Origin: Alteripontixanthobacter maritimus
GTDB taxonomy: Bacteria > Pseudomonadota > Alphaproteobacteria > Sphingomonadales > Sphingomonadaceae
Assembly: GCF_003340475.1 (NCBI RefSeq)
Contig: NZ_QBKA01000002.1
Span: forward strand, 1,559,501 to 1,623,500
Length of the DNA: 64,000 nt
Reading direction: 5' to 3'
The first letter of the stretch is position 1, and each line of letters begins with the position of its first letter. This document shows, in pieces, positions 1 to 64,000 of this stretch. The notes below the pieces were generated by a model that made no database searches, was not told where the DNA came from, and worked only from the letters and a program-made list of their open reading frames with translations. The position numbers and the translations under genes are program-made.

Positions 1-134
1 CGCGCCTTCACCTCTTCCATCACTGTCAGTTCAACGACGGGACCATTCGATTCCAGCGTGACTTCCGCCGCAGAAAGCGGTGCTGCCAGTAACGTAAGCG
101 GCAATGCGGCGGTGAGTGACAGAAGACGGGTCAT
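1..134 (-). CDS. Secreted SIMPL-type (DUF541) protein, 5' part only
   Basis: The ATG is at 134 and the gene runs off the left edge, so only the first 44 residues are visible. They start with a clear secretion signal: MTRLLSL, a Leu/Ala-rich core, and a likely cleavage after PLSAA. The mature start, ESNGPVVELTVMEEVKA, resembles the opening strand of SIMPL/DUF541 periplasmic proteins, which often read PVVxLTVxExVxAxPD. The secretion signal is seen directly. The family call is inference from a short fragment. The gene diverges from the ABC-F gene that starts at 291. Confidence 0.5.
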   Translation of the reverse strand, partial: MTRLLSLTAALPLTLLAAPLSAAEVTLESNGPVVELTVMEEVKA

Positions 135-290
135 GGCAAATCCTCGCAATACATGATGGTTGGCAGAAGAACGGCTTATACTCGAGGCAGGTTCCGGAAG
201 AGACAATCCGGTCTCCTTCATTACCCGGATCAACCCCGCAATCCCGACTATCCTTGTGAGAATGCGTATGAGCGCCTAGCTGAACGCCCC

Positions 291-2102
291 ATGGCGCAAC
301 CACCTGTCCTTTCCTGGGAATCCCTCGGCCTGCAACAGGGCGGTCGGTGGCTGTTCGGCGGGCCGGGTACGGACGGGCTGGATCTGCATATCGGACCGCG
401 CGACCACATGGCTCTGATCGGGCGCAACGGGGCGGGCAAGACCACCCTATTTCGCCTGATCGACGATCAGCTGGAGGCCGATCGCGGCCAGCGGACTGTG
501 CAGAAAGGCACGCGCATCGTGGTGCTGGAGCAGGAGCCCGATTTCTCCGCTTACACCACGTTGATGGACTTTGCCTTGCATGGCAACGATGCGCCCCCAG
601 AACACGAAGTGGACGCGATCGCAGGCCAGCTCGGCATCGATATGGCCACTTCGGTTGACGGTGCCAGCGGCGGAGAAAAACGCCGCGCGGCGATTGCCCG
701 GGCGCTGGCGCAGGATCCCGACCTGTTGCTGATGGACGAGCCGACCAACCACCTCGACCTGGCCGCGATCGAATGGCTGGAAAGCTGGCTCGACCGGTAC
801 AAAGGCGCGTTCATGGTGATCAGCCACGACCGTACGTTCCTGAAACGTCTTACGAATACTACGCTGTGGCTGGACCGCGGCGTGATCCGGCGCAAGGATG
901 TCGGCTTCGGCGGGTACGAGGCCTGGGAAGCACAGGTCATGGCAGAGGAAGAGCGAGCCGCCCATAAGCTCGATGCCAAGCTGAAGCTCGAAGCGCACTG
1001 GCTGGAACGCGGCGTCACCGCGCGGCGCAAGCGCAACCAGGGCCGGCTGGAAAAGCTTTACCAGATGCGCGCCGCCCGCGCCGCCATGATCGGCCCGCAG
1101 GGTGCGGCCAAGCTGGGGCTAGCGGTGGACGAAGACAACAAATCCAAATCCGTTATCGTGGCGGACAAGGTCGGGAAATCCTACGACGGCCGCCCGATCA
1201 TTCGCGACTTTTCCCTGCGCATCCAGCGCGGCGACCGCATCGGCGTGGTCGGTTCGAACGGCGCTGGCAAGACCACGCTGCTCAAGCTGTTGACGGGTGA
1301 GATCGAGCCGGATGAGGGTACGATCACAATCGCCAGGACGCTTACCGGGGTGATGATCGACCAGCAGCGCAGCCTGATGCAGCCGGACAAGACCGTTCGC
1401 GAAGTGCTCGCCGAGGGCGGCGACTGGATCGACGTGCGCGGGGTGCGCAAGCACGTTCAGGGGTATTTGAAGGAATTCCTGTTCGAGCCGGAGATCGTCG
1501 AAACGAAAGTCGGGATCCTCTCGGGCGGCGAACGATCCCGCCTGCTACTCGCCCGCGAATTTGCGCGGAAATCCAACCTGCTGGTGCTGGATGAACCGAC
1601 CAACGACCTCGATCTGGAAACGCTCGATCTGTTGCAGGAAGTGATCGCCGATTACGAAGGCACGGTGCTGATCGTCAGCCATGATCGCGATTTCCTCGAC
1701 CGCACCGTCACGCTCACGCTGGGGCTGGACGGCAGCGGGACGGTGGACATCGTCGCCGGTGGCTACGCCGATTGGGAAGCGAAGCGTGATCGTCGCGAAG
1801 TCGGCAAATCGAAAGCACCGGCAGCCCTTCGGGTGGAACGCAGCCGTGATACGGAAAAAGCACCCACCAAGTTCAGCTTCGGGGAGCAGCGCGATTTCGA
1901 CCTGCTTCCGGCCCGAATTGAGGAGCTGGAAACCGCCATCGCGCGCGGCGAGCAAATCCTTTCCGATCCGCAGCTATACACCGCCGATCCGCAGAAATTC
2001 GCCAATATCTCGAAAGGTATCGAGAACGCCCGGACCGAGAAGGACGCGGCGGAAGAACGCTGGCTGGAACTGGCCGAACGGGCCGAGGAAGCGGCGCGGT
2101 GA
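291..2102 (+). CDS. ABC-F family ATPase (Uup-like)
   Basis: A 603-residue soluble tandem ABC ATPase without membrane segments. The first cassette has Walker A GRNGAGKTT at residues 44-52, signature SGGEKRR and Walker B LLLMDEPTNHLD. The second has Walker A GSNGAGKTT near 321-329, signature LSGGERSR and Walker B LLVLDEPTNDLD. A charged, coiled-coil-like C-terminal segment (about residues 510-603, with repeated E/A/R heptads) follows, as in Uup. ABC-F proteins act on ribosomes or nucleic-acid intermediates, not in transport. The frame is open from 153, but residues before MAQPPVLSW are low-quality and lie in the divergent promoter, so ATG 291 is preferred. It is followed 7 bp later by the glycosylase-like gene. 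Confidence 0.9.
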   Translation: MAQPPVLSWESLGLQQGGRWLFGGPGTDGLDLHIGPRDHMALIGRNGAGKTTLFRLIDDQLEADRGQRTVQKGTRIVVLEQEPDFSAYTTLMDFALHGNDAPPEHEVDAIAGQLGIDMATSVDGASGGEKRRAAIARALAQDPDLLLMDEPTNHLDLAAIEWLESWLDRYKGAFMVISHDRTFLKRLTNTTLWLDRGVIRRKDVGFGGYEAWEAQVMAEEERAAHKLDAKLKLEAHWLERGVTARRKRNQGRLEKLYQMRAARAAMIGPQGAAKLGLAVDEDNKSKSVIVADKVGKSYDGRPIIRDFSLRIQRGDRIGVVGSNGAGKTTLLKLLTGEIEPDEGTITIARTLTGVMIDQQRSLMQPDKTVREVLAEGGDWIDVRGVRKHVQGYLKEFLFEPEIVETKVGILSGGERSRLLLAREFARKSNLLVLDEPTNDLDLETLDLLQEVIADYEGTVLIVSHDRDFLDRTVTLTLGLDGSGTVDIVAGGYADWEAKRDRREVGKSKAPAALRVERSRDTEKAPTKFSFGEQRDFDLLPARIEELETAIARGEQILSDPQLYTADPQKFANISKGIENARTEKDAAEERWLELAERAEEAAR

Positions 2103-2109
2103 GGCTGGC

Positions 2110-2682
2110 GTGACGCCGCTGCGCCGGGAAATTGCCAGTTGCCGTCTGTGCGCGGAGCATCTGCCTGCCGGTACCCGCCCCATCGTCCAGTTCAGCGACA
2201 CCGCACGCCTTCTTATTATCGGGCAGGCTCCCGGCGCGAAAGTCCATGAAAGCGGCATTCCGTGGGACGACGCCAGCGGCGATCGCCTGCGCGAATGGAC
2301 CGGGCTCGACAAGGCCGCGATGTATGACGAAAACCGCGTCGCACTGGTACCCATGGGGTTCTGCTATCCCGGCAAGGCGAGCGGCGGGGATCGTCCGCCA
2401 CGCCGCGAATGTGCGCCGCACTGGCATGACCGCGTCCTCGCCACGCTTCCGCGCGAACGCCTCACATTGCTGGTCGGGACTTACGCGCAGGCCCATTATC
2501 TTCCCGCGATGCGCAAACTGCCCATGACCGAGCGGGTAAGGCTCTGGCGCGAATGCCTGCCTGGCGCAATCCCCCTGCCCCACCCCGCCTGGCGCAGCGC
2601 CATCTGGATGAAGCAAAATCCGTGGTTTGCCGAAGACATCCTACCGGAGCTGCGCCGACGCGTTTCTGTCATAATAATGTGA
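2110..2682 (+). CDS. Uracil-DNA glycosylase family protein
   Basis: A 190-residue protein of the UDG superfamily, which removes uracil from DNA in base excision repair. The N-terminus carries CRLC. The active-site loop GQAPGAKVHESGIPWDDASG lies near residues 38-57, and the C-terminal HPSxR-like motif appears as PHPAWR. The GTG start at 2110 sits just after the stop of the ABC-F gene (2102), with GAGG overlapping that stop, so the two genes are probably co-transcribed. Only part of the Cys set of the Fe-S UDG families 4 and 5 can be recognised, so the subfamily is open. The substrate is inferred. Confidence 0.8.
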   Translation: MTPLRREIASCRLCAEHLPAGTRPIVQFSDTARLLIIGQAPGAKVHESGIPWDDASGDRLREWTGLDKAAMYDENRVALVPMGFCYPGKASGGDRPPRRECAPHWHDRVLATLPRERLTLLVGTYAQAHYLPAMRKLPMTERVRLWRECLPGAIPLPHPAWRSAIWMKQNPWFAEDILPELRRRVSVIIM

Positions 2683-2725
2683 GACAATCTTCTGGCCGGA
2701 CGGGACCAAGCGTAAGGAGCACATA

Positions 2726-3091
2726 ATGGACATTCAGACATTGGCGCAGAATTTCACGAAAGCCGTCGCGGAGGACCGGGAGGCTGATTACAAGGCCTAT
2801 TGGGCCGACGACATCGTCAGCCTGGAACCGCAGGAGGGCGAAATGTCCCGCTGCGAAGGTCGCGAAGCGCTCGAACAGAAGCACGCCTGGTGGAACCAGA
2901 ATGCCGAAGTGCATTCGGTGAACACCAAGGGCCCGTTCGTCTATGGTGACCAATTCGCTGTGCAATACGACATGGACGTCACCATCGACGGCGAGCGCAA
3001 CCAGATGAGCGAAGTCGGCCTGTACACTGTGAAGGACGGGAAAATCGCCGAAGAACGCTTCATGTATGGCAGCGAAGACGGCGTTAGTTGA
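2726..3091 (+). CDS. NTF2-like / SnoaL-like domain protein
   Basis: A 121-residue cytoplasmic protein with the alpha-plus-beta cone pattern of NTF2-like proteins: an N-terminal helix MDIQTLAQNFTKAVAEDR, a YKAYWADDIVSLEP segment typical of SnoaL-like proteins, and alternating strands ending KIAEERFMYG. An AAGGAG ribosome binding site lies before the ATG. The fold is common and covers enzymes and binding proteins, and no catalytic set identifies a reaction. The gene ends convergently with the DUF6456 gene, overlapping it by 8 bp. Confidence 0.75.
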   Translation: MDIQTLAQNFTKAVAEDREADYKAYWADDIVSLEPQEGEMSRCEGREALEQKHAWWNQNAEVHSVNTKGPFVYGDQFAVQYDMDVTIDGERNQMSEVGLYTVKDGKIAEERFMYGSEDGVS

Positions 3092-3557
3092 TCCGGTAAA
3101 AATTCGCCACCCGGTCGAGGGCCAGCTTCAGCACCAGCTTGCCGCTGCGCGCCGGCCAGGCGAGCGCCTTTTCGGCCGTGGGCAACCCTTCGCCTGCGCA
3201 GACGACGCGCCATAGCACGTCGGACAAGCCCGAACCGGCCGCAGCCAGCGCGCCGTCGAAACGGTCCTTCGCAGCGATCTGCCGCTCGGTCGGTGACAGC
3301 CCGCGATCGCCGGTCCCTGCGATGCGCACCGGGTCCCACCGCATGGTCACGCTGGGGCTCATCTGCGCGCGTTCGTAGTCGGCGCGCAGACGCTCGCCCG
3401 CATCGAATAACCGATCGTCGATCATTCCGCGCGAATGCAGCCAGCTTAGCGGCGACTCGGCAGTGTTGACTGTCACCGTGCGGCGTCTGCGCGTTGCAGT
3501 TCCGCTTTTACGCGGTCCTTCCGGGGTAAGTTCACGCTCTACCAGATGCCTGTCCAT
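3084..3557 (-). CDS. DUF6456 domain protein
   Basis: A 157-residue protein beginning MDRHLVERELTPEG. The core SPLSWLHSRGMIDDRLFDAGERLRADYERA and the later LSDVLWRVVCAGEGLPTAEKALAWPARSGKLVLKLALDRVA match what I recall of DUF6456, an alphaproteobacterial family sometimes fused to a DNA-binding domain. The late helices look like a winged or HTH fold with a basic Arg/Lys face. The ATG at 3557 is preferred to an in-frame ATG 8 codons upstream. It diverges from the XRE regulator at 3656 across 98 bp. Function is unknown; a DNA-related role is inference. Confidence 0.75.
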   Translation of the reverse strand: MDRHLVERELTPEGPRKSGTATRRRRTVTVNTAESPLSWLHSRGMIDDRLFDAGERLRADYERAQMSPSVTMRWDPVRIAGTGDRGLSPTERQIAAKDRFDGALAAAGSGLSDVLWRVVCAGEGLPTAEKALAWPARSGKLVLKLALDRVANFYRIN

Positions 3558-3655
3558 GCGATTTCCCTTTGAATAACCCATTTGGTCAAGCCCGCTTGCC
3601 TTCTGTGGTTATCTGTAGGAAAGAACTTTCACCCGATTGGTGATGGAGCCTTCCG

Positions 3656-4228
3656 ATGATCAACCGCATCCGCGATATCCGCAAAGGCAAGAACATGACG
3701 CTCGCTGACCTTGCTTTGGCCTGCGATCCTCCGACCACCGCGCAGACTATCGGCCGGCTTGAAACCGGTATGCGCAACCTGTCGCTGAAATGGATGGAGC
3801 GGATTTCCGCCGCGCTCGATGTCGAACCCGAAATGCTGGTCCGGTCGGAAAAGTCGCCCCCGGCACAGGTCGTGGCGCGGCTGCTGGCAGACGGAGCGGA
3901 CGGGCTGGACGAAGCGCGCGACGCCATCCTCGCGACGGAACTCGGCGGCGCAGGTTCGCTGACTGTGCTCGCAGTAGAAGAGGCGAACGGCCCTTACCTT
4001 CCCGGCGATCAGCTATGGTTGCGTCAAATCACCCTCGAAGACGCCGCGCGCGCCATCAACCGCGATGTGCTGGTGCCGCGCAAGGGTGGCCGCTTCGCTT
4101 TCGGACGGCTGATCGACCGGCAGGGCAACCGCCTCGCCATCCTGCCCAGCGGCACCGGCCAAAAACAGCAGGTGGTAGAGGATCCGGCCTGGATCGCGGT
4201 GGCCGAAATGCTGGTTCGCAAACTCTGA
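3656..4228 (+). CDS. XRE-family transcriptional regulator with S24-like C-terminus
   Basis: A 190-residue protein. Residues 1-62 form a helix-turn-helix of the XRE/Cro type (IRDIRKGKNMTLADLALAC, then TIGRLETGMRNLSLKWMERISAAL). Residues 105-190 resemble the beta-rich LexA/S24 fold (PYLPGDQLWLRQI, then NRDVLVPRKGGRFAFGRLID), but I see no convincing catalytic Ser/Lys dyad, so self-cleavage is unlikely. It probably binds DNA as a dimer and may sense a ligand. It overlaps nothing, and the glycosyltransferase ATG follows its TGA after one base, which suggests one transcript. Confidence 0.8.
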   Translation: MINRIRDIRKGKNMTLADLALACDPPTTAQTIGRLETGMRNLSLKWMERISAALDVEPEMLVRSEKSPPAQVVARLLADGADGLDEARDAILATELGGAGSLTVLAVEEANGPYLPGDQLWLRQITLEDAARAINRDVLVPRKGGRFAFGRLIDRQGNRLAILPSGTGQKQQVVEDPAWIAVAEMLVRKL

Positions 4229-4229
4229 T

Positions 4230-5453
4230 ATGCCAAACCCTGCGAACCGAAATGGCAGACCGGCGCGGCGCGTGCTGTCACTGTCCACGCTCTATCCGAA
4301 CAGCACAAATCCGCGCTTCGGCACTTTCGTCGCGCGTTCGCTGGAGGCATTGGCGGCACGTAACGGCTGGGAAGTAACCTGCATCAACCCGCTCGGTATC
4401 CCGCCCATCGCGTTCGGCAAATATCGGGCACTGAAGGACGCAGCGGTCGATGGTGTCGAAAACGGTGTCGATGTGCGTCGACCGACCTTCCCGCTTATCC
4501 CCCGCTTCGGCGGACGCATCAATCCGGCAATCATCGCCCGCAAAGTGCTACCTCTTGCTCAGGAACTGCACGCGCAAACTCCGTTCGACATACTCGATGC
4601 GCAATTCTTCTATCCCGATGGACCCGCCATTGCTTCAATCGCGAAGGAACTGGGCCTGCCCTACTCCATCAAGGCGCGCGGGGCGGATATCTCCTATTGG
4701 GGCAAACAGGATTACGGCGCTGAGCAAATGCTCGATGCAGCAAGCGGCGCCGCAGGGCTACTCGCCGTGTCGCAGGCTCTGGCGGATGACATGGCTGGTA
4801 TGGGGATGCGGCGTGAGGCGATTACGGTGCATTACACCGGTCTTGATCGGGACCGGTTCCGGCCGCTGGACCATGTTGGCCTACGCCGCAAACTGGGACA
4901 GGAACTCGGGCTGTCGTTACCCTCCACCGCGCCACTGCTTGCTACCGTCGGCGCGCTGATACCGCGCAAGGGTCAGGAGCTGGTCATCGGTGCACTGGCC
5001 GATCTGACGGATGCGCATTTGCTGCTGGTCGGCAAGGGGGAGGACGAGCATCATCTGCGCCGGCTGGCTGCCGATATGGGCGCAGCAGGGCGGGTGCATT
5101 TTCTGGGCTCGGTAGACCACAATCTACTGCCGGTGATACTTTCGGCCGCCGACCTGATGGTGTTACCATCTGCCAGCGAAGGGCTCGCCAATGCGTGGGT
5201 AGAGTCGCTGGCCTGCGGCACGCCGCTGGTCATTACAGATGCTGGCGGCGCGCGCGAACTCGTCATGGGTCCGGAGGCGGGGACTATCGTGGAGCGCGAC
5301 CTGTCCTCCGTCACGCAGGGCATTCGCCATATGCTTGCCAATCTTCCCTCGCCTCGCATCGTCGCAGCGATGGCGAAGCGGTTCAGCTGGGAGGCAAATG
5401 CCGGAGCACTGGCGCAATATTACGAACGGCTGATCGACCGGCACGCGGGTTAG
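4230..5453 (+). CDS. Glycosyltransferase family 4 (GT-B fold)
   Basis: A 407-residue GT-B glycosyltransferase. The N-terminal Rossmann half begins RRVLSLSTLYPNSTNPRFGTF, and the C-terminal half has LLATVGALIPRKGQELVIGAL and the donor-binding E-x7-E motif in SEGLANAWVESLACGTP (about residues 315-330). Such enzymes transfer a sugar from a nucleotide-sugar donor to a glycan or lipid acceptor at the inner membrane face. No polymerase or flippase genes are nearby, so donor and acceptor cannot be inferred. The ATG lies one base after the XRE stop. It converges on secF. Confidence 0.88.
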   Translation: MPNPANRNGRPARRVLSLSTLYPNSTNPRFGTFVARSLEALAARNGWEVTCINPLGIPPIAFGKYRALKDAAVDGVENGVDVRRPTFPLIPRFGGRINPAIIARKVLPLAQELHAQTPFDILDAQFFYPDGPAIASIAKELGLPYSIKARGADISYWGKQDYGAEQMLDAASGAAGLLAVSQALADDMAGMGMRREAITVHYTGLDRDRFRPLDHVGLRRKLGQELGLSLPSTAPLLATVGALIPRKGQELVIGALADLTDAHLLLVGKGEDEHHLRRLAADMGAAGRVHFLGSVDHNLLPVILSAADLMVLPSASEGLANAWVESLACGTPLVITDAGGARELVMGPEAGTIVERDLSSVTQGIRHMLANLPSPRIVAAMAKRFSWEANAGALAQYYERLIDRHAG

Positions 5454-5484
5454 GGAATTCGTCCCGCAGGCCAGCTCACGCGTC

Positions 5485-6468
5485 TTACCCCTCGGTCAGT
5501 TTGCGCGCCGCCGCTTCCTGTTTGTCCGCCTCGGTTTCCTTCGGCACGAAGCTGTTGGAATCCACGCCCAGCCAGATCAGCAGCGGCGCCGCCATATAGA
5601 CCGAACTGTACGTACCGACGAAGATACCCAGCGTGATCGCCGCCACCAATCCGAACAGGCTTTCCGGACCGAATGCGAGCAGTGGGACAAGCGCGACCAG
5701 CAGCGTCAACGAGGTCATCACGGTCCGCGCCAACGTTTCGTTCACCGACAGGTCGAGCAATTCAGGCAATGGCATCTTGCGGAATTTCTTAAGGTTTTCG
5801 CGGATGCGGTCATAGACCACGATCGTATCATTCAACGAATACCCGATGATGGCCAGGATCGCGGCGATGATCTGCAGGCTGAATTCCAGCTGGAACAGCG
5901 CAAACATTCCCAACGTCAGCGAGACATCGTGAAACAGCGCGAACAGCGCACCTACACCGAACTGCCATTCGAACCGGATCCAGATATACAGCGCCACGGC
6001 CAGCATCGCGGCGACCAGCGCAAGCACCGCATCCTCGCGGAATTCGCCCGAAACCTTACCCGATACGTTGTCGTTTCCGTCCAGTCGGAAGTCGGGATAA
6101 TCCGCCTTCAGCGTGCCGACGATTTCATTCGCGATCGCCTGCGCGGTTTCTTTGTTATCAGCAGCTTCTTCGGGAAGGCGCACGCGGATCGAAACCTGGT
6201 TGTCCTCACCGAAACGCTGCACGGTCGCATCGCCGTAACCCAGCGCGCCGACCTTGTTGCGGACGTCGGGTATGGGAGCCTCTTGCGTCTGTTCGAAAGT
6301 CGCGCGCACTTCCAGTCCGCCGGCAAAATCGACGCCGTAATTAAGCCCCTGGGTAAAGACGAGCGCCCAACTCGCAATAATCAGCAACACGCTGACGATG
6401 TAGAACGGCACCCGTAATTTGAGGAACTTGATGTTGGTGTCGTCGGGGACGAGCTTGAGAAGTTTCAT
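5485..6468 (-). CDS. secF: Protein translocase subunit SecF
   Basis: A 327-residue membrane protein that works with SecD and YajC to use the proton gradient for late steps of Sec export. It has a first membrane helix near residues 17-39, then the conserved YGVDFAGGLEVRA, a periplasmic domain to about residue 140, and five further helices. The SecF signature YSLNDTIVVYDRIREN lies near residues 208-223. It is the third gene of yajC-secD-secF and starts 13 bp after the secD stop. Length is normal for the family. Confidence 0.96.
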   Translation of the reverse strand: MKLLKLVPDDTNIKFLKLRVPFYIVSVLLIIASWALVFTQGLNYGVDFAGGLEVRATFEQTQEAPIPDVRNKVGALGYGDATVQRFGEDNQVSIRVRLPEEAADNKETAQAIANEIVGTLKADYPDFRLDGNDNVSGKVSGEFREDAVLALVAAMLAVALYIWIRFEWQFGVGALFALFHDVSLTLGMFALFQLEFSLQIIAAILAIIGYSLNDTIVVYDRIRENLKKFRKMPLPELLDLSVNETLARTVMTSLTLLVALVPLLAFGPESLFGLVAAITLGIFVGTYSSVYMAAPLLIWLGVDSNSFVPKETEADKQEAAARKLTEG

Positions 6469-6481
6469 GGTTCCGTCTCCC

Positions 6482-8080
6482 TCAAATCGCGATGTCGGCA
6501 GGGCGCGTTTTGCGCAGCCAGCCCGAAACCCACAGCCGGGTCAGGACAACGGCGGTAAAGACGCTGGTGAAAAGTCCGATAACCAGCACCACGGCAAATC
6601 CGCGGATCGGGCCAGAGCCGAACAGGAACAACAGGACACCGGCGATGAAGTTCGTAATATTTGCGTCATAAATTGCGCGGGTCGCCTCCTTGTAGCCGTT
6701 TTCGACCGCCGCAATCACGCGTCGTCCGCGCTTGCGTTCTTCCCGTATGCGTTCGTTGATCAGCACATTCGCATCGACGGCCGCGCCGATGGTCAGCACG
6801 AACCCGGCGATACCTGGGAGCGTCAGAGTGGTATTGAGCACCGCCATAATTCCCAGCAGCATCAACACGTTGAGTACCAAAGCTGCGGTGGCATAGACGC
6901 CGAATCTGCCGTAGGTGGCGATCATCAGCACCACCACCGCGACCGAACCGATCATCATGGCGAGCAGGCCCTGGCGGATCGACCGTTCGCCAAGATCCGG
7001 CCCGACCGTGCGCTCCTCGATGATGGCGAGGTCGACAGGCAGCGCGCCCGAACGCAGCGAGATCGCCAGCGCGGCGGCACTTTCAACACTGAAACTGCCG
7101 GAAATCTGCGCGCCGCCGCCACGGATCGGTTCGTTGATATTGGGTGCGGACAACACCGCGCCGTCGAGGATGATGGCAAACGGTTTACCGACATTCTGTG
7201 TGGTCAGGCGGCTGAACTTGGTCGCACCCTGCTGGTCGAACTGGATATTCACGACCGCTTCGTTGGTATCGGGATCGAAGCCCTGCGTGGCGTTCACCAG
7301 ACTATCGCCCTGAATGCCGCCAAGCCGCCGCACGGCGATCGAACTCCCGGCAAAATCGGAATCGTCGGAATAGGGGAAGATCTGACTTCCGGGGGGTGCG
7401 ATGCCCTGCTGCACATCGCTCGGCAAAGCGGTCTGGTCGACCAGCTTAAATTCCAGTTTCGCAGTCTGACCGAGCAATTCCTTCAGCTGTTCGGGGTCCT
7501 GCAGGCCGGGGACCTGCACCACGATACGGGTGTCGCCCTGACGGATGATCGTCGGCTCGCGCGTACCTAACTCGTCGATCCGCTTGCGAACGACTTCGGT
7601 GGCGCTGTCCATCGCCTGCGTAACCGCGTTGTCGGTACCCTCAGGCGTGGGCGTCAGCACGAAACGGGTTTCGTCTCGGACCGTCAGGTTCCATTCGCGG
7701 GTCAACCCCTGCCCGTTGATGATCGGAAGCAGCAATTCGCGGGCGCGGTCCACGTCGGCGGCGCGCTCCACCATGAAGCTGAGATTGCCACCCTGCGTCG
7801 AAATATCGCCGATGCGGATGCGCGGTTCCGCGCTGCGCATGATGGTACGGACCGAATCCTCGATATTCTCGAGCCGCTGCGCCGCGACTTCGCTGCGTTC
7901 TGCCTCGAGCAGGATGTGGCTGCCGCCGGCAAGGTCGAGCCCGAGATTGACTGTCGGTTCGGGCAGCGCCGAAGGCCAGTTCGCACTGGTCATCGACATC
8001 AGCGAAGGCAGCGCGCACGCCGCCAGCAGCAAGGTCAGGCCCCACAGCCAGATCTTCTTCCAGGTCGGAAATTCAAGCAT
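6482..8080 (-). CDS. secD: Protein translocase subunit SecD
   Basis: A 532-residue SecD. The N-terminal helix (WLWGLTLLLAACALPSL) is followed by the family motif LGLDLAGGSHILLEAE, a large periplasmic P1 domain, the conserved PFAIILDGAVLSAPNI segment, and a C-terminal block of membrane helices with GIAGFVLTIGAAVDANVLINERIREE. It drives export together with SecF. It lies between yajC (36 bp upstream) and secF (13 bp downstream) in the standard order. Confidence 0.97.
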   Translation of the reverse strand: MLEFPTWKKIWLWGLTLLLAACALPSLMSMTSANWPSALPEPTVNLGLDLAGGSHILLEAERSEVAAQRLENIEDSVRTIMRSAEPRIRIGDISTQGGNLSFMVERAADVDRARELLLPIINGQGLTREWNLTVRDETRFVLTPTPEGTDNAVTQAMDSATEVVRKRIDELGTREPTIIRQGDTRIVVQVPGLQDPEQLKELLGQTAKLEFKLVDQTALPSDVQQGIAPPGSQIFPYSDDSDFAGSSIAVRRLGGIQGDSLVNATQGFDPDTNEAVVNIQFDQQGATKFSRLTTQNVGKPFAIILDGAVLSAPNINEPIRGGGAQISGSFSVESAAALAISLRSGALPVDLAIIEERTVGPDLGERSIRQGLLAMMIGSVAVVVLMIATYGRFGVYATAALVLNVLMLLGIMAVLNTTLTLPGIAGFVLTIGAAVDANVLINERIREERKRGRRVIAAVENGYKEATRAIYDANITNFIAGVLLFLFGSGPIRGFAVVLVIGLFTSVFTAVVLTRLWVSGWLRKTRPADIAI

Positions 8081-8116
8081 TTCGGTGTCGTTCCCCGGAC
8101 CGTATCAGGCGCGCGC

Positions 8117-8440
8117 TCAATCGTTCGCCGGTGTGGCGGATGTCGGTGGCACGATATCGCCGATTGTGCTTTTGACAGCCTTCACCCGCATACCCTTGGC
8201 CAGTTCCAGTTCGGCATAATGTTCGTCGATCTTCACGACCTTGCCGACCAGCCCGCCTGCGGTAACCACCTGATCGCCCTTCTTCAGGCCTTCAATCTTG
8301 GCGGCGTGTTCCTTCGCCCGCTTCATCTGTGGGCGGATGATAAGGAACCAGAAAATGGCGATCATGCCGACGATGGGAAGCCACTGAACCCAGCCCGGAG
8401 GAGCGGCTGCAGGCGCCGCGGCAGCGATTAAAGCGAACAT
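8117..8440 (-). CDS. yajC: Preprotein translocase subunit YajC
   Basis: A 107-residue inner-membrane protein with one helix (WLPIVGMIAIFWFLIIRPQ, residues 19-37). It then has the YajC cytoplasmic domain: PQMKRAKEHAAKIEGLKKGDQVVTAGGLVGKV, read in two parts. It belongs to the SecDF-YajC accessory complex and is the first gene of the minus-strand secretion operon. Its promoter must lie in the 180 bp before the divergent tRNA-Pro. Confidence 0.95.
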   Translation of the reverse strand: MFALIAAAAPAAAPPGWVQWLPIVGMIAIFWFLIIRPQMKRAKEHAAKIEGLKKGDQVVTAGGLVGKVVKIDEHYAELELAKGMRVKAVKSTIGDIVPPTSATPAND

Positions 8441-8621
8441 TTTGATGGATACCTTACGTCATTAAACCGGTATGTGCAGATCGGAGGCGGGACTGCCGCC
8501 TTCACGAAACCGTGCGCGCCTAGCAGTATGCGCGCGGCAGGGCAACGCACCCCTGTCACGTCCCAACACTATAGTTGCCACGCCCTGATACCGACCGTAT
8601 AGGGCGCCGTTCCACTGGTGT

Positions 8622-8698
8622 CGGGAAGTAGCGCAGCCTGGTAGCGCATCACACTGGGGGTGTGGGGGTCGCAGGTTCGAATCCTGTCTTCCCGACCA
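8622..8698 (+). tRNA. tRNA-Pro (anticodon GGG)
   Basis: A 77-nt cloverleaf. The acceptor arm CGGGAAG pairs with CTTCCCG (8688-8694), followed by discriminator A and an encoded CCA (8696-8698). The D arm is GCGC-AGCCTGGTA-GCGC. The anticodon stem TCACA/TGTGG carries the loop CTGGGGG, giving anticodon GGG. The T arm is GCAGG-TTCGAAT-CCTGT. The flanks are unusual: 8609-8619 is the exact reverse complement of 8695-8705, which includes the CCA end (see findings). A spurious antisense reading frame across this gene was ignored. Confidence 0.96.
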
Positions 8699-8830
8699 GT
8701 GGAACTTACCGTGATTTTGCAGAAATGAGCGCGATCAACGCGCTGGCAGAGCACCTGTTTGGTGTAAAACATTTTCCTACACGAACCGTTTTGGTTAGCA
8801 CTGCCGGCGAATCGCCAGCGGAGCAAAGCC

Positions 8831-9244
8831 ATGCCATTTCTAGAATCGCTTATCGGACCCGTCGCCTCCCTCATCGACAAGATCATCCCCGACAAGGACG
8901 CGCGGGCCAAGGCAAAGCTGGAACTACTGAAGCTGGAAGGGACGCAGGAACTTCGCCATATCGAGGCCAGGCTGGCAGCGATCGTGGCGGAAGCAAATTC
9001 ACGCGACCCCTGGACCAGCCGGGCGCGTCCCAGCTTCCTCTACGTTATCTATATCATGTTGCTCTGGTCGCTACCGATGGGTGTGCTTGCCGCTTTCAAT
9101 CCCGCCACGGCGAAGGATATCGCGATCGGCATGAACGCTTATCTGAACGGATTGCCCGAACCACTCTATGCATTGTTCGGCACCGGGTATCTCGGTTACA
9201 CGGCCGCGCGCCAGTGGGGCAAGGTCAAGGGGGTGGAGCGATAG
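8831..9244 (+). CDS. Holin of the gene-transfer-agent 3TM type
   Basis: A 137-residue protein resembling the GTA_holin_3TM family, small membrane proteins that permeabilise the inner membrane when gene transfer agents are released. It has an N-terminal amphipathic segment (IGPVASLIDKIIPDKDARAK), a charged helix, and the hallmark DPWTSRARPSFLYVIY leading into hydrophobic helices (about residues 68-87, and weaker ones to 128). GGAG lies 8 bp before the ATG. No portal, capsid, tail or endolysin gene is in the window, so this copy stands alone between tRNA-Pro and aroQ. Family call fairly sure; GTA role inferred. Confidence 0.78.
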   Translation: MPFLESLIGPVASLIDKIIPDKDARAKAKLELLKLEGTQELRHIEARLAAIVAEANSRDPWTSRARPSFLYVIYIMLLWSLPMGVLAAFNPATAKDIAIGMNAYLNGLPEPLYALFGTGYLGYTAARQWGKVKGVER

Positions 9245-9268
9245 GCCGCCCGCCGCTACACCGGGCCG

Positions 9269-9706
9269 ATGTGCAAACCCGTCATCTACGTCCTCAATGG
9301 TCCCAATCTCAATCTGCTGGGGCTGCGCGAGCCGGACATATACGGCTCCGAAACGCTAGATGACATTGCCGGAATGCTGGAGGATCGAGCCCGCGAACTG
9401 GGCGCGGAAATCGAGATGCGGCAGACCAATCATGAAGGAATGCTGGTCGACTGGTTGCACGAGGCGCAGGCCGAAAATGCCGCCGCCGTGTTGCTCAATG
9501 CAGGGGCCTACACCCACACTTCAATCGCTTTGCTCGACGCTATCCGGGCTATCAGGACGCCGGTTGTGGAAGTGCACCTGTCCGATCCCACGACGCGCGA
9601 AGAGTTTCGCCATTTGTCCTATGTCGGCATGGCCGCGGCGGGAACCGTTCAAGGCAAGGGGGCAGCGGGCTATGTCGAGGCTCTGGAACTGTCCCTCTCG
9701 CTGTAA
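9269..9706 (+). CDS. aroQ: Type II 3-dehydroquinate dehydratase
   Basis: A 145-residue type II dehydroquinase, which converts 3-dehydroquinate to 3-dehydroshikimate in the shikimate pathway and normally forms a dodecamer. Visible motifs are VLNGPNLNLLGLREPDIYG with the catalytic Tyr at residue 25, LLNAGAYTHTS (residues 75-85), and the catalytic His103 in VEVHLSDPTTREEF. Length is typical. The order aroQ-accB-accC is conserved in alphaproteobacteria. A 124-bp gap separates it from accB. Confidence 0.96.
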   Translation: MCKPVIYVLNGPNLNLLGLREPDIYGSETLDDIAGMLEDRARELGAEIEMRQTNHEGMLVDWLHEAQAENAAAVLLNAGAYTHTSIALLDAIRAIRTPVVEVHLSDPTTREEFRHLSYVGMAAAGTVQGKGAAGYVEALELSLSL

Positions 9707-9830
9707 TATTTGCGCGCCGCGTGGGCGCGACGGGTCGGAACCGCCGATCGCTTCCGTCAGGTCCGCAGACCCTTGCAAGGCGGGCGCTGGCCGCGCATAG
9801 GCCGGGGTCAAAGCAACCGCAGGGGCTTCC

Positions 9831-10343
9831 ATGGCCGAAACAAAGCGTGCCGCCGGGCGTAAGTCAGGCATGAATGTCGATACGAAACTCGTTCGCGAGC
9901 TGGCCGAGATGCTTGGCGAGACCGGTCTTACCGAAATCGAAGTGGAGGATGGCGACCGTAAGGTTCGCGTCTCGCGCGGGGGCATGACCATGGCCGCACC
10001 GCAACAAATGATGGCCGCGCCAGCGATGGCGTCCGCCGCGCCGCCCGCTCCCGCTGCATCCGATCGGTCCGACGCGGCGCAGGATGCAGGCGATGCGGCA
10101 CAAGATACCGCCGGTGCAATCCCAAGCCCGATGGTCGGAACGGTCTATCTCGCCCCGGAACCCGGCGCGAAGAACTACGTCAATATTGGCGACACCGTGG
10201 CCGAAGGCGACACGCTGGTCATTATCGAGGCGATGAAGGTGATGAACCCGATTGCGGCGGACAAGGCCGGTACGGTCAAGGCCGTGCTGGTCGAAAACGC
10301 ACAGCCGGTCGAATTCGACCAGCCGCTCGTCGTGATCGCCTGA
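9831..10343 (+). CDS. accB: Acetyl-CoA carboxylase biotin carboxyl carrier protein
   Basis: A 170-residue BCCP. The N-terminal domain (residues 14-52) is followed by an Ala/Pro/Met-rich flexible linker (about 53-95) and the biotinyl domain. The biotin attachment motif EAMKVMNP carries the modified lysine at residue 136. It shuttles CO2 from the biotin carboxylase (the next gene) to the carboxyltransferase in the first step of fatty acid synthesis. An internal ATG at residue 14 (MNVDTKL) is a possible alternative start. Confidence 0.96.
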
Positions 10344-10368
10344 ACCGCTACCGCCGGATACCAAACAC

Positions 10369-11718
10369 ATGGGCATTAAACGCATCCTGATCGCCAATCG
10401 CGGCGAAATCGCGCTTCGCATCCACCGCGCGGCGCATGAAATGGGTATCGAGACGGTGGCGGTGCATTCCACCGCCGACGCCGAGGCGATGCATGTGCGG
10501 CTGGCGGATCATGCCGTCTGCATCGGTCCGCCGCCGGCGACCGACAGCTACCTCAACGTTGCCAACATCATTTCCGCTGCCGAAGTTGCTGGCTGCGACG
10601 CAATCCATCCGGGCTATGGCTTCCTGTCCGAAAATGCGGCGTTTGCCGACATCGTCGAAGCGCACGATATCAAGTGGATCGGGCCAAAGCCCGAACATAT
10701 CCGCACCATGGGCGACAAAGTGGAAGCCAAGCGCACGGCGGGCAAGCTAGGCCTGCCGCTGGTCCCGGGCTCCGACGGGGCGATAACCAATCTGAACGAA
10801 GCGCGGGAGCTGTCCAACCAAATCGGCTACCCAGTCCTGGTCAAAGCGGCGAGCGGCGGCGGCGGGCGCGGCATGAAAGTGGTGCCGACCGAAAACGATC
10901 TCGAAAGCGCGCTGAGCCAATGCAAGAACGAGGCGAAGTCTGCGTTTGGCGACGATACCGTCTATATCGAAAAATATCTCGGCAACCCGCGCCATATCGA
11001 ATTCCAGGTGTTCGGCGATGGACGCGGCAAGGCGATCCATCTGGGCGAGCGCGATTGTTCGTTGCAGCGCCGCCACCAGAAGGTTCTGGAAGAGGCCCCC
11101 TCCCCCGTCATCACCCCCGAGGAACGCGACCGCATGGGCGGCATCGTGGCTAGCGCAATGGCCGATATGGGCTATCGCGGCGCGGGTACGATCGAATTCC
11201 TGTGGGAAGACGGTGAATTCTACTTCATCGAAATGAACACTCGCCTGCAGGTCGAACATCCGGTCACCGAAATGATCACCGGGATGGATCTGGTGCGCGA
11301 ACAAATCCGGATCGCCGATGGCAAGGACTTGTCGGTGACGCAGGAGGAAGTCCGCTTCGAAGGCCACGCCATCGAATGCCGGATCAACGCAGAAGACCCC
11401 TTCACCTTCGCCCCAAGCCCCGGTGAAGTCACCGCCTATCATCCGGCCGGCGGCATGCATGTCCGCGTCGATAGCGGCCTTTATGCGGGGTATCGCATAC
11501 CCCCATATTACGATTCCATGATCGCCAAGCTGATAGTTTACGGCAAGACGCGTGAACGGTGCATCATGCGCCTGCGCCGTGCGTTGGACGAGATGGTGGT
11601 TGGCGGTGTGAAATCCTCGATCCCGCTGCATCAGGCCCTGCTCCAGCAAGATGATGTGTTGAGTGGGAACTACACCATCAAATGGCTCGAAGACTGGCTT
11701 GAAACGCGCGACGCATAA
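10369..11718 (+). CDS. accC: Acetyl-CoA carboxylase biotin carboxylase subunit
   Basis: A 449-residue ATP-grasp enzyme that carboxylates the biotin on AccB using ATP and bicarbonate. It opens with the biotin carboxylase signature IKRILIANRGEIALRIHRAA. The ATP-binding glycine-rich loop KAASGGGGRGMKVV lies near residues 159-172, and EMNTRLQVEHPVTE holds the metal and Arg residues of the active site (near 288-301). Length matches E. coli AccC. It lies 25 bp after accB in one operon. Confidence 0.97.
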   Translation: MGIKRILIANRGEIALRIHRAAHEMGIETVAVHSTADAEAMHVRLADHAVCIGPPPATDSYLNVANIISAAEVAGCDAIHPGYGFLSENAAFADIVEAHDIKWIGPKPEHIRTMGDKVEAKRTAGKLGLPLVPGSDGAITNLNEARELSNQIGYPVLVKAASGGGGRGMKVVPTENDLESALSQCKNEAKSAFGDDTVYIEKYLGNPRHIEFQVFGDGRGKAIHLGERDCSLQRRHQKVLEEAPSPVITPEERDRMGGIVASAMADMGYRGAGTIEFLWEDGEFYFIEMNTRLQVEHPVTEMITGMDLVREQIRIADGKDLSVTQEEVRFEGHAIECRINAEDPFTFAPSPGEVTAYHPAGGMHVRVDSGLYAGYRIPPYYDSMIAKLIVYGKTRERCIMRLRRALDEMVVGGVKSSIPLHQALLQQDDVLSGNYTIKWLEDWLETRDA

Positions 11719-11739
11719 TGGCGTTCATCACACGGTGCG

Positions 11740-12969
11740 GTGTTGTTGGCGGACAGTGAACCGGCCAGCTTGACGAGCCCCGCCCGCCTTTCCAAAGCGC
11801 AGGAATACTCGCTTGCCGTGGCCGCTGCCGTGGTGACGGCCAATGCGTATTATATCCACCCTATCATTGGCGATGTGGCCGACCATTTCGGCGTAAGTAC
11901 CGCCGGCATCGGACTGGTCCCCGCGCTGAACCAGCTCGCTCTGGCGGTCGGGATCCTGCTGCTGCTTCCATTGGGGGATCGCTATTCCAACCGTTCGCTG
12001 ACGATTGTCTTTACCATCGGCCAGTGCGCAGGTCTGCTTGCCATGACGCTGGCGCAGAGCTTCACGGTATTTGCCGCCGGATCCACATTGCTGGGGTTCT
12101 TCACCATCGCGCCCTACCTCTTGCCCGCGTATGCATCGAAGCGGGTCGCGCCGGAACGGCTGGGGCACGTTACCGCGATCCTGACGGCCGGTGTAATCTT
12201 CGGCATCTTGGTCGCGCGGGTCGGGGCAGGCGTGATGGCGGAATATTTCGGCTGGCGGTCGGTGTACTGGGCGGCGAGCGCAGCGATGATCGCGATTACA
12301 CTCACCCTTCCGCGTATCATGGAGAAGGGTTCACGGGACAAGAGCGTCAGCAAACTCGCTTACGGTGCATTGCTGGCTTCGCTATTGTCGCTTGTCCGTT
12401 CGCACCGGGAGATCCTGTTGTCGGGCGCAATCCAGGGGATCGGTTTCGGTCAATTCATTGCGCTGTGGCTAGGGTTGGCGTTGCATTTGACCGGACCGGA
12501 TATGGGTTACGGCACCGACGTCGTCGGCTATCTTGCTGGATTTGCCGCAGTCAGCGTCGCGACGACGCCCTATTGGGGCAGGCTGGCGGACCGTATCGGA
12601 CCGCGCAAAGCGCGCGTCGGTTTTTGCGTCGTGCAGACTGCAGGGATCGCGCTGCTCCTGCCGTTCGGTTACAATCTGTGGCTATTGATGATCCCGATCC
12701 TGATTGGCAACATCGTCGGCCCGGCCATCGACGTTACCAGCCGTATGACGTTCCTTTCGCTGGAGCCGGAACTGCGCACCCGCCTGACAACAATCTATAT
12801 CGTATTGATGTTCATCGGCGGCGCTATCGGCAGCATCGCCGGTACCGCCATCTACGACGTGTTTGGCTGGACCGGCGTAGCTTCGACAGTTCTCGCATCT
12901 TGCGTCGCGCTGACAGCGATCGCAGTGCTGGGATACCGGCTGTATGGCGACAGGGACAAAGCCGCTTAA
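11740..12969 (+). CDS. MFS transporter
   Basis: A 409-residue major facilitator with about 12 hydrophobic segments starting near residue 22. The loop between helices 2 and 3 holds LPLGDRYSNRS, a variant of the MFS motif GxxxDRxGRR. Later GRLADRIGPRKAR (near residue 280) is the equivalent loop in the second half. The GTG start at 11740 lies 21 bp after the accC stop, but there is no clear ribosome binding site. Substrate unknown; the NAYYIHPIIGDVA opening resembles drug or sugar efflux members. It converges on the Lrp-type regulator, which may or may not control it. Confidence 0.85.
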   Translation: MLLADSEPASLTSPARLSKAQEYSLAVAAAVVTANAYYIHPIIGDVADHFGVSTAGIGLVPALNQLALAVGILLLLPLGDRYSNRSLTIVFTIGQCAGLLAMTLAQSFTVFAAGSTLLGFFTIAPYLLPAYASKRVAPERLGHVTAILTAGVIFGILVARVGAGVMAEYFGWRSVYWAASAAMIAITLTLPRIMEKGSRDKSVSKLAYGALLASLLSLVRSHREILLSGAIQGIGFGQFIALWLGLALHLTGPDMGYGTDVVGYLAGFAAVSVATTPYWGRLADRIGPRKARVGFCVVQTAGIALLLPFGYNLWLLMIPILIGNIVGPAIDVTSRMTFLSLEPELRTRLTTIYIVLMFIGGAIGSIAGTAIYDVFGWTGVASTVLASCVALTAIAVLGYRLYGDRDKAA

Positions 12970-12985
12970 GTAGCAGCCAGCGAAA

Positions 12986-13450
12986 CTAGCCCAGCGGAAC
13001 GCCGGGTTCATGCTTCGATGTGCGGATGGTCAGCGAGGTTTTCACGCTTGCGACATTGGGCGCGGGCGTCAGTTTGCTGGTCAGGAATTCCTGGAAGCTT
13101 TGCAAGTCGCGGCTGACGATTTTGATGATAAAATCGATCTCGCCGTTCAGCATGTGAACTTCGCGCACTTCCGGCAAGGCGTGCATGTGATCTTCAAATT
13201 CGCGCAGGGCGTCTTCCGCCTGGCTTTTAAGACTGACCATGGCGAACACCGTTATCGCAAAGCCAAGCTTTGATGGGTCCAGATCGGCGTGATAGCCGCG
13301 AATGACGCCGTCTTCCTCCAGCGTGCGAACGCGGCGCAAGCAAGGCGGCGCGGTCAGATCGACGCGGCGCGCCAGTTCGACATTGGTTACCCGCCCCTCG
13401 GCCTGTAATTCTGCCAGCAAATTTCGATCTATATCGTCCAGATTGGCCAT
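12986..13450 (-). CDS. Lrp/AsnC family transcriptional regulator
   Basis: A 154-residue Lrp-type regulator. Residues 1-60 form the HTH (LDDIDRNLLAELQAEGRVTN, then ELARRVDLTAPPCLRRVRTLEE with its recognition helix). Residues 68-145 form the RAM ligand-binding domain, with the LPEVREVHMLNGEIDFIIKI and PAPNVASVKTSLTI segments. Members bind amino acids and act as octamers or dimers, often as feast/famine regulators. The 277 bp upstream hold no gene and probably include its promoter and that of the divergent histidine kinase. Target genes cannot be told from the sequence. Confidence 0.93.
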   Translation of the reverse strand: MANLDDIDRNLLAELQAEGRVTNVELARRVDLTAPPCLRRVRTLEEDGVIRGYHADLDPSKLGFAITVFAMVSLKSQAEDALREFEDHMHALPEVREVHMLNGEIDFIIKIVSRDLQSFQEFLTSKLTPAPNVASVKTSLTIRTSKHEPGVPLG

Positions 13451-13726
13451 GACACACCTGCTTCTTGCGCATTGTCGTTATGGATAAACGCGGGACGGCA
13501 ATGAAAGCGTCCTACGACGGCTCCTACGGCTAATATTATTATTCCTGCCAGCAATTGTCCCGCTTTGCAACGCGTCAGCAACGGCCCGTCCCATGGCTGT
13601 CTAAAACCCCTAAGCAGGTGCTTGCCCAATGGCCTTTCCCAGTCATGTTGCCCCATCAGTTTGCCCGGGCGACACGACGTCCACTTTGCCCTGTGACCTC
13701 TATCTACGGAGCCCGATACCCCGTTC

Positions 13727-15439
13727 ATGCTGTTCGACGACCGCCTTACCACCGTATTGCGCCAGCGCGCCTCGGGTGATCGTGCGGCTCGAACGCAGTA
13801 CCGGCAGTTGCTGGATCTACTCGGCAGTCGCAGTGCCATCCGGGACGATAGCCTGCTGGAAGCGGCGTGGCTGCGGCTTTCAGCGCTTGGCGAGATCATT
13901 CCGGTAAAGGAACGGGCAGCAATCCTGCGCGAACCGGGCCTTCGTATCCGCCGCCCCGAACTGGTGCTGCATCTTGCCGATGGGGAGCCGGAGCTGGCCG
14001 CAGCCGTAATCGAGGCGGCCCGGCTGGCGGAGGATGAGTGGGAACCGCTGGTGCCACGCTTGCCCATCCGCGCACGCGGTTTCTTGCGCCTGCGCCGCGA
14101 TCTGCATCCGGCAACCAACGATCTGCTGGAGCGACTGGGAGTACAGGATCGCGGCCTTCCGGAACCCGTAGCCGAAGCTGCGTCCCGCGCCGCCGCTGCC
14201 GACCAGGTTCGTCCGCCATCGAAGTCCCGCCCCCAACACTCCCCCAAACTTACCCCGCAGCCAACGAAACAGACAGTCTCTATCCCACCGCCGCCACGCG
14301 AAATCAGCGAGATCGGTGCGATCGTGCAGCGGATCGAGGCCTTTCGCCAACAACGCGAGGCCCCCGCGAACGACCACCCCCGCCTGCCGTTGGGCGATCC
14401 GGACACCTTGGCGAGCAACGCGGCCGAACAGGTGCAGCGCTTTGCATTTACCGCCGATCCGAACGGGCGCATCGACTGGGCTGATGATGATGTCGCGCCG
14501 ATGGTGGTGGGCACGCGCCCGCCAGAACTTGCGCCCAACGTCCTGCGCGGCAGGCCCGTACAAGCTGCGACCACGCATATCAGCGGAGCAGATGCGGTGC
14601 ACGGGGCCTGGGTGGTCGATGCAGCCCCGCGCTTCTCTGATCGCGGTGCATTCCTCGGTCATGCGGGGATGTTCCGCCGTCCGTCCGCGCCTGACGAGGC
14701 AGGTGAGGCTCGTGCCGAAGCGGACCGCGTGCGGCAACTGCTCCATGAACTGCGTACGCCGGTCAACGCCATCCAGGGCTTTGCCGAAGTCATCCAGCAG
14801 CAATTGTTCGGCCCTACTCCGCATGAATACCGCGCCCATGCTGCCGCGATTGCCGGCGACGCGGCGCGCATCCTGTCAGGCTTCGAGGAAATGGACCGGC
14901 TCGCCCGGCTGGAAACCAGCGCGCTGGATATCGAGCAAGGGCAGAGCGACCTCGGCAACAGCATCACTGCTATCGCCGCGCAGCTTCGACCAGTGCTGGC
15001 ACAGCGCGACGCCGGAATTGCAGTCCAGTCCGGTGGTATCAGCTCTACCGTCGTGGGAATTGCACCTGCAGAAACCGAGCGATTGGCATGGCGGCTGCTG
15101 GCGACCGTGGCGGGGAAGCTGGCGGCGCGCGAAACGCTCGCTCTGCAGTTCACATCGGATGGTGACCGCAATGTTACCCTCGTCTTCAACCTGCCTGCCT
15201 CTCTGGCGAAGCAGGACGATATTTTTGCCAGCACTGCGCCTGCCGCCAAGCCTGCGCTGAGTGCCGGAATGTTCGGTTCGGGCTTCGCCCTGCGGTTGGC
15301 CCGAGCCGAAGCAAAGGCAGCTGGCGGAACCTTGCAACGCGATGGTAACCGGCTTGAGTTAACGCTGCCCGCTTACACCGGTATGGCAAATGGCGATTCG
15401 GTCAGCAAGCAGGATGAAGCAGGCGAACAGGCGGGGTAG
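13727..15439 (+). CDS. Histidine-kinase-like signalling protein with degenerate ATPase domain
   Basis: A 570-residue soluble protein without membrane segments. The N-terminal 150 residues are helical and repeat-like (LLDLLGSRSAIRDDSLLEAAW and so on). A Pro-rich linker and a possible PAS-like stretch (about 245-305) follow. The H-box QLLHELRTPVNAIQGFAEVI centres on His340, a standard HisKA site. The C-terminal part ends with a G2-like GSGFALRLARAEAKAAGG, but I see no N-box Asn and no DxGxG G1-box, so ATP binding is doubtful. It is followed 57 bp later by the deacetylase. The partner response regulator is not in the window. Confidence 0.82.
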   Translation: MLFDDRLTTVLRQRASGDRAARTQYRQLLDLLGSRSAIRDDSLLEAAWLRLSALGEIIPVKERAAILREPGLRIRRPELVLHLADGEPELAAAVIEAARLAEDEWEPLVPRLPIRARGFLRLRRDLHPATNDLLERLGVQDRGLPEPVAEAASRAAAADQVRPPSKSRPQHSPKLTPQPTKQTVSIPPPPREISEIGAIVQRIEAFRQQREAPANDHPRLPLGDPDTLASNAAEQVQRFAFTADPNGRIDWADDDVAPMVVGTRPPELAPNVLRGRPVQAATTHISGADAVHGAWVVDAAPRFSDRGAFLGHAGMFRRPSAPDEAGEARAEADRVRQLLHELRTPVNAIQGFAEVIQQQLFGPTPHEYRAHAAAIAGDAARILSGFEEMDRLARLETSALDIEQGQSDLGNSITAIAAQLRPVLAQRDAGIAVQSGGISSTVVGIAPAETERLAWRLLATVAGKLAARETLALQFTSDGDRNVTLVFNLPASLAKQDDIFASTAPAAKPALSAGMFGSGFALRLARAEAKAAGGTLQRDGNRLELTLPAYTGMANGDSVSKQDEAGEQAG

Positions 15440-15496
15440 TCTCCGGCTCATATCCGGGCCTTGGAGCCTGCCTGTTTTGCGAAGCAAGGGGGACGT

Positions 15497-16498
15497 ATGG
15501 ACCGCAGCATCATCGACCCACCCGCCGCCGGCAGTGCGGCGCGCTTTCCCGCCAACTTCGGCACACGCTCGCTGTTGACGGTCGATACGGAGGAGGAGTT
15601 CGACTGGAACGCGCCCTTCTCCCGAACCGCTCACAGCCTCGATCATGTACCTCGCATCGCACGCTTCCAGCAATTTTGCGAAGGGATCGGGGTATCGCCT
15701 GTCTACCTTGTCACATGGCCAATCGTTCAATCAGATCTGGCCGTGGATATTATCGGCACAGCGGTAAAGGCAGGCAAGGCGGAGATCGGCATCCAGTTGC
15801 ACCCCTGGGTAAGCCCGCCTTTTGACGAGGATATGTCGGTCGCCAACAGCTTTGCTGGTAATCTTCCCCCAGCGCTGGAAAAGGCGAAGTTCTGCGCCTT
15901 GCGCGATAGTATCGAACAACGGTTCGGGCAGCCGCCGATGATCTACCGTGCCGGTCGCTACGGATTGGGTCCAAAAACGGCGGCGTTGCTGCGCGACACC
16001 GGGATTGCGATCGATACCTCTGTCCGTGCCAATTTCGATTATCGCACTGGCGATGGGCCGGATTATTCCCGGCACCCGCTCGATCCCTATTGGGTGGACG
16101 GACCCGGCAGCCTGCTCGAATTGCCGGTGACCACTGTCTTCGGTGGAATGTTGCGCAAGCAGGGCCGCCACCTGTTTCCGCTACTAGCGCGGCTGCCTAA
16201 GGGACTCGCGATTGCCTCGCGGCTGGGGATGCTGGAGCGTATTGCTTTGACGCCGGAAGGAGTGACCACACAGGAAGCGGCGCAGGGCGTTGATATTGCG
16301 ATCGACGACGGATTGCCGCTGCTCGTGTTCAGTTTCCACAGCCCATCCCTGGCACCGGGCTTCACCCCCTATGTTCGAACCGAGGCCGATCTCGACCGGC
16401 TGTATGACTGGTTTCGCAGCATCTACGACCAGATGGACGCACGCGGAGTTCGCCCCGTTTCGATTGCGGAACTGATGCGAACGGTCGAACAACAATAA
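15497..16498 (+). CDS. Polysaccharide deacetylase family protein
   Basis: A 333-residue NodB-like protein. LLTVDTEEEFDW (residues 25-36) supplies the catalytic acidic residues, and EIGIQLHPWVSPPF (near 98-111) the metal-binding His. YRAGRYGLGPKTAALL (about 151-166) is a later conserved block. No signal peptide is visible, so it probably acts in the cytoplasm or is a structural homologue in exopolysaccharide work. The ATG at 15497 has GGGGGA upstream; the in-frame TTG at 15461 is weaker. It probably shares a transcript with the histidine-kinase gene. Confidence 0.85.
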   Translation: MDRSIIDPPAAGSAARFPANFGTRSLLTVDTEEEFDWNAPFSRTAHSLDHVPRIARFQQFCEGIGVSPVYLVTWPIVQSDLAVDIIGTAVKAGKAEIGIQLHPWVSPPFDEDMSVANSFAGNLPPALEKAKFCALRDSIEQRFGQPPMIYRAGRYGLGPKTAALLRDTGIAIDTSVRANFDYRTGDGPDYSRHPLDPYWVDGPGSLLELPVTTVFGGMLRKQGRHLFPLLARLPKGLAIASRLGMLERIALTPEGVTTQEAAQGVDIAIDDGLPLLVFSFHSPSLAPGFTPYVRTEADLDRLYDWFRSIYDQMDARGVRPVSIAELMRTVEQQ

Positions 16499-16504
16499 AC
16501 GAAA

Positions 16505-16535
16505 TGCGCAAGCATTTGACGACAACGCTTGCGCA
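16505..16535 (+). terminator. Candidate hairpin after the deacetylase gene
   Basis: TGCGCAAGC (16505-16513) and GCTTGCGCA (16527-16535) form a perfect 9-bp stem with a 13-base loop, 6 bp after the deacetylase stop. There is no T-run, so it is either a weak or factor-dependent terminator or an RNA 3'-end stabiliser. Confidence 0.4.
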
Positions 16536-16596
16536 GGCTCGCCGCCGGTTGTAACGCGCCAACTTCGCAGTCGGCGGACCAGATCGGCGGCTGCGG

Positions 16597-16673
16597 GGGC
16601 CCGTAGCTCAGTTGGTTAGAGCTGGCCGCTCATAACGGCTAGGTCGCGGGTTCGAGTCCTGCCGGGCCCACCA
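16597..16673 (+). tRNA. tRNA-Ile2 (anticodon CAT, lysidine type)
   Basis: A 77-nt cloverleaf. GGGCCCG pairs with CGGGCCC (16663-16669), then A and an encoded CCA. The anticodon loop is CTCATAA on a GCCG-type stem, giving CAT. The CCGCTCATAACGG arm and the acceptor sequence match alphaproteobacterial tRNA-Ile that TilS modifies to read AUA. It does not match elongator Met or initiator Met (the latter begins CGCGGGG). The Ile2 assignment is therefore by similarity. It lies 42 bp before tRNA-Pro. Confidence 0.85.
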
Positions 16674-16715
16674 CGCTTGCAAGGGCGTTACGGGCCGTAA
16701 AGGGCGAAAAATAGT

Positions 16716-16795
<80 letters not shown>

Positions 16796-16810
16796 TTCTT
16801 ACATCCCTCG

Positions 16811-17434
16811 TCAGACAGCTTCCATGTTCTGACGGGCGAGCGCCTTCTTCACACCATCATCGGCCTGCATCCGTTCGCGAAACTTCGCGAGTGCCGGATA
16901 GTCGTCGATCTTTAGCGGGGTCAGTTCGATCCATCGGGTGAGCACGTAAAGATAGGCGTCTGCGAAGCTGCGTTTGCCGAGATAATGGTCGCCGCCATTT
17001 TCCTCCAGATTGCCTTCCAGCCGCTCGTAATGCTTGGCCAGCTTTCCGTAGGTCTTCTGCTTCACCGCTTCCTGCGCCGCTTTATCATCGGCGAAGGACT
17101 GTGCCGCGAAATGCGGGCCGTAATCGGCGTGCACTTCCGACGTCATGTAGGACAAAGCCTCCGCTTCGCGGCGACCCAGTTTGGTGTCGCGGGCATAGCT
17201 TTCCTTTCCGTACTCGGCACCCAGCCAGGACAGAATGGCGGACGCTTCGGTCAGGACGTCGCCATCCTCGAACGTGACGGCTGGCACCTTCCCCTTGGGA
17301 TTGATCGCCAGATACTCGTCCTTTTTCTGCTCGCCGTGCTCCATCACTTTCACATCGACCGGCGCGTCGAGCCACGCAATCGCAATATTGGGCGCAAGAG
17401 CGCAGGTTCCGGGCATCGTATAAAGTGTGGGCAT
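16811..17434 (-). CDS. Glutathione S-transferase family protein
   Basis: A 207-residue soluble GST. The thioredoxin-like N-terminal domain begins LYTMPGTCALAPNIAIAW, in which the Ser/Cys-containing turn is typical of beta-class GSTs. NPKGKVPAVTFEDGDVLTEA (near residues 45-64) holds the cis-Pro and the glutathione-binding Glu/Ala. The helical C-terminal domain carries LGKRSFADAYLYVLTRW (the N-capping box). It conjugates glutathione to electrophiles; the substrate is unknown. gshA, which makes the precursor of glutathione, is also in this window. It diverges from the MATE gene. Confidence 0.92.
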   Translation of the reverse strand: MPTLYTMPGTCALAPNIAIAWLDAPVDVKVMEHGEQKKDEYLAINPKGKVPAVTFEDGDVLTEASAILSWLGAEYGKESYARDTKLGRREAEALSYMTSEVHADYGPHFAAQSFADDKAAQEAVKQKTYGKLAKHYERLEGNLEENGGDHYLGKRSFADAYLYVLTRWIELTPLKIDDYPALAKFRERMQADDGVKKALARQNMEAV

Positions 17435-17517
17435 GGTGCGGGTCCTTCGTTTTTACAGCGCGCAATTGTCGGCGCATTCTTGCAATCAAGCTGCGGGACG
17501 GCGAAGCGGTTCCGGCA

Positions 17518-18897
17518 ATGGCCACTCCCACCCCCCGAAAGTTCAGCCGGCCCCAGGCCGGAGCGATCGATACGCGCGCAATCTGGGCGATCGCACTGCC
17601 TGCCATGGTCACAAACGTGGCGACCGCACTGATAGGGATCGGGGACATCTGGATCGTCGGACGTCTGGAAGATGCCGCCGCACAAGGCGCGGTCGATGTG
17701 GGCGCGCGATTGTTTGCAGTGCTGTTCACTGTGATGAACTTCTTGAAAACCGGAACGACGGGACTGGTGGCGCAGGACGGCACCCGGGCCGCCACCAATG
17801 GCGCGTGTATGTCCAGTGCCGAGGCGCAGGCGGCCACGCTGGTGCGCGGGCTGGCTATCGGCGCTGCGATAGCGACAGCGTTGCTCCTCCTGAAACCGGT
17901 GTTGCTGCCAGCCATGCTGGACGTGTTGGGCGCGGACGGCGCGGTGCTGGGCGCGGCGCGCGCCTATGCCGATATCCGGTACTGGAGCGCGCCGGGTGTC
18001 ATGCTCAACCTGGCGCTGATCGGCTTTTTGGTGGGACGGCGCCAGATGAAAGCGGTGCTGCTGTTCGAAGTTGCCTACAACTTCGTCAACGTAGTGTTGG
18101 GGCTGTGGTTCGTGCTGGCGCTCGACTTCGGCATTGCAGGGATCGGCTGGTCCAGCTTCATTGCCGAATATGCCAAGCTTTTCGCCGTGCTGCTGTTTGT
18201 TGTTGGCGGAACGCGCGGTGCGCCGGTGCTGGCTGCGCTGCGTCGCCGGTCGGTGCTGCGGTGGGAGAAGCTTGCCCCTTTCCTGTCGGTCAATCGCGAC
18301 CTGTTCTTCCGTACTCTCGTACTGGCTGTATCGCTCGCGGCGCTGACGCGGATTTCGGCGGATCGCGGGGCGGTAACCCTGGCCGCCAACGGTATCATCT
18401 ACCAATTGTTCGTGTTCAGCGCGCTGCTGCTCGACGGGTTCGAAAATGCCGCACAGGTGTTGAACGGCGAAAGACTGGGAGCGAAAGACCGCAAGGGCTT
18501 CAGCGCTTACACGCGGGCCATCTTGTTGCGGGGACTAAGCGCAGCGGTGATCGTCGCGGGTGTGTTCGCGCTGTTCGGTGGGCCAATCCTTGCAAGTTTC
18601 GCGGCAACGGATGCGGTTGAGGCGACCGCGCGCAACCATGCGATATGGCTAGTCGTCATACCCTTCGCAGGCGTAGCCAGCTTCGTATTCGACGGGGTTT
18701 TTGTCGGGGCCAGCTGGACCCGCGCGTTGTTCGGTACAATGGCCGGTGCGGCGGCGGTTTACGCGCTGTCGCTATGGCTGACATGGAACTGGGGAAATGA
18801 CGGGCTCTGGTTCAGCTTCACGCTGTTCCTTGGCCTGCGCGCCATTCTCCAGGCGACGATCATGCCGCGCCTGCTTCGGCAAAGTTTCGGCGCCTAG
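17518..18897 (+). CDS. MATE family efflux transporter
   Basis: A 459-residue integral membrane protein with about 12 hydrophobic helices in two similar halves. The N-terminal IWAIALPAMVTNVATALIGI is the typical MATE helix 1, and VMNFLKTGTTGLVAQ (near residues 75-89) the helix 2 region, as in DinF-like members. MATE proteins export cationic drugs or metabolites using Na+ or H+. ATG 17518 is chosen because the preceding open codons fall in the divergent promoter. It overlaps the end of the L,D-transpeptidase gene by 4 bp. Confidence 0.9.
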   Translation: MATPTPRKFSRPQAGAIDTRAIWAIALPAMVTNVATALIGIGDIWIVGRLEDAAAQGAVDVGARLFAVLFTVMNFLKTGTTGLVAQDGTRAATNGACMSSAEAQAATLVRGLAIGAAIATALLLLKPVLLPAMLDVLGADGAVLGAARAYADIRYWSAPGVMLNLALIGFLVGRRQMKAVLLFEVAYNFVNVVLGLWFVLALDFGIAGIGWSSFIAEYAKLFAVLLFVVGGTRGAPVLAALRRRSVLRWEKLAPFLSVNRDLFFRTLVLAVSLAALTRISADRGAVTLAANGIIYQLFVFSALLLDGFENAAQVLNGERLGAKDRKGFSAYTRAILLRGLSAAVIVAGVFALFGGPILASFAATDAVEATARNHAIWLVVIPFAGVASFVFDGVFVGASWTRALFGTMAGAAAVYALSLWLTWNWGNDGLWFSFTLFLGLRAILQATIMPRLLRQSFGA

Positions 18898-19913
18898 ACG
18901 AATTTTACGGGCGTGCCGCGCTTTACGGCTTTCATCAGTTCCCGCGCATCCCAGTTGGTCAGGCGGACGCAGCCATGGCTGTTGGTCTTGCCGATCAGCT
19001 GAGGGTCGGGCGAGCCGTGAATGCCATAACCATCCTTGCTCAAATCGATCCACACACCGCCCACGGGATTGTTCGGGCCAGCAGCAATCATGAACTTCTT
19101 GTCCGGACCCCATTTCTGATCGTCGGGATCGAATGTATAACTTGCGGCAGGCGCAATCGCGTTGACTTCCATGTCACCGCTAGGGCTCGGAAAGTCGCTG
19201 CTGCCGATAGTGGCGGGAAAACTAGCCAGCAGCTTGCCATCCTTGTCGAGCGCGACCAGCTCGCCATCACCCTTACGAATTTCAATCACGGCGATGTCGA
19301 TATCGAGGGGTGCGGTGCGGCGGCTGACCACGTTCAGCTTGTCGCCAGCCTTTAATTTCCCAAAATCGACTTTCGGGTTCATGGCCTTCAGGAAATCCTG
19401 ATCCATATGGAAGTTTTCCGCAAACCGTTCGAGCGCGGTGGTGTAGCTCAAACGCTTCAACTTCGACTTCGCTTCGAAATCGTTGGGAATCTCGACGAAT
19501 TCATAATTCATATCTTTGTCCGTCACCGTGTAAGTGCGGAAGATATCGCCGGTCTGGCTGTCGAGCAGGCTGCGGATCAGCTTAGTATCGATGTGTGTGC
19601 CGTCCTTCAGCCCGTTTGCCTTGCGGTAGGCTGCAATGGCACGTTCGGTGTTGCCACCGCCCCGGCCATCGATGACACCGGGCGAATGGCGGCTGCGATC
19701 CAGCATCACCTGGATGGCGATATTGCGGACATCACGCTTGCCAAGGTCGGATTTCTTCAACCCCTTCGGCAGTTTCACCGTCAGCGGTCCATAATTGTCG
19801 GTGACCCGGCTTGCGCTGGACGACGATGAGGACTGCGCCTGCACGGCCGGCGATGCGGTCAGAGCGATGGCGGTGAGCGAAACGGCGGCGAGGCTGGCTG
19901 TAATGATACGCAT
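18894..19913 (-). CDS. L,D-transpeptidase (YkuD domain), secreted
   Basis: A 339-residue exported protein: signal peptide MRIITASLAAVSLTAIALTA with cleavage near VQAQ, a Ser-rich stretch, and then a peptidoglycan-binding-like domain (IDGRGGGNTERAIAAYRKAN). A LysM-like segment follows (NFHMDQDFLKAMNPKVDFG), then the YkuD domain. The active-site motif is HGSPDPQLIGKTNSHGCVRL with catalytic Cys315. It makes 3-3 crosslinks in peptidoglycan or attaches proteins to it. Length fits sphingomonad homologues. Convergent with the MATE gene. Confidence 0.93.
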   Translation of the reverse strand: MRIITASLAAVSLTAIALTASPAVQAQSSSSSSASRVTDNYGPLTVKLPKGLKKSDLGKRDVRNIAIQVMLDRSRHSPGVIDGRGGGNTERAIAAYRKANGLKDGTHIDTKLIRSLLDSQTGDIFRTYTVTDKDMNYEFVEIPNDFEAKSKLKRLSYTTALERFAENFHMDQDFLKAMNPKVDFGKLKAGDKLNVVSRRTAPLDIDIAVIEIRKGDGELVALDKDGKLLASFPATIGSSDFPSPSGDMEVNAIAPAASYTFDPDDQKWGPDKKFMIAAGPNNPVGGVWIDLSKDGYGIHGSPDPQLIGKTNSHGCVRLTNWDARELMKAVKRGTPVKFV

Positions 19914-19961
19914 GATCAGGTAACTTACCGCCCCCTGATTGTATCCCGCACCCAGGAAATA

Positions 19962-21326
19962 TCAGGGCTTTATCGCTCCCGGCTCGTTGGCGAGAATGCG
20001 CGCGACTTCGGTCCAGACGGCCACATTCTGCCGCAATTGCACGGGATCGATCTTATCTAGCGTATCGTCTGGCGTGTGGTGCAGGTCGAAATAACGGGTG
20101 CCGTCCTGCTGCAAATCGATAATCGCGGTTTTCTGGTCGCGGGCGATGTTGATGTCTGCGCCGCCGGTCGCCACGATGCTACTGTCCGCCACGCCGAAGC
20201 GCGCGATGGAGGCGGCGATCTTCGCGTGGAGATCGGGGTTCGTATCGCGGAAATTGCTTTCGAAGCGCCAGATGCGGTCTGCGCCAAAATCGCTCTCCAG
20301 CGCCACCGCGATGGGTTCATCGAGATGCGCCTTTGAATATTCGATGGAGCCGAACAGGCCGACTTCCTCAGCGCCCGCAAACAACACCCGGATAGTACGC
20401 AATGGCTGGCCGTCACGGCTGGCGTGTTTGGCTGCTGCCGCTACGATGCCGCAACCGGCCCCATCGTCGAACGCGCCGGTGCCGTTCCACCAGCTATCCA
20501 GATGACACGCAAGCAGTACCGGCGGCAGCGCTGGATCCCGGCCAACGATTTCGCCCACCACATTGCCGCTGGTCGTCACGCCCAGATCGCGCGGTGTCAG
20601 CACCAGCTTCATGGTTATGGGCTGGCCATTCGCCCGATCGAACATGCGTTCCAGATTGGCTGCATCCGGTAGGCTCAGCGCGCCGGCCGGGGTCGCCTCG
20701 ACACCGCGAAAGCTGGTGCCGCCTGTATGCGGGTTGCGGTGGTAATCCGTGCCCACCGACTTGATGACCGTGGCGACAGCGCCCTTTCCGGCGGCGATAC
20801 CCGCCCCGACCCAGCGCGCCGGCCCGGCAAAGCCATATTGCGAACCGTCCTGCGTGGGCGTCATGCTGTGCGAGATATAGGCGATCTTGCCGGCAAGGCT
20901 GCCATCGGGCGCGGCGCGCAGTTCTGCCACGTTTCCGAATTCCACTACTTCCGCAGTAATCCCTTCCGGCTCGGTCGACACGCTGTTGCCGAGCGGAGCG
21001 ATCACGAAGGGCTGCGGAAACGGGCTGACGATTTCGGCGCTGGGGTTCTTGCCCGGCACCCAGGTCGGCATTTCGAAAGGCTCGTCCGCCACATTGGCAA
21101 AGCCGTTCGCTTTCAGCCACGCCACCGCCCAGTCACGCCCGCGTTTTTCCGCCTCGGTCCCGGCCTGCCGCGGGCCTACTTCGGTCGTAATACCTTCCAC
21201 GAAATCATATGCGATCGTGTCCGATGTCAGAGCCGTAGCGGCGGCGTCCAGGTGATCGTCTGCAAGGGCGATGTGCGGGATGGATATGGCGGTGAGAGCG
21301 GCAAGCGCGTAAAGGCTGGTTTTCAT
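19962..21326 (-). CDS. M28 family metallopeptidase, secreted
   Basis: A 454-residue exported aminopeptidase-like protein. The signal peptide is MKTSLYALAALTAISIPHIALA. The protease-associated insert lies around residues 130-215. The di-zinc ligands are in order CHLDSW, GAFDDGAG, AGAEEVGL, ESDFG and HHTPDDT, so the active site looks intact. Such enzymes degrade peptides or dipeptides in the periplasm. The ATG at 21326 gives a good signal peptide; the 16 codons upstream do not. Confidence 0.93.
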   Translation of the reverse strand: MKTSLYALAALTAISIPHIALADDHLDAAATALTSDTIAYDFVEGITTEVGPRQAGTEAEKRGRDWAVAWLKANGFANVADEPFEMPTWVPGKNPSAEIVSPFPQPFVIAPLGNSVSTEPEGITAEVVEFGNVAELRAAPDGSLAGKIAYISHSMTPTQDGSQYGFAGPARWVGAGIAAGKGAVATVIKSVGTDYHRNPHTGGTSFRGVEATPAGALSLPDAANLERMFDRANGQPITMKLVLTPRDLGVTTSGNVVGEIVGRDPALPPVLLACHLDSWWNGTGAFDDGAGCGIVAAAAKHASRDGQPLRTIRVLFAGAEEVGLFGSIEYSKAHLDEPIAVALESDFGADRIWRFESNFRDTNPDLHAKIAASIARFGVADSSIVATGGADINIARDQKTAIIDLQQDGTRYFDLHHTPDDTLDKIDPVQLRQNVAVWTEVARILANEPGAIKP

Positions 21327-21438
21327 GGCCGCGTTGCTATCGACGCCCGCGCCCCAAGTCCAGCTTGCCCGCACGCACGCGAACCTCTATCTCCGCGGCA
21401 ATCCCATTTTTGCCAGATCGAATTGAAGAGGACGCCCG

Positions 21439-23118
<1,680 letters not shown>

Positions 23119-23127
23119 TTTTCGGCG

Positions 23128-23150
23128 CGGGGCGGCGATGGTCCGCCCCG
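23128..23150 (+). terminator. GC-rich hairpin between ettA and the PNPOx-like gene
   Basis: CGGGGCGG (23128-23135) and CCGCCCCG (23143-23150) form a perfect 8-bp stem with a 7-base loop, 10 bp after the ettA stop. There is no T-run on the plus strand. On the minus strand AAAATT follows, with little T. It lies between two convergent genes and may end either transcript. Confidence 0.5.
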
Positions 23151-23168
23151 TTGACGTGCAAGTGTACT

Positions 23169-23747
23169 TTAGGGTGAAACCCAGCGCCCACCCCCACCAT
23201 CGGCCAGATCGAAAACAGCGCGCCGGTGACCGGTATGCGCGAGGCTGAACCAGTCCGCCCGTTCGATCCGAACGAGCAGGATGGCGAAATTCGTGCGCGC
23301 CGGTAGCAGCTCCTCATCGGTTGGTTCGACACCCTCGAAGCGTTTCGGCAGGCCACTTGTCGGCACATCGGACACCGCGCCGGGCCCTTCGCCAAGATAG
23401 CAGCGGCGCGCAAAATTGTCGCTGTTCGCCCAGGCCGAATCGACAAGTGGCGTGCTGCGTTCGATGCTGGCCGTGCCGCGCAGGCGCAGCTGCAGTTTCT
23501 CGCCCCGGTCGTAGCCTACTATGCCGACTGCCGGGTTGCTTTCTATCACCACAACTTTTGGTGAGCGGACATCCGTGTGGAAACGCAGCGTCCAGCTCCC
23601 CGCGTCGAACGCGCGCACCACCATCACCCGCGCATCGGTATCGCTCGTGGCCACAATCGGCGTATGCAGCGGATTACGCCGGTTGGCAGCAGCATCCGCA
23701 AGGCGGCTGGCAATGTCGGCGCGAATATCATCCAGAGTTTCAATCAT
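23169..23747 (-). CDS. Pyridoxamine 5'-phosphate oxidase-like flavoprotein
   Basis: A 192-residue split-barrel protein. PLHTPIVATSDTDARVMVVRAFDAG followed by LRFHTDVRSPKVVVIESNPAVGIVGYD is the standard PNPOx-like barrel that binds FMN (sequence read in parts). The C-terminal FAILLVRIERADWFSLAHTGHRRAVF is typical of the DUF/PNPOx-like group and not of PdxH itself, whose phosphate-binding motifs are missing. Role unknown; an FMN- or haem-linked oxidoreductase is likely. The start MIETLDDIRAD is preferred to an upstream Met. Convergent with ettA. Confidence 0.82.
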   Translation of the reverse strand: MIETLDDIRADIASRLADAAANRRNPLHTPIVATSDTDARVMVVRAFDAGSWTLRFHTDVRSPKVVVIESNPAVGIVGYDRGEKLQLRLRGTASIERSTPLVDSAWANSDNFARRCYLGEGPGAVSDVPTSGLPKRFEGVEPTDEELLPARTNFAILLVRIERADWFSLAHTGHRRAVFDLADGGGGRWVSP

Positions 23748-23844
23748 GGCTGGCACACGCGCATGAGGTGCGCCTTTGTCAAGCGGTGGCCACCGACTAG
23801 CGTTGCGCACCACAGCATGCTGTTCAGGATAAACGCCCCCAATA

Positions 23845-23871
23845 TGAACAACAACCGTAACACTTTGTTCA
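23845..23871. promoter_or_regulatory. TGAACAA/TTGTTCA inverted repeat upstream of the RcnB-like gene
   Basis: TGAACAA (23845-23851) and TTGTTCA (23865-23871) form a perfect 7-bp inverted repeat with a 13-bp spacer, and another TGTTCAG half-site lies at 23821-23827. It sits about 80 bp before the ATG at 23954 and could be an operator. No regulator is adjacent, so this is only a candidate. Confidence 0.3.
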
Positions 23872-23953
23872 GATATGGGTCAGTGTGCATTGCCTACAAC
23901 AGCTTATCAAATCGCCGCGCAAGGTGGGGGCGGCACGCTAACGGAGGGCGGCA

Positions 23954-25045
23954 ATGACTATCGATACACTTTTGAAAGGTTCCGGCATGGCAGCAATTGC
24001 TGCCGTGTTGGCCTTTGGGGCAACACCGGCGGCGATGGCCGCGGTTGCCGCGACCGAAGCGGCTGCCGAACGGCCGGACCGGGAGCGTGGTTATACTCGC
24101 GACAAGCAGACGCGCGGTGAGCGTCGGGCTGCGCGACAGCAGCGGAAGGAAGCCCGCAGTGAGCGTCCACGCGCTCGCAAACAACAGGCCGCACCCCGCC
24201 GTGCCCCAGCGAGAGCTACACAGCAGCAACGTCAGGCTCGCCGTGCAGCAGTTGCGCCTAATCGCGCCCGCAATGTCGATCGTGTCGATGCGCGCCGTCA
24301 GGCGGCAGTACGCCAACAGGCCGCGCAGCGCCGCGATAACGCTCGCCGCGACAGATCACAGCGTAGTGATCGCGCCGACCGGTTCCGCCGGGGTGATCGC
24401 CGCGGCGGTGTGACGGACCAGACCCGCCGGATCGAGCAGGCGCGCCGCGATGCAATTCGCAACAATCGCGGTGACTACCGCAGGGATGCTAGGCGTGATG
24501 CACGACGGGATGCTAGGCGCGATGCTCGCCAGGACGCCAGGCGCGATGCCCGCCGTGATGCGCGGCAGGATGCAAGGCGCGACGCACGGCGCGATCGCCG
24601 TCAGGACGCGCGTCGGGACGCTCGCCGTGATCGCAGGCAGGACGCCCGCCGCGACTGGCGCCGCGACCAGCGTCAGGATGCGCGCCAGGACTGGCGTCGT
24701 GACCAGCGCCGCGAGGCACGCCGCGATGCGCGCCGTTGGAACCGCCAAGCCTGGCGCAACAACAACCGGTACAACTGGTACAATTACCGGAACAATCACC
24801 GTAACGTCTTCCGTCTGGGCCGGTACTATTCGCCGTATCGGAATTACCGCTATAGCCGCCTGAACGTCGGGTTCTTCCTGGGGAGTGGGTTCTACAGCAG
24901 CCGTTACTGGATCAACGATCCATGGAATTATCGCCTTCCGGCCGCCTATGAAGGTTATCGCTGGGTCCGGTATTACGACGATGTGCTGCTGGTCGATACC
25001 TACACCGGCGAAGTGGTGGACGTGATCTACGACTTCTTCTGGTAA
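23954..25045 (+). CDS. Exported Arg-rich RcnB-like protein with RRDA tetrapeptide repeats
   Basis: A 363-residue, extremely basic exported protein. Residues 1-29 look like a signal peptide (MAAIAAVLAFGATPAAMA). Residues 40-175 are rich in Arg, Gln and Ala. Residues 176-259 are 21 unbroken tetrapeptides of the type R-R/Q-D-A. The last 70 residues (YSPYRNYRYSRLNVGFF to YEGYRWVRYYDDVLLVDTYTGEVVDVIYDFFW, read in parts) match the RcnB C-terminal domain, a periplasmic fold linked to metal homeostasis in E. coli. GGAGGG lies 6 bp before the ATG. Function unknown; charged periplasmic binding to envelope polymers or metals is inference. Confidence 0.88.
   Translation: MTIDTLLKGSGMAAIAAVLAFGATPAAMAAVAATEAAAERPDRERGYTRDKQTRGERRAARQQRKEARSERPRARKQQAAPRRAPARATQQQRQARRAAVAPNRARNVDRVDARRQAAVRQQAAQRRDNARRDRSQRSDRADRFRRGDRRGGVTDQTRRIEQARRDAIRNNRGDYRRDARRDARRDARRDARQDARRDARRDARQDARRDARRDRRQDARRDARRDRRQDARRDWRRDQRQDARQDWRRDQRREARRDARRWNRQAWRNNNRYNWYNYRNNHRNVFRLGRYYSPYRNYRYSRLNVGFFLGSGFYSSRYWINDPWNYRLPAAYEGYRWVRYYDDVLLVDTYTGEVVDVIYDFFW
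24479..24730 (+). repeat. 21 x 12-nt in-frame repeat encoding R-R/Q-D-A units
   Basis: Twenty-one consecutive 12-base codon quartets encode RRDA or close variants (RQDA, RRDR, RRDW, RRDQ, RQDW, RREA). Third codon positions and Arg codon choice vary freely: CGC, CGT, CGG, CGA and AGG are all used. The DNA copies have therefore diverged while the peptide pattern is kept. Confidence 0.9.
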
Positions 25046-25071
25046 GACATCAGTGTAGGATAGAGGTGACA

Positions 25072-25111
25072 GACGAAGCCCTCGCAGCTGGATCGCTGCG
25101 GGGGCTTCGTC
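25072..25111. terminator. Strong bidirectional hairpin between the RcnB-like and b561 genes
   Basis: GACGAAGCCC (25072-25081) pairs exactly with GGGCTTCGTC (25102-25111), and the inner CGCAGC/GCTGCG extends the stem around a small loop. It sits between two convergent genes, 26 bp after one stop and 4 bp from the other. The T-run is weak on both sides, but stem strength and position suggest a shared terminator. Confidence 0.8.
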
Positions 25112-25115
25112 ACGT

Positions 25116-25697
25116 TTACGGCTCTATCGTCCTGGCGGGCGCACCGCCGACCTTGCCGAAAGGCAACATTCGGAAGATACCGCCGTCTCTGTCGAAGAAC
25201 GTATGTTTCAGCGCACCCAGAATATGCAGCGCGACGAGATACACCATGATCTCGCCACCGGTCCCATGAATGCCGAAAATCGTCTCCGCCAATGCGCTGT
25301 TCTCGCCCACCGGGAGCGGCGGCATCGTAAACAGGCCGAACATGTCTATGCTCCGCCCGGCCAGCGAGTTTGCCAGCCAGCCGCCGATCGGCAGCCCGAT
25401 CAAAAGAATGTAGAAAACGAGATGCGTGGTCCGGGCAAGCACCCGCTCCCACGTTTTGTAGTTGGCGGGCAATGGCGGAATTTTGTGCGTGAGGCGCCAT
25501 GCGATGCGGCCCAGCGTCAGCACCAGGATGGTAATGCCCAGCGCCTTGTGATCTGCGAAGATGGCGATCGCTTCGCTGCGAGTGGCGGCATGTTCGGCAT
25601 TTTCGGCCAGCCGCCAGTTCCAGATGACCGCCACGGCAATTACCCAGTGAAACAGCATCGCGGCCAGCGAATAACGGTGTTTGGCAGTCTCAGTCAT
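25116..25697 (-). CDS. Cytochrome b561 family protein
   Basis: A 193-residue membrane protein with four hydrophobic helices. MLFHWVIAVAVIWNWRLA opens helix 1 with His17, and FADHKALGITILVLTLGRIAW holds His50 in helix 2. His144, His158 and His165 lie in the later helices (FGIHGTGGEI and LVALHILGALKH). These are the expected ligands for two b-type haems in the di-haem b561 group, which moves electrons across the inner membrane, often from quinol. Not part of an operon here. Confidence 0.9.
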   Translation of the reverse strand: MTETAKHRYSLAAMLFHWVIAVAVIWNWRLAENAEHAATRSEAIAIFADHKALGITILVLTLGRIAWRLTHKIPPLPANYKTWERVLARTTHLVFYILLIGLPIGGWLANSLAGRSIDMFGLFTMPPLPVGENSALAETIFGIHGTGGEIMVYLVALHILGALKHTFFDRDGGIFRMLPFGKVGGAPARTIEP

Positions 25698-25814
25698 CGC
25701 GCGCTCCTATGGTTGATGACCGGCAGAATAATACGCTGGTACGAGTATGGCAAAACTACGCGTATCTGCATAAGCTTCGATTGTAGATAAGCGCGAGCTT
25801 GTTACACTGGCACG

Positions 25815-26492
25815 ATGACGATCACGCACACCACATTACCCGCGCCGGACAAGGCTGCCCTCGCCCGCCAGGGTCGCGCCGTGCGCAAACGGTTGCAGGC
25901 CGATCCACGCGCCTACCAGGTACCGACGGACAAGGCGGAAATCTTTGCCTTCGGGGACTTTCTTACCGCGTCGGAATGCCGCCGACTGACCGGCCTGATC
26001 GACGATATCGCCACTCCCAGCCAGCTGCATGAGCAGGCTTATGTGGAGGGGTTTCGGACGTCATACTCGGGCAATTTCGACCCCCATGCGCCGTTCATTC
26101 GCGGCATCTCCCGCCGGATCGACGATCTGCTGGGCGTGGACGACAATATGGGCGAGGCGATTCAGGGGCAGCGTTATCTGCCGGGCCAGCAGTTCAAACC
26201 GCACAATGACTGGTTCTATACCGACCAGGATTATTGGGAGATCGAACGCAAGCGCGGCGGGCAGCGCAGCTGGACGGCGATGGCTTTCCTCAACGAAGTG
26301 GAAGCCGGCGGCACCACCGATTTCACCGAAGTCGGTATCTCCATCGAACCCAAGCCCGGCGTGCTGCTGGTCTGGAACAACGCCCTGCCCGACGGGATGC
26401 CCAACGAAGATACGATGCACGCCGGCACCCCGGTGGAAGCAGGCGTCAAATACGTCATCACCAAATGGTATCGCACGCGCAAATGGAATTGA
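25815..26492 (+). CDS. 2-oxoglutarate/Fe(II) oxygenase (prolyl 4-hydroxylase-like)
   Basis: A 225-residue cytoplasmic dioxygenase of the prolyl-4-hydroxylase alpha-subunit type. Iron ligands are His130 and Asp132 in QQFKPHNDWFYTD and His202 in DTMHAGTPV. Lys212 in GVKYVITKWYR should bind 2-oxoglutarate. The double-stranded beta-helix between them includes LNEVEAGGTTDFTEVGISI and GVLLVWNN. In bacteria these act on elongation factor Tu or small peptides; the substrate here is unknown. The first 40 residues look like a small helical extension. Confidence 0.93.
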   Translation: MTITHTTLPAPDKAALARQGRAVRKRLQADPRAYQVPTDKAEIFAFGDFLTASECRRLTGLIDDIATPSQLHEQAYVEGFRTSYSGNFDPHAPFIRGISRRIDDLLGVDDNMGEAIQGQRYLPGQQFKPHNDWFYTDQDYWEIERKRGGQRSWTAMAFLNEVEAGGTTDFTEVGISIEPKPGVLLVWNNALPDGMPNEDTMHAGTPVEAGVKYVITKWYRTRKWN

Positions 26493-26498
26493 GGGTGG

Positions 26499-28130
26499 TC
26501 AGTCCGCCGACGTAAGCGCGTCCCCGATCAGTCTGCGCGCATTGTCGATCCCGTACAGCGCGATGAAGCTGCCCATGCGCGGACCCTGCTGCGATCCGAG
26601 CAGGATTTCGTACAGCGCACGGAACCAGTCGCGCAGCGTTTCGAAGCCATAGGCCTCGTCCTTGCCGATCTCGTAGACGATGGTCTGCAAGTCTTCCGCA
26701 GGCGTGTCCGCAGGCATTTCCGCCAGCCGTGCATCGAGCGCGCGCAATGCGTCGGCCTCGGCACCGACCGGTGCGCGTCGCTGCAGCGTCGGGGCCACGA
26801 AGTCGCGATTATATGCGAGAGCGTTTCCGACCAGCTCATCGAGCTGGGGGTGCTTCGCAGGATTGGCATCCGGCACGTAATTCGCCAGATAGGACCATAC
26901 CTGCTCGCGCGTGGCTTCCGCCCCAAGCACACCCACCAGATTGAGCAACAGGCTGTAGGTGACCGCCAGACTGTCCGCCGTGACCACCAGCGACCCTTCC
27001 GACGTTACGCGGTCCAGATGCCAGACCGGATTGCCGAGCTGCTTGTCGAGCGATTGTTCATCCAGCCGTTCACGAAACTGCCAGTAATCGTCGACCGCAC
27101 GCGGTATCACGCCGCCGTGAAGCTGCTTGGCGCTCTTGGGATTGGGAAAGATGTAGAAGCCCAGCGATTCGTCGCTGCCATAAGTTAGCCATTGTTCGAT
27201 GGTCAGCCCGTTGCCCTTTGACTTGGAGATTTTTTCGCCCTTCTCGTCCAAGAACAATTCGTAGATCAGGCCTTCCGGCTTGCGGCCGCCCAGCACTTTC
27301 GCGATCCGCCCGGACTGGACGCCGCTGTCGGTCAGGTCCTTGCCATACATTTCATAATCGACGCCCAGCGCCACCCAGCGCATCGCCCAGTCGACTTTCC
27401 ATTGCAGCTTCGCCTGACCGCCCAGCGCGGACTGCTCCACCGTGTTGTCGTTCTCGTCCTGAAAGCGGATAGTTCCGGCTTCCGCATCGACCACTTCCAC
27501 CGGCACCTGCAACACCACGCCCGTTTCAGGGCTGACCGGCAGGATCGGGGAATAGGTCTTGCGGCGTTCCTCCCGCAGTGTCGGAAGCATAATATCGAGG
27601 ATGGCGTCGTTGCGGCGAAGCACGCCCCGCAGCGCATCGTCGAACCCGCCCGAAGTGTAACGCTGCGCGCCTGACACAAATTCATAGTCGAAGCCGAACT
27701 GGTCGAGGAATGCGCGCAGTTGGGCGTTGTTATGCGCGGCGAAACTTTCGTGATCGGTGTCGAACGGATTGGGAATCCGGCACAGCGGCTGGCCCAGATG
27801 CGCGTGAAGCATCTGCTGGTTCGGCAAATTGTCCGGTACCTTGCGCAGGCCGTCCATATCGTCGCTGAAGGCAACCAGCCGAGTCCTGCCGTCTTCAGGC
27901 TTCGCGCCGATGATAGCCTCGTATGCGCGGCGTACGAAAGTGGTGCGCAGGACTTCCTGAAATGTACCGATATGCGGCAGGCCCGACGGCCCGTACCCCG
28001 TTTCAAACAGCACGGGCTCAAGATTACCGTCCGCGCCCTTCTTGCCATCGGGGTAGCGCTTAGCAATGCGCTGCGCCTCGATGAACGGCCAGGCCTTGGA
28101 ACTGCGCGCTGCTTGCATGAGATCGGTCAT
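26499..28130 (-). CDS. lysK: Class I lysyl-tRNA synthetase
   Basis: A 543-residue class I LysRS, as found in archaea, spirochaetes and many alphaproteobacteria instead of the class II LysS. The HIGH-type motif is HIGTF at residues 53-57, and the KMSKS-type motif KISKSKGN starts near residue 300. The Rossmann core is followed by the helical anticodon-binding region to the C-terminus. The ATG at 28130 is chosen because the open frame continues another 40 codons upstream into the end of the GGDEF gene. Confidence 0.93.
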   Translation of the reverse strand: MTDLMQAARSSKAWPFIEAQRIAKRYPDGKKGADGNLEPVLFETGYGPSGLPHIGTFQEVLRTTFVRRAYEAIIGAKPEDGRTRLVAFSDDMDGLRKVPDNLPNQQMLHAHLGQPLCRIPNPFDTDHESFAAHNNAQLRAFLDQFGFDYEFVSGAQRYTSGGFDDALRGVLRRNDAILDIMLPTLREERRKTYSPILPVSPETGVVLQVPVEVVDAEAGTIRFQDENDNTVEQSALGGQAKLQWKVDWAMRWVALGVDYEMYGKDLTDSGVQSGRIAKVLGGRKPEGLIYELFLDEKGEKISKSKGNGLTIEQWLTYGSDESLGFYIFPNPKSAKQLHGGVIPRAVDDYWQFRERLDEQSLDKQLGNPVWHLDRVTSEGSLVVTADSLAVTYSLLLNLVGVLGAEATREQVWSYLANYVPDANPAKHPQLDELVGNALAYNRDFVAPTLQRRAPVGAEADALRALDARLAEMPADTPAEDLQTIVYEIGKDEAYGFETLRDWFRALYEILLGSQQGPRMGSFIALYGIDNARRLIGDALTSAD

Positions 28131-28200
28131 GCCAAGCGCTTTCGCCGAGGCGGGATTATGTTGCAAGCGCGAAGGCAGGCGGCGTGTTTTGCGAACGGGC

Positions 28201-29370
28201 TTATGGCTGCCGTGCAACGATGCGATTGCGGCCCTGTTGCTTGGCTGCATACAGAGCCTCGTCCGCCAGCCTCAGGACGTCGCTTGCCGGAACGCCGGGT
28301 TCCCGCTGCGTCAGTCCGGCCGAAAAGGTAATCATCCCGAGTTCCTTGCCGGTGCGGCGATCTTTTAACCGGCGCTCGCCCATGGATGCGCGGGATTGAT
28401 CGAGGTGCCTGTGCGCATCATCCAGCGCCAAACCTTCGAACAGCAAGGCGAACTCCTCCCCGCCGTGCCGCGCGACATAACAATCGGCGCCGGTTGTGCG
28501 GGAAAGATGCTGGGCCACCTCGCGCAGCACGCGGTCGCCCGTATCGTGACCATAAGTATCGTTGAACTGCTTGAAGTGATCGATGTCGCAGAACCCTACG
28601 CAGATGGGCGGTGCGTTGTGTTTCGCATGCGCCGTATCGCCATCATCTGCCGGTCCGTCATTCTCGCGGATCGCCAGTTCCAGCCGCGTGGCGAAGGCCC
28701 GGCGGTTGGGCAGGCCCGTCAAGTGATCCTGCGCCGCCTGCCTGCGGGCCTTGTCGAGATCGCGGCGCATGGTGCCGGCGCGTTCTTCGGTTTCGATCAG
28801 TTTGCCGTGCAACGTGCGCGTGTGGCGAACCATGCCCTGCACCAGATCGACCAGGCTATCCAGGTCGCTCCCCTTGCCTTCGCCGATCCTGTTACCGCCC
28901 TGCTCCAGCGTATCGCCGTAATCCGAGGTGGCAGTGCTGGCGCTTTTCGCGGCGTGTTCCAGGGCGACGGCCTGCTGTTCGAGATCGTGCAGCAGTTCTT
29001 CGTTCTGCTGGCGCTCGTTCGTGCGCCGGCCCTGTGCGGTCAGTCCCTCGATCCAAGGCTGCGTGATACGCTGCCCCGCATCTTCGCGTTCGCGCACCTT
29101 GCGGACCAGCGTTAAATCGCTGCCGACCACGAAATCATGTGCGGCGCGCAGGGTTGCAGGTGTTACGCCGAGACGGTGGCTCGAAAGAAACTGGCCGATA
29201 TCTGCGAGCAGTTGTTCGTCATGCCCTTGCGGCGGTTCCTCCACGACGGCGGGGCTGGAGAACATTCCGATCAGGCGGTCGATCGCTCCCGGCGCCTGCA
29301 CAGCAGCGCGGCCGGCAATATGGCTTGCGGTGGTGGGGGCTGCTTGCCGGGACGGGTGAGGATCGCGCAT
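28201..29370 (-). CDS. Diguanylate cyclase (GGDEF domain)
   Basis: A 389-residue cytoplasmic protein. The N-terminal part is helical, and residues about 95-215 contain a long charged segment consistent with a signalling coiled coil. The GGDEF domain begins DHLTGLPNRRAFATRLELAI and has the metal site ICVGFCDIDHFKQFNDTYGH. The active-site signature is RHGGEEFALLF, an intact GGEEF. The canonical RxxD inhibitory site before it is absent (TTGADC in that position), so feedback by c-di-GMP may be reduced. It makes c-di-GMP from GTP. No membrane segments. It diverges from the helicase gene. Confidence 0.93.
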   Translation of the reverse strand: MRDPHPSRQAAPTTASHIAGRAAVQAPGAIDRLIGMFSSPAVVEEPPQGHDEQLLADIGQFLSSHRLGVTPATLRAAHDFVVGSDLTLVRKVREREDAGQRITQPWIEGLTAQGRRTNERQQNEELLHDLEQQAVALEHAAKSASTATSDYGDTLEQGGNRIGEGKGSDLDSLVDLVQGMVRHTRTLHGKLIETEERAGTMRRDLDKARRQAAQDHLTGLPNRRAFATRLELAIRENDGPADDGDTAHAKHNAPPICVGFCDIDHFKQFNDTYGHDTGDRVLREVAQHLSRTTGADCYVARHGGEEFALLFEGLALDDAHRHLDQSRASMGERRLKDRRTGKELGMITFSAGLTQREPGVPASDVLRLADEALYAAKQQGRNRIVARQP

Positions 29371-29503
29371 CGGGCAACAATAGGGCTGCGGGCCTCAATA
29401 GGCGGCAATCATGAGTCTCCGCATAACCCCCTAATTCGCGCTCTACCGCCAGCCCCTCCGAACCCATCGAACGTGCAGCATGCCGCCTTGAGCGAGGAGC
29501 TGT

Positions 29504-32401
29504 GTGTTTACTTTTCGTTCCTCCTGCCGCATCGCTCCGCGCGTGAGCACCGCGCACCTTCCCGACAACAATGCATTCCCGCTGGCGCTGCCCGCAATTC
29601 ACGCCAGCCATGCCGGAACGTGGATGCGAACAGGTGGCGAAGGGTCCACGACACGCGGCGTTTCGAAGGGCGACGCGGTGACGGCAGCGGCGGATACTCC
29701 GATGCTGATGCTGAACGCGCCGCTTGTGGCAACACGGCTGGGCTATCCCGACTTGTCGGGCCTCGATCTGCTGGAACTGTTCGCGTTCGTGCATCCGGCG
29801 CAATTCTGCGTGCCTACGCCCAAAGGGCTGGCATCGGCGCTGGACCTGGCCGAACCGGTGGGCGACGATGCGGTGCCGCTATTGCTGCAACAGGCTGCAG
29901 GTGTGTTGCTGGCGCGGTGCCAGCGCGATGACTGGGCGGAGCGCGAAGGCGGCTGGTCCGCGCTCCAGTCGCTTATCCGGATGCGCTGGCCCTGGGGGCA
30001 GGTGCTCGCCCCGCATATTCGCCGACCGGACAAGGCGGAACGCTGGCTGTTCGCTACATTGCCGGAATGGGAAGAGGCGCCCGAACGCCCGCAACCTGCG
30101 CAGGTTGCCATAGGACAGGCGGAGACCGAGGCGGAACTGGCACGGTTGACCGGTTCAGGCGCTGAAAAGCGTGAGGGCCAGCGGCATTATGCGCGCGAGA
30201 CAAGCCGGATATTCGCGCCCCGGGCCAAACGCGGCGAACCGCACATGATGCTGGCGCAGGCAGGCACCGGTATCGGCAAGACGCTGGGCTATCTCGCGCC
30301 TGCTTCGCTATGGTCGAAAGCTGCACAAGGCACAGTCTGGGTCAGCACTTTTACCAAGAACCTGCAACGCCAGCTTCGCAGCGAAAGCGCGCGCGCATGG
30401 CCCGACACCCGGCCCGATGGCAGCCGCCCGGTGGTGGTTCGCAAGGGCCGCGAAAACTATCTTTGCCTGCTCAACCTGGAAGACGCGTTGCAGGGCGGTT
30501 TCGGCGGACGGGCGGCAATTCTGGCGGTTCTGGTGGCCCGGTGGGCCGCCTTCACCCGCGACGGGGACATGATCGGCGGAGACATGCCCGGCTGGCTCGG
30601 TACATTGTTCCGCCACCGCGCGATCAAATCGCTGACCGACCAGCGCGGCGAATGCGTTTACGCCGGCTGTCCGCATTACAAGAAGTGTTTCATCGAACGC
30701 GCCGCGCGGGCGAGCGCACAGGCCGATCTCGTCATCGCCAACCATGCGCTCGTCATGGTCAACGCGGCGAGAGGGGGCGCGGCGGGCCGTGACCATGCGC
30801 AACGCCCGACCCGCATCATTTTCGACGAGGGACACCATGTGTTCGAGGCGGCCGACAGCACCTTCGCCGCCGAACTGACCGGACGTGAGGCGATCGAGTT
30901 GAAGCGATGGGTGACCGGGCCGGAACGCAAAAAAGGAAATCGCCGCCGCGGTTTGGCAGCGCGCCTGGCGGATGTCGCCTCCTACGATGATGCGGGCGGG
31001 CAAGCGGTCGAGGACGCCGTGACCGCTGCCGAACTTTTGCCCAGCGAGGGTTGGCTTGGCCGGATCAATGACGGCGAACCATACGGACCGATCGAGTCGC
31101 TGTTCGCTGCCGTGCGCGCGCTGACCTATGCGCGCGATGAAAGCGGCACTGATGCGGGATACGGGATCGAGACCGAAATTGCGCAGCTACCCGGCGATTT
31201 CGTGGAAGTCGCCCAGCAGGCGGAAATCGCGCTGGCAGCGCTGCGCACGCCGCTCGTCAAACTGGGCGGCAGGCTGGAGGCGATCATGGAAGATGCGCCC
31301 GACTGGCTGGATGCGCAGGGCCGCGCACGGATCGAGGGCGCGCGCCAATCGCTTGCCTGGCGGGTGGATCTGCTCGCCGCATGGGAAGCGTTGCTGTCAC
31401 GGCTGAGCGGACCGGCAGACCCCGAATTCGTGGACTGGCTGGCAGTCGACCGATCAGACGCGCGCGAATACGACATCGGGTTACACCGCCGTTGGCTCGA
31501 TCCGATGAAGCCGTTCGCCCGCACGGTGCTGGAACCTGCGCATGGCGTAATGCTCACCAGCGCCACCCTGGCCGAGCGCGCCGAAACGGCCGACGACCAC
31601 GGCAACGCGCAGGACTGGACAAGCGCCATTTCTCGCAGCGGAGCGGCGCATTTGCCTACACCGCCGCTCATCATGTCGGCGCAAAGCCCGTTCGATTATG
31701 CCGCCCGTGCCGAAGTGCTGATCGTGACCGACATCAAGCGCGGCGACCTGCCCGCGCTTGCCGGTGCCTATGCGCGTATTATTGAAGCGGCAGAAGGCGG
31801 CGTGCTGGGCCTGTTTACCGCCATCCGCCGGTTGCGCGTGGTGCATGGCCGCATCGCGGACCGGCTCGCACGATCCGGCCTGCCGCTTTACGCGCAGCAC
31901 GTCGATCCGATCGACACCGGCACGTTGGTAGATATTTTCCGCGACGATCCCAAGGCCAGCCTGCTCGGCACCGATGCGCTGCGGGACGGGGTGGACGTGC
32001 CGGGCGAATCGCTGCGCTGCGTGGTGATGGAACAGGTGCCGTGGCCCCGCCCCACGATCCTCCACCGCGCCCGACGCCTGGCTGTCGATGCGGACGCTAC
32101 GGGCCGGCCCGGCGGCGGAAAGGCGCATGACGACCGTATCATCCGCGCGCGGCTGGCGCAGGCATTCGGGCGGCTGATTCGCAGCCGCGACGACGCCGGA
32201 CATTTCGTGGTGCTGTCCTCCGCTTTCCCCAGCCGCTTCCTCAGCGCCTTTCCCGAAGGCACGCCCGTTTTGCGCCTTTCGCTGGACGAAGCCCTCACCC
32301 GCATTGCTTTGGGGATGGGAAAGTCCGGTGGTGACGCTATGGCAGATATAGGGGCGGACATAAGCAACGGCGCCCAACCTGCCGCAGAGGACAATCCGTG
32401 A
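29504..32401 (+). CDS. DinG/XPD-type ATP-dependent DNA helicase
   Basis: A 965-residue superfamily 2 helicase. Walker A is AGTGIGKTLGYLAP (near residues 253-266), the DEAH-like box is IIFDEGHH, and the late motifs LLGTDALRDGVDVPGESLRC and LAQAFGRLIRSRDD are present. Cys residues in YLCLLN, CVYAGCPHYKKCF (about residues 320-395) form the Fe-S cluster set expected for XPD/DinG helicases. The GTG start at 29504 has GAGGAG a few bases upstream. The first 150 residues are a family-specific domain. It overlaps the phosphatase gene by 4 bp. Confidence 0.9.
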   Translation: MFTFRSSCRIAPRVSTAHLPDNNAFPLALPAIHASHAGTWMRTGGEGSTTRGVSKGDAVTAAADTPMLMLNAPLVATRLGYPDLSGLDLLELFAFVHPAQFCVPTPKGLASALDLAEPVGDDAVPLLLQQAAGVLLARCQRDDWAEREGGWSALQSLIRMRWPWGQVLAPHIRRPDKAERWLFATLPEWEEAPERPQPAQVAIGQAETEAELARLTGSGAEKREGQRHYARETSRIFAPRAKRGEPHMMLAQAGTGIGKTLGYLAPASLWSKAAQGTVWVSTFTKNLQRQLRSESARAWPDTRPDGSRPVVVRKGRENYLCLLNLEDALQGGFGGRAAILAVLVARWAAFTRDGDMIGGDMPGWLGTLFRHRAIKSLTDQRGECVYAGCPHYKKCFIERAARASAQADLVIANHALVMVNAARGGAAGRDHAQRPTRIIFDEGHHVFEAADSTFAAELTGREAIELKRWVTGPERKKGNRRRGLAARLADVASYDDAGGQAVEDAVTAAELLPSEGWLGRINDGEPYGPIESLFAAVRALTYARDESGTDAGYGIETEIAQLPGDFVEVAQQAEIALAALRTPLVKLGGRLEAIMEDAPDWLDAQGRARIEGARQSLAWRVDLLAAWEALLSRLSGPADPEFVDWLAVDRSDAREYDIGLHRRWLDPMKPFARTVLEPAHGVMLTSATLAERAETADDHGNAQDWTSAISRSGAAHLPTPPLIMSAQSPFDYAARAEVLIVTDIKRGDLPALAGAYARIIEAAEGGVLGLFTAIRRLRVVHGRIADRLARSGLPLYAQHVDPIDTGTLVDIFRDDPKASLLGTDALRDGVDVPGESLRCVVMEQVPWPRPTILHRARRLAVDADATGRPGGGKAHDDRIIRARLAQAFGRLIRSRDDAGHFVVLSSAFPSRFLSAFPEGTPVLRLSLDEALTRIALGMGKSGGDAMADIGADISNGAQPAAEDNP

Positions 32402-32925
32402 AATATCTTGGTCTTATCCGGCATGCGAAAAGCGATCATGATGATCTGGGTGTGCGCGATTTCGACCGCGGCCTGAACGATCGCGGGCGGCGCGGCGCGG
32501 CGTTGATGGGGCGGCATATTGCGGAACACGATCTGCACTGGGACAAATTGTTCGCCAGCCCCGCCGCGCGCGTGTTGCAGACGTTGGAAGCTTCCGGACT
32601 GGACCTCGATCCGGCATTCGACCGTGCGCTGTACCTCGCCAGCGCGGAGACCATTCTTGACCTGCTGCGCGAACAGGCAGGCGAGGCGGCAGCCGTGCTG
32701 GTGGCCGCGCACAACCCCGGCTTGCAGGACATCCTTTTGAAGCTGGTCGCCCCGGCAAAGGAAAACGCACTGTTCGACGAGGCGGCCCGCAAATACCCCA
32801 CCGCAACCTTCGCCGTGCTGGAATTGCCGATCGACGATTGGACACAGCTGGAAAACGAGACGGCCGAACTCGTCCATTTTGCCCGCCCGCGCGATCTCGA
32901 TCCCTCGCTGGGTCCGGAGGGCTGA
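32398..32925 (+). CDS. Histidine phosphatase family protein (SixA-like)
   Basis: A 175-residue phosphohistidine phosphatase-like protein. The catalytic LIRHAKSDHDD gives the RHG-type motif as RHA with His9, SPAARVLQTLEA carries the second conserved Arg, and the late VAAHNPGLQD carries the second His. In SixA such proteins dephosphorylate phosphohistidine or related substrates. The GTG start overlaps the helicase stop (GTGA), so the two genes are translationally coupled. Confidence 0.88.
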   Translation: MKYLGLIRHAKSDHDDLGVRDFDRGLNDRGRRGAALMGRHIAEHDLHWDKLFASPAARVLQTLEASGLDLDPAFDRALYLASAETILDLLREQAGEAAAVLVAAHNPGLQDILLKLVAPAKENALFDEAARKYPTATFAVLELPIDDWTQLENETAELVHFARPRDLDPSLGPEG

Positions 32926-32971
32926 TTTAGCCCGGCGCTCCGCGTCTTATTACCATTATCCGCGCAACCGT

Positions 32972-33913
32972 TCAGGCGTTGCCCACTACGAAGCAGGCCG
33001 CCGCGACCAGAGCGCCAGTCCAACGGTTCGAGCGAAACCGGGCGAGCGGATTGTCAGGATCGTCCGCATCCAGCGTCATCACTTGCCCGGCCAGATGCAG
33101 CGCGGCGGGCACCAAAGCGACCAGCGCCACCCAGTCTTCCCGATACGTCCAGAACGCCGCGCCCCACAGCGCCAGCGCCAGCGCATAGAACAGCGCCACG
33201 CCGCCCGTCACATGGCCGCCCAGTCGCAGCGCGCTGGACTTAATACCTACCAGCGCGTCATCTTCGCGGTCTTGGAGGGCGTAGATCGTGTCGTAGCCGA
33301 TCACCCAGAATATTGTGCCGGCATAAAGCAGCGCCACAACTTCCAGTTGGTCCGTTCGCACGGTCAGCCAGCCGACCAGCGCACCGAACGAAAACACCAT
33401 GCCGAGCCATGCCTGCGGCCACCAGGTAATGCGCTTCATGAAGGGATAGGCCGCAACCAGCGCTAGGCTGCCAAGCGCTGCAAACTGCGCCGGACGCGGC
33501 AGTTGCAGCAATACAATCAGGCCGACGCCGCACAGGACGAACAGCCATATCCAAGCCGCCTTGCGCGATACGCGTCCACTCGCAACGGGGCGGTTGGCCG
33601 TACGCGCCACCTTGCGGTCCAGCCCCGCATCCATGATGTCATTATAAACGCAGCCCGCCCCGCGCATGGCGATTGCACCCAGCAGAAACCACAGGGCCAG
33701 ACCCCATTGCGCGCCGCCTCCGGCAAGCCACAATCCCCACAGGCAGGGCCATAACAGCAGCCACCAGCCGATCGGCCGGTCGAAGCGTGTCAGCATGGCC
33801 AGATCGCGTGGTCCCTGTGGTAGACGTGCGACCAGCCCGCGATGCTCGCTGTCGGGGACGATATCCGGCTCGCCGGTTGATGCGTCGGGGGTGCTCGTCG
33901 GGGGGGTGCTCAT
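32972..33913 (-). CDS. ubiA: 4-hydroxybenzoate octaprenyltransferase
   Basis: A 313-residue membrane prenyltransferase that attaches the polyprenyl tail to 4-hydroxybenzoate in ubiquinone synthesis. The two Asp-rich motifs are NDIMDAGLDRKV and DTIYALQDREDD. MLTRFDRPIGWWLLLWPCLWG is the standard UbiA start of helix 1. About eight helices are visible. The first 35 residues form a disordered acidic/Pro tail. It diverges from rsmE-gshA, a conserved sphingomonad arrangement. Confidence 0.94.
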   Translation of the reverse strand: MSTPPTSTPDASTGEPDIVPDSEHRGLVARLPQGPRDLAMLTRFDRPIGWWLLLWPCLWGLWLAGGGAQWGLALWFLLGAIAMRGAGCVYNDIMDAGLDRKVARTANRPVASGRVSRKAAWIWLFVLCGVGLIVLLQLPRPAQFAALGSLALVAAYPFMKRITWWPQAWLGMVFSFGALVGWLTVRTDQLEVVALLYAGTIFWVIGYDTIYALQDREDDALVGIKSSALRLGGHVTGGVALFYALALALWGAAFWTYREDWVALVALVPAALHLAGQVMTLDADDPDNPLARFRSNRWTGALVAAACFVVGNA

Positions 33914-33960
33914 CGACGCCAGCCTAGCGGCATCGATGAGCCTCGTCTAACGCGCAAGGC

Positions 33961-34719
33961 ATGCCCGCAACCCCCGCCTGGCCGCCCCGAAGCGCTCCCC
34001 GCCTGTTCGTTTCCGGCGAAATACATCTGGGCGAACCGGTGATGCTGGACGGCAATGCCGCGAATTACCTCGCCCGCGTAATGCGAGTGACCGCGGGTGA
34101 CGCCGTAATCATGTGCGACAACATCACCGGAGAATGGGCCTGCCGCGTGTTGGGCGCAGAGCGGCGGAGCGTGATTGTCGAGCCGGTAGAGCGCTTGCGA
34201 CCGCGCGAGCCCGTGCCCGATCTATGGCTATGCCCTGCCCTCCTCAAGAAAGACCGCTTCGACATGGTGCTGGAAAAGGCCACCGAACTGGGCGTCAGGG
34301 CAATCAAGCCGGTGCTGACCCGCCGCTGTGTGGCGGACAAGCTCAACTTGGACCGTGCAAGAACGCAGGTGACCGAAGCGGCGGAGCAATGCGCCCGCAC
34401 CGCGCTTCCCGAAGTTACTACGCCGGTAAAGCTGGACGCGATGCTGCGCGAATGGCCGGCGAACCGCGCGTTGTTCTTCGCCGACGAAACCGGTGGGTCT
34501 ACCGCTGCCGAAGCCTACGCTGCATATTCCGGCCCCGCCGCCATCCTGATCGGACCTGAAGGCGGCTTCGACGATGCGGAACGGACTGCCATTCGCGCTC
34601 ATCCACAAGCGTGCGCAATCTCGCTCGGTCCCCGTATCCTGCGCGGCGAAACAGCTGCCATCGCGGCCATATCGCTGTGGATGGGTACGGTCGGCGATTG
34701 GTGCTTGCCCATTAGATAG
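33961..34719 (+). CDS. rsmE: 16S rRNA (uracil-1498-N3)-methyltransferase
   Basis: A 252-residue SPOUT methyltransferase that methylates U1498 of 16S rRNA. The N-terminal PUA-like region ends near residue 75. The SPOUT domain has LLKKDRFDMVLEKATELGV, EAAEQCART, the knot motif LIGPEGGFDDAER and SLGPRILRGETA. It is followed 46 bp later by gshA and diverges from ubiA. Confidence 0.95.
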   Translation: MPATPAWPPRSAPRLFVSGEIHLGEPVMLDGNAANYLARVMRVTAGDAVIMCDNITGEWACRVLGAERRSVIVEPVERLRPREPVPDLWLCPALLKKDRFDMVLEKATELGVRAIKPVLTRRCVADKLNLDRARTQVTEAAEQCARTALPEVTTPVKLDAMLREWPANRALFFADETGGSTAAEAYAAYSGPAAILIGPEGGFDDAERTAIRAHPQACAISLGPRILRGETAAIAAISLWMGTVGDWCLPIR

Positions 34720-34765
34720 CAAGATTGGCCTTCCCACGCCGCGCCCCCTTGCCTAACGCGCTGGC

Positions 34766-36151
34766 ATGAGCACGCGCGAGGCATCAGGGAACGACGATCC
34801 CGTTATCGAAAGCCGCGACCAGCTGGTCGCCCCGATGCAACAGGGCGAAAAGCCCAAATCGGATTGGCGGATCGGCACCGAACACGAGAAGCTGGTGTTC
34901 GACGTGAAGGACTTCACCGCGCCCGCTTACGATCAGCCCGGCGGTATCCGCGATATACTGATGGCGATGCGGCGTTTCGGGTGGGAGCCGGTGGAGGAAA
35001 ACGGCCCTGACGGAACCAGCAAGGTCATAGCGCTGAAGGGCCAAGATGGTGCGGTCAGCCTGGAACCGGCCGGACAGCTCGAACTGTCGGGCGCGCCGCT
35101 GGAAAATTTGCACGATACTTGCGCCGAAACCGGGCGACATCTGACCCAGGTCAAGGAAATCGGTGCTGAATTGGGCGTTGGTTTCCTCGGGCTCGGCATG
35201 TGGCCCGACAAGACACGCGAAGAGCTGCCGATCATGCCCAAGGGCCGCTACGAGATCATGATGCGGCATATGCCGCGCGTCGGTTCGCTCGGCCTCGACA
35301 TGATGCTGCGGACCTGCACGATCCAGGTAAATCTCGACTATTCAAGCGAGGCGGACATGGCGAAGAAATTCCGCACCGGGCTTGCCTTGCAACCGCTCGC
35401 CACTGCATTGTTCGCCAATTCGCCATTCACCGAAGGCAAGCCCAATGGCTACCTGTCCTATCGCAGTCACATCTGGAGCGATACCGATCCCCAGCGCACC
35501 GGAATGCTGCCCTTCGTGTTCGACGAGGATTTCGGATATGAACGCTGGACCGATTACATGCTCGACGTGCCGATGTATTTCGTCTTCCGCGACGGGAAAT
35601 ACATAGACGCGGCGGGCCACAGTTTCCGCGACTTTCTGAAGGGCGAACTGGCCGTACTACCGGGCGAAAAGCCGCGGCAGGGCGACTGGTGGGACCATCT
35701 GTCCACCGCCTTCCCCGAAGTGCGATTGAAAAGCTTCCTCGAAATGCGCGGGGCCGACGGCGGGCCATGGAGCCGAATTTGCGCTTTGCCCGCATTCTGG
35801 GTTGGCATTCTATACGAAGACAGCGCGCTGGATGCGGCGTGGGATCTGGTCAAGCACTGGAGCGTGGAGGAACGCGAGGCGCTCCGCAATGCAGTGCCGA
35901 AACTGGGGCTGGACGCGCCGATCCCGGGCGAGCGAAAGCTGCACGATCTGGCTCGTGAAGTGCTGGCGATTGCGCGTGATGGCTTGACCAAACGGGCGCG
36001 GCTCAACACCAGTGGCGACAATGAAACCGGCTTCCTCGAAACACTGGATGAAATCGTTGCCAGCGGCAAGGTTCCGGCCCAACGTCTGCTCGACAAATAT
36101 CACGGTGAATGGGATGGCGATGTCACCCGCGTTTACAAATATGCGTTTTGA
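34766..36151 (+). CDS. gshA: Glutamate-cysteine ligase (plant/alphaproteobacterial type)
   Basis: A 461-residue enzyme of the plant-type GCL family, which joins glutamate and cysteine by a gamma-peptide bond in the first step of glutathione synthesis. Conserved parts are RIGTEHEKLVF (near residue 36), SLEPAGQLELSGAPLENLH, GLGMWPDKTREELPIMPKGRY and TIQVNLDYSSEADM. Length is typical. No Cys pair for plant-like redox control is evident. It shares a transcript direction with rsmE. Confidence 0.96.
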   Translation: MSTREASGNDDPVIESRDQLVAPMQQGEKPKSDWRIGTEHEKLVFDVKDFTAPAYDQPGGIRDILMAMRRFGWEPVEENGPDGTSKVIALKGQDGAVSLEPAGQLELSGAPLENLHDTCAETGRHLTQVKEIGAELGVGFLGLGMWPDKTREELPIMPKGRYEIMMRHMPRVGSLGLDMMLRTCTIQVNLDYSSEADMAKKFRTGLALQPLATALFANSPFTEGKPNGYLSYRSHIWSDTDPQRTGMLPFVFDEDFGYERWTDYMLDVPMYFVFRDGKYIDAAGHSFRDFLKGELAVLPGEKPRQGDWWDHLSTAFPEVRLKSFLEMRGADGGPWSRICALPAFWVGILYEDSALDAAWDLVKHWSVEEREALRNAVPKLGLDAPIPGERKLHDLAREVLAIARDGLTKRARLNTSGDNETGFLETLDEIVASGKVPAQRLLDKYHGEWDGDVTRVYKYAF

Positions 36152-36177
36152 ACGCCAGTGACCCGATGGGAAAGTTC

Positions 36178-36762
36178 ATGAACCAATCGCAGCGCGCCCT
36201 CGCTGCCCCGTTCTTTGCCATGTTGCTGATGGCGCACGGGCCAGCCAGCGACGATCCCATCGCAGGTATGTTCGGCGTTGCCAGCGGCATGCCAGCGCAA
36301 GCCATGGATATCGTCGAAGCAGGCGATGGGCAGTTGCTGGAAATTGCTCCGCCAACGCCCGATACGCGCTTCGGCACCTATGTCGCACTCGCCACGCCGC
36401 AGGCAGGTCTGTGCAAATTCACAGCGGTGGGAACGCCAATGAAGGATATGGCAGGGCAGGTCGTCCGGCAGAATTATGCAGACATTCAAGCCGAACTCAC
36501 CGCGCTTTATGGAGCGGCACGGCTCGATGAACCCGATTTGCTCGATGCCGATGGCAGTCGGCCTGAAAAATGGGTCCGGGCGCTGTTGAATGATGACGGC
36601 AAGCTGGAGACGATCTGGTTGGCCGGTCCGCAAAACAATCTGCCGGATGGCGTGGATGCCATTCAGCTGACCCTGAATGCGGTCACTCAGAAACGCGCCT
36701 ATATCGCGCTGTCCTACCAGATGACCAATTTCGACGCTTGCACTGCTGAACGAAGCAGCTGA
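36178..36762 (+). CDS. Small exported protein of unknown function
   Basis: A 194-residue protein with a likely signal peptide (MNQSQRALAAPFFAMLLMAHGPAS). The mature part begins acidic and holds LCKFTAVGTPMKDMAGQVVRQNYADIQAELTALYGAARL and a later NAVTQKRAYIALSYQM (read in parts), an alpha/beta pattern with two Cys residues (C83, C189) that could form a disulphide. I do not recognise the family. ATG 36178 has GGGAAA upstream; the frame is open further up within gshA's end. Just downstream of gshA, but no link is shown. Confidence 0.7.
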   Translation: MNQSQRALAAPFFAMLLMAHGPASDDPIAGMFGVASGMPAQAMDIVEAGDGQLLEIAPPTPDTRFGTYVALATPQAGLCKFTAVGTPMKDMAGQVVRQNYADIQAELTALYGAARLDEPDLLDADGSRPEKWVRALLNDDGKLETIWLAGPQNNLPDGVDAIQLTLNAVTQKRAYIALSYQMTNFDACTAERSS

Positions 36763-36799
36763 ACAGGCAAGCTGATTGAACAGCGCCCCGCCGCGCTGC

Positions 36800-38236
36800 T
36801 TATCCAGCCGGAGCTCCGTTGGCCGAGCCGAGGCGCGCGGAGATCAATCGCGTCAGCTTTCTCAACCGGCCTGTGATGATGCCGTGCTCCTCCATCCATG
36901 CGTGATAGTCTGCGTATTTCGTATCTTCGGCGAGCAGATGCGCTTCTTCTGTGCGGGCGCGCCAGTAATAGATGCCGCTGACCAGCCCCAGAAACACGGT
37001 GTTGCGCACCATGTCGGTCATGCTGCCAGAAGAAACGAGGAATGGCATGGTGCCGAACCACCAGAAGGCGTTCTTCGACAGATAGGCCGGGTGTCGGGTG
37101 AAGCGGTAGGGCCCATTGGTCAGCACGCCGCGATAGGTCAGATTGGAAAAGCGGATGCCGAACGCCAGCGTCGCCCAGGCGTAAATCGCGGTGAGGATCG
37201 CCAGCCAGGCGCACCATATCCACAGCAGCGTGGCGCTCCCGCCAAGCCAGTATCCCCAGCCCGGCGTGTTCACTTCATAGGCAATGACGCCCAGCCCGCC
37301 GGCCAGCGATCCCTCGCCGCCCATGAAAGCAAACACGAAAGGGGGATAGCACATCAGTGCCGCGACCCAGCCTGCCAGCAGGGGATTGCCGCTACGAATA
37401 TGTGCGTCGAGCGGGCGCAGCGTCAGCAGATATCCGACCGTGCCGATCTGCACATCGATGACGAACATCAGGCCCAGCAGCATGGCGGCAAACACCACCG
37501 GCTCACCCAGAACCTGCATCGGATCGGCGTTTATCACCGCCTGGAAACCGCCTGGCAGGATGGACACCATGAACGCGCCGAAGAACGCCTTGATGATCCA
37601 GGCGCGCCAATGTTTTGTCACCATGTCCGGCGCAAACGCGTCGCGCCGCAGCAGCATGGCACCAAAATGCCATGACGCGTCCTTCGGCTGCACCATCACC
37701 CGGTCCAGCCAAAGAATGTAGGGCACAGACAGCAGCACCAGCGGTATCGCCAGCGCGCCGAACACTTCCATCGCGAAAAGATATTGGCCCTGCCAGTACC
37801 AGCGGGCCAGCATGAACATGCCGGCAAGGATAGCAAATGTGGCCCATAGACCGGCAATCTTGACCACCGAAACATCGATGACAGCGCTCAGCGGTTTGGG
37901 GTGGGCCCAGTCTATGCCGGTGCTGGGATTACGGTGCACCTTGTCGACAAGCACAGACCATAGCACCATCGGCAATGCGCTGGCGATGATGCCGAGCAAG
38001 GCGGCATAGGGTCCGTCGAGCCGTTGCTGCGGGCCGCCGAGGCCAAGGGTCGCGGTAATCTCTGGCCAGTTACGGCACACCATGATCCACGCGAACAGTC
38101 CGAGCAGCCCGGCAAAACCGACAGCTGCCGACACATCGCTTTTGGGAAGGACAGCGCCATTAGTCTTATCGACCCGCGCGCGGCCGCCCCGGGGGGTAAA
38201 TTGATCGTGTGGTGCAGGCGCGGTCATACGGCGCAT
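36800..38236 (-). CDS. Membrane protein with C-terminal ICMT/PEMT-like methyltransferase domain
   Basis: A 478-residue protein with about nine to ten hydrophobic segments. The C-terminal third (about residues 340-478) holds NGPYRFTRHPAYLSKNAFWW and ARTEEAHLLAEDTKYADYHAWM, which match the isoprenylcysteine carboxyl-methyltransferase/phospholipid-methyltransferase SAM site. The remaining 340 residues are an extra membrane region that ordinary ICMT proteins (about 200 residues) lack. It probably methylates a lipid or a membrane-bound substrate. Ends near the small secreted gene (convergent). The start MRRMTAPAPHD is the first Met. Confidence 0.8.
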   Translation of the reverse strand: MRRMTAPAPHDQFTPRGGRARVDKTNGAVLPKSDVSAAVGFAGLLGLFAWIMVCRNWPEITATLGLGGPQQRLDGPYAALLGIIASALPMVLWSVLVDKVHRNPSTGIDWAHPKPLSAVIDVSVVKIAGLWATFAILAGMFMLARWYWQGQYLFAMEVFGALAIPLVLLSVPYILWLDRVMVQPKDASWHFGAMLLRRDAFAPDMVTKHWRAWIIKAFFGAFMVSILPGGFQAVINADPMQVLGEPVVFAAMLLGLMFVIDVQIGTVGYLLTLRPLDAHIRSGNPLLAGWVAALMCYPPFVFAFMGGEGSLAGGLGVIAYEVNTPGWGYWLGGSATLLWIWCAWLAILTAIYAWATLAFGIRFSNLTYRGVLTNGPYRFTRHPAYLSKNAFWWFGTMPFLVSSGSMTDMVRNTVFLGLVSGIYYWRARTEEAHLLAEDTKYADYHAWMEEHGIITGRLRKLTRLISARLGSANGAPAG

Positions 38237-38302
38237 GCCTTAGGGACAAAGGGTTAATGGCCCGCAAAAACGCTCCGGTTCACAAGCTCGCCCTCTCCAA
38301 CC

Positions 38303-39676
38303 TCAACGAAACGCGTGGATTACCCCGTCATCGTCGAGCACGTACAGCGTATTGTTTGCCGCAACCGGTGCCAGCGTCACCGCGCTCTTGATATCGGAAT
38401 AAAGCGAGGCCGAACCTTCCGCCACGCTGACGCGGTAGATCGCGCCTTCGCTGCTTGCTACCCACAATTGCCCACCGGCGAGAACCGGTCCCGTCCAGAA
38501 AATCGGACCTTTCTTGTCCTTCTCGTCGCGCCAGCGGGGAAGCTGGGTAATCCAGCGCACCTTTCCCGTGGAGCGCGCAATCGCCAGCATCCGCGCATCG
38601 TCGGTAAGCGTGAAAATCCATTCGCCGGCGATGGCAGGCGTCGAAATACCCGCAAGGTTCAGTTCCCAGATACGCTGCCCGGTAACCAGCTCGTAGGCTG
38701 CCATTCGGCCACCCTGACCCAGCGCGTAAACGCGACCCTGATCGATGATGGGATCGGCGTCGATATCGGTCAGCGAGCCCACGGATGTTGCCATGGATGT
38801 CCGCGCCAGCGCATCGGTCCATAGCGAACGGCCGTTCTCGTAGCGATAGGCAGACAGTTCACCCGAGCTATACCCGGCAATTACCGTACCCTGCCCAGCG
38901 GCAGGCGCAGCGACACCGAACACGCCGGCTTGCGAAGGCGAGCCGTTTTCGCTCCATTGCGGCGTCCCGGTTGCGGCATCCAGCGCGTAAATCTGGTTGT
39001 CCTGCGTCATCACATACACGCTGTTGAAAGCGACTGTGGGCGAGCCGCGCAGCGGGCCTGCGGGCTTGCTGGTCCAGACCTCCGCGCCTGTATCGGCGTT
39101 CAAAGCAACCACTTCGCCCGTACCGCTGGTCACGAAGACCCGGCCATTGTCGTAGCTTGCGCCGCCGCCGAAAGCGGACGGGCGCAGATCGTCCGTCGTG
39201 CGAACGGCGCGGGTCCAGCTTTTCGCACCGGTCGCCGCATCGAATGCGTGCAGCATGCCATCGGTATCGACCGCGAACAGCTTGCCACCGCCAATAACCG
39301 GCGATGCGCCCAGACGGCGACGGTTGGTCGATCCGGCGATGGAATTGGACCAGGCCTTTACCGGCTGGGCGGCCAGAGCGACATGGCCAGGCGCCTTACC
39401 TGCCGTCCCCCCGGATTGCGCCCATTCGGCGTTGAGGCGCGCCGGGGGCAGCACCACGGCCACACCGGCCAGCGAGGGATCGACTGCAGCATCGGTCGAA
39501 ACACGCGACAGGATCGGAACCCGGTTGCCGACTGTCGGCGTCTTGTTCTTATCGGCACTCCCGCCGAAAATGCCGCCGTTACAAGCGGCCAATCCGAAAA
39601 CCAGCGCGGCGCCTAATCCTGCCTTGGCACCGCCCTTAAGGCCGGTGATAAATTTGCCTGCGGTCATGTTGGTCAT
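38303..39676 (-). CDS. bamB: Outer membrane assembly lipoprotein BamB (PQQ-like propeller)
   Basis: A 457-residue lipoprotein. The lipobox LAAC lies near residue 33 after a long n-region. The rest is a repeated PQQ-type beta-propeller, with blades such as LFAVDTDGMLHAFDAATGAKSW and VVALNADTGAEVW, and a final LYVLDDDGVIHAF. BamB assists BamA in inserting outer membrane beta-barrels, which would include the adhesin in this window. It starts 3 bp after its TPR partner. The der gene, often next in alphaproteobacteria, is not here. Confidence 0.9.
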   Translation of the reverse strand: MTNMTAGKFITGLKGGAKAGLGAALVFGLAACNGGIFGGSADKNKTPTVGNRVPILSRVSTDAAVDPSLAGVAVVLPPARLNAEWAQSGGTAGKAPGHVALAAQPVKAWSNSIAGSTNRRRLGASPVIGGGKLFAVDTDGMLHAFDAATGAKSWTRAVRTTDDLRPSAFGGGASYDNGRVFVTSGTGEVVALNADTGAEVWTSKPAGPLRGSPTVAFNSVYVMTQDNQIYALDAATGTPQWSENGSPSQAGVFGVAAPAAGQGTVIAGYSSGELSAYRYENGRSLWTDALARTSMATSVGSLTDIDADPIIDQGRVYALGQGGRMAAYELVTGQRIWELNLAGISTPAIAGEWIFTLTDDARMLAIARSTGKVRWITQLPRWRDEKDKKGPIFWTGPVLAGGQLWVASSEGAIYRVSVAEGSASLYSDIKSAVTLAPVAANNTLYVLDDDGVIHAFR

Positions 39677-39679
39677 ATC

Positions 39680-40519
39680 CTAATTAGCCTGCCCTGCAGG
39701 TGCCGATGCCGATGCCGGTGCCGGTGCTGAAGGCCCGTCGGCCGACACGCCCTGTTCTTCCAGCAGCGCGTCCACATCCTCGATTGCGTCCACACCCAAA
39801 ACGCCTGCCAATTGGCGAGCACGGCTGCGGAGCGTATCGGGCACGGTTTGGTCCTTGGCGATAGTTGCCAACAAAGCGCCCGCCTCATCCGGCTTGCCCA
39901 TTTCCAGATAGGCCGTCGCGGTGAGCTCGCCTGCGCTGCCGAAATATGCGTTTCCAGGTTTCGTGATCGGGGCAAGCTGCGCAACCACATCGGCCGGTTT
40001 CATATTCTCGAACCGGGCGGCCACATCGCGCAGCAAGGCGAGATCGCGATAAGCCTGCGGGGCGTTGGCATCGGTTGCAACTGCCTGAAAGATCTGCGCG
40101 GCTTCCGCCGATTTGCCATTTTCCAGCGCGATACCGGCCTGGATCATGCGGGCCACGGTGCGCGATCCTTCGCCGCCCTCTTCGCCCAATTTGGCAAGCG
40201 ATTGTTCAGCGGTATCGAGATTGCCAGCTTCGACCTGGTCGAGCGCGGCGACAATCTGTTCGGACTCCGCTTCCCTGGCGGCTTCCTGTTGTCCGCTCCA
40301 CCAGATATATCCAGCAAACGCTGCCAGTCCGAGCACGAGGACCGCGATAACGATCTTGCCGTAATTCTTAGCGAAATCGCCATAGCGATCCTTGCGATAG
40401 GCATCGTCGACCTCGCGCAGAAGTGCCTCGTCCTGCGCCTTGGCCTGTTTGGCTTTGAAGTCTTCCTTCGGCCCAGCGGTCTTGCGTTGATCGGGAATGT
40501 TGGTCGGTGTCAGCGCCAC
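39680..40519 (-). CDS. TPR-like membrane protein (YfgM/DUF2133 type)
   Basis: A 279-residue inner membrane protein with a single helix (IVIAVLVLGLAAFAGYIWW) and a periplasmic TPR-like domain rich in Ala and Glu (EAESEQIVAALDQVEAGNL, LFLR-type repeats). The C-terminus is a Pro/Ala tail. The upstream gene of bamB in many alphaproteobacteria is this YfgM-like family, which helps periplasmic chaperone hand-off. GTG 40519 (MALTPTNIP) has a GAGG ribosome binding site; an ATG 11 codons upstream is the alternative start. Confidence 0.85.
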   Translation of the reverse strand: MALTPTNIPDQRKTAGPKEDFKAKQAKAQDEALLREVDDAYRKDRYGDFAKNYGKIVIAVLVLGLAAFAGYIWWSGQQEAAREAESEQIVAALDQVEAGNLDTAEQSLAKLGEEGGEGSRTVARMIQAGIALENGKSAEAAQIFQAVATDANAPQAYRDLALLRDVAARFENMKPADVVAQLAPITKPGNAYFGSAGELTATAYLEMGKPDEAGALLATIAKDQTVPDTLRSRARQLAGVLGVDAIEDVDALLEEQGVSADGPSAPAPASASAPAGQAN

Positions 40520-40712
40520 TAGGGCCTCTTTTTCGTTATGGGTAACAGGCAATGGCGGTCTTTAGCCGATAGGGTGGCCAATTCAATCGTGACGGCGCCT
40601 CGGGCCTGTGAATTACCGTAATACATCGGCCGCAGCAGGTGTGGTCTGCGCGGTGAATGTCTGCTTAAGCACGTGACTGGTCGGGCCTGAGACACTGGGC
40701 GCGTGGTCCAGC

Positions 40713-41873
40713 TCAGGCAATTGGCCCCAGCCCCATCGCGCTGGAATACAGCCGGCGATAGGTGTCGACCATCTGTTTGCGCGTGTATTTTGCTTGCGCC
40801 TTGTTGCGATTAGCCACGCCGATACTATTTCGCAACGCCTCATCGTCAGCCAGCATCCGAAGCGCGCGGGACAGTTCCGCATCACTACCGGGCTGTACTA
40901 TAGCAGAGGCGTTTTCGGGCGCGACCATATGCGGGATATCGCCCATGGCAGGCGCGGCAACCGGCAATCCGGTTGCCATCGCCTCCACCACGGAAATTGG
41001 AAACTGTTCGCTGTCGGATGATAGCGCGAAGATATCGAACAACCCGATATAGCGCGCCGGATCGGGCACGAAGCCCGGCATCAGCAGGCGGTGGCCGATA
41101 TCCAGCCGGTCCGCCTCTTCGCGGATTGCTTCCATCTCAGGACCTTCGCCTACGATTACCAGCTGCCATTCTTCGGGCAGGCCTGCAAAGGCGCGAACCA
41201 GCCGGGGCAGGTTCTTGATCGGGCGCAATCCGGCCAGCGTGCCGACCCATTTTTCGCCCGGACGTTTGACGGTGCCGCGCAGGGCATCCTTCTTCGGCTT
41301 TTTGGTGAAAGCGCCGGTGTCGATACCATTCGGGATCAGCTTCACCCGGCCCATCGGCTGCTGCCAAGTTTCCAATGAGATCTGTTCCAGCGTTTCGGAT
41401 GGCACCACCAGCCCGTTGCTGCGCCCGAGCGCGATGCGCCGGTACCAGTTCCGGCGGGTTTTCAGTCGGTTGCGCTCGTCTTCGTTGAAACCGTCTTCAT
41501 GGTGAATGAGTGGCGGTAAAGATACGGCATCGCGGTATAGCGTGTGCGCCATTACCATGTCCACGGCCCCCCAATTGTAGGTCAGCACAAGGTCGTAACC
41601 AGCGGCAGCCTTCGCCAGTTTGAGCAGTCTTCCCGGCGTCGGCGTCCCCTTCAACGACGGGAATTGCTTGAGATAGGACACTTTCATGCCCGGCGCGACG
41701 CGGTGCCCTGCGGCAAAGTCGCCATCCTCCGCCACGATGACATGCTGCAACTTGGGTCCCATCGCGTTGATAAGATCCACGCTGCGCAATTCCTTGCCGC
41801 CCGCCGCGAAGGTCGAGTGGCAATGCAGAATGCGCGGCAAGCTGTTGGAACGCCCGGATTTTGTGTCGGTCAC
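40713..41873 (-). CDS. Glycosyltransferase family 4
   Basis: A 386-residue GT-B glycosyltransferase. RILHCHSTFAAGGKELRSVDL is the N-terminal acceptor domain. KWVGTLAGLRPIKNLPRLVRAF begins the donor domain, and SEQFPISVVEAMATGLPV is the donor E-x7-E motif. The GTG start overlaps the hydrolase stop, so the two genes are translationally coupled. The donor and the product are not known. A second GT4 occurs at 4230 with different neighbours. Confidence 0.88.
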   Translation of the reverse strand: MTDTKSGRSNSLPRILHCHSTFAAGGKELRSVDLINAMGPKLQHVIVAEDGDFAAGHRVAPGMKVSYLKQFPSLKGTPTPGRLLKLAKAAAGYDLVLTYNWGAVDMVMAHTLYRDAVSLPPLIHHEDGFNEDERNRLKTRRNWYRRIALGRSNGLVVPSETLEQISLETWQQPMGRVKLIPNGIDTGAFTKKPKKDALRGTVKRPGEKWVGTLAGLRPIKNLPRLVRAFAGLPEEWQLVIVGEGPEMEAIREEADRLDIGHRLLMPGFVPDPARYIGLFDIFALSSDSEQFPISVVEAMATGLPVAAPAMGDIPHMVAPENASAIVQPGSDAELSRALRMLADDEALRNSIGVANRNKAQAKYTRKQMVDTYRRLYSSAMGLGPIA

Positions 41874-42694
41874 ACCAGACGCTCCAGAAACTTTGCGATG
41901 GCCTGACGAGCGGCAGGCTCGTCCAACGTTGGCGCATGGCCCACGCGTGGAACCGTTACGATCTCCAGATCATCATGTGCGGACTGCATCCGGGCTGCGG
42001 TCTCGGCGGTCAGCAGGTTCGACAGCGCCCCGCGCAGCAGCAGGGTAGGTACGCCGGACAGTGCCTTGAACGCTGGCCACAGATCCTGCGCGCCGCCTGC
42101 ATCGGGCTGGTTGAACGGTTCGGCGATGCCCATGTCGTAATCGAACGCGATGCGGCCGTTCTGACCCATGGCCAGGCCGCGCTTCGCCATCGCCAGCCAA
42201 TCTTCGATGGTGAAATCAGGAAAAGCGTCCTTGCCGCTTTCCTTCAAGGCTCGCGCAGCGTGCATCCAGGTGGGGAAGCTACGGTTCTGGCCGACATAAG
42301 TGCGGATATGGTCGATGCCCGCAGGGTCGATGTCCGGTCCAATATCGTTCAGCACCGCGCCCGCCAGCTTCGCCCCCTTCAGGGCCAGTACCATTGTCAT
42401 CAACCCGCCCATCGACGTGCCGATTGCAATGAAGCGATCGATGCCCAGCTGCTGCAACAGAGCTTCCACATCACGCACATAGGTCGGCAGGGTGTAATCA
42501 GCCGTATCCTTGGAATGATCGCTGCGCCCGCGCCCGCGCATATCGGGTATCAACACGCGGTGGCTATGCGGCAGCGCTTGCGCCAGAGCGGCAAAATCCC
42601 GCCCATTGCGCGTCAGCCCGTGCAGGCACAGGATCGGGGGGGCTGCGGCATCGCTGTCTGCGACCTCGCCCGCGGGATAGTCGCGGTAATGCAA
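41870..42694 (-). CDS. Alpha/beta hydrolase
   Basis: A 274-residue alpha/beta-hydrolase. ILCLHGLTRNGRDF is the oxyanion-hole region, GTSMGGLMT the nucleophile elbow with Ser, and VPRVGHAPTLDEP the catalytic His. Only TTG 42694 is an acceptable codon in frame. The codons upstream to 42775 still encode hydrolase-like sequence (GWTDSSWTSPDGLALHYRDY), so the true start may be a rare codon such as ATC at 42769. It overlaps the following glycosyltransferase. The ester or amide substrate is unknown. Confidence 0.85.
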   Translation of the reverse strand: MHYRDYPAGEVADSDAAAPPILCLHGLTRNGRDFAALAQALPHSHRVLIPDMRGRGRSDHSKDTADYTLPTYVRDVEALLQQLGIDRFIAIGTSMGGLMTMVLALKGAKLAGAVLNDIGPDIDPAGIDHIRTYVGQNRSFPTWMHAARALKESGKDAFPDFTIEDWLAMAKRGLAMGQNGRIAFDYDMGIAEPFNQPDAGGAQDLWPAFKALSGVPTLLLRGALSNLLTAETAARMQSAHDDLEIVTVPRVGHAPTLDEPAARQAIAKFLERLV

Positions 42695-42859
42695 AGCGAG
42701 ACCATCGGGAGAGGTCCAGCTGCTATCTGTCCAGCCACGCTTGGCAGGGTCGGTTCTGGCGGTAGGGATGGTGGGTTATTCCTCATGCAAAGTCGGACGG
42801 CAGCATTCTTCGGCAGTATCGGGCTTGCCTGCAAGCCGCGCCCGCCCCACTATCGCCCG

Positions 42860-44266
42860 ATGCCACGCGAACCGCAAGCGTCACCCTATCGTCCCGATCC
42901 CGTTATCCGCTCGCTGGCCCTATGGCTTGGCGACGAGGTGGCGGCGGCCGATTTCCCAAAAACCACGCTACGCTTCCGCAACGACCGCTGGGCGGCGGCT
43001 GTAGGCCTGAATGACCTGGACGATACGCGATGGACGCAGCACTTCGGGCGGTTCGTACCACTGCCGGATAACCTCTCGCAGCCGCTGGCGCTACGCTATC
43101 ATGGCCACCAGTTCCGCGTGTACAATCCGGAGATCGGCGACGGGCGCGGATTTCTGTTCGCACAATTGCGCGATGGTGCGGGCCGCCTTCTCGATCTTGG
43201 GACGAAGGGTAGCGGGCAGACCCCGTGGAGCCGTGCCGGCGACGGACGGCTGACGCTGAAAGGTGCGGTGCGCGAAATCCTCGCCACCGAAATGCTGGAA
43301 GCGCTGGGCGCAAACACGTCCAAGACCTTTTCCGTTATCGAGACCGGCGAGCAGTTGCAGCGAGGCGACGAACCTTCGCCCACCCGTTCCGCCGTGATGG
43401 TCCGCCTCAACCATGGTCATATCCGCATCGGTACGTTCCAGCGCCTCGCCGCGCTGGAAGAGCGTGATCATATGACGCAGCTGGTCGACTATTGTCTGGC
43501 AAACTTCCCCGGCCCGATGCCTCCTGAAGACGCGCCAGGACGGACTGAACCGGCAGTACAGCTGATGCATCACGTGGTGGAGCGGATGGCCGACATGGCA
43601 GCCAGTTACATGGTCGCAGGCTTCGTCCATGGTGTGCTGAATACCGACAATATGAACGTTACGGGGGAGAGTTTCGACTACGGCCCGTGGCGCTTCCTGC
43701 CACGCTGGGACACGGCGCACACGGCCGCCTATTTCGACCATCAGGGTCTTTACGCGTTTGGCCGCCAGCCGGAAACGATGCACTGGAATTGCGGGCAGAT
43801 GGCCATCGCCTTGCGCACGCTGGCCGATGCGCCACCGCTGATTGCCGCAATGGAGCGGTTCGGGCCGCTATACGAGGCAGCAATGGAGCGTCGGTGGCTA
43901 TGGCGGCTGGGTGTGGAACCCAAGGGCCGGGAGAAGGATCGCACTGTCATCGGTGTGATGGAACGCCTGATGATAGAAGAAGGCTGCACACCCGACACGC
44001 TGTTCCACCGCCACCGTGGGGGCCGTGATGCGGACAGCGCGCTGGCCGAGGCATTGGAAGGATACACTGCCACCGACGCGTCGCACGAATATTGGAGCGA
44101 TCCGGCGCCCGTTACCATGACGATCGACGAGATGGAGGCGTTATGGGCTCCTATCGCGGAACAGGACAACTGGCAGGTGTTGGAGACCGCCATCGCCACA
44201 ATCCGGCGCATGGGCGCCGCCCACGGTGAAGCACCCGTCGCTGCAGGGCATAGCGTAACCGATTAA
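42860..44266 (+). CDS. selO: Protein adenylyltransferase SelO
   Basis: A 468-residue SelO/YdiU pseudokinase-fold enzyme, which transfers AMP from ATP to Ser, Thr or Tyr of proteins and is linked to redox stress. It has LRFRNDRWAAA near the N-terminus, the nucleotide-binding segment LDLGTKGSGQTPWSRAGDGRL, the conserved VREILATEMLEALGANTSK, and the metal-binding NTDNMNVTGESFDYGPW. ATG 42860 (MPREPQASPYRPDPV) fits family starts. An ATG at 42785 and the long open frame before it are antisense to the hydrolase gene and were rejected. It converges on the secreted protein gene. Confidence 0.93.
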   Translation: MPREPQASPYRPDPVIRSLALWLGDEVAAADFPKTTLRFRNDRWAAAVGLNDLDDTRWTQHFGRFVPLPDNLSQPLALRYHGHQFRVYNPEIGDGRGFLFAQLRDGAGRLLDLGTKGSGQTPWSRAGDGRLTLKGAVREILATEMLEALGANTSKTFSVIETGEQLQRGDEPSPTRSAVMVRLNHGHIRIGTFQRLAALEERDHMTQLVDYCLANFPGPMPPEDAPGRTEPAVQLMHHVVERMADMAASYMVAGFVHGVLNTDNMNVTGESFDYGPWRFLPRWDTAHTAAYFDHQGLYAFGRQPETMHWNCGQMAIALRTLADAPPLIAAMERFGPLYEAAMERRWLWRLGVEPKGREKDRTVIGVMERLMIEEGCTPDTLFHRHRGGRDADSALAEALEGYTATDASHEYWSDPAPVTMTIDEMEALWAPIAEQDNWQVLETAIATIRRMGAAHGEAPVAAGHSVTD

Positions 44267-44874
44267 CGGTTGGTCGGTACGCCCGCCGGCATCGCTTCCA
44301 CCATGGTCAGCGGCTGCACGTCGATGCCGTACAGTTTCCAGCGGCCCTGTTCCCACTGGTAGAATATCTGGAACTGGATCGAGGTCGGCCGGATCTGGAA
44401 CAGGCCCTTCACTTCGAACACATCGGCCTGCACCAACCGCGGTGCCTCGATGTAGGTTGGCGGTACCAGCAGCGTGTTCGACAAGTCGATGCGCGATTGG
44501 CGGATGGAGGCAAACACCTCCCCCAGACGCGCGGCGTTGTTGTTGATCTGGAACCCCTGCGCCGACATATCGCGCAAGACCGAGTAATTGCCTGAGATAT
44601 TGGCATGGTCAACTGCGGCCATGGTCGACCAGACAAGCTTGGAAAGCTCCAGCGCGCCCGGCACCGGGCGGATCGAGGGCGGCGGCTGCACGCTCGGCAC
44701 GGGAACAGGCTGAGCCTGAATTTGCGGCGCGGTCTGTTGCGCATGGCCCGAAACCGGCAGCATTGCAGCAACCATTGCGAGTGAAAGGCCGATGCTGATA
44801 CGCCGTGCGCCGGAAACGAAAAATGCCGGGGCGCATGGCCCCGGCATTTCTTTTTCGTGTGAGGTCAAGTTCAT
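44263..44874 (-). CDS. Exported protein of unknown function downstream of the adhesin
   Basis: A 203-residue protein if the first ATG is used. SGARRISIGLSLAMVAAML and cleavage after GHAQ look like a signal peptide, so the start must lie at or before residue 20. Residues 75-190 form an alpha/beta region (LSKLVWSTMAAVDHANISGNY, then IDLSNTLLVPPTYIEAP and FQIFYQWEQGRWKLYGIDV) of a family I have seen in sphingomonads but cannot name, perhaps NTF2-like. The candidate ATGs (44874 and 44847) sit before or within a strong hairpin (44821-44849). It starts 18 bp after the adhesin stop and may be its partner. Confidence 0.7.
   Translation of the reverse strand: MNLTSHEKEMPGPCAPAFFVSGARRISIGLSLAMVAAMLPVSGHAQQTAPQIQAQPVPVPSVQPPPSIRPVPGALELSKLVWSTMAAVDHANISGNYSVLRDMSAQGFQINNNAARLGEVFASIRQSRIDLSNTLLVPPTYIEAPRLVQADVFEVKGLFQIRPTSIQFQIFYQWEQGRWKLYGIDVQPLTMVEAMPAGVPTNR
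44821..44849 (-). terminator. Intrinsic terminator-like hairpin after the adhesin gene
   Basis: AAATGCCGGGGC (44821-44832) pairs perfectly over 12 bp with GCCCCGGCATTT (44838-44849) around the loop GCATG. T-rich tails follow on the minus strand (GGCATTTTTCG) and also on the plus strand (CTTTTTCG), so it can end transcription both ways. On the minus strand it lies 43 bp after the adhesin stop and inside the 5' part of the next gene. Confidence 0.85.
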
Positions 44875-44892
44875 GACCCCGGTCTTAGCGGC

Positions 44893-46965
44893 TTACCAGG
44901 CAACCTGGAACCCGCCGCGTGCACCCACTTCACCGCTGTCGAACCCGACACCGACACCGGCAGAAACCGAAGCGTTCTCGCTTACTCGCGCCGAAACGGC
45001 CACAGTACCCGCACCCTGGTCTTCAAAGTAGCCGACACCGCCGGACAGGCCGAAAGTCGTGCCTGCGGGAAGCATCGGGCTTTCCATCGCGAGTGCCATC
45101 GCAACACCTTCGTTTGCCTTGTCGATCCCGCGGCGGTTGGCCGAGGTTTCGCCGAACAGCGTATTGATGTTGGCAGTCTGCTGGCTGGTCAACGCCTGCA
45201 GCGATGCGATGTTGCCGGTGTTTGTCGCAACGTTTGCATTCGTCGTCGCCAGCTGCGCATTGGTCGCCATGGAGGTCAGGTTTACACCCTGGCCAAGCGT
45301 ACCGGTACTGTCGACTGTCGCGAAGAACAGATTGCCGTTCTGCGCTGCCGTGCTGGCTGCCAGATTACCGATCGTGACGGAGCTTCCCGCCCCGCCGAGT
45401 ACAACCTGCCCGTCACGGGTTGCTGTTGCCTGGTAACCAACAGCCGTCGATCCGTCGAAGCCTGCATTTGCGGACTGGCCGAGCGCGGTGGACTGGAAGC
45501 CCGCCGCGTTTGCCTGACGACCCAAGGCCGTGGACTGGCCGCCAGTAGCAGAAGCCTGCCAACCGAATGCCTGTGCACCCCGGCCGCTGGAAACCGCTTC
45601 GCCGCCAATGGCAGTGGAGTGGAAGCCGGTTGCCTGCGCGGCATCGCCGACTGCAACCGCGTCTTCGTCGCTGGCTACTGCGAGGTTGCCGACTGCGGTC
45701 GAGGTCAGTGCGGATGCGACCGCGCCTTCACCGACTGCGGTCGAACGCTCACCCGTGGCTTGCGCGATGTGGCCCAATGCAGTTGCCCGCACACCGGTTG
45801 CCGTTGCCCGCCAGCCGAATGCAGTTGCGGCCGTGTTGGTGGCTTGCGCCTGACCGCCGACCGCAGTCGAGGACGTGCCGCTGGCGGTGGTCGCAAGGCC
45901 GCCGGTCGCCGCATCGCGGTTGCCGCCGATCGCCACTGCATCGAGGCCGGTGGCACGTGCGCCGTTACCGACTGCAATGGCATTGTCAGACGTGGCGTCT
46001 GCGTCTTCACCGACAGCCAGCGAGAACTCGCCGGTTGCATCTGCAAGGTGGCCGAATGCCTGTGCCCGTGTGCCGGTCGCGTTGGCGCGCCAGCCGACAG
46101 CCGTCGTCCCAGCGCCTTGAGCAACCGACTCGCCGCCCAGAGCGGTGGTCGAATTGCCGGTAGCGCGCGACGTGTCGCCCAGAGCGAGTGCATCGATACC
46201 GTTGGCAATCGCTTCATTGCCGATCGCGGTAGCGTTGTCCGACTGTGCGTCGGCATTTTCCCCGATGGCGACAGAGCGCGTGCCCTGTGCCGTCGCGAGA
46301 TGGCCCAATGCGGTCGAACGTTCGCCCGATGCGCTTGCGCGCCAGCCGAATGCCTGACCGGCCAGACCCGTCGCCGAGCTTTCCGAACCTACGGCCGTGC
46401 TGTTCACGCCCGACGCATTTGCTGCCTGACCGACCGCAACCGCGTCCGTGTTGGTGGCCTGCGCCTGAAACCCGACCGCTGTTGCTGTTAGGCCGGTTGC
46501 ATCGGTTTGCGAACCGATGCCGGTGGCGCCGAAGCCGGTTGCCACGGCATCTTGCCCGAACGCAGAACTATTTACGCCCTGCGCACGCGCTGCGGCACCG
46601 ACTGCGGTCGAGTTCTGGTTGGATGCAGTGGACGACGCACCAACGGCCGTAGCATTCGAGTTGCTGGCATTGGAGTTTGCACCATTGGCCGTAGCGTTGA
46701 AGCCCGCCGCGTTGCTGTCCTCGCCCGTAGCCGTCGTGTTCGCGCCAGTAGCCGTCGCGTTTTCACCGCAAGCCAGAGCATTATCGCCGGTGGCATCTGC
46801 GCCGCCATCGGTATCGACGCCGTCGGTTGCCGTTCCGTCGTCATTGGTATCGAGTAGGCATTCTTCGGCAGCCACGGTCGTTGGCGTGGCAATAACAAGC
46901 GCGATGGCGGATACTGACGCTGCAAGCGTCAATCCTGCAGCAATATTGGAGGACAGTTTACTCAT
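44893..46965 (-). CDS. YadA-type trimeric autotransporter adhesin
   Basis: A 690-residue type Vc autotransporter. The signal peptide ends near residue 33. An Asp-rich segment with two Cys (C36, C66) follows. Residues 63-525 form a left-handed beta-roll head of about 14-residue AxAxGxxxxA repeats (STAVGxxAxATG type). A short stalk (about 555-610) and the C-terminal YadA anchor (GVAMALAMESPMLPAGTTFGL to FQVAW) follow, with the terminal Trp expected for BAM recognition. Three copies form the outer-membrane barrel. AAGG lies about 12 bp before the ATG. The head contains higher-order repeats (see findings). Confidence 0.94.
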   Translation of the reverse strand: MSKLSSNIAAGLTLAASVSAIALVIATPTTVAAEECLLDTNDDGTATDGVDTDGGADATGDNALACGENATATGANTTATGEDSNAAGFNATANGANSNASNSNATAVGASSTASNQNSTAVGAAARAQGVNSSAFGQDAVATGFGATGIGSQTDATGLTATAVGFQAQATNTDAVAVGQAANASGVNSTAVGSESSATGLAGQAFGWRASASGERSTALGHLATAQGTRSVAIGENADAQSDNATAIGNEAIANGIDALALGDTSRATGNSTTALGGESVAQGAGTTAVGWRANATGTRAQAFGHLADATGEFSLAVGEDADATSDNAIAVGNGARATGLDAVAIGGNRDAATGGLATTASGTSSTAVGGQAQATNTAATAFGWRATATGVRATALGHIAQATGERSTAVGEGAVASALTSTAVGNLAVASDEDAVAVGDAAQATGFHSTAIGGEAVSSGRGAQAFGWQASATGGQSTALGRQANAAGFQSTALGQSANAGFDGSTAVGYQATATRDGQVVLGGAGSSVTIGNLAASTAAQNGNLFFATVDSTGTLGQGVNLTSMATNAQLATTNANVATNTGNIASLQALTSQQTANINTLFGETSANRRGIDKANEGVAMALAMESPMLPAGTTFGLSGGVGYFEDQGAGTVAVSARVSENASVSAGVGVGFDSGEVGARGGFQVAW
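45391..46779 (-). repeat. Adhesin head repeats, 14-residue period with an 84-residue super-repeat
   Basis: The coding repeat spans residues 63-525. GWRA/GWQA landmarks occur at residues 207, 291, 384 and 468, that is, spacings of 84, 93 and 84. The 93 spacing includes an insertion around GGNRDAATGG. Each unit is six 14-residue turns. Confidence 0.85.
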
Positions 46966-47337
46966 AAATATATATACCTTATTGTTTGGATATCAGAAGA
47001 CGCCGACATCCGGTTTTTCCAACGACATTGCCCAAAAACGAGGTTTGGGAAGGTGCCATTGGCGAGCTGCTGTTTCACGAGTGATGCCGCCCATTGTTAC
47101 GGCGAAACGGGCAAATCCCGCCGCGCCAGTCTGATTTGGAAAAACCCCTGTTTTCCCAACACCGGATTGGAACACGAATTGCTTCCGTTACCGGTGTCCA
47201 ATGCGTATGTGAGGGGCCGAACAAAGCGTTGCGTTCGCATCGGCACTCCCTCAGAGTGCTTTGGTAATAATTTGTTAAGCTTAATGCGGCTGGCAGCGCA
47301 AGATTATTCGCTAGATAAGAACCTGAAAGGCTTAGGA
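46966..47337. other. Non-coding region between the adhesin and astD (372 bp)
   Basis: No gene is supported here. Near the adhesin the sequence is AT-rich (AAATATATATACC at 46965-46977). It holds an imperfect inverted repeat TTGGAAAAA/TTTTCCCAA at 47136-47159 and a second one, ATTGGAACAC/GTGTCCAAT, at 47165-47201. Both are plausible operator or transcript ends. An in-frame ATG at 47284 for astD uses rare codons (CTA, TTA) and lacks a ribosome binding site. Confidence 0.6.
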
Positions 47338-48753
47338 TTGACCGACACCGAACTGGTATCCTTCGAGCCTGCAACCGGCGCGGAATTATGGCGTGGTATG
47401 CCGGGCGATGTCGATGCCGCGGTAGAGGCCGCGCGGCGTGCCTGGCCCGAATGGGCAGCGCAGCCGCTGGCAAAGCGCATCGAACTGTGCCGCCGCTTCG
47501 CCAACGAGGTACGCAAGCAGAACGACGTGTTTGCCGAACTGATCGCGCGTGAAACCGGCAAGCCCTTGTGGGAAGCACGGACCGAAGTCGAGGCGGTCAT
47601 CAACAAGGTGGATATCTCGGTCACCGCCTATGCCGAACGTACCGGCCAGAAGAAGCTGGACAGCGCGCTTGCCGGTACTGCGGCACTGCGCCACAAACCG
47701 CATGGTGTGATGGCCGTGCTCGGCCCGTACAACTTTCCCGCGCACCTGCCCAACGGCCACATCGTCCCCGCCCTGATTGCTGGCAATGCGGTAATCCTCA
47801 AGCCTTCGGAAAAGACCCCGGCGGTGGGCGAGTTCCTGATGGGTTGTTTCAAACGGGCAGGCGTGCCAGCGGCCATCGTGCAATGCCTGATCGGCGGTCC
47901 GCAAGAGGGCAAGGATCTGGTCGCACATCCGGGTATCGATGGTGTGCTGTTCACCGGCAGCGCACAGGCTGGCATTGCTATCAATAAGAGGCTGGCGACC
48001 AACCCGGGCAAGATCGTCGCGCTGGAGATGGGCGGTAACAATCCGATCGTGGTGACCGACACACCCAAGATCGAGGATGCCGCCGTGTTGATCGTGCAAA
48101 GCGCCTTTACCACTGCGGGCCAACGCTGCACTGCCGGGCGGCGCCTGATCGTGGTCGATTCCATGTATGATGCGCTGATTGCGGAAGTAAAAAAGCTGGC
48201 CGGGCGCATTATCTTCGGCGAGCCGTTTTCCGATCCTGCCCCGTTCATGGGGCCGGTGATCGACAACGCCGCCGCCGACCAGCTGACCGAAAGCTTCCTC
48301 TATCTGCTTTCCAACGGTGGACGCGCGATCAAGCACATGACGCGGCCGCAGGATTCGCTGCCATTCCTCAGCCCTGCGATTATCGACACCACAGATATGA
48401 CCGACCGGCCCGATGTCGAACTGTTCGGGCCGTTACTGCAAGTCATCCGCGTGGCCGACCTCGACGCCGCTATTGCCGAGGCGAACAACACCCGCTTCGG
48501 CCTCGCCGCTTCCCTGATCGGAGGGTCGCCGCAGGATTACAATCGGTTCTGGGCCAACATCCGGGCGGGCATCGTCAACTGGAACCGACCCACCAACGGC
48601 GCATCGTCCAAGGCACCATTTGGCGGGCTTGGCCTGTCGGGCAACCACCGCGCAGCCGCCTACTACGCCGCCGATTATTGCGCCTATCCCGTTGCCAGCA
48701 CAGAGGTGGAGCAGCCGCGCGCCAGTGTCGGGGTAGGCTTCTCCGACGGATAA
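47338..48753 (+). CDS. astD: Succinylglutamate-semialdehyde dehydrogenase
   Basis: A 471-residue NAD-dependent aldehyde dehydrogenase of the AstD type, which oxidises succinylglutamate semialdehyde in the arginine succinyltransferase pathway. It starts TDTELVSFEPATGAELWRG, has GPYNFPAHLPNGHIVPALIAGN, and the active Cys in TTAGQRCTAGRRL. The catalytic Glu is in ALEMGGNNP. The TTG at 47338 is chosen because AAAGG lies 9 bp before it and the usual AstD start matches there. ATG 47284 is the alternative. No other ast gene is in the window, so the pathway assignment is by similarity. Confidence 0.85.
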   Translation: MTDTELVSFEPATGAELWRGMPGDVDAAVEAARRAWPEWAAQPLAKRIELCRRFANEVRKQNDVFAELIARETGKPLWEARTEVEAVINKVDISVTAYAERTGQKKLDSALAGTAALRHKPHGVMAVLGPYNFPAHLPNGHIVPALIAGNAVILKPSEKTPAVGEFLMGCFKRAGVPAAIVQCLIGGPQEGKDLVAHPGIDGVLFTGSAQAGIAINKRLATNPGKIVALEMGGNNPIVVTDTPKIEDAAVLIVQSAFTTAGQRCTAGRRLIVVDSMYDALIAEVKKLAGRIIFGEPFSDPAPFMGPVIDNAAADQLTESFLYLLSNGGRAIKHMTRPQDSLPFLSPAIIDTTDMTDRPDVELFGPLLQVIRVADLDAAIAEANNTRFGLAASLIGGSPQDYNRFWANIRAGIVNWNRPTNGASSKAPFGGLGLSGNHRAAAYYAADYCAYPVASTEVEQPRASVGVGFSDG

Positions 48754-48799
48754 TCTCGCCAGCTGTCAGTAGCTTTTTGTCGCAATCATCGACCGCGCA

Positions 48800-49516
48800 T
48801 CACCTGTCGATGACAAGGTAATCCAATTGACTGGTTCCATCGCTCGCGTCCGTAGCGGCGACGATTAACGTTCGGCCCTCTTTGGTCGCAACGATGCGAT
48901 ACTCTCCGTCCGTATTGCCGAACTTCCGCGCATATCCTGCATTCCCCAGCAGCATCGAATAGAAAGCCAACACATCCTCGCGAGGAACCGGTGCGACCGC
49001 CCGTACGATGCGTGCCTTGCAGCGTTCTCCGTTCCCGCCAGCCGCTTCTATCACCGCCGCCATCGGATAAATCGGCAGGGTATCCGGCAATTCCACGCTC
49101 CATTGATGCGCATAGGATAGCGGCGCATCGCAACTTCCGTCCCCCATTACCGAAGCCAGCCTCTGTCCGGCGACCGGCATCGCACCCAGCGGCCGCATGT
49201 TGATTTTTACGAAACGATCGTCAGGAAGCTCCAGCGTGGCAGACGACTTGGCAAGCTCGCTCGCCTTGCGCCGCGCGCGGGCTTGCGCATCGGCGGCGAA
49301 GGTTATGGCGGGCAGCGCCTGACTCGCGCCGCCGGTCAGCGCGGCATTACCCTCGTTCTGGTTCACAAGGTCGGGGTCGACCATCAGCTGGTCGTTCAGT
49401 GCCGCCTGCGTTGCCGGATCGGGGTCAGGAGGCGGCGAGGCGGTTTCAGGCTCAGCATTACAGGCCGCCATCATCAGGGCTGCAGCGGCTGGCAAAATGA
49501 AAATCCGTACTTGCAT
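48800..49516 (-). CDS. Lipoprotein of unknown function
   Basis: A 238-residue lipoprotein. The lipobox ALMMAAC follows a short n-region (MQVRIFILPAAA), with Cys19 as the likely lipidation site. A Pro/Asp-rich spacer (PETASPPPDPDPATQ) precedes a folded domain with two more Cys (SCDAPLSY and RCKARIV) and a C-terminal strand-rich segment (YRIVATKEGRTLIVAATD). No family recognised. Alternative starts lie a few codons upstream. Convergent with astD. Confidence 0.75.
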   Translation of the reverse strand: MQVRIFILPAAAALMMAACNAEPETASPPPDPDPATQAALNDQLMVDPDLVNQNEGNAALTGGASQALPAITFAADAQARARRKASELAKSSATLELPDDRFVKINMRPLGAMPVAGQRLASVMGDGSCDAPLSYAHQWSVELPDTLPIYPMAAVIEAAGGNGERCKARIVRAVAPVPREDVLAFYSMLLGNAGYARKFGNTDGEYRIVATKEGRTLIVAATDASDGTSQLDYLVIDR

Positions 49517-49665
49517 CCGTGCGACCATACGCCGCGCCGGCAAAAAAGTAGAGACACCCCGCCACCCTTTTTCGCAAAGGATGACGAGATGCCTCTCACG
49601 GCTCGGTGGTGTGCCGCGCTTCCGGTCCGGGTGGGCGAACCGAAAAGTTTGTCAGCGTTGCCCGC

Positions 49666-50169
49666 TTAGCGGCAGCGCGAATTGCTCTTGTCGATGGCAC
49701 GGCCAAGGATGGCTCCGCCTGCTGCGCCCAGAATGGTGCCCAGCGTCCGGTCTCCACGACCTGCCAGTTCCCGGCCGGCCAGTGCGCCAACAGCGCCGCC
49801 GATCAGAAGGCCGGTCGTGCCGTTATCCTTCTTGCAGTAATACCGTCCGTCGCGGCCCTGCCAGATGCGGGTATTGTTGCGGATAGGATCGCCATAATAA
49901 CGGTTGTCCTGATAGCGGTCGCCGCGATAGCTCCGGCGGTCGTCGTAATACCGATCTTTGTGACCGCGCCCCTTCTTGTGCCAGCGGCGGTGATGGTCAT
50001 TCGTCACGTCCATGAACACGGCGCTCTGATAAGCTGGCGCGGTCTGCGTCATCGGCGCGGTAACCGCCGGCGCAGATGCCGGAGCGACTGCAGCAACAGC
50101 TGGCATTGCAAATGCAAGACCCGGCGCTGCGATAGCGATGGCGGCGAATTTCAATGTGTTCTTCTGCAT
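49666..50169 (-). CDS. Glycine-zipper 2TM domain protein, exported
   Basis: A 167-residue exported protein. The signal peptide cleaves near AVAAV. A middle part is rich in Arg, Asp and Tyr (HRRWHKKGRGHKDRYYDDRRSYRGDRYQ, read in parts), and the C-terminal glycine zipper (GLLIGGAVGALAGRELAGRG, then LGTILGAAGGAILGRAID) would pack against a membrane. Similar proteins (Rick17 kDa antigen-like) sit in the envelope with unknown role. Two Cys residues (C112 and C166, in YYCKK and SRCR) may form a disulphide. Divergent from rarD. Confidence 0.88.
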   Translation of the reverse strand: MQKNTLKFAAIAIAAPGLAFAMPAVAAVAPASAPAVTAPMTQTAPAYQSAVFMDVTNDHHRRWHKKGRGHKDRYYDDRRSYRGDRYQDNRYYGDPIRNNTRIWQGRDGRYYCKKDNGTTGLLIGGAVGALAGRELAGRGDRTLGTILGAAGGAILGRAIDKSNSRCR

Positions 50170-50386
50170 GACAAATCCTTCCTCAACGGTTGTGACCGAC
50201 CCGGAAACCCGGTGGCCCGGCGTGTCGCCCCTTCGACGTGTTCATGGATAGGCCCGTTTTTATGAACGCCACTAAAACGGTTCATACAGAATGGGACTTT
50301 TCTGAATTTTGTAGTCCAGTAGTGGTTTTTTATCGACGAAACGCTTCGCTTGCCGCCTTGCGTGGTTAAGCCTAGGCGCGGATGCG

Positions 50387-51358
50387 ATGTCCGGCCCTCA
50401 AACTTCTGTCTCCACAACCTCTCGCAGCGCTACCAGCGATGCCAGCGATCCATCAGCCACGAAGAGCGGATTGTTCGCGGCGCTTGGGGCTTATGTTATT
50501 TGGGGTTTCCTGCCGCTCTATCTGATTCTCGTGAAGATCGTGCCGCCGACCGAGTTCGTGGCATGGCGTATTATCTGGACGCTACCGCTCTGCTTGCTGA
50601 TCGTAATGCTACGCGGCCAGCGGCACGCCCTGATGACTGCTGTGCGAAGCGGGGCGGTGATGCTTACCCTGCTCCTGACCGCTGTGCTGATCGCGATCAA
50701 CTGGCTCGTCTATATCTGGGCGATCCAGAATGGAGAGGTCTACGCCGCCAGTCTGGGCTATTATATAAACCCACTGCTCAATGTGGTGCTTGGCACCGTG
50801 TTCCTCGGCGAAAAACTGACCCGGCGGCAGTGGGCGGCGGTTGCCTTGGCCGCGTGCGGCGTGGCGTTGTTGTTGGGCGGCGCGCTCACCACACTGTGGA
50901 TCAGCCTGACATTGGCAGCCAGCTTCGGAACTTATGGCCTGTTGCGCAAGCGGGTCGACGTCGGCGCGGTGCCCGGCCTGACCATCGAATCGGCAATCCT
51001 GATCCTCCCTGCCATGGCCGCGGTAGTGTATTTCGCTGGCCTTCCTGCAGGATCGTCATTCGGCAATGATTTGTCCTTGTCGCTGCTTATCATGCTCGGC
51101 GGCGTGTTGACTGCCGTCCCGCTGCTATTGTTCGCGATTGCGGCGCGTCGAATGGCCTATTCCACTCTGGGCTTCATCCAGTTCCTTGCCCCAACCATCG
51201 TCTTCATCCTCGGCCTGACGGTATTCGGTCAGGAGCTGAAAACAGTGCAGCTCGCCTGTTTCATTTTGATCTGGAGCGCAGCGGCGATCTTCGTGTGGGA
51301 TATCTGGGCCCGGCAACAGCGTCCTCCGCTGGTGCCAAGCGAACCTGCCAAAGGCTAA
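50387..51358 (+). CDS. rarD: EamA-family transporter RarD
   Basis: A 323-residue protein with ten hydrophobic helices and the RarD start [19 protein letters not shown]. Conserved RarD parts include [23 protein letters not shown] and SYSTLGF-type FQFLAPT segments ([18 protein letters not shown]). RarD is linked to chloramphenicol resistance in some hosts but its natural substrate is not known. It overlaps the end of pyrC by 4 bp. Confidence 0.92.
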
Positions 51359-52398
51359 TCTGCCGCCGCGTCCAGCGTCCAGCCCAGTGTTTTCCCGGCA
51401 TGGAACGGCACCAGTTCCGCATCGCCAGCCCGCACCATATCGGGTACCGCGCAATCCACCTGCCGCAATGTGATGCGCGCTTCGTTCACAGGCAGGCCGT
51501 AAAATGCGGGGCCGTGGAGCGAGGCAAAGCCTTCCAGCCGATCCAGCGCGTTTTCCTGCGCAAATACTTCGGCATAGGATTCCAGCGCATAGGGCGCGTT
51601 GAATATGCCGGCGCAGCCGCAGGCGCTTTCCTTGGCTGCACGCTCATGCGGCGCGCTGTCGGTGCCGAGGAAGAATTTGGGTGAGCCCGACACCGCAGCA
51701 GCGCGCAGAGCGAGGCGATGCAACTCACGCTTCGCCACCGGCAGGCAGTACGCGTGCGGTTGGATACCGCCCACCAGCATCGCGTTACGATTGATATGCA
51801 AATGGTGCGGCGTAATCGTGGCTGCGACATTGGCACTCGTGCCTTTCACGAATTCGACCGCCTGGCTGGTGGTGATATGTTCGAACACCACTTTCAGGTC
51901 GGGCAGGTCGCGCACCAGGGGCGCCAGAATGCGGTCTATAAATTCCGCCTCGCGGTCGAACACATCCACATCCGCGTCGGTCACTTCGCCATGCACGCAC
52001 AAAACCATGCCGATCTGCGCCATCCGCTCCAGCACGCCGCGAATATTGGCAATGTCGGTTACGCCATGCGCCGAATTTGTCGTCGCACCGGCCGGGTACA
52101 GCTTTGCCGCAGTGAATACGCCGTCCGCGAAACCGGCCGCAAGATCGTCCGCATCGGTCTGGTCTGTAAGGTAGCACGTCATCAGCGGCGTGAAGTCCGC
52201 ACTCTCTGGCAAGGCGTCCATAATTCGCGTCCGATACTCCAGCGCCGCATTCGCGGTTGTCACCGGCGGCGAGAGGTTGGGCATTACGATTGCGCGGGCA
52301 AATTGGCGTGCGGTATACGGAAGCACGCCGCGCAGCATCTCGCCATCGCGCAGGTGCAAGTGCCAGTCGTCGGGGCGGCGGATCGTGAGGGCGGTCAT
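51355..52398 (-). CDS. pyrC: Dihydroorotase (type II)
   Basis: A 347-residue zinc hydrolase that closes carbamoyl aspartate to dihydroorotate in pyrimidine synthesis. [20 protein letters not shown] holds the HxH metal ligands, and [20 protein letters not shown] and [14 protein letters not shown] hold later His/Glu ligands. The C-terminal GTDSAPH carries the final Asp ligand. Length and motifs match PyrC of E. coli (type II). Confidence 0.95.
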
Positions 52399-52555
52399 TA
52401 CGGGGTTCCGGTGGTAATTTCATGGATGATGGTGGGCAGCACTTTGCGGGTTACACGGGATGCACTTCCCATTGCGAGGTATTTTCGCCGCTTGCGCCCG
52501 CCCACTTCGGAGCAATTGCTTGATAGCACCTGTCCCCTGCCCCATCTCCTTAACC

Positions 52556-53305
52556 ATGCAAGCATCCCTTCTGTCCGACCGCGCCGTTATCCGGCTATCC
52601 CCACAAGATGCTGAGGAGGACGTGGCGACGTTTTTGCAGGGTTTGGTGACGAACGATGTCGGGACCGCGGATTCAGCTGGCGGTCCTGTCTACGCCGCGT
52701 TGCTGAGCGCGCAGGGCAAGGCGATGTTCGATTTTATCGTCTGGCCGGATGGCAAGAATTTGCTGATCGATTGCGAGGCAGAGCTGGCGGACGAGCTGGT
52801 CAAGCGCCTGTCGCTATATCGGTTGCGCCGTCCGATTACGATCGCCCGCGATCCCACCTTGGCAGTTCACTGGTCGATCGAGCGCCGGGAAGGTGCCGCG
52901 CCCGACCCGCGGCTCTCCGAACTTGGCTATCGCTGGCTCGCACCAGCGCAGGACAACACCGTTTCCGCCGATGCCGAATGGCGCGCGCACCGCCTAGCAA
53001 CAGGTGTTCCGGAAGGGCGCGGCGAGCTGGGTGATATCCTGTGGCTGGAAACAAACGCCGCAGAATTGAACGGCGTCAGTTTTACAAAGGGCTGCTACAT
53101 CGGCCAGGAGAACACCGCGCGCATGAACTGGCGGCAAAAGGTCAACCGGCGGCTGGTGGTGGTCCCGCTCGACCGGTCGGAGCCAAAACGACAGCGGGCG
53201 CAATATCCGCAGCTCGGTCTGGCAGTCGATCATTTGCGGGTGACAGATATTCCCGCCGACCTGCAACCGGGCTGGATGGGCCAGCCGGAGATTCCGCAGG
53301 ACTGA
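52556..53305 (+). CDS. ygfZ: YgfZ/GcvT-type folate-binding protein
   Basis: A 249-residue member of the YgfZ/CAF17/IBA57 group, tetrahydrofolate-binding proteins that help assemble or repair Fe-S clusters. The signature KGCYIGQE lies near residues 178-185 with the conserved Cys. DVATFLQGLVTNDV and LLSAQGKAMFDFIVW are the other standard parts. ATG 52556 is used because the upstream open frame has no family match. It converges on the TetR gene with only 3 bp between the stops. Confidence 0.9.
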   Translation: MQASLLSDRAVIRLSPQDAEEDVATFLQGLVTNDVGTADSAGGPVYAALLSAQGKAMFDFIVWPDGKNLLIDCEAELADELVKRLSLYRLRRPITIARDPTLAVHWSIERREGAAPDPRLSELGYRWLAPAQDNTVSADAEWRAHRLATGVPEGRGELGDILWLETNAAELNGVSFTKGCYIGQENTARMNWRQKVNRRLVVVPLDRSEPKRQRAQYPQLGLAVDHLRVTDIPADLQPGWMGQPEIPQD

Positions 53306-53308
53306 TTG

Positions 53309-53920
53309 TCAGGCTGTCGGAACGGCCTGGGCGACATCCTGCACGATGGAATCCGACACAAACCGTTCGGCCATGTCGCGCGCGGTCGAATCTGGCAGGC
53401 GGAGCGATTTCGTCAGCGCATCCCCGATCAACGAATTTCCGAGCGACATTAGTACGACCGCCAGCGTGGCACGGTGCGCTTCCACGTCGACACCATGATC
53501 ACCCTCCTCGGGATGCAATTCATCCACCATCTGGTGAATGGTTTCCACAAAAGGCTCGATGGCGTCCTCATGCCCGGTGGCCAGCATCCATGCGACCAGC
53601 GCGCCGCCGCCTTCCTTGTCCAGCGCGTCGAACGCCAGATCCACGATCTCGCGCGGCTGGGCAATGCCAGCCTGCGCACCACGCACGGTTTCGGCAATCG
53701 ATTCGCACACGGTTGCGGCGAGATGTTCGGCCAGCGCCTTTTGCAGACCGGCGGCAGACCCGAAATGGTGCAGCAAATTGGCGTGGGTGCGCCCGATACG
53801 CGCCGACACAGCCTTGAGAGTTACTGCTTGTGGACCCGCCTCGATCAATAGCGCACGCGCCGCTTCCAGCGCGGCAAGGCGTGATGCCTCCGGGGTCAGA
53901 CGTCTGCGGATAGTGGCCAT
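53309..53920 (-). CDS. TetR-family transcriptional regulator
   Basis: A 203-residue regulator. The N-terminal HTH is EAARALLIEAGPQAVTLKAV to SARIGRTHANLLHHFGSAAGL (read in parts; residues about 18-62). The C-terminal ligand domain has long helices. It faces the di-metal hydrolase gene across 104 bp that hold a perfect 15-bp inverted repeat (53970-54004), so it probably represses that gene and itself. The ligand is unknown; regulators beside such hydrolases may respond to lipids, but that is inference. Confidence 0.93.
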   Translation of the reverse strand: MATIRRRLTPEASRLAALEAARALLIEAGPQAVTLKAVSARIGRTHANLLHHFGSAAGLQKALAEHLAATVCESIAETVRGAQAGIAQPREIVDLAFDALDKEGGGALVAWMLATGHEDAIEPFVETIHQMVDELHPEEGDHGVDVEAHRATLAVVLMSLGNSLIGDALTKSLRLPDSTARDMAERFVSDSIVQDVAQAVPTA

Positions 53921-53969
53921 GGCGCAGGATTAGGCCGGGTGGAGCGGATCGGCAAGCGATGCCTTATTG

Positions 53970-54004
53970 ACACCAATGTCAGTAGGGCTTACTGACATTG
54001 GTGT
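53970..54004. promoter_or_regulatory. Perfect 15-bp inverted repeat, putative TetR operator
   Basis: ACACCAATGTCAGTA (53970-53984) and TACTGACATTGGTGT (53990-54004) match exactly around GGGCT. TTGACA (53967-53972) and TACTGA (53990-53995) are a -35/-10-like pair spaced 17 bp that would drive the hydrolase gene at 54025. Binding of the TetR protein would cover this promoter. The TGACAccaaTGTCA core is a palindrome itself. Confidence 0.75.
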
Positions 54005-54024
54005 AAGTTACAGTTGGAGCCGCC

Positions 54025-54915
54025 ATGAACGCCCCTGCCAAGTTCGAAACCGAAACCGTCCGAGATCCTGCCTTTGTCAGCCCGGCCCCTTCAGACCTGA
54101 CGATCACTGTGCGCGACCGCCGGTTCGGGCGCGATACCGCCCCACGCCGCTGGTGGGTGAATGACGATCCGGTTGCGACCGCGTGGTTCAACGCCCTGTC
54201 CGCCACCTTCCCCCGTGGCGAAGCGTTCTTCATCGAATCGGTAAAGGCTTGCCGGAATGGCGCTGCACCGCAGTTGCGCGACGAAATTCGTGCTTTCGTG
54301 CGGCAGGAAATCAACCATACCCGCGAACACGTCGCCATGAACCGCATGGCCAGCGATAGTGGATACGACATTGCAGCCATCGACAGGCGCGTCGAAGATC
54401 TTCTCGCGCAGATCAAGGAACGCCCCGCCGCCATCAACCTGGCGGCCACCATGGCTCTGGAACACTTCACCGCAATGCTGGGCCATCAACTGCTGGCCGA
54501 TCCGGTACATCTTCATGGCGCGGAGCCGGAGTTCGGTGATCTGTGGCGCTGGCATGCTGCAGAAGAGATCGAGCACAAGGGCGTCGCCTACGATACTTGG
54601 CTGCACCATACTCGCAACTGGAGCCGCTTTCGCCGCTGGAAGGTCAAATCGCTCATGATGCTGATCGTCACCACGCGCTTCGTGAAGCATCGTTATCAGG
54701 ACATGCTCGACCTGCTTGCGCAGGACGGCCTGACCAGTGCGAAATGGAAATGGCGCGCATTGAAATATTTGTTCGGAAATCCCGGCTTTTTCCGCAAGAT
54801 CGCGGGCGGATGGGCAGCGTATTTCCTTCCCGGCTTCCACCCTTGGAACGAGGATGACCGCGAACTCATTGGCCTTTACGAAAGCGAGTTTTCCGGCGCA
54901 GTCCTGGCTGACTGA
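54025..54915 (+). CDS. Predicted metal-dependent hydrolase (PF10118 type)
   Basis: A 296-residue protein with the Glu/His pattern of the PF10118 predicted metal-dependent hydrolase family: RQEINHTREHVAMNRM, MALEHFTAMLGHQLL and WHAAEEIEHKGVAYDTW. The spacing of EExxH-type motifs suggests a di-iron centre in a helical bundle. The mid-to-late part has a hydrophobic stretch (SLMMLIVTTRFV), perhaps membrane-associated. The reaction is not established for the family. Likely controlled by the divergent TetR gene. Confidence 0.88.
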   Translation: MNAPAKFETETVRDPAFVSPAPSDLTITVRDRRFGRDTAPRRWWVNDDPVATAWFNALSATFPRGEAFFIESVKACRNGAAPQLRDEIRAFVRQEINHTREHVAMNRMASDSGYDIAAIDRRVEDLLAQIKERPAAINLAATMALEHFTAMLGHQLLADPVHLHGAEPEFGDLWRWHAAEEIEHKGVAYDTWLHHTRNWSRFRRWKVKSLMMLIVTTRFVKHRYQDMLDLLAQDGLTSAKWKWRALKYLFGNPGFFRKIAGGWAAYFLPGFHPWNEDDRELIGLYESEFSGAVLAD

Positions 54916-54945
54916 TCCGACCGAACCAAAAGCGCCGAACAGTTT

Positions 54946-55497
54946 TTAAGCCGCCCGGCGCTCCGATTCGCAGCAAAAGATGTCGGTGCGGGTCAGGTCG
55001 ATGGTGAAGTCGCGGCCGTCCGCCTCCGCTCCACGTGCCTTGCTATAACGCATCGAAGATGTGCCGGTCGGTTTGAACCCGGCCTTGCGCAAAACCGCGC
55101 CCGATGCCGGATTGTCCCCGAAATGGCTCGCGATCAGGCGCGTGTGACCGAGCGTCCGGGCGATTTGCAACAATGCCAGCACCGCTTCGGTGGCAAACCC
55201 GTGCCCCCAATGCGCGCGGGCAATCCAGTAGCCCAGCTCCACATCGCCTTCATGTTCGCCCAACCCGACGCTACCTACCAGCCGTGTGCCGGACGCGTTC
55301 GGTTCGAACAGCAAAAAGCGTGGAAGACCTGGCTCGACCGGCAATTGCAGAAATTCCCGCGCGTGCTCGTGAAGATAGGGCCACGGCGCGGTCGCCAGAT
55401 TGCGCACGATTGCTTCGTCGGCAATGCCGGCATGGAGCGCGCGCGAGTCTTCGGGCCAGGGCGGGCGCATCAACATGCGCCGGGTACGGTGAAACAT
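54946..55497 (-). CDS. GNAT family N-acetyltransferase
   Basis: A 183-residue acetyltransferase of the RimJ/RimL-like group. RMLMRPPWPEDSRAL opens the fold. The acetyl-CoA loop is ARAHWGHGFATEAVLALLQIA with the expected R/Q-x-x-G-x-G/A pattern altered to HWGHGFA. LIASHFGDNPASGAVLRKAGF is the typical C-terminal motif. The substrate could be a ribosomal or other protein N-terminus, or a small molecule. The ATG at 55497 is chosen over one 22 codons upstream. Confidence 0.88.
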   Translation of the reverse strand: MFHRTRRMLMRPPWPEDSRALHAGIADEAIVRNLATAPWPYLHEHAREFLQLPVEPGLPRFLLFEPNASGTRLVGSVGLGEHEGDVELGYWIARAHWGHGFATEAVLALLQIARTLGHTRLIASHFGDNPASGAVLRKAGFKPTGTSSMRYSKARGAEADGRDFTIDLTRTDIFCCESERRAA

Positions 55498-55608
55498 CGT
55501 CCTTCTCCATCGCCCCGCTGCGTCATCGTCACTTACCAACGTATGATGACAGCGAGGTTTCACGGCGACCCGTTCGGGACAGACCGTGCGATTTGCGAGG
55601 GAGATACG

Positions 55609-55659
55609 AAAAGAGAGAGACGGGCTCCCTGAACCAGGAAAGCCCTATCTCCCTCTTTT
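55609..55659 (-). terminator. Hairpin after the rplU-rpmA operon
   Basis: AAAAGAG..GAGA on one side and TCTCCCTCTTTT on the other pair over about 12 bp, extended by GGGCT/AGCCC inside, around a 14-base loop. Read on the minus strand it ends in CTCTCTCTTTTCG, about 70 bp after the rpmA stop. A second hairpin CGGCCGG/CCGGCCG lies closer at 55667-55687. Confidence 0.7.
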
Positions 55660-55728
55660 GGAAAATCGGCCGGTTCATGCCCGGCCGGGGACTATCCTGC
55701 TGGATAATCCCGGTGTTGGATCATCCGA

Positions 55729-55998
55729 TTATTCTGCGGCTTCCGCCAGCATGTCGACCGAGACGTATTTGCGGTCCTGGCGGCCCTTGTGGAATCGTAC
55801 CACGCCGTCATTCAGGGCGAACAGCGTGTGGTCCTTGCCCATCCCGACATTGCTGCCCGGATAGAACTTGGTACCGCGCTGGCGCACGATAATGTTGCCC
55901 GCGATCACGTTCTCGCTGCCGAATTTTTTGACGCCAAGGCGCCGGCCTGCCGAATCGCGACCGTTACGCGATGAACCGCCTGCTTTTTTATGTGCCAT
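55729..55998 (-). CDS. rpmA: 50S ribosomal protein L27
   Basis: An 89-residue L27 starting [16 protein letters not shown], whose flexible N-terminus reaches the peptidyl transferase centre. The core [21 protein letters not shown] and [13 protein letters not shown] are fully conserved. It follows rplU after a 12-bp gap, the usual ribosomal pair. Confidence 0.97.
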
Positions 55999-56010
55999 TG
56001 CGCTTGGTCC

Positions 56011-56571
56011 TTACTTCTTGTCGGTCTTCTTGGGCTCTGCCTTCTTGGCAGGAGCCTTTTTCTTAGGCGCCGAATCGCTGGTACCCGAAGCGTTTTCGCC
56101 AGCAGTCTTTTTCGGCGCAGCTTGCTTCGCGACCGGCTTGTCAGCCTTCTTGGTCGCAGCGTCGGTCGCAGCACTCTTGGCCGGGGCCTTCGTGCCAACA
56201 TCCTTCTTGGGCGCATCGGCCTTGGTATCATCCGCCGTCTTGGTCGCGGCCTTTTTCGGTGCAGCCTTCTTGTCGTCACCGACCGAAAGTATCCGCAACA
56301 ACGTCAGCTGCTGGCGATGGCCCTGCTTCCGGCGATAGTTGTGACGACGCTTCTTCTTGAAGACGATCACCTTTTCGCTTTTCGCCTGAGCGATGATCTC
56401 GGCGGAAACGCTGACCTTGGCCGCGTCCTCCATCGTATCGCCTTCACCGGCCAGCAGGACATCGCCCAGCGTCACGGTGTCACCGGCTTCGCCAGCCATC
56501 TTCTCGACAGCCAATTTGTCTCCGGCAGCAACCCGATATTGTTTGCCGCCCGTACGCACGATTGCGAACAT
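56011..56571 (-). CDS. rplU: 50S ribosomal protein L21 with long basic C-terminal tail
   Basis: A 186-residue L21. Residues 1-98 match the family ([38 protein letters not shown]). Residues 99-186 are an added Lys/Ala/Pro/Thr-rich tail ([12 protein letters not shown] to [13 protein letters not shown]), about as long as the core, resembling histone H1-like or AlgP-like tails. Usual L21 is near 100-105 residues. ATG 56571 gives the canonical start. It precedes rpmA. Confidence 0.95.
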
Positions 56572-56660
56572 GGTCGTATCACTTCCATTATATTGTATGG
56601 TCGCCCTTGTTGGCGACGCAGCAGCCACCCGCCAATTGCATGGCGGCCGAAAGAAGGGTC

Positions 56661-56689
56661 CCGTTACCCACCGGTGCCGGCCAAGTCAA
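56661..56689 (-). promoter_or_regulatory. Candidate promoter for rplU-rpmA
   Basis: On the minus strand TTGACT (56689-56684), a 17-base spacer and TAACGG (56666-56661) form a sigma-70-like promoter with a poor -10 box, about 90 bp before the rplU start. The long leader leaves room for autogenous control. Confidence 0.4.
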
Positions 56690-56771
56690 CTTAGAATGCG
56701 GCAATTACCGGTGCAAACTCGGCTTGCCATCCGGTATAGCGCCGCCCGATTGTCATGCTAAAGATGCCGGT

Positions 56772-57305
56772 ATGACAAGTATCACAAGCCTGCGGTCTGC
56801 CGCCATTCTTTTCGCCGGCGCAATCACGCTGGCAGGCTGTGCGTCTACCGCCGGCGACTATCCCTCGCTAGCAATCCGCGATGTCGAGCGGGTGAGCGGC
56901 GAAATGCCAGCCCCGGCCGATCCCGAACCGCTTCCTGCGCCAACCGCTCCTGCAGCTTCCTTGCTGGACCAGCTTGCAAGCCTGCGGGCGGAAGCGGCGT
57001 CGGCCCAGCGCACCTTTGCTGCTGCCCGCCCCCGCGCCGAACGTAGCGTGGCTGCCGGGGGGCGTGCGTCCACCGGTAGCGATGCATGGGCCGAAGCACA
57101 GGTTGCGCTAGCCGATCTGATTGCGATTCGCAGCCGCACCGCGGTTCCGCTCGGCACGCTCGATGCGCTGTTCGTAGATGCCGAAGTGGAAGGCTATTCC
57201 GCCTCGCGCGAACTGGCCGCCATCAGCGAAGTACGCGCAGAAGCGATTGCACTGGTGTCCGCGCAGGATCGTACGATTGCCAGATTGGCCGCCCGTATCA
57301 GGTAG
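56772..57305 (+). CDS. Small lipoprotein with helical domain
   Basis: A 177-residue lipoprotein. ITLAGCAST gives the lipobox at Cys23 after a short hydrophobic signal (SLRSAAILFAGAITLAG). A Pro-rich linker (PAPADPEPLPAPTAPAA) leads to a helical domain rich in Ala, Glu and Arg (LLDQLASLRAEAASAQRTFAA and later AISEVRAEAIALVSAQDRTI), probably a coiled coil in the periplasm. I do not recognise the family. It overlaps the end of moaE by 8 bp, convergent. Confidence 0.75.
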   Translation: MTSITSLRSAAILFAGAITLAGCASTAGDYPSLAIRDVERVSGEMPAPADPEPLPAPTAPAASLLDQLASLRAEAASAQRTFAAARPRAERSVAAGGRASTGSDAWAEAQVALADLIAIRSRTAVPLGTLDALFVDAEVEGYSASRELAAISEVRAEAIALVSAQDRTIARLAARIR

Positions 57306-57780
57306 GGTCCGCCGCCCACCGCGCGAGATCGGAGTGGTCTTGATCGCGCGGTTGGATCCAGTGCCAGCCATCGCTGCGGCGTTCGCGCTTCCAGAACCAG
57401 GCGGCGCTTTTCAAATGGTCCATCAGGTAATCGGTCGCTTCGAATGCGGCCCGGCGATGCGCGGCAGCGGCAGCTACCAGCACGATCGGCGCGCCCGGCT
57501 GCATCACGCCGACCCGGTGCCAGCACAACAGTCCAGCCAACGTCCAGCGGGACAGCGCCGCATGCGCCAGCTCTTGCATGACAGGCAATGTCAGGGGGTC
57601 ATAATGCGTGAGCTCAAGCGCTTTCGTGCCCGCATCGGATCGCACCTTACCGCAAAAACTGGCGATACCGCCCGCGCCGGGATGTGCCGCGTTGAAGGCG
57701 GCCAGCGCCTCGCCCACGGAAAAGCCGGAGCCGAGCAAACGGACATCGGCCGGACGGGCAATTTTCACCCTGTCAGCCAC
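57298..57780 (-). CDS. moaE: Molybdopterin synthase catalytic subunit
   Basis: A 160-residue MoaE, the large subunit that adds the two sulphurs to precursor Z. GGIASFCGKVRSD and LELTHYDPL are conserved. CWHRVGVMQPG, AAAAHRRAAFEATDYLMD and the late KSAAWFWKRE are the active Lys-containing parts. A GTG at 57780 overlaps the moaD stop by 8 bp. It is the last gene of the moaA-moaD-moaE block. Confidence 0.93.
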   Translation of the reverse strand: MADRVKIARPADVRLLGSGFSVGEALAAFNAAHPGAGGIASFCGKVRSDAGTKALELTHYDPLTLPVMQELAHAALSRWTLAGLLCWHRVGVMQPGAPIVLVAAAAAHRRAAFEATDYLMDHLKSAAWFWKRERRSDGWHWIQPRDQDHSDLARWAADPT

Positions 57781-58015
57781 CGCTTACGGGGGGGAGCAGC
57801 GCAATTTCATCACCGTCCACGGCTGCCAGAGTGGTTTTGTCGGCCAGCACCCGCCCGGCGCAGGCAATGTTCACACGCTCGCCACGCAATTCGCTTGCAA
57901 CTGCATCGGGGACAGCGGCGATCAGCCCTGCCCAGTCCAGCGGCGCATCTACGGCAATAGAATCAGACGTTGCCAGATCGCGCAAGGGGCCCAGGAACAG
58001 GATCGTTATCGCCAT
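57773..58015 (-). CDS. moaD: Molybdopterin synthase sulfur carrier subunit
   Basis: An 80-residue ubiquitin-like protein that ends in the required Gly-Gly (PPVSGG), which carries the thiocarboxylate used by MoaE. ITILFLGPLRDLA at the start and GDEIALLPP near the end are typical. It lies between moaA and moaE, starting 2 bp after the moaA stop. The longer open frame upstream is antisense noise. Confidence 0.92.
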   Translation of the reverse strand: MAITILFLGPLRDLATSDSIAVDAPLDWAGLIAAVPDAVASELRGERVNIACAGRVLADKTTLAAVDGDEIALLPPVSGG

Positions 58016-58017
58016 TA

Positions 58018-59034
58018 CTAACCGCCGGTGACCGACATGTGGCGCGGCTGCGCCGGCGCTTCGCCAGGCGCGCGAATGGCAAAATTGTGCCGCGCGGGTT
58101 TGATCCGCATGGCCGTTTCCAGTCCGTCTGCCAGTTCGGTTTCGGGGTCGGCAGAGCGCATTGCGGCGCGCAGATCGACTCGCTCCCCCCCGCCGAGACA
58201 GGGGTAAAGCTGGCCAGTCGCAGTCACGCGAATGCGGTTGCAACCGGCGCAGAAATTGTCGGTCAGCGGTGTAATTAGCCCCAGCCTGCCGCCCGTTTCC
58301 GCCACATTCCAGTAACGCGCCGGCCCGGCGCTGCGATGGCCCGACGGGGTCAGGGTCCAGCGCTGGTCCAGCCTTTCCTTGACCGCATCGAGCGGCAGAT
58401 AATGATCAATCCGGTCGCCATCGACTTCGCCCAGCGGCATGACCTCGATCAGGGTGCAATCGTGCCCTTCGCCATGCGCCCAGGCGATAAGGTCGGGCAA
58501 CTCCACCTCGTTCAGACCTTTCAGCGCGACCGTGTTCAGTTTGACCCGCAACCCTGCAGCCTTTGCCGCGGCGATACCGTTCAGCACCTGGGACAAAGCG
58601 TCTCGCCGCGTAAGCTTCCGGAACAGCGCCGGATCGCGGGTATCGAGCGAGACGTTCACGCGCCGCACACCGGCCGCCGCCAGAGCCTCTGCGTGGGTTC
58701 CCAATTGCGTGCCGTTGGTAGTCAGCGTCAACTCGTCGAGGCCGTTACCAAGTCGGCGGCCCAGCGCGCGAACCATATCCATCACATCGCGCCGCACGAG
58801 GGGCTCGCCACCGGTCAATCGGATGGTACGGACGCCGCGCGCCATGAAGCCCAGCGCCAGTTGGTACAGCTCTTCCAGCGTCAGCACTTCGGCACGCGGC
58901 AGGAACTGCATTCGTTCGGGCATGCAATAGGTGCAGCGAAGGTCGCAGCGATCCGTCACCGACATCCTGAGATAGGTGATTTCGCGCGCGAAGCCATCAA
59001 CCAGGGGGGCAAGGGAGGAAGCGAGCGCGGTCAT
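58018..59034 (-). CDS. moaA: GTP 3',8-cyclase MoaA
   Basis: A 338-residue radical SAM enzyme that starts molybdopterin synthesis from GTP. The SAM-cluster Cys residues are C30, C34 and C37 in SVTDRCDLRCTYC. TGGEPLVRRD binds SAM, and the second Fe-S site is NFCAGCNRIRV with a third Cys in LYPCLGGG. The C-terminal GG (MSVTGG) needed for catalysis is present. Its ATG overlaps the stop of the upstream SDR-like gene (ATGA). Confidence 0.95.
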   Translation of the reverse strand: MTALASSLAPLVDGFAREITYLRMSVTDRCDLRCTYCMPERMQFLPRAEVLTLEELYQLALGFMARGVRTIRLTGGEPLVRRDVMDMVRALGRRLGNGLDELTLTTNGTQLGTHAEALAAAGVRRVNVSLDTRDPALFRKLTRRDALSQVLNGIAAAKAAGLRVKLNTVALKGLNEVELPDLIAWAHGEGHDCTLIEVMPLGEVDGDRIDHYLPLDAVKERLDQRWTLTPSGHRSAGPARYWNVAETGGRLGLITPLTDNFCAGCNRIRVTATGQLYPCLGGGERVDLRAAMRSADPETELADGLETAMRIKPARHNFAIRAPGEAPAQPRHMSVTGG

Positions 59035-59384
59035 GCTGCCTGTATTCCCGCAGCCGTCTTGCCGTCGCCATCCACGTCCAGCAGCTGTCCAGTGATCCCC
59101 GGCGCGGAGGCAAGATATGCAAGCGCGGCGTCCACCGCATCCTGTTCGTTACCGGCGACAATATTGACCCGCCGGGGTGCTGCCTCGCGGGCCAGGCCGC
59201 GTACCATTGCGACCCGCCAATTGCGGTGCGTATGATCCGCCACGCCTAGCACGATGATGCAGTCGGCTCTTTCCGTTGCCTGCCGGATTGCGGCCAGCCA
59301 ATCGTTCTGGAACATCGCTGCCGCGTCCAGCGGGGCGGCGGGCAGCGCGCCCACATCTATCCGCTGGATCCCGGCGGATGCCAT
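59031..59384 (-). CDS. Short Rossmann-fold protein, likely truncated SDR
   Basis: A 117-residue protein between folB and moaA. The N-terminal part is unusual (MASAGIQRIDVGALPAAPLD), but RRVNIVAGNEQDAVDAALAY and ASAPGITGQLLDVDGDGK resemble the last two strands and substrate loop of short-chain dehydrogenases such as FolM/pteridine reductase. The nucleotide-binding TGxxxGIG and the YxxxK site are absent. ATG 59384 follows the folB stop after one base; its stop overlaps the moaA start. Possibly a degenerate pteridine reductase with another role. Confidence 0.7.
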   Translation of the reverse strand: MASAGIQRIDVGALPAAPLDAAAMFQNDWLAAIRQATERADCIIVLGVADHTHRNWRVAMVRGLAREAAPRRVNIVAGNEQDAVDAALAYLASAPGITGQLLDVDGDGKTAAGIQAA

Positions 59385-59385
59385 A

Positions 59386-59757
59386 TCAGCGCCGCTCGCG
59401 CCGTAGGGTGATGCCGATTTTTTCATTCGCTTCAGCAATAGCCAGCTTCACGATCCGCACTGTGACAGCGAGCACGCGCACGTCCTGCGCAAACAGCGTG
59501 TCGCAGATATGGTCGGCCACCGCCTCGATCAGCTTGAAATGCACGCCTTCCGGCAAGGCTTCGGTCGCGGCGAATTTCAGGTCCATGTAATTCTTGCTGC
59601 GATCGAGCGGCGTATCGGGTGTGTATTGTGCGTCGGGCTTCAGTTCGGCAACAATCGAAATACGCAGAGGCTGCGCCTTGCCGGTCTCCTCCGAATAGAT
59701 ACCCGTCAGGATATCGGTTTCCAGGTCGGCGACTTCGAGGATTAGGGTATCGGCCAT
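59386..59757 (-). CDS. folB: Dihydroneopterin aldolase
   Basis: A 123-residue FolB, which cleaves dihydroneopterin in folate synthesis. LEVADLETDILTGIYSEETGK opens the fold. SKNYMDLKFAATEALPEG has the conserved Tyr, and FKLIEAVADHICDTLF carries the active Glu. VRILAVTVRIVKL-type strands follow. ATG 59757 is the correct start; an upstream open frame is not supported. Upstream of the SDR-like gene and moaA in one direction. Confidence 0.93.
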   Translation of the reverse strand: MADTLILEVADLETDILTGIYSEETGKAQPLRISIVAELKPDAQYTPDTPLDRSKNYMDLKFAATEALPEGVHFKLIEAVADHICDTLFAQDVRVLAVTVRIVKLAIAEANEKIGITLRRERR

Positions 59758-59816
59758 AGAGCCAGGGAAATGGCAGCGTGCAGTGCGATATACAAGGTCT
59801 AGCCGCGCGTCCGGAT

Positions 59817-60725
59817 CTAGCGCGCCCGCCACCGTGCGAAGATTGCTGTGGGAAGCAGACGCGAAGCAGCGTCCGCGCCGTCCGCATCCTCCGCCACCGC
59901 CAGATCGCCATGTTCGATGGTACCGGGAAGGTCGGCAAAATGTTCCGCCAGCAATCCCGCCAGCGCCAGGCTGGATATTCGCACGGCATACACCGTAAGG
60001 AACAGAAACCGGCTATCTTCGTCCAGCAGCGCGCGGCAATCGGCAATCAGGCCGGGCAGCCCTTCTTCCAGCCGCCAGATTTCGCCATTGGGGCCGCGTC
60101 CGAATTTCGGCGGGTCTAGAATGATCCCATCATAGCGTTTTTCGCGCCGCACTTCGCGCGCTGCAAATTTCGTCGCATCATCGACGAGCCAGCGGATTGG
60201 CTTGTCTTCCAAATCCGACATCGCTGCATTTTCGCGGGCCTGCGCCACGGATTTCTTCGACGCATCGACATGCGTGACCGGGCCATAACGCGACAGAGCA
60301 AGCGATCCCACGCCGGTGTAACCGAACAGATTGAGTGTCGATGCATCGTCACGACCTTCGAGCTGTTCGCCCATCCAGTCCCACACAGGCGCCATATCGG
60401 GGAAGAAGTCGAGGTGGCGGAAGGGCGTGCATTGCGCGGTGAAGCGCACACCGTCCTTCCAGTGCAGCGACCAGCCATCGTCCGGCACGCCTTGCGCATG
60501 TTGCCAGCGCCCGCCGCCATCCTCGTCCGAACCGGGCACGAACTCCCCATGCGCCTCCCACGCCTCGGCTGGCAGGCGCGGGGCCCACATCGCCTGGGGT
60601 TCGGGTCGGATGAAGCGGTATCGGCCGTAGCGTTCAAGTTTTCGCCCATGCCCGCTATCGACAAGGCCATAATCCGCCCACCCGGTGCCGGTCATCAGCA
60701 ATGGCTGGCTGGCAAGGCGGACCAT
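59817..60725 (-). CDS. Class I SAM-dependent methyltransferase (RlmI-like)
   Basis: A 302-residue methyltransferase. The SAM-binding motif is LNLFGYTGVGSLALSRYG, with HVDASKKSVAQARENA next, and the NPPF-like active-site motif appears as IILDPPKFGRGPNGE. The early FIRPEPQAMWAP to RFTAQCTPFRHLDFFPDMAP part is typical of the RlmI/RlmK group that methylates 23S rRNA. The exact nucleotide is unknown. Its ATG overlaps the thrC stop by one base (TGATG). Confidence 0.88.
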   Translation of the reverse strand: MVRLASQPLLMTGTGWADYGLVDSGHGRKLERYGRYRFIRPEPQAMWAPRLPAEAWEAHGEFVPGSDEDGGGRWQHAQGVPDDGWSLHWKDGVRFTAQCTPFRHLDFFPDMAPVWDWMGEQLEGRDDASTLNLFGYTGVGSLALSRYGPVTHVDASKKSVAQARENAAMSDLEDKPIRWLVDDATKFAAREVRREKRYDGIILDPPKFGRGPNGEIWRLEEGLPGLIADCRALLDEDSRFLFLTVYAVRISSLALAGLLAEHFADLPGTIEHGDLAVAEDADGADAASRLLPTAIFARWRAR

Positions 60726-62140
60726 CAGGTCGCAGGCGAGGCGGCAGTGGCGCGGTCCGCCACGAATGCCGCCACCGCATCATATTCGCCGGGAAGGTCG
60801 GTGCAAAACTCCTCGCGCCCGAACAGATCGCCCATGCGCGCGGGCAGGCTTGGTCTGGTGCCAAGGGCGCGCTCCACCGCATCGCGGAACTTGGCTGGAT
60901 GCGCGGTCGCCAGCGTGACTACCGGTATGTCGGGCGCGATTCCCTCTGCCGCGCGGGCGGCATGGAGGCCGATAGCAGTATGCGGGTCGATCACCTGTCC
61001 AGCGCGGTCGTGCGCCCAGCGCATGGCCCCGGACATGGCATCCGCATCTGCGCGTGCGCTGGTCAGCAGGCCCGACGCGCCGGTACGCTGCGCGTCCGTA
61101 AGTCGCATGGCGCGCTCCAGTTCGAACCCGTCCATCTGCCGGGCCAGCGCTGTCCCATCGCGCCCGCCGCAATCGAACAGCAGCCGTTCGAAATTGGAAC
61201 TCACCTGGATATCCATGCTGGGCGAGGCGGTGGGCGTAACATCGCCCGCGCTGTAATCACCATTCGCCAGCGCGCGGTGGAGGATATCGTTGACGTTGGT
61301 GGCCACGATCAGCCGCTCCACCGGCAGGCCCATCTTCGCCGCGACATAGCCTGCAAACACGTCACCGAAATTACCGGTCGGTACGGAAAACGCCACCTTT
61401 CGCTGCGGCGCACCCAATTGCATGGCGGCGGCGAAGTAATACACCACCTGCGCCATCAACCGCGCCCAGTTGATCGAATTGACCGCCCCGATATGGAAGC
61501 GTGTATTCATCGCTGGATCGCGGAACATTCGCTTCACCATGGCCTGGGCATCGTCGAAACTGGCATCTTCGACCGCGATGTTGTGCACGTTTGGCGCGCG
61601 CATGGTGGTCATCTGGCGGCGCTGAACGTCGCTCACCCGGCCCTTCGGGTGGAGCATGAAGATATCGATCCGCTCCCGCCCGGCCACCGCATCGATCGCC
61701 GCGCTCCCGGTATCGCCGCTGGTCGCGCCGACGATGGTGAGATGATCGTCCGAGCGTTTGAGGAAGGTTTCAAACAGCCGACCAAGCAGCTGCAGTGCCA
61801 CATCCTTGAACGCCAGCGTCGGCCCATGAAACAGTTCGAGCAACCAGTGCTGCTGGTCGAGCTGAACCAGCGGCGTCACCGCATCATGGCTGAAGCGTCC
61901 GTAAGCGCGGTCGCACAGATCCTGCAGCTCGTCTGGTGACAAACTGCCCGCCACGAATGGTGTCATGATCCGCGCGGCAAGCTCCGCATAAGGCAGCCCT
62001 GCCATCGCGGCGATTTCGCTTTCGGAAAAGCGCGGCCATTCCTGCGGCAGATACAGTCCGCCATCGCTGGCAAGGCCGGCTAGAGTGACACCTTCGAAGT
62101 CGAGAACTGGCGCGGTGCCGCGGGTCGATACGTATTGCAT
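60725..62140 (-). CDS. thrC: Threonine synthase
   Basis: A 471-residue PLP enzyme that makes threonine from phosphohomoserine. HGPTLAFKDVALQLLGRL carries the PLP Lys, and GATSGDTGSAAIDAVAG the Ser/Gly phosphate loop. FSVPTGNFGDVFAGYVAAKMG is also conserved. The start MQYVSTRGTAPVLDFEGV is the usual one, and the 47 upstream codons are noise. It lies after the SURF1 gene, as in other sphingomonads. Confidence 0.95.
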   Translation of the reverse strand: MQYVSTRGTAPVLDFEGVTLAGLASDGGLYLPQEWPRFSESEIAAMAGLPYAELAARIMTPFVAGSLSPDELQDLCDRAYGRFSHDAVTPLVQLDQQHWLLELFHGPTLAFKDVALQLLGRLFETFLKRSDDHLTIVGATSGDTGSAAIDAVAGRERIDIFMLHPKGRVSDVQRRQMTTMRAPNVHNIAVEDASFDDAQAMVKRMFRDPAMNTRFHIGAVNSINWARLMAQVVYYFAAAMQLGAPQRKVAFSVPTGNFGDVFAGYVAAKMGLPVERLIVATNVNDILHRALANGDYSAGDVTPTASPSMDIQVSSNFERLLFDCGGRDGTALARQMDGFELERAMRLTDAQRTGASGLLTSARADADAMSGAMRWAHDRAGQVIDPHTAIGLHAARAAEGIAPDIPVVTLATAHPAKFRDAVERALGTRPSLPARMGDLFGREEFCTDLPGEYDAVAAFVADRATAASPAT

Positions 62141-62196
62141 ATTATGCTGCGGCGTAGCCGTGGCAGGGCGCGCTCGCAAGCAGCCTGTGCCGCGCT

Positions 62197-62790
62197 CTAT
62201 TGCTGCTCTCGTGAAGCCCTGTGTCGCCGCCGGATCGCCAGCCAGTAGATGACCAGCGCGGTCAGGGCGAACAGGAACCACTGGACGGCGTAGGCAAGAT
62301 GGTTGTTCGGAACGTCAGCGGGGTCGGGCACGGCAAGCGGTTCGAGCCCGGGCGCAGGCTCTGCCAATTGCACACGCGCGCCATCGCGGCCACCCGCCGT
62401 TACAAGTCCGGTCACGGTACCGCCGTCCCATCCCTCGAACACTGGATTGCGCGACCATCCCAGTTTCACATCCGCCGCGCCGCGGCCGGTTTCGCACCGA
62501 GCGATATGCGCCAAGCCAGATTGTCCACGAGCACTGCGCCCGGCGATTGCTTCGCGGCCCATTACTCGCATGCAGTCGAAGGTGGTCGGGTGGAACAGGT
62601 CTTCTTCCCGGGCTACGCCGCCGCCAGCGGCAGGAAACGGCACCTGCGCGCCACTGACCAGTGCCGCTTCGTACCGGGCAATCATCGCTTCTTTCTCATC
62701 CGCGCGGCCAAGCTGCCAGAAACCGAGCGCAATCATCGTCGCGACTGCCGCTGCAACTACGATGGTGGGTATTATCGGAAGCCGGTTCAT
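62197..62790 (-). CDS. SURF1 family cytochrome oxidase assembly protein
   Basis: A 197-residue membrane protein. An N-terminal helix (IIPTIVVAAAVATMIALGFW, ending WQLGRADEK) and a C-terminal helix (HLAYAVQWFLFALTALVIYWL) flank a soluble loop, the SURF1 topology. GFWQLGRADEKEAMI is the diagnostic start. It is shorter than most SURF1 proteins (about 230-250), with a reduced loop. It helps build the haem a3 site of aa3 oxidase, consistent with the COX3 gene upstream. It overlaps DUF983 by 4 bp. Confidence 0.9.
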   Translation of the reverse strand: MNRLPIIPTIVVAAAVATMIALGFWQLGRADEKEAMIARYEAALVSGAQVPFPAAGGGVAREEDLFHPTTFDCMRVMGREAIAGRSARGQSGLAHIARCETGRGAADVKLGWSRNPVFEGWDGGTVTGLVTAGGRDGARVQLAEPAPGLEPLAVPDPADVPNNHLAYAVQWFLFALTALVIYWLAIRRRHRASREQQ

Positions 62791-63206
62791 GGTGCTTCGT
62801 CCGGCGCGGCCGGCACAGTCCCAGCCTCGCCCGCCTTGTTGCGATATTCCGCGATCAGCAGCGCGGCTTTCGCAATCCGCAATCCGGCCAGCACCGCGAG
62901 CACAGTGAGCGGAATCCAAAGCAACATGTGCACCCAGAACGGCGGGGCCATGGCAACTTCCAGCCACAACGCCAGGCCAACCAGAACCGCCCCGATGATC
63001 AGCGTGAGGAACGCCGCCGGTCCGTCGCCTACGTTGAAGCGGGTGTAGTCCAACCCGCAGGCACGGCACTTATCCGCGAATTGCACGATGCCATCGAACA
63101 TCGTTCGCGCGCCGCATCGAGGGCACGAACCGGAAAGGGCAGCCCGGCCCAACGAAACTGTCGTGCCCGGCTGCCCTTCTGAAAGCTCAGTCGTGTCAGG
63201 ATTCAT
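62787..63206 (-). CDS. DUF983 membrane protein with zinc-ribbon-like Cys motifs
   Basis: A 139-residue protein. Cys28, Cys31, Cys47 and Cys50 (CPRCG and CRACG) form a zinc-ribbon or rubredoxin-like pair, followed by two hydrophobic helices (FLTLIIGAVLVGLALWL and MLLWIPLTVLAVLAGLRI). It is always near cytochrome oxidase genes in alphaproteobacteria, so a role in oxidase assembly or metal delivery is likely but not proven. ATG overlaps the COX3 stop by one base. Confidence 0.9.
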   Translation of the reverse strand: MNPDTTELSEGQPGTTVSLGRAALSGSCPRCGARTMFDGIVQFADKCRACGLDYTRFNVGDGPAAFLTLIIGAVLVGLALWLEVAMAPPFWVHMLLWIPLTVLAVLAGLRIAKAALLIAEYRNKAGEAGTVPAAPDEAP

Positions 63207-64000
63207 CAGTGGATTTCAGCACCCCATCCGCCCCAGACATAGACGACGATAAAGAGGAACAGCCATACTACATCGACGAAATGCCAATACCAGGCAGCCG
63301 CCTCGAAACCGAAATGCTGGCGCGGGGTAAAGTGCCCCTTGTAGGTGCGCGCGAGGCAGACGATCAGGAAGATCGTGCCAACCAGCACGTGGAACCCATG
63401 AAATCCGGTCGCCATGTAGAATGCGCTGGAATAGGTGTTACCGCCGAAGTCGAACGGCGCATGACCATACTCGTAAATCTGCACTGCCGTGAAAACCGCG
63501 CCCAGGATGACCGTCAGCCACAGGCCCTTCTTCAGGCCTTCCCGGTCGCCATGGATTAGGCTGTGATGCGCCCATGTTACGGTGGTACCCGAACACAGCA
63601 GGATCAGCGTATTCAGCAGTGGCAGGTCGAATGGATCCATCACGGCTTCGATCGCCTTGGGCGGCCACTGACCACCGATGACCTCGGTCAGTTCGGACGG
63701 GAACAGCGAGAAATCGAACCAGCTCCAGAACCAGCCGACGAAGAACATCACTTCGGAAGCGATAAACAGGATCATGCCATAGCGCATGTGTAGCTGCACC
63801 ACGGGAGTGTGATAGCCGCTTTCCGCTTCGTTCACGATGTTGGCAAACCAACTGTAGAAGGTGGCGATAAGTCCCGCGATACCGAGGCCGAGCACGGCAT
63901 ACCATGCACCGCCGAAGAAATCGGAATGCATGAACATCACCATGCCGGTGGTAAAAGTCAGCGCCGAAATCGAGCCGAGCAACGGCCAGATATCAGGCGG
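63206..64000 (-). CDS. ctaE: Cytochrome c oxidase subunit III, 5' end beyond the window
   Basis: 264 residues are visible, and the frame continues past the right edge (codons PPDIWPLLGSISAL before the first internal Met). Seven membrane helices are usual for the family and most are seen here. FIASEVMFFVGWFWSWFDFSL holds the conserved Glu, LLCSGTTVTWAHHSL is the next helix, and YMATGFHGFHVLVGTIFL and AAWYWHFVDVVWLFLFIVVYVWG are diagnostic (read in parts). It is part of the aa3-type terminal oxidase. The start codon cannot be seen. Confidence 0.95.
   Translation of the reverse strand, partial: PPDIWPLLGSISALTFTTGMVMFMHSDFFGGAWYAVLGLGIAGLIATFYSWFANIVNEAESGYHTPVVQLHMRYGMILFIASEVMFFVGWFWSWFDFSLFPSELTEVIGGQWPPKAIEAVMDPFDLPLLNTLILLCSGTTVTWAHHSLIHGDREGLKKGLWLTVILGAVFTAVQIYEYGHAPFDFGGNTYSSAFYMATGFHGFHVLVGTIFLIVCLARTYKGHFTPRQHFGFEAAAWYWHFVDVVWLFLFIVVYVWGGWGAEIH

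Follow-up and report, generated by a model that had tools for sequence, protein, structure and literature searches.

An Arg/Asp quartet array in an exported RcnB-like protein of Alteripontixanthobacter maritimus is one lineage's version of a fast-changing, Arg-rich family linker

Proteins with the RcnB domain (PF11776) include RcnB/YohN of the E. coli type (NMR structure 2L1S), which is short and without an Arg-rich linker. The C-terminal domain of CigR (4EW5, Salmonella) is a second structure for comparison, and CigR is an inner membrane protein for which we know of no Arg/Asp repeat linker. An rcnB mutant of A. baumannii had compromised membrane integrity and increased colistin sensitivity (PMC13371490), a precedent for an envelope role of the RcnB domain only. 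Among charged sequences, the closest described systems are the charged single alpha-helices (SAHs) and the arginine-enriched mixed-charge domains (R-MCDs), the latter with a composition rule of at least 20% Arg, more than 40% charged residues and a net positive charge (PMC12629991). Our literature search found no publication on a sphingomonad RcnB.

In the window (the whole stretch of 64,000 nucleotides that was analysed), the gene at 23954-25045 on the forward strand encodes a 363-residue exported RcnB-like protein, identified by a profile match and by syntenic orthologues. A Shine-Dalgarno-like GGAGGG is found in the sequence at 23943-23948 on the same strand, 5 bases upstream of the ATG. 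Residues 1-29 (23954-24040, forward strand; MTIDTLLKGSGMAAIAAVLAFGATPAAMA, cut AMA/A) were read by eye as a Sec signal peptide, and the N-termini of the orthologues are similar; the predicted peptide contains neither a twin-Arg motif nor a lipobox. Export to the periplasm, which an earlier note on this DNA had also suggested, is thus a prediction that leans on this reading. The conserved C-terminal domain (residues 260-363, 24731-25042, forward strand) is approximately 70% identical among orthologues and was modelled by AF2 at pLDDT 92.9. It contains the PF11776 match (residues 310-356, 24881-25021, forward strand; E=8.6e-16, 58 bits), well above the curated cut-off of 25.9, which agrees with the RcnB C-terminus recognised earlier. 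The best PDB match of the AF2 domain was RcnB 2L1S (prob 1.00, E=4.9e-3 and TM 0.61 by target length, with 57 columns aligned at rmsd 1.5), followed by the CigR C-terminal domain (prob 1.00, TM about 0.46); neither fold match had E below 0.001, and the family profile matched the 2L1S sequence weakly (E=0.1). The protein shares the C-domain profile and predicted export with RcnB/YohN, which is its best though not a firm fold match; CigR differs in its inner membrane location.

Between the signal peptide and the C-domain lies a linker of about 230 residues with 35% Arg and a net charge of +44. Its first part (residues 30-175, 24041-24478, forward strand) is Arg-rich, with an AF2 helix at residues 103-150 and block pLDDT up to 86. 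The last third, adjoining the C-domain, is the quartet array (residues 176-259, 24479-24730, forward strand). The mature protein contains 97 Arg, 3 Lys, 1 His and no Cys or Met. It is encoded by the only RcnB-domain gene in the genome, in which no second copy was found. The neighbours are a divergent PPOX-type flavoprotein gene (23169-23813, reverse strand), a convergent cytochrome b561 gene (25116-25697, reverse strand) and a 2OG-Fe(II) oxygenase gene (25815-26492, forward strand). An ORF of 583 residues at 26499-28250 on the reverse strand, which also adjoins several orthologues, probably encodes a class I lysyl-tRNA synthetase, to judge by its sequence. The EcfG general-stress promoter (GGAAC-N-CGTT) was found upstream of 0 of 91 orthologues, and the TGAAC-N16-TGTT that the window contains at 23845 was attributed to chance.

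The 21 unbroken 12-base units claimed in the earlier note were found at exactly 24479-24730, 252 bases that divide into 21 x 12, share the reading frame of ORF 23954-25045 and read R-(R/Q)-(D/E)-(A/R/W/Q). The first position is Arg in all 21 units and the second is Arg in 15 and Gln in 6. The third is Asp in 20 and Glu in 1, and the fourth is Ala in 15 and Arg, Trp or Gln in 2 each, both as previously described. All 21 units are distinct at the DNA level, and where two units carry the same residue, their codon identity equalled the shuffled expectation at every lag from 1 to 15. At a lag of 3 units, pS was approximately 0.86 and pN was 0.13. Since all units differ and the silent codons are randomised, the array has no recent origin in slippage or gene conversion, and the synonymous saturation indicates selection on the peptide. 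DNA slippage as the source of the array was rejected on the same grounds. Hence, the peptide was retained while its silent sites drifted, and the repeat is real and selected at the protein level, which upheld the earlier view that codons vary between units and that the peptide pattern is held beyond slippage.

Beneath the quartets we observed a 12-residue super-repeat, with the units RQDARRDARRDR, RQDARRDWRRDQ and RQDARQDWRRDQ; the amino acid identity at a lag of 3 units was 0.875 versus 0.748, a level reached by 0 of 5000 shuffles. AGG, a rare Arg codon, was enriched in the array (6 of 38, compared to 3.7% in the neighbouring genes, p=0.003), possibly as a relic of the birth of the array through duplication. 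Neither feature appears in the earlier note. The charge power of the array at a period of 4.0 residues reached 34.8, where the 95% limit from shuffling was 6.0, so the period-4 pattern is far above chance for the given composition. A search of the PDB for a homologue of the array found none. An antisense ORF of 147 residues (24356-24799, reverse strand) overlaps the array and is rich in Ala, Val, Ile and Pro; it was not accepted as a gene, being the expected mirror of Arg, Asp and Ala codons in GC-rich DNA.

The C-domain was found in 219 of 250 genomes of the Sphingomonadaceae, in 84 of 96 genera; the genus of the window is represented by its genome alone. Where loci were compared with their flanks, the cytochrome b561, flavoprotein and oxygenase genes were retained in most (the cytochrome gene beside most orthologues, the flavoprotein gene beside many and the oxygenase gene beside nearly all those compared), and these shared flanking genes establish the RcnB-like proteins of the family as orthologues. 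Their linkers, compared in 92 distinct full-length proteins, are dissimilar in sequence. Long runs of quartets occur only in the window protein (21 units) and in L056 from one other genus (14 units), all others having 5 or fewer. The L056 array is spelled differently (RREARREYRRDQ), and its 36-base units are 72-83% identical with synonymous change free. The array was in none of the three loci from a genome scan for close relatives. Absence of the repeat from all relatives, which the earlier note had named as refuting its reading, is thus nearly the case for the exact array, only L056 having anything similar, yet almost every orthologue has an Arg-rich linker of other wording in that slot. The linker is common to the family and the RRDA quartets are its variant in one lineage; their exact form is not conserved.

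DNA tandem arrays were detected by TRF in 76 of the 92 orthologue genes, nearly all within the linker and with differing units of 4 to 58 residues, the commonest best periods being 11 and 8. The linkers have a median length of 198 residues, with median Arg of 28%, median Lys of 0%, Asp plus Glu of 17% and a net charge of +18.5. Judged by sequence comparison, nearly all orthologues keep an Arg-rich composition at this place while the sequence itself is rewritten. The net charge ranges from +2 to +57, and a few orthologues (L080, L093) have Gly/Asn-rich or short linkers; a strong cationic charge is therefore not strictly needed, which weighs against the tether proposed below.

Charge along the 92 linkers showed, on average, a preferred spacing. 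The autocorrelation had positive values at lags 4, 7, 8, 11 and 15 and its minimum at lag 2, and the mean spectral power peaked at 3.66 residues. In 62 linkers the charge peak exceeded all shuffles, with 36 of the 62 at 3.45-3.85. When the DNA arrays, which make up 26% of linker residues, were masked, the peak remained at 3.66 with a power of 3.23 compared to 1.32 when shuffled, and an origin of the 3.66 period in 33-bp DNA repeats was rejected for this reason. At each linker's own best period the acidic residues were placed at an angle of about 172 degrees to Arg (vector strength 0.85), and they were depleted at a distance of four residues from Arg (log2 -0.8 to -0.9). The phasing is a matter of sequence statistics over 92 related and hence not independent linkers, and it suggests that in most of them helix-like phasing stacks like charges, the reverse of the SAH salt-bridge rule. 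The window protein is an outlier: the charge of its array repeats at 4.00 and shows no power at 3.66, and the linker ahead of the array lacks a significant charge period. The RcnB-like family is ordinary in the Sphingomonadaceae; its helix-phased charge pattern is unusual, and the new element is the conservation of composition and charge phase under rapid turnover of the linker sequence.

We propose, with about even confidence, that the linker is a fast-turning-over, cationic mixed-charge tether binding envelope polyanions. Its sequence is rewritten through repeated tandem duplication and decay, with composition and, in most orthologues, charge phasing kept, and the window lineage settled on RRDA quartets. 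After export the linker would act as a multivalent cationic tether. The polyanions bound by its Arg side chains would be those of the envelope (uronic-acid glycosphingolipids, LPS, peptidoglycan-linked polymers or extracellular DNA), and the Asp residues scattered among the Arg would maintain its solubility. The conserved C-domain, held near the outer membrane by the linker, would then perform the specific job. In Sphingomonas, LPS is replaced by uronic-acid glycosphingolipids (PMC6445935). The array (45% Arg, 70% charged, net +17) and the linker of the window protein fall within the R-MCD composition rule, as do an 80-residue stretch in 87 of the 92 orthologues and the whole linker in 67. R-MCDs are eukaryotic and nuclear whereas this linker is bacterial and exported, and the likeness is one of composition only, with no homology implied. 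The family presents an exported bacterial linker that is continually rewritten through tandem duplication with composition and charge phase retained, and the roughly 90 variants of a single design that it supplies could be used to ask which features of sequence grammar are important to Arg-rich low-complexity domains.

The linker might instead be a disordered, soluble entropic spacer, shaped by weak solubility selection and high-GC codon bias, with the repeats as by-products of slippage. The fast change in linker sequence and length, the tandem arrays in 76 of 92 genes and the low AF2 confidence are all consistent with such a spacer. However, it is doubtful, because Lys is nearly absent from the mature protein while the neighbouring genes have 107 Lys to 187 Arg codons, the residues of the array are retained at saturated synonymous sites, and the charge phasing persists with arrays masked.

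The phasing could also be read, tentatively, as a two-faced (Janus) charged helix of the 11-residue/3-turn type in a near-universal exported protein of the Sphingomonadaceae. Arg would then occupy one face and Asp/Glu the opposite face, with i+4 pairs of opposite charge avoided. Helices of this kind might assemble by themselves into a layer in which their faces stack, or they might rest with the Arg side on anionic glycosphingolipids. The RRDA array would represent a variant with a period of 4.0, its stripes winding round the helix.

A stiff SAH spacing the RcnB domain from its anchor appears unlikely. Like charged SAHs, the linker is long, highly charged and, in most orthologues, helix-phased; the 3.66 peak extends outside the DNA repeats, AF2 placed helices over much of the linker, and most array units contain Asp to Arg(+3) pairs. 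Among Arg pairings, E to R(+3) is reported to be the most stabilising (PMC5347031). Unlike in SAHs, the i,i+4 pairs are like-charged and Asp replaces Glu. Asp is a poor helix former. As a period-4 repeat places like charges at i,i+4, only the Asp to Arg(+3) pairs are favourable. Opposite-charge pairs per residue in the array were 0.19 at i+3 and 0 at i+4, compared to 0.19 and 0.58 for like charges; the net charge-pair score was -0.58, while the designed SAH (AEEEKKK)n scored +1.37. A classical SAH was therefore rejected, as its charge-pair geometry fails in an array where opposite pairs do not outnumber like pairs. In the family, opposite charges at i,i+4 are depleted, and in 54 of 92 linkers the charge-pair score fell under that of shuffled sequences (z < -2). 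AF2 gave a low-confidence helix for residues 178-206 only, with pLDDT of approximately 36-61 in the array and below 50 for 201-259. The charge-alternating single helix put forward in the earlier note was not supported by these results.

A Ni/Co role of the RcnB-like protein is unlikely despite the PF11776 match and the similarity to 2L1S, because, in contrast to RcnB/YohN, the genome of the window has no match to the NicO/RcnA partner exporter (PF03824), which occurs in 18 of 237 good family genomes versus 210 of 237 for the RcnB-like protein, and because the array has no His, Cys or Met; a metal-binding array, which the earlier note had allowed, as part of a Ni/Co homeostasis factor akin to E. 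coli RcnB is highly improbable given the single His of the mature protein. Annotations of 'RcnB, nickel/cobalt regulator' in the Sphingomonadaceae reflect a domain match, usually without the partner exporter.

Other repeats were observed in the same slot. Six of the 92 linkers (L027, L046, L068, L079, L082 and L087) carry tandem 12-residue EF-hand-like loops (DRNRDGRIDRRY), calcium-loop repeats that share both the slot and the 12-residue period with the RRDA array; the L046 linker passes the Pfam EF-hand_5 cut-off (26.4 against 25.9). Beyond the family, the RcnB-domain protein L097 (RRDYRRDRREDRRDW) also has an Arg/Asp repeat linker, as does L100 (RQDLREERRDLRQARR), a paralogue within the family. 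Elsewhere in the window, two further short tandem arrays with 21-base units are present at 45772-45828 and 46722-46761.
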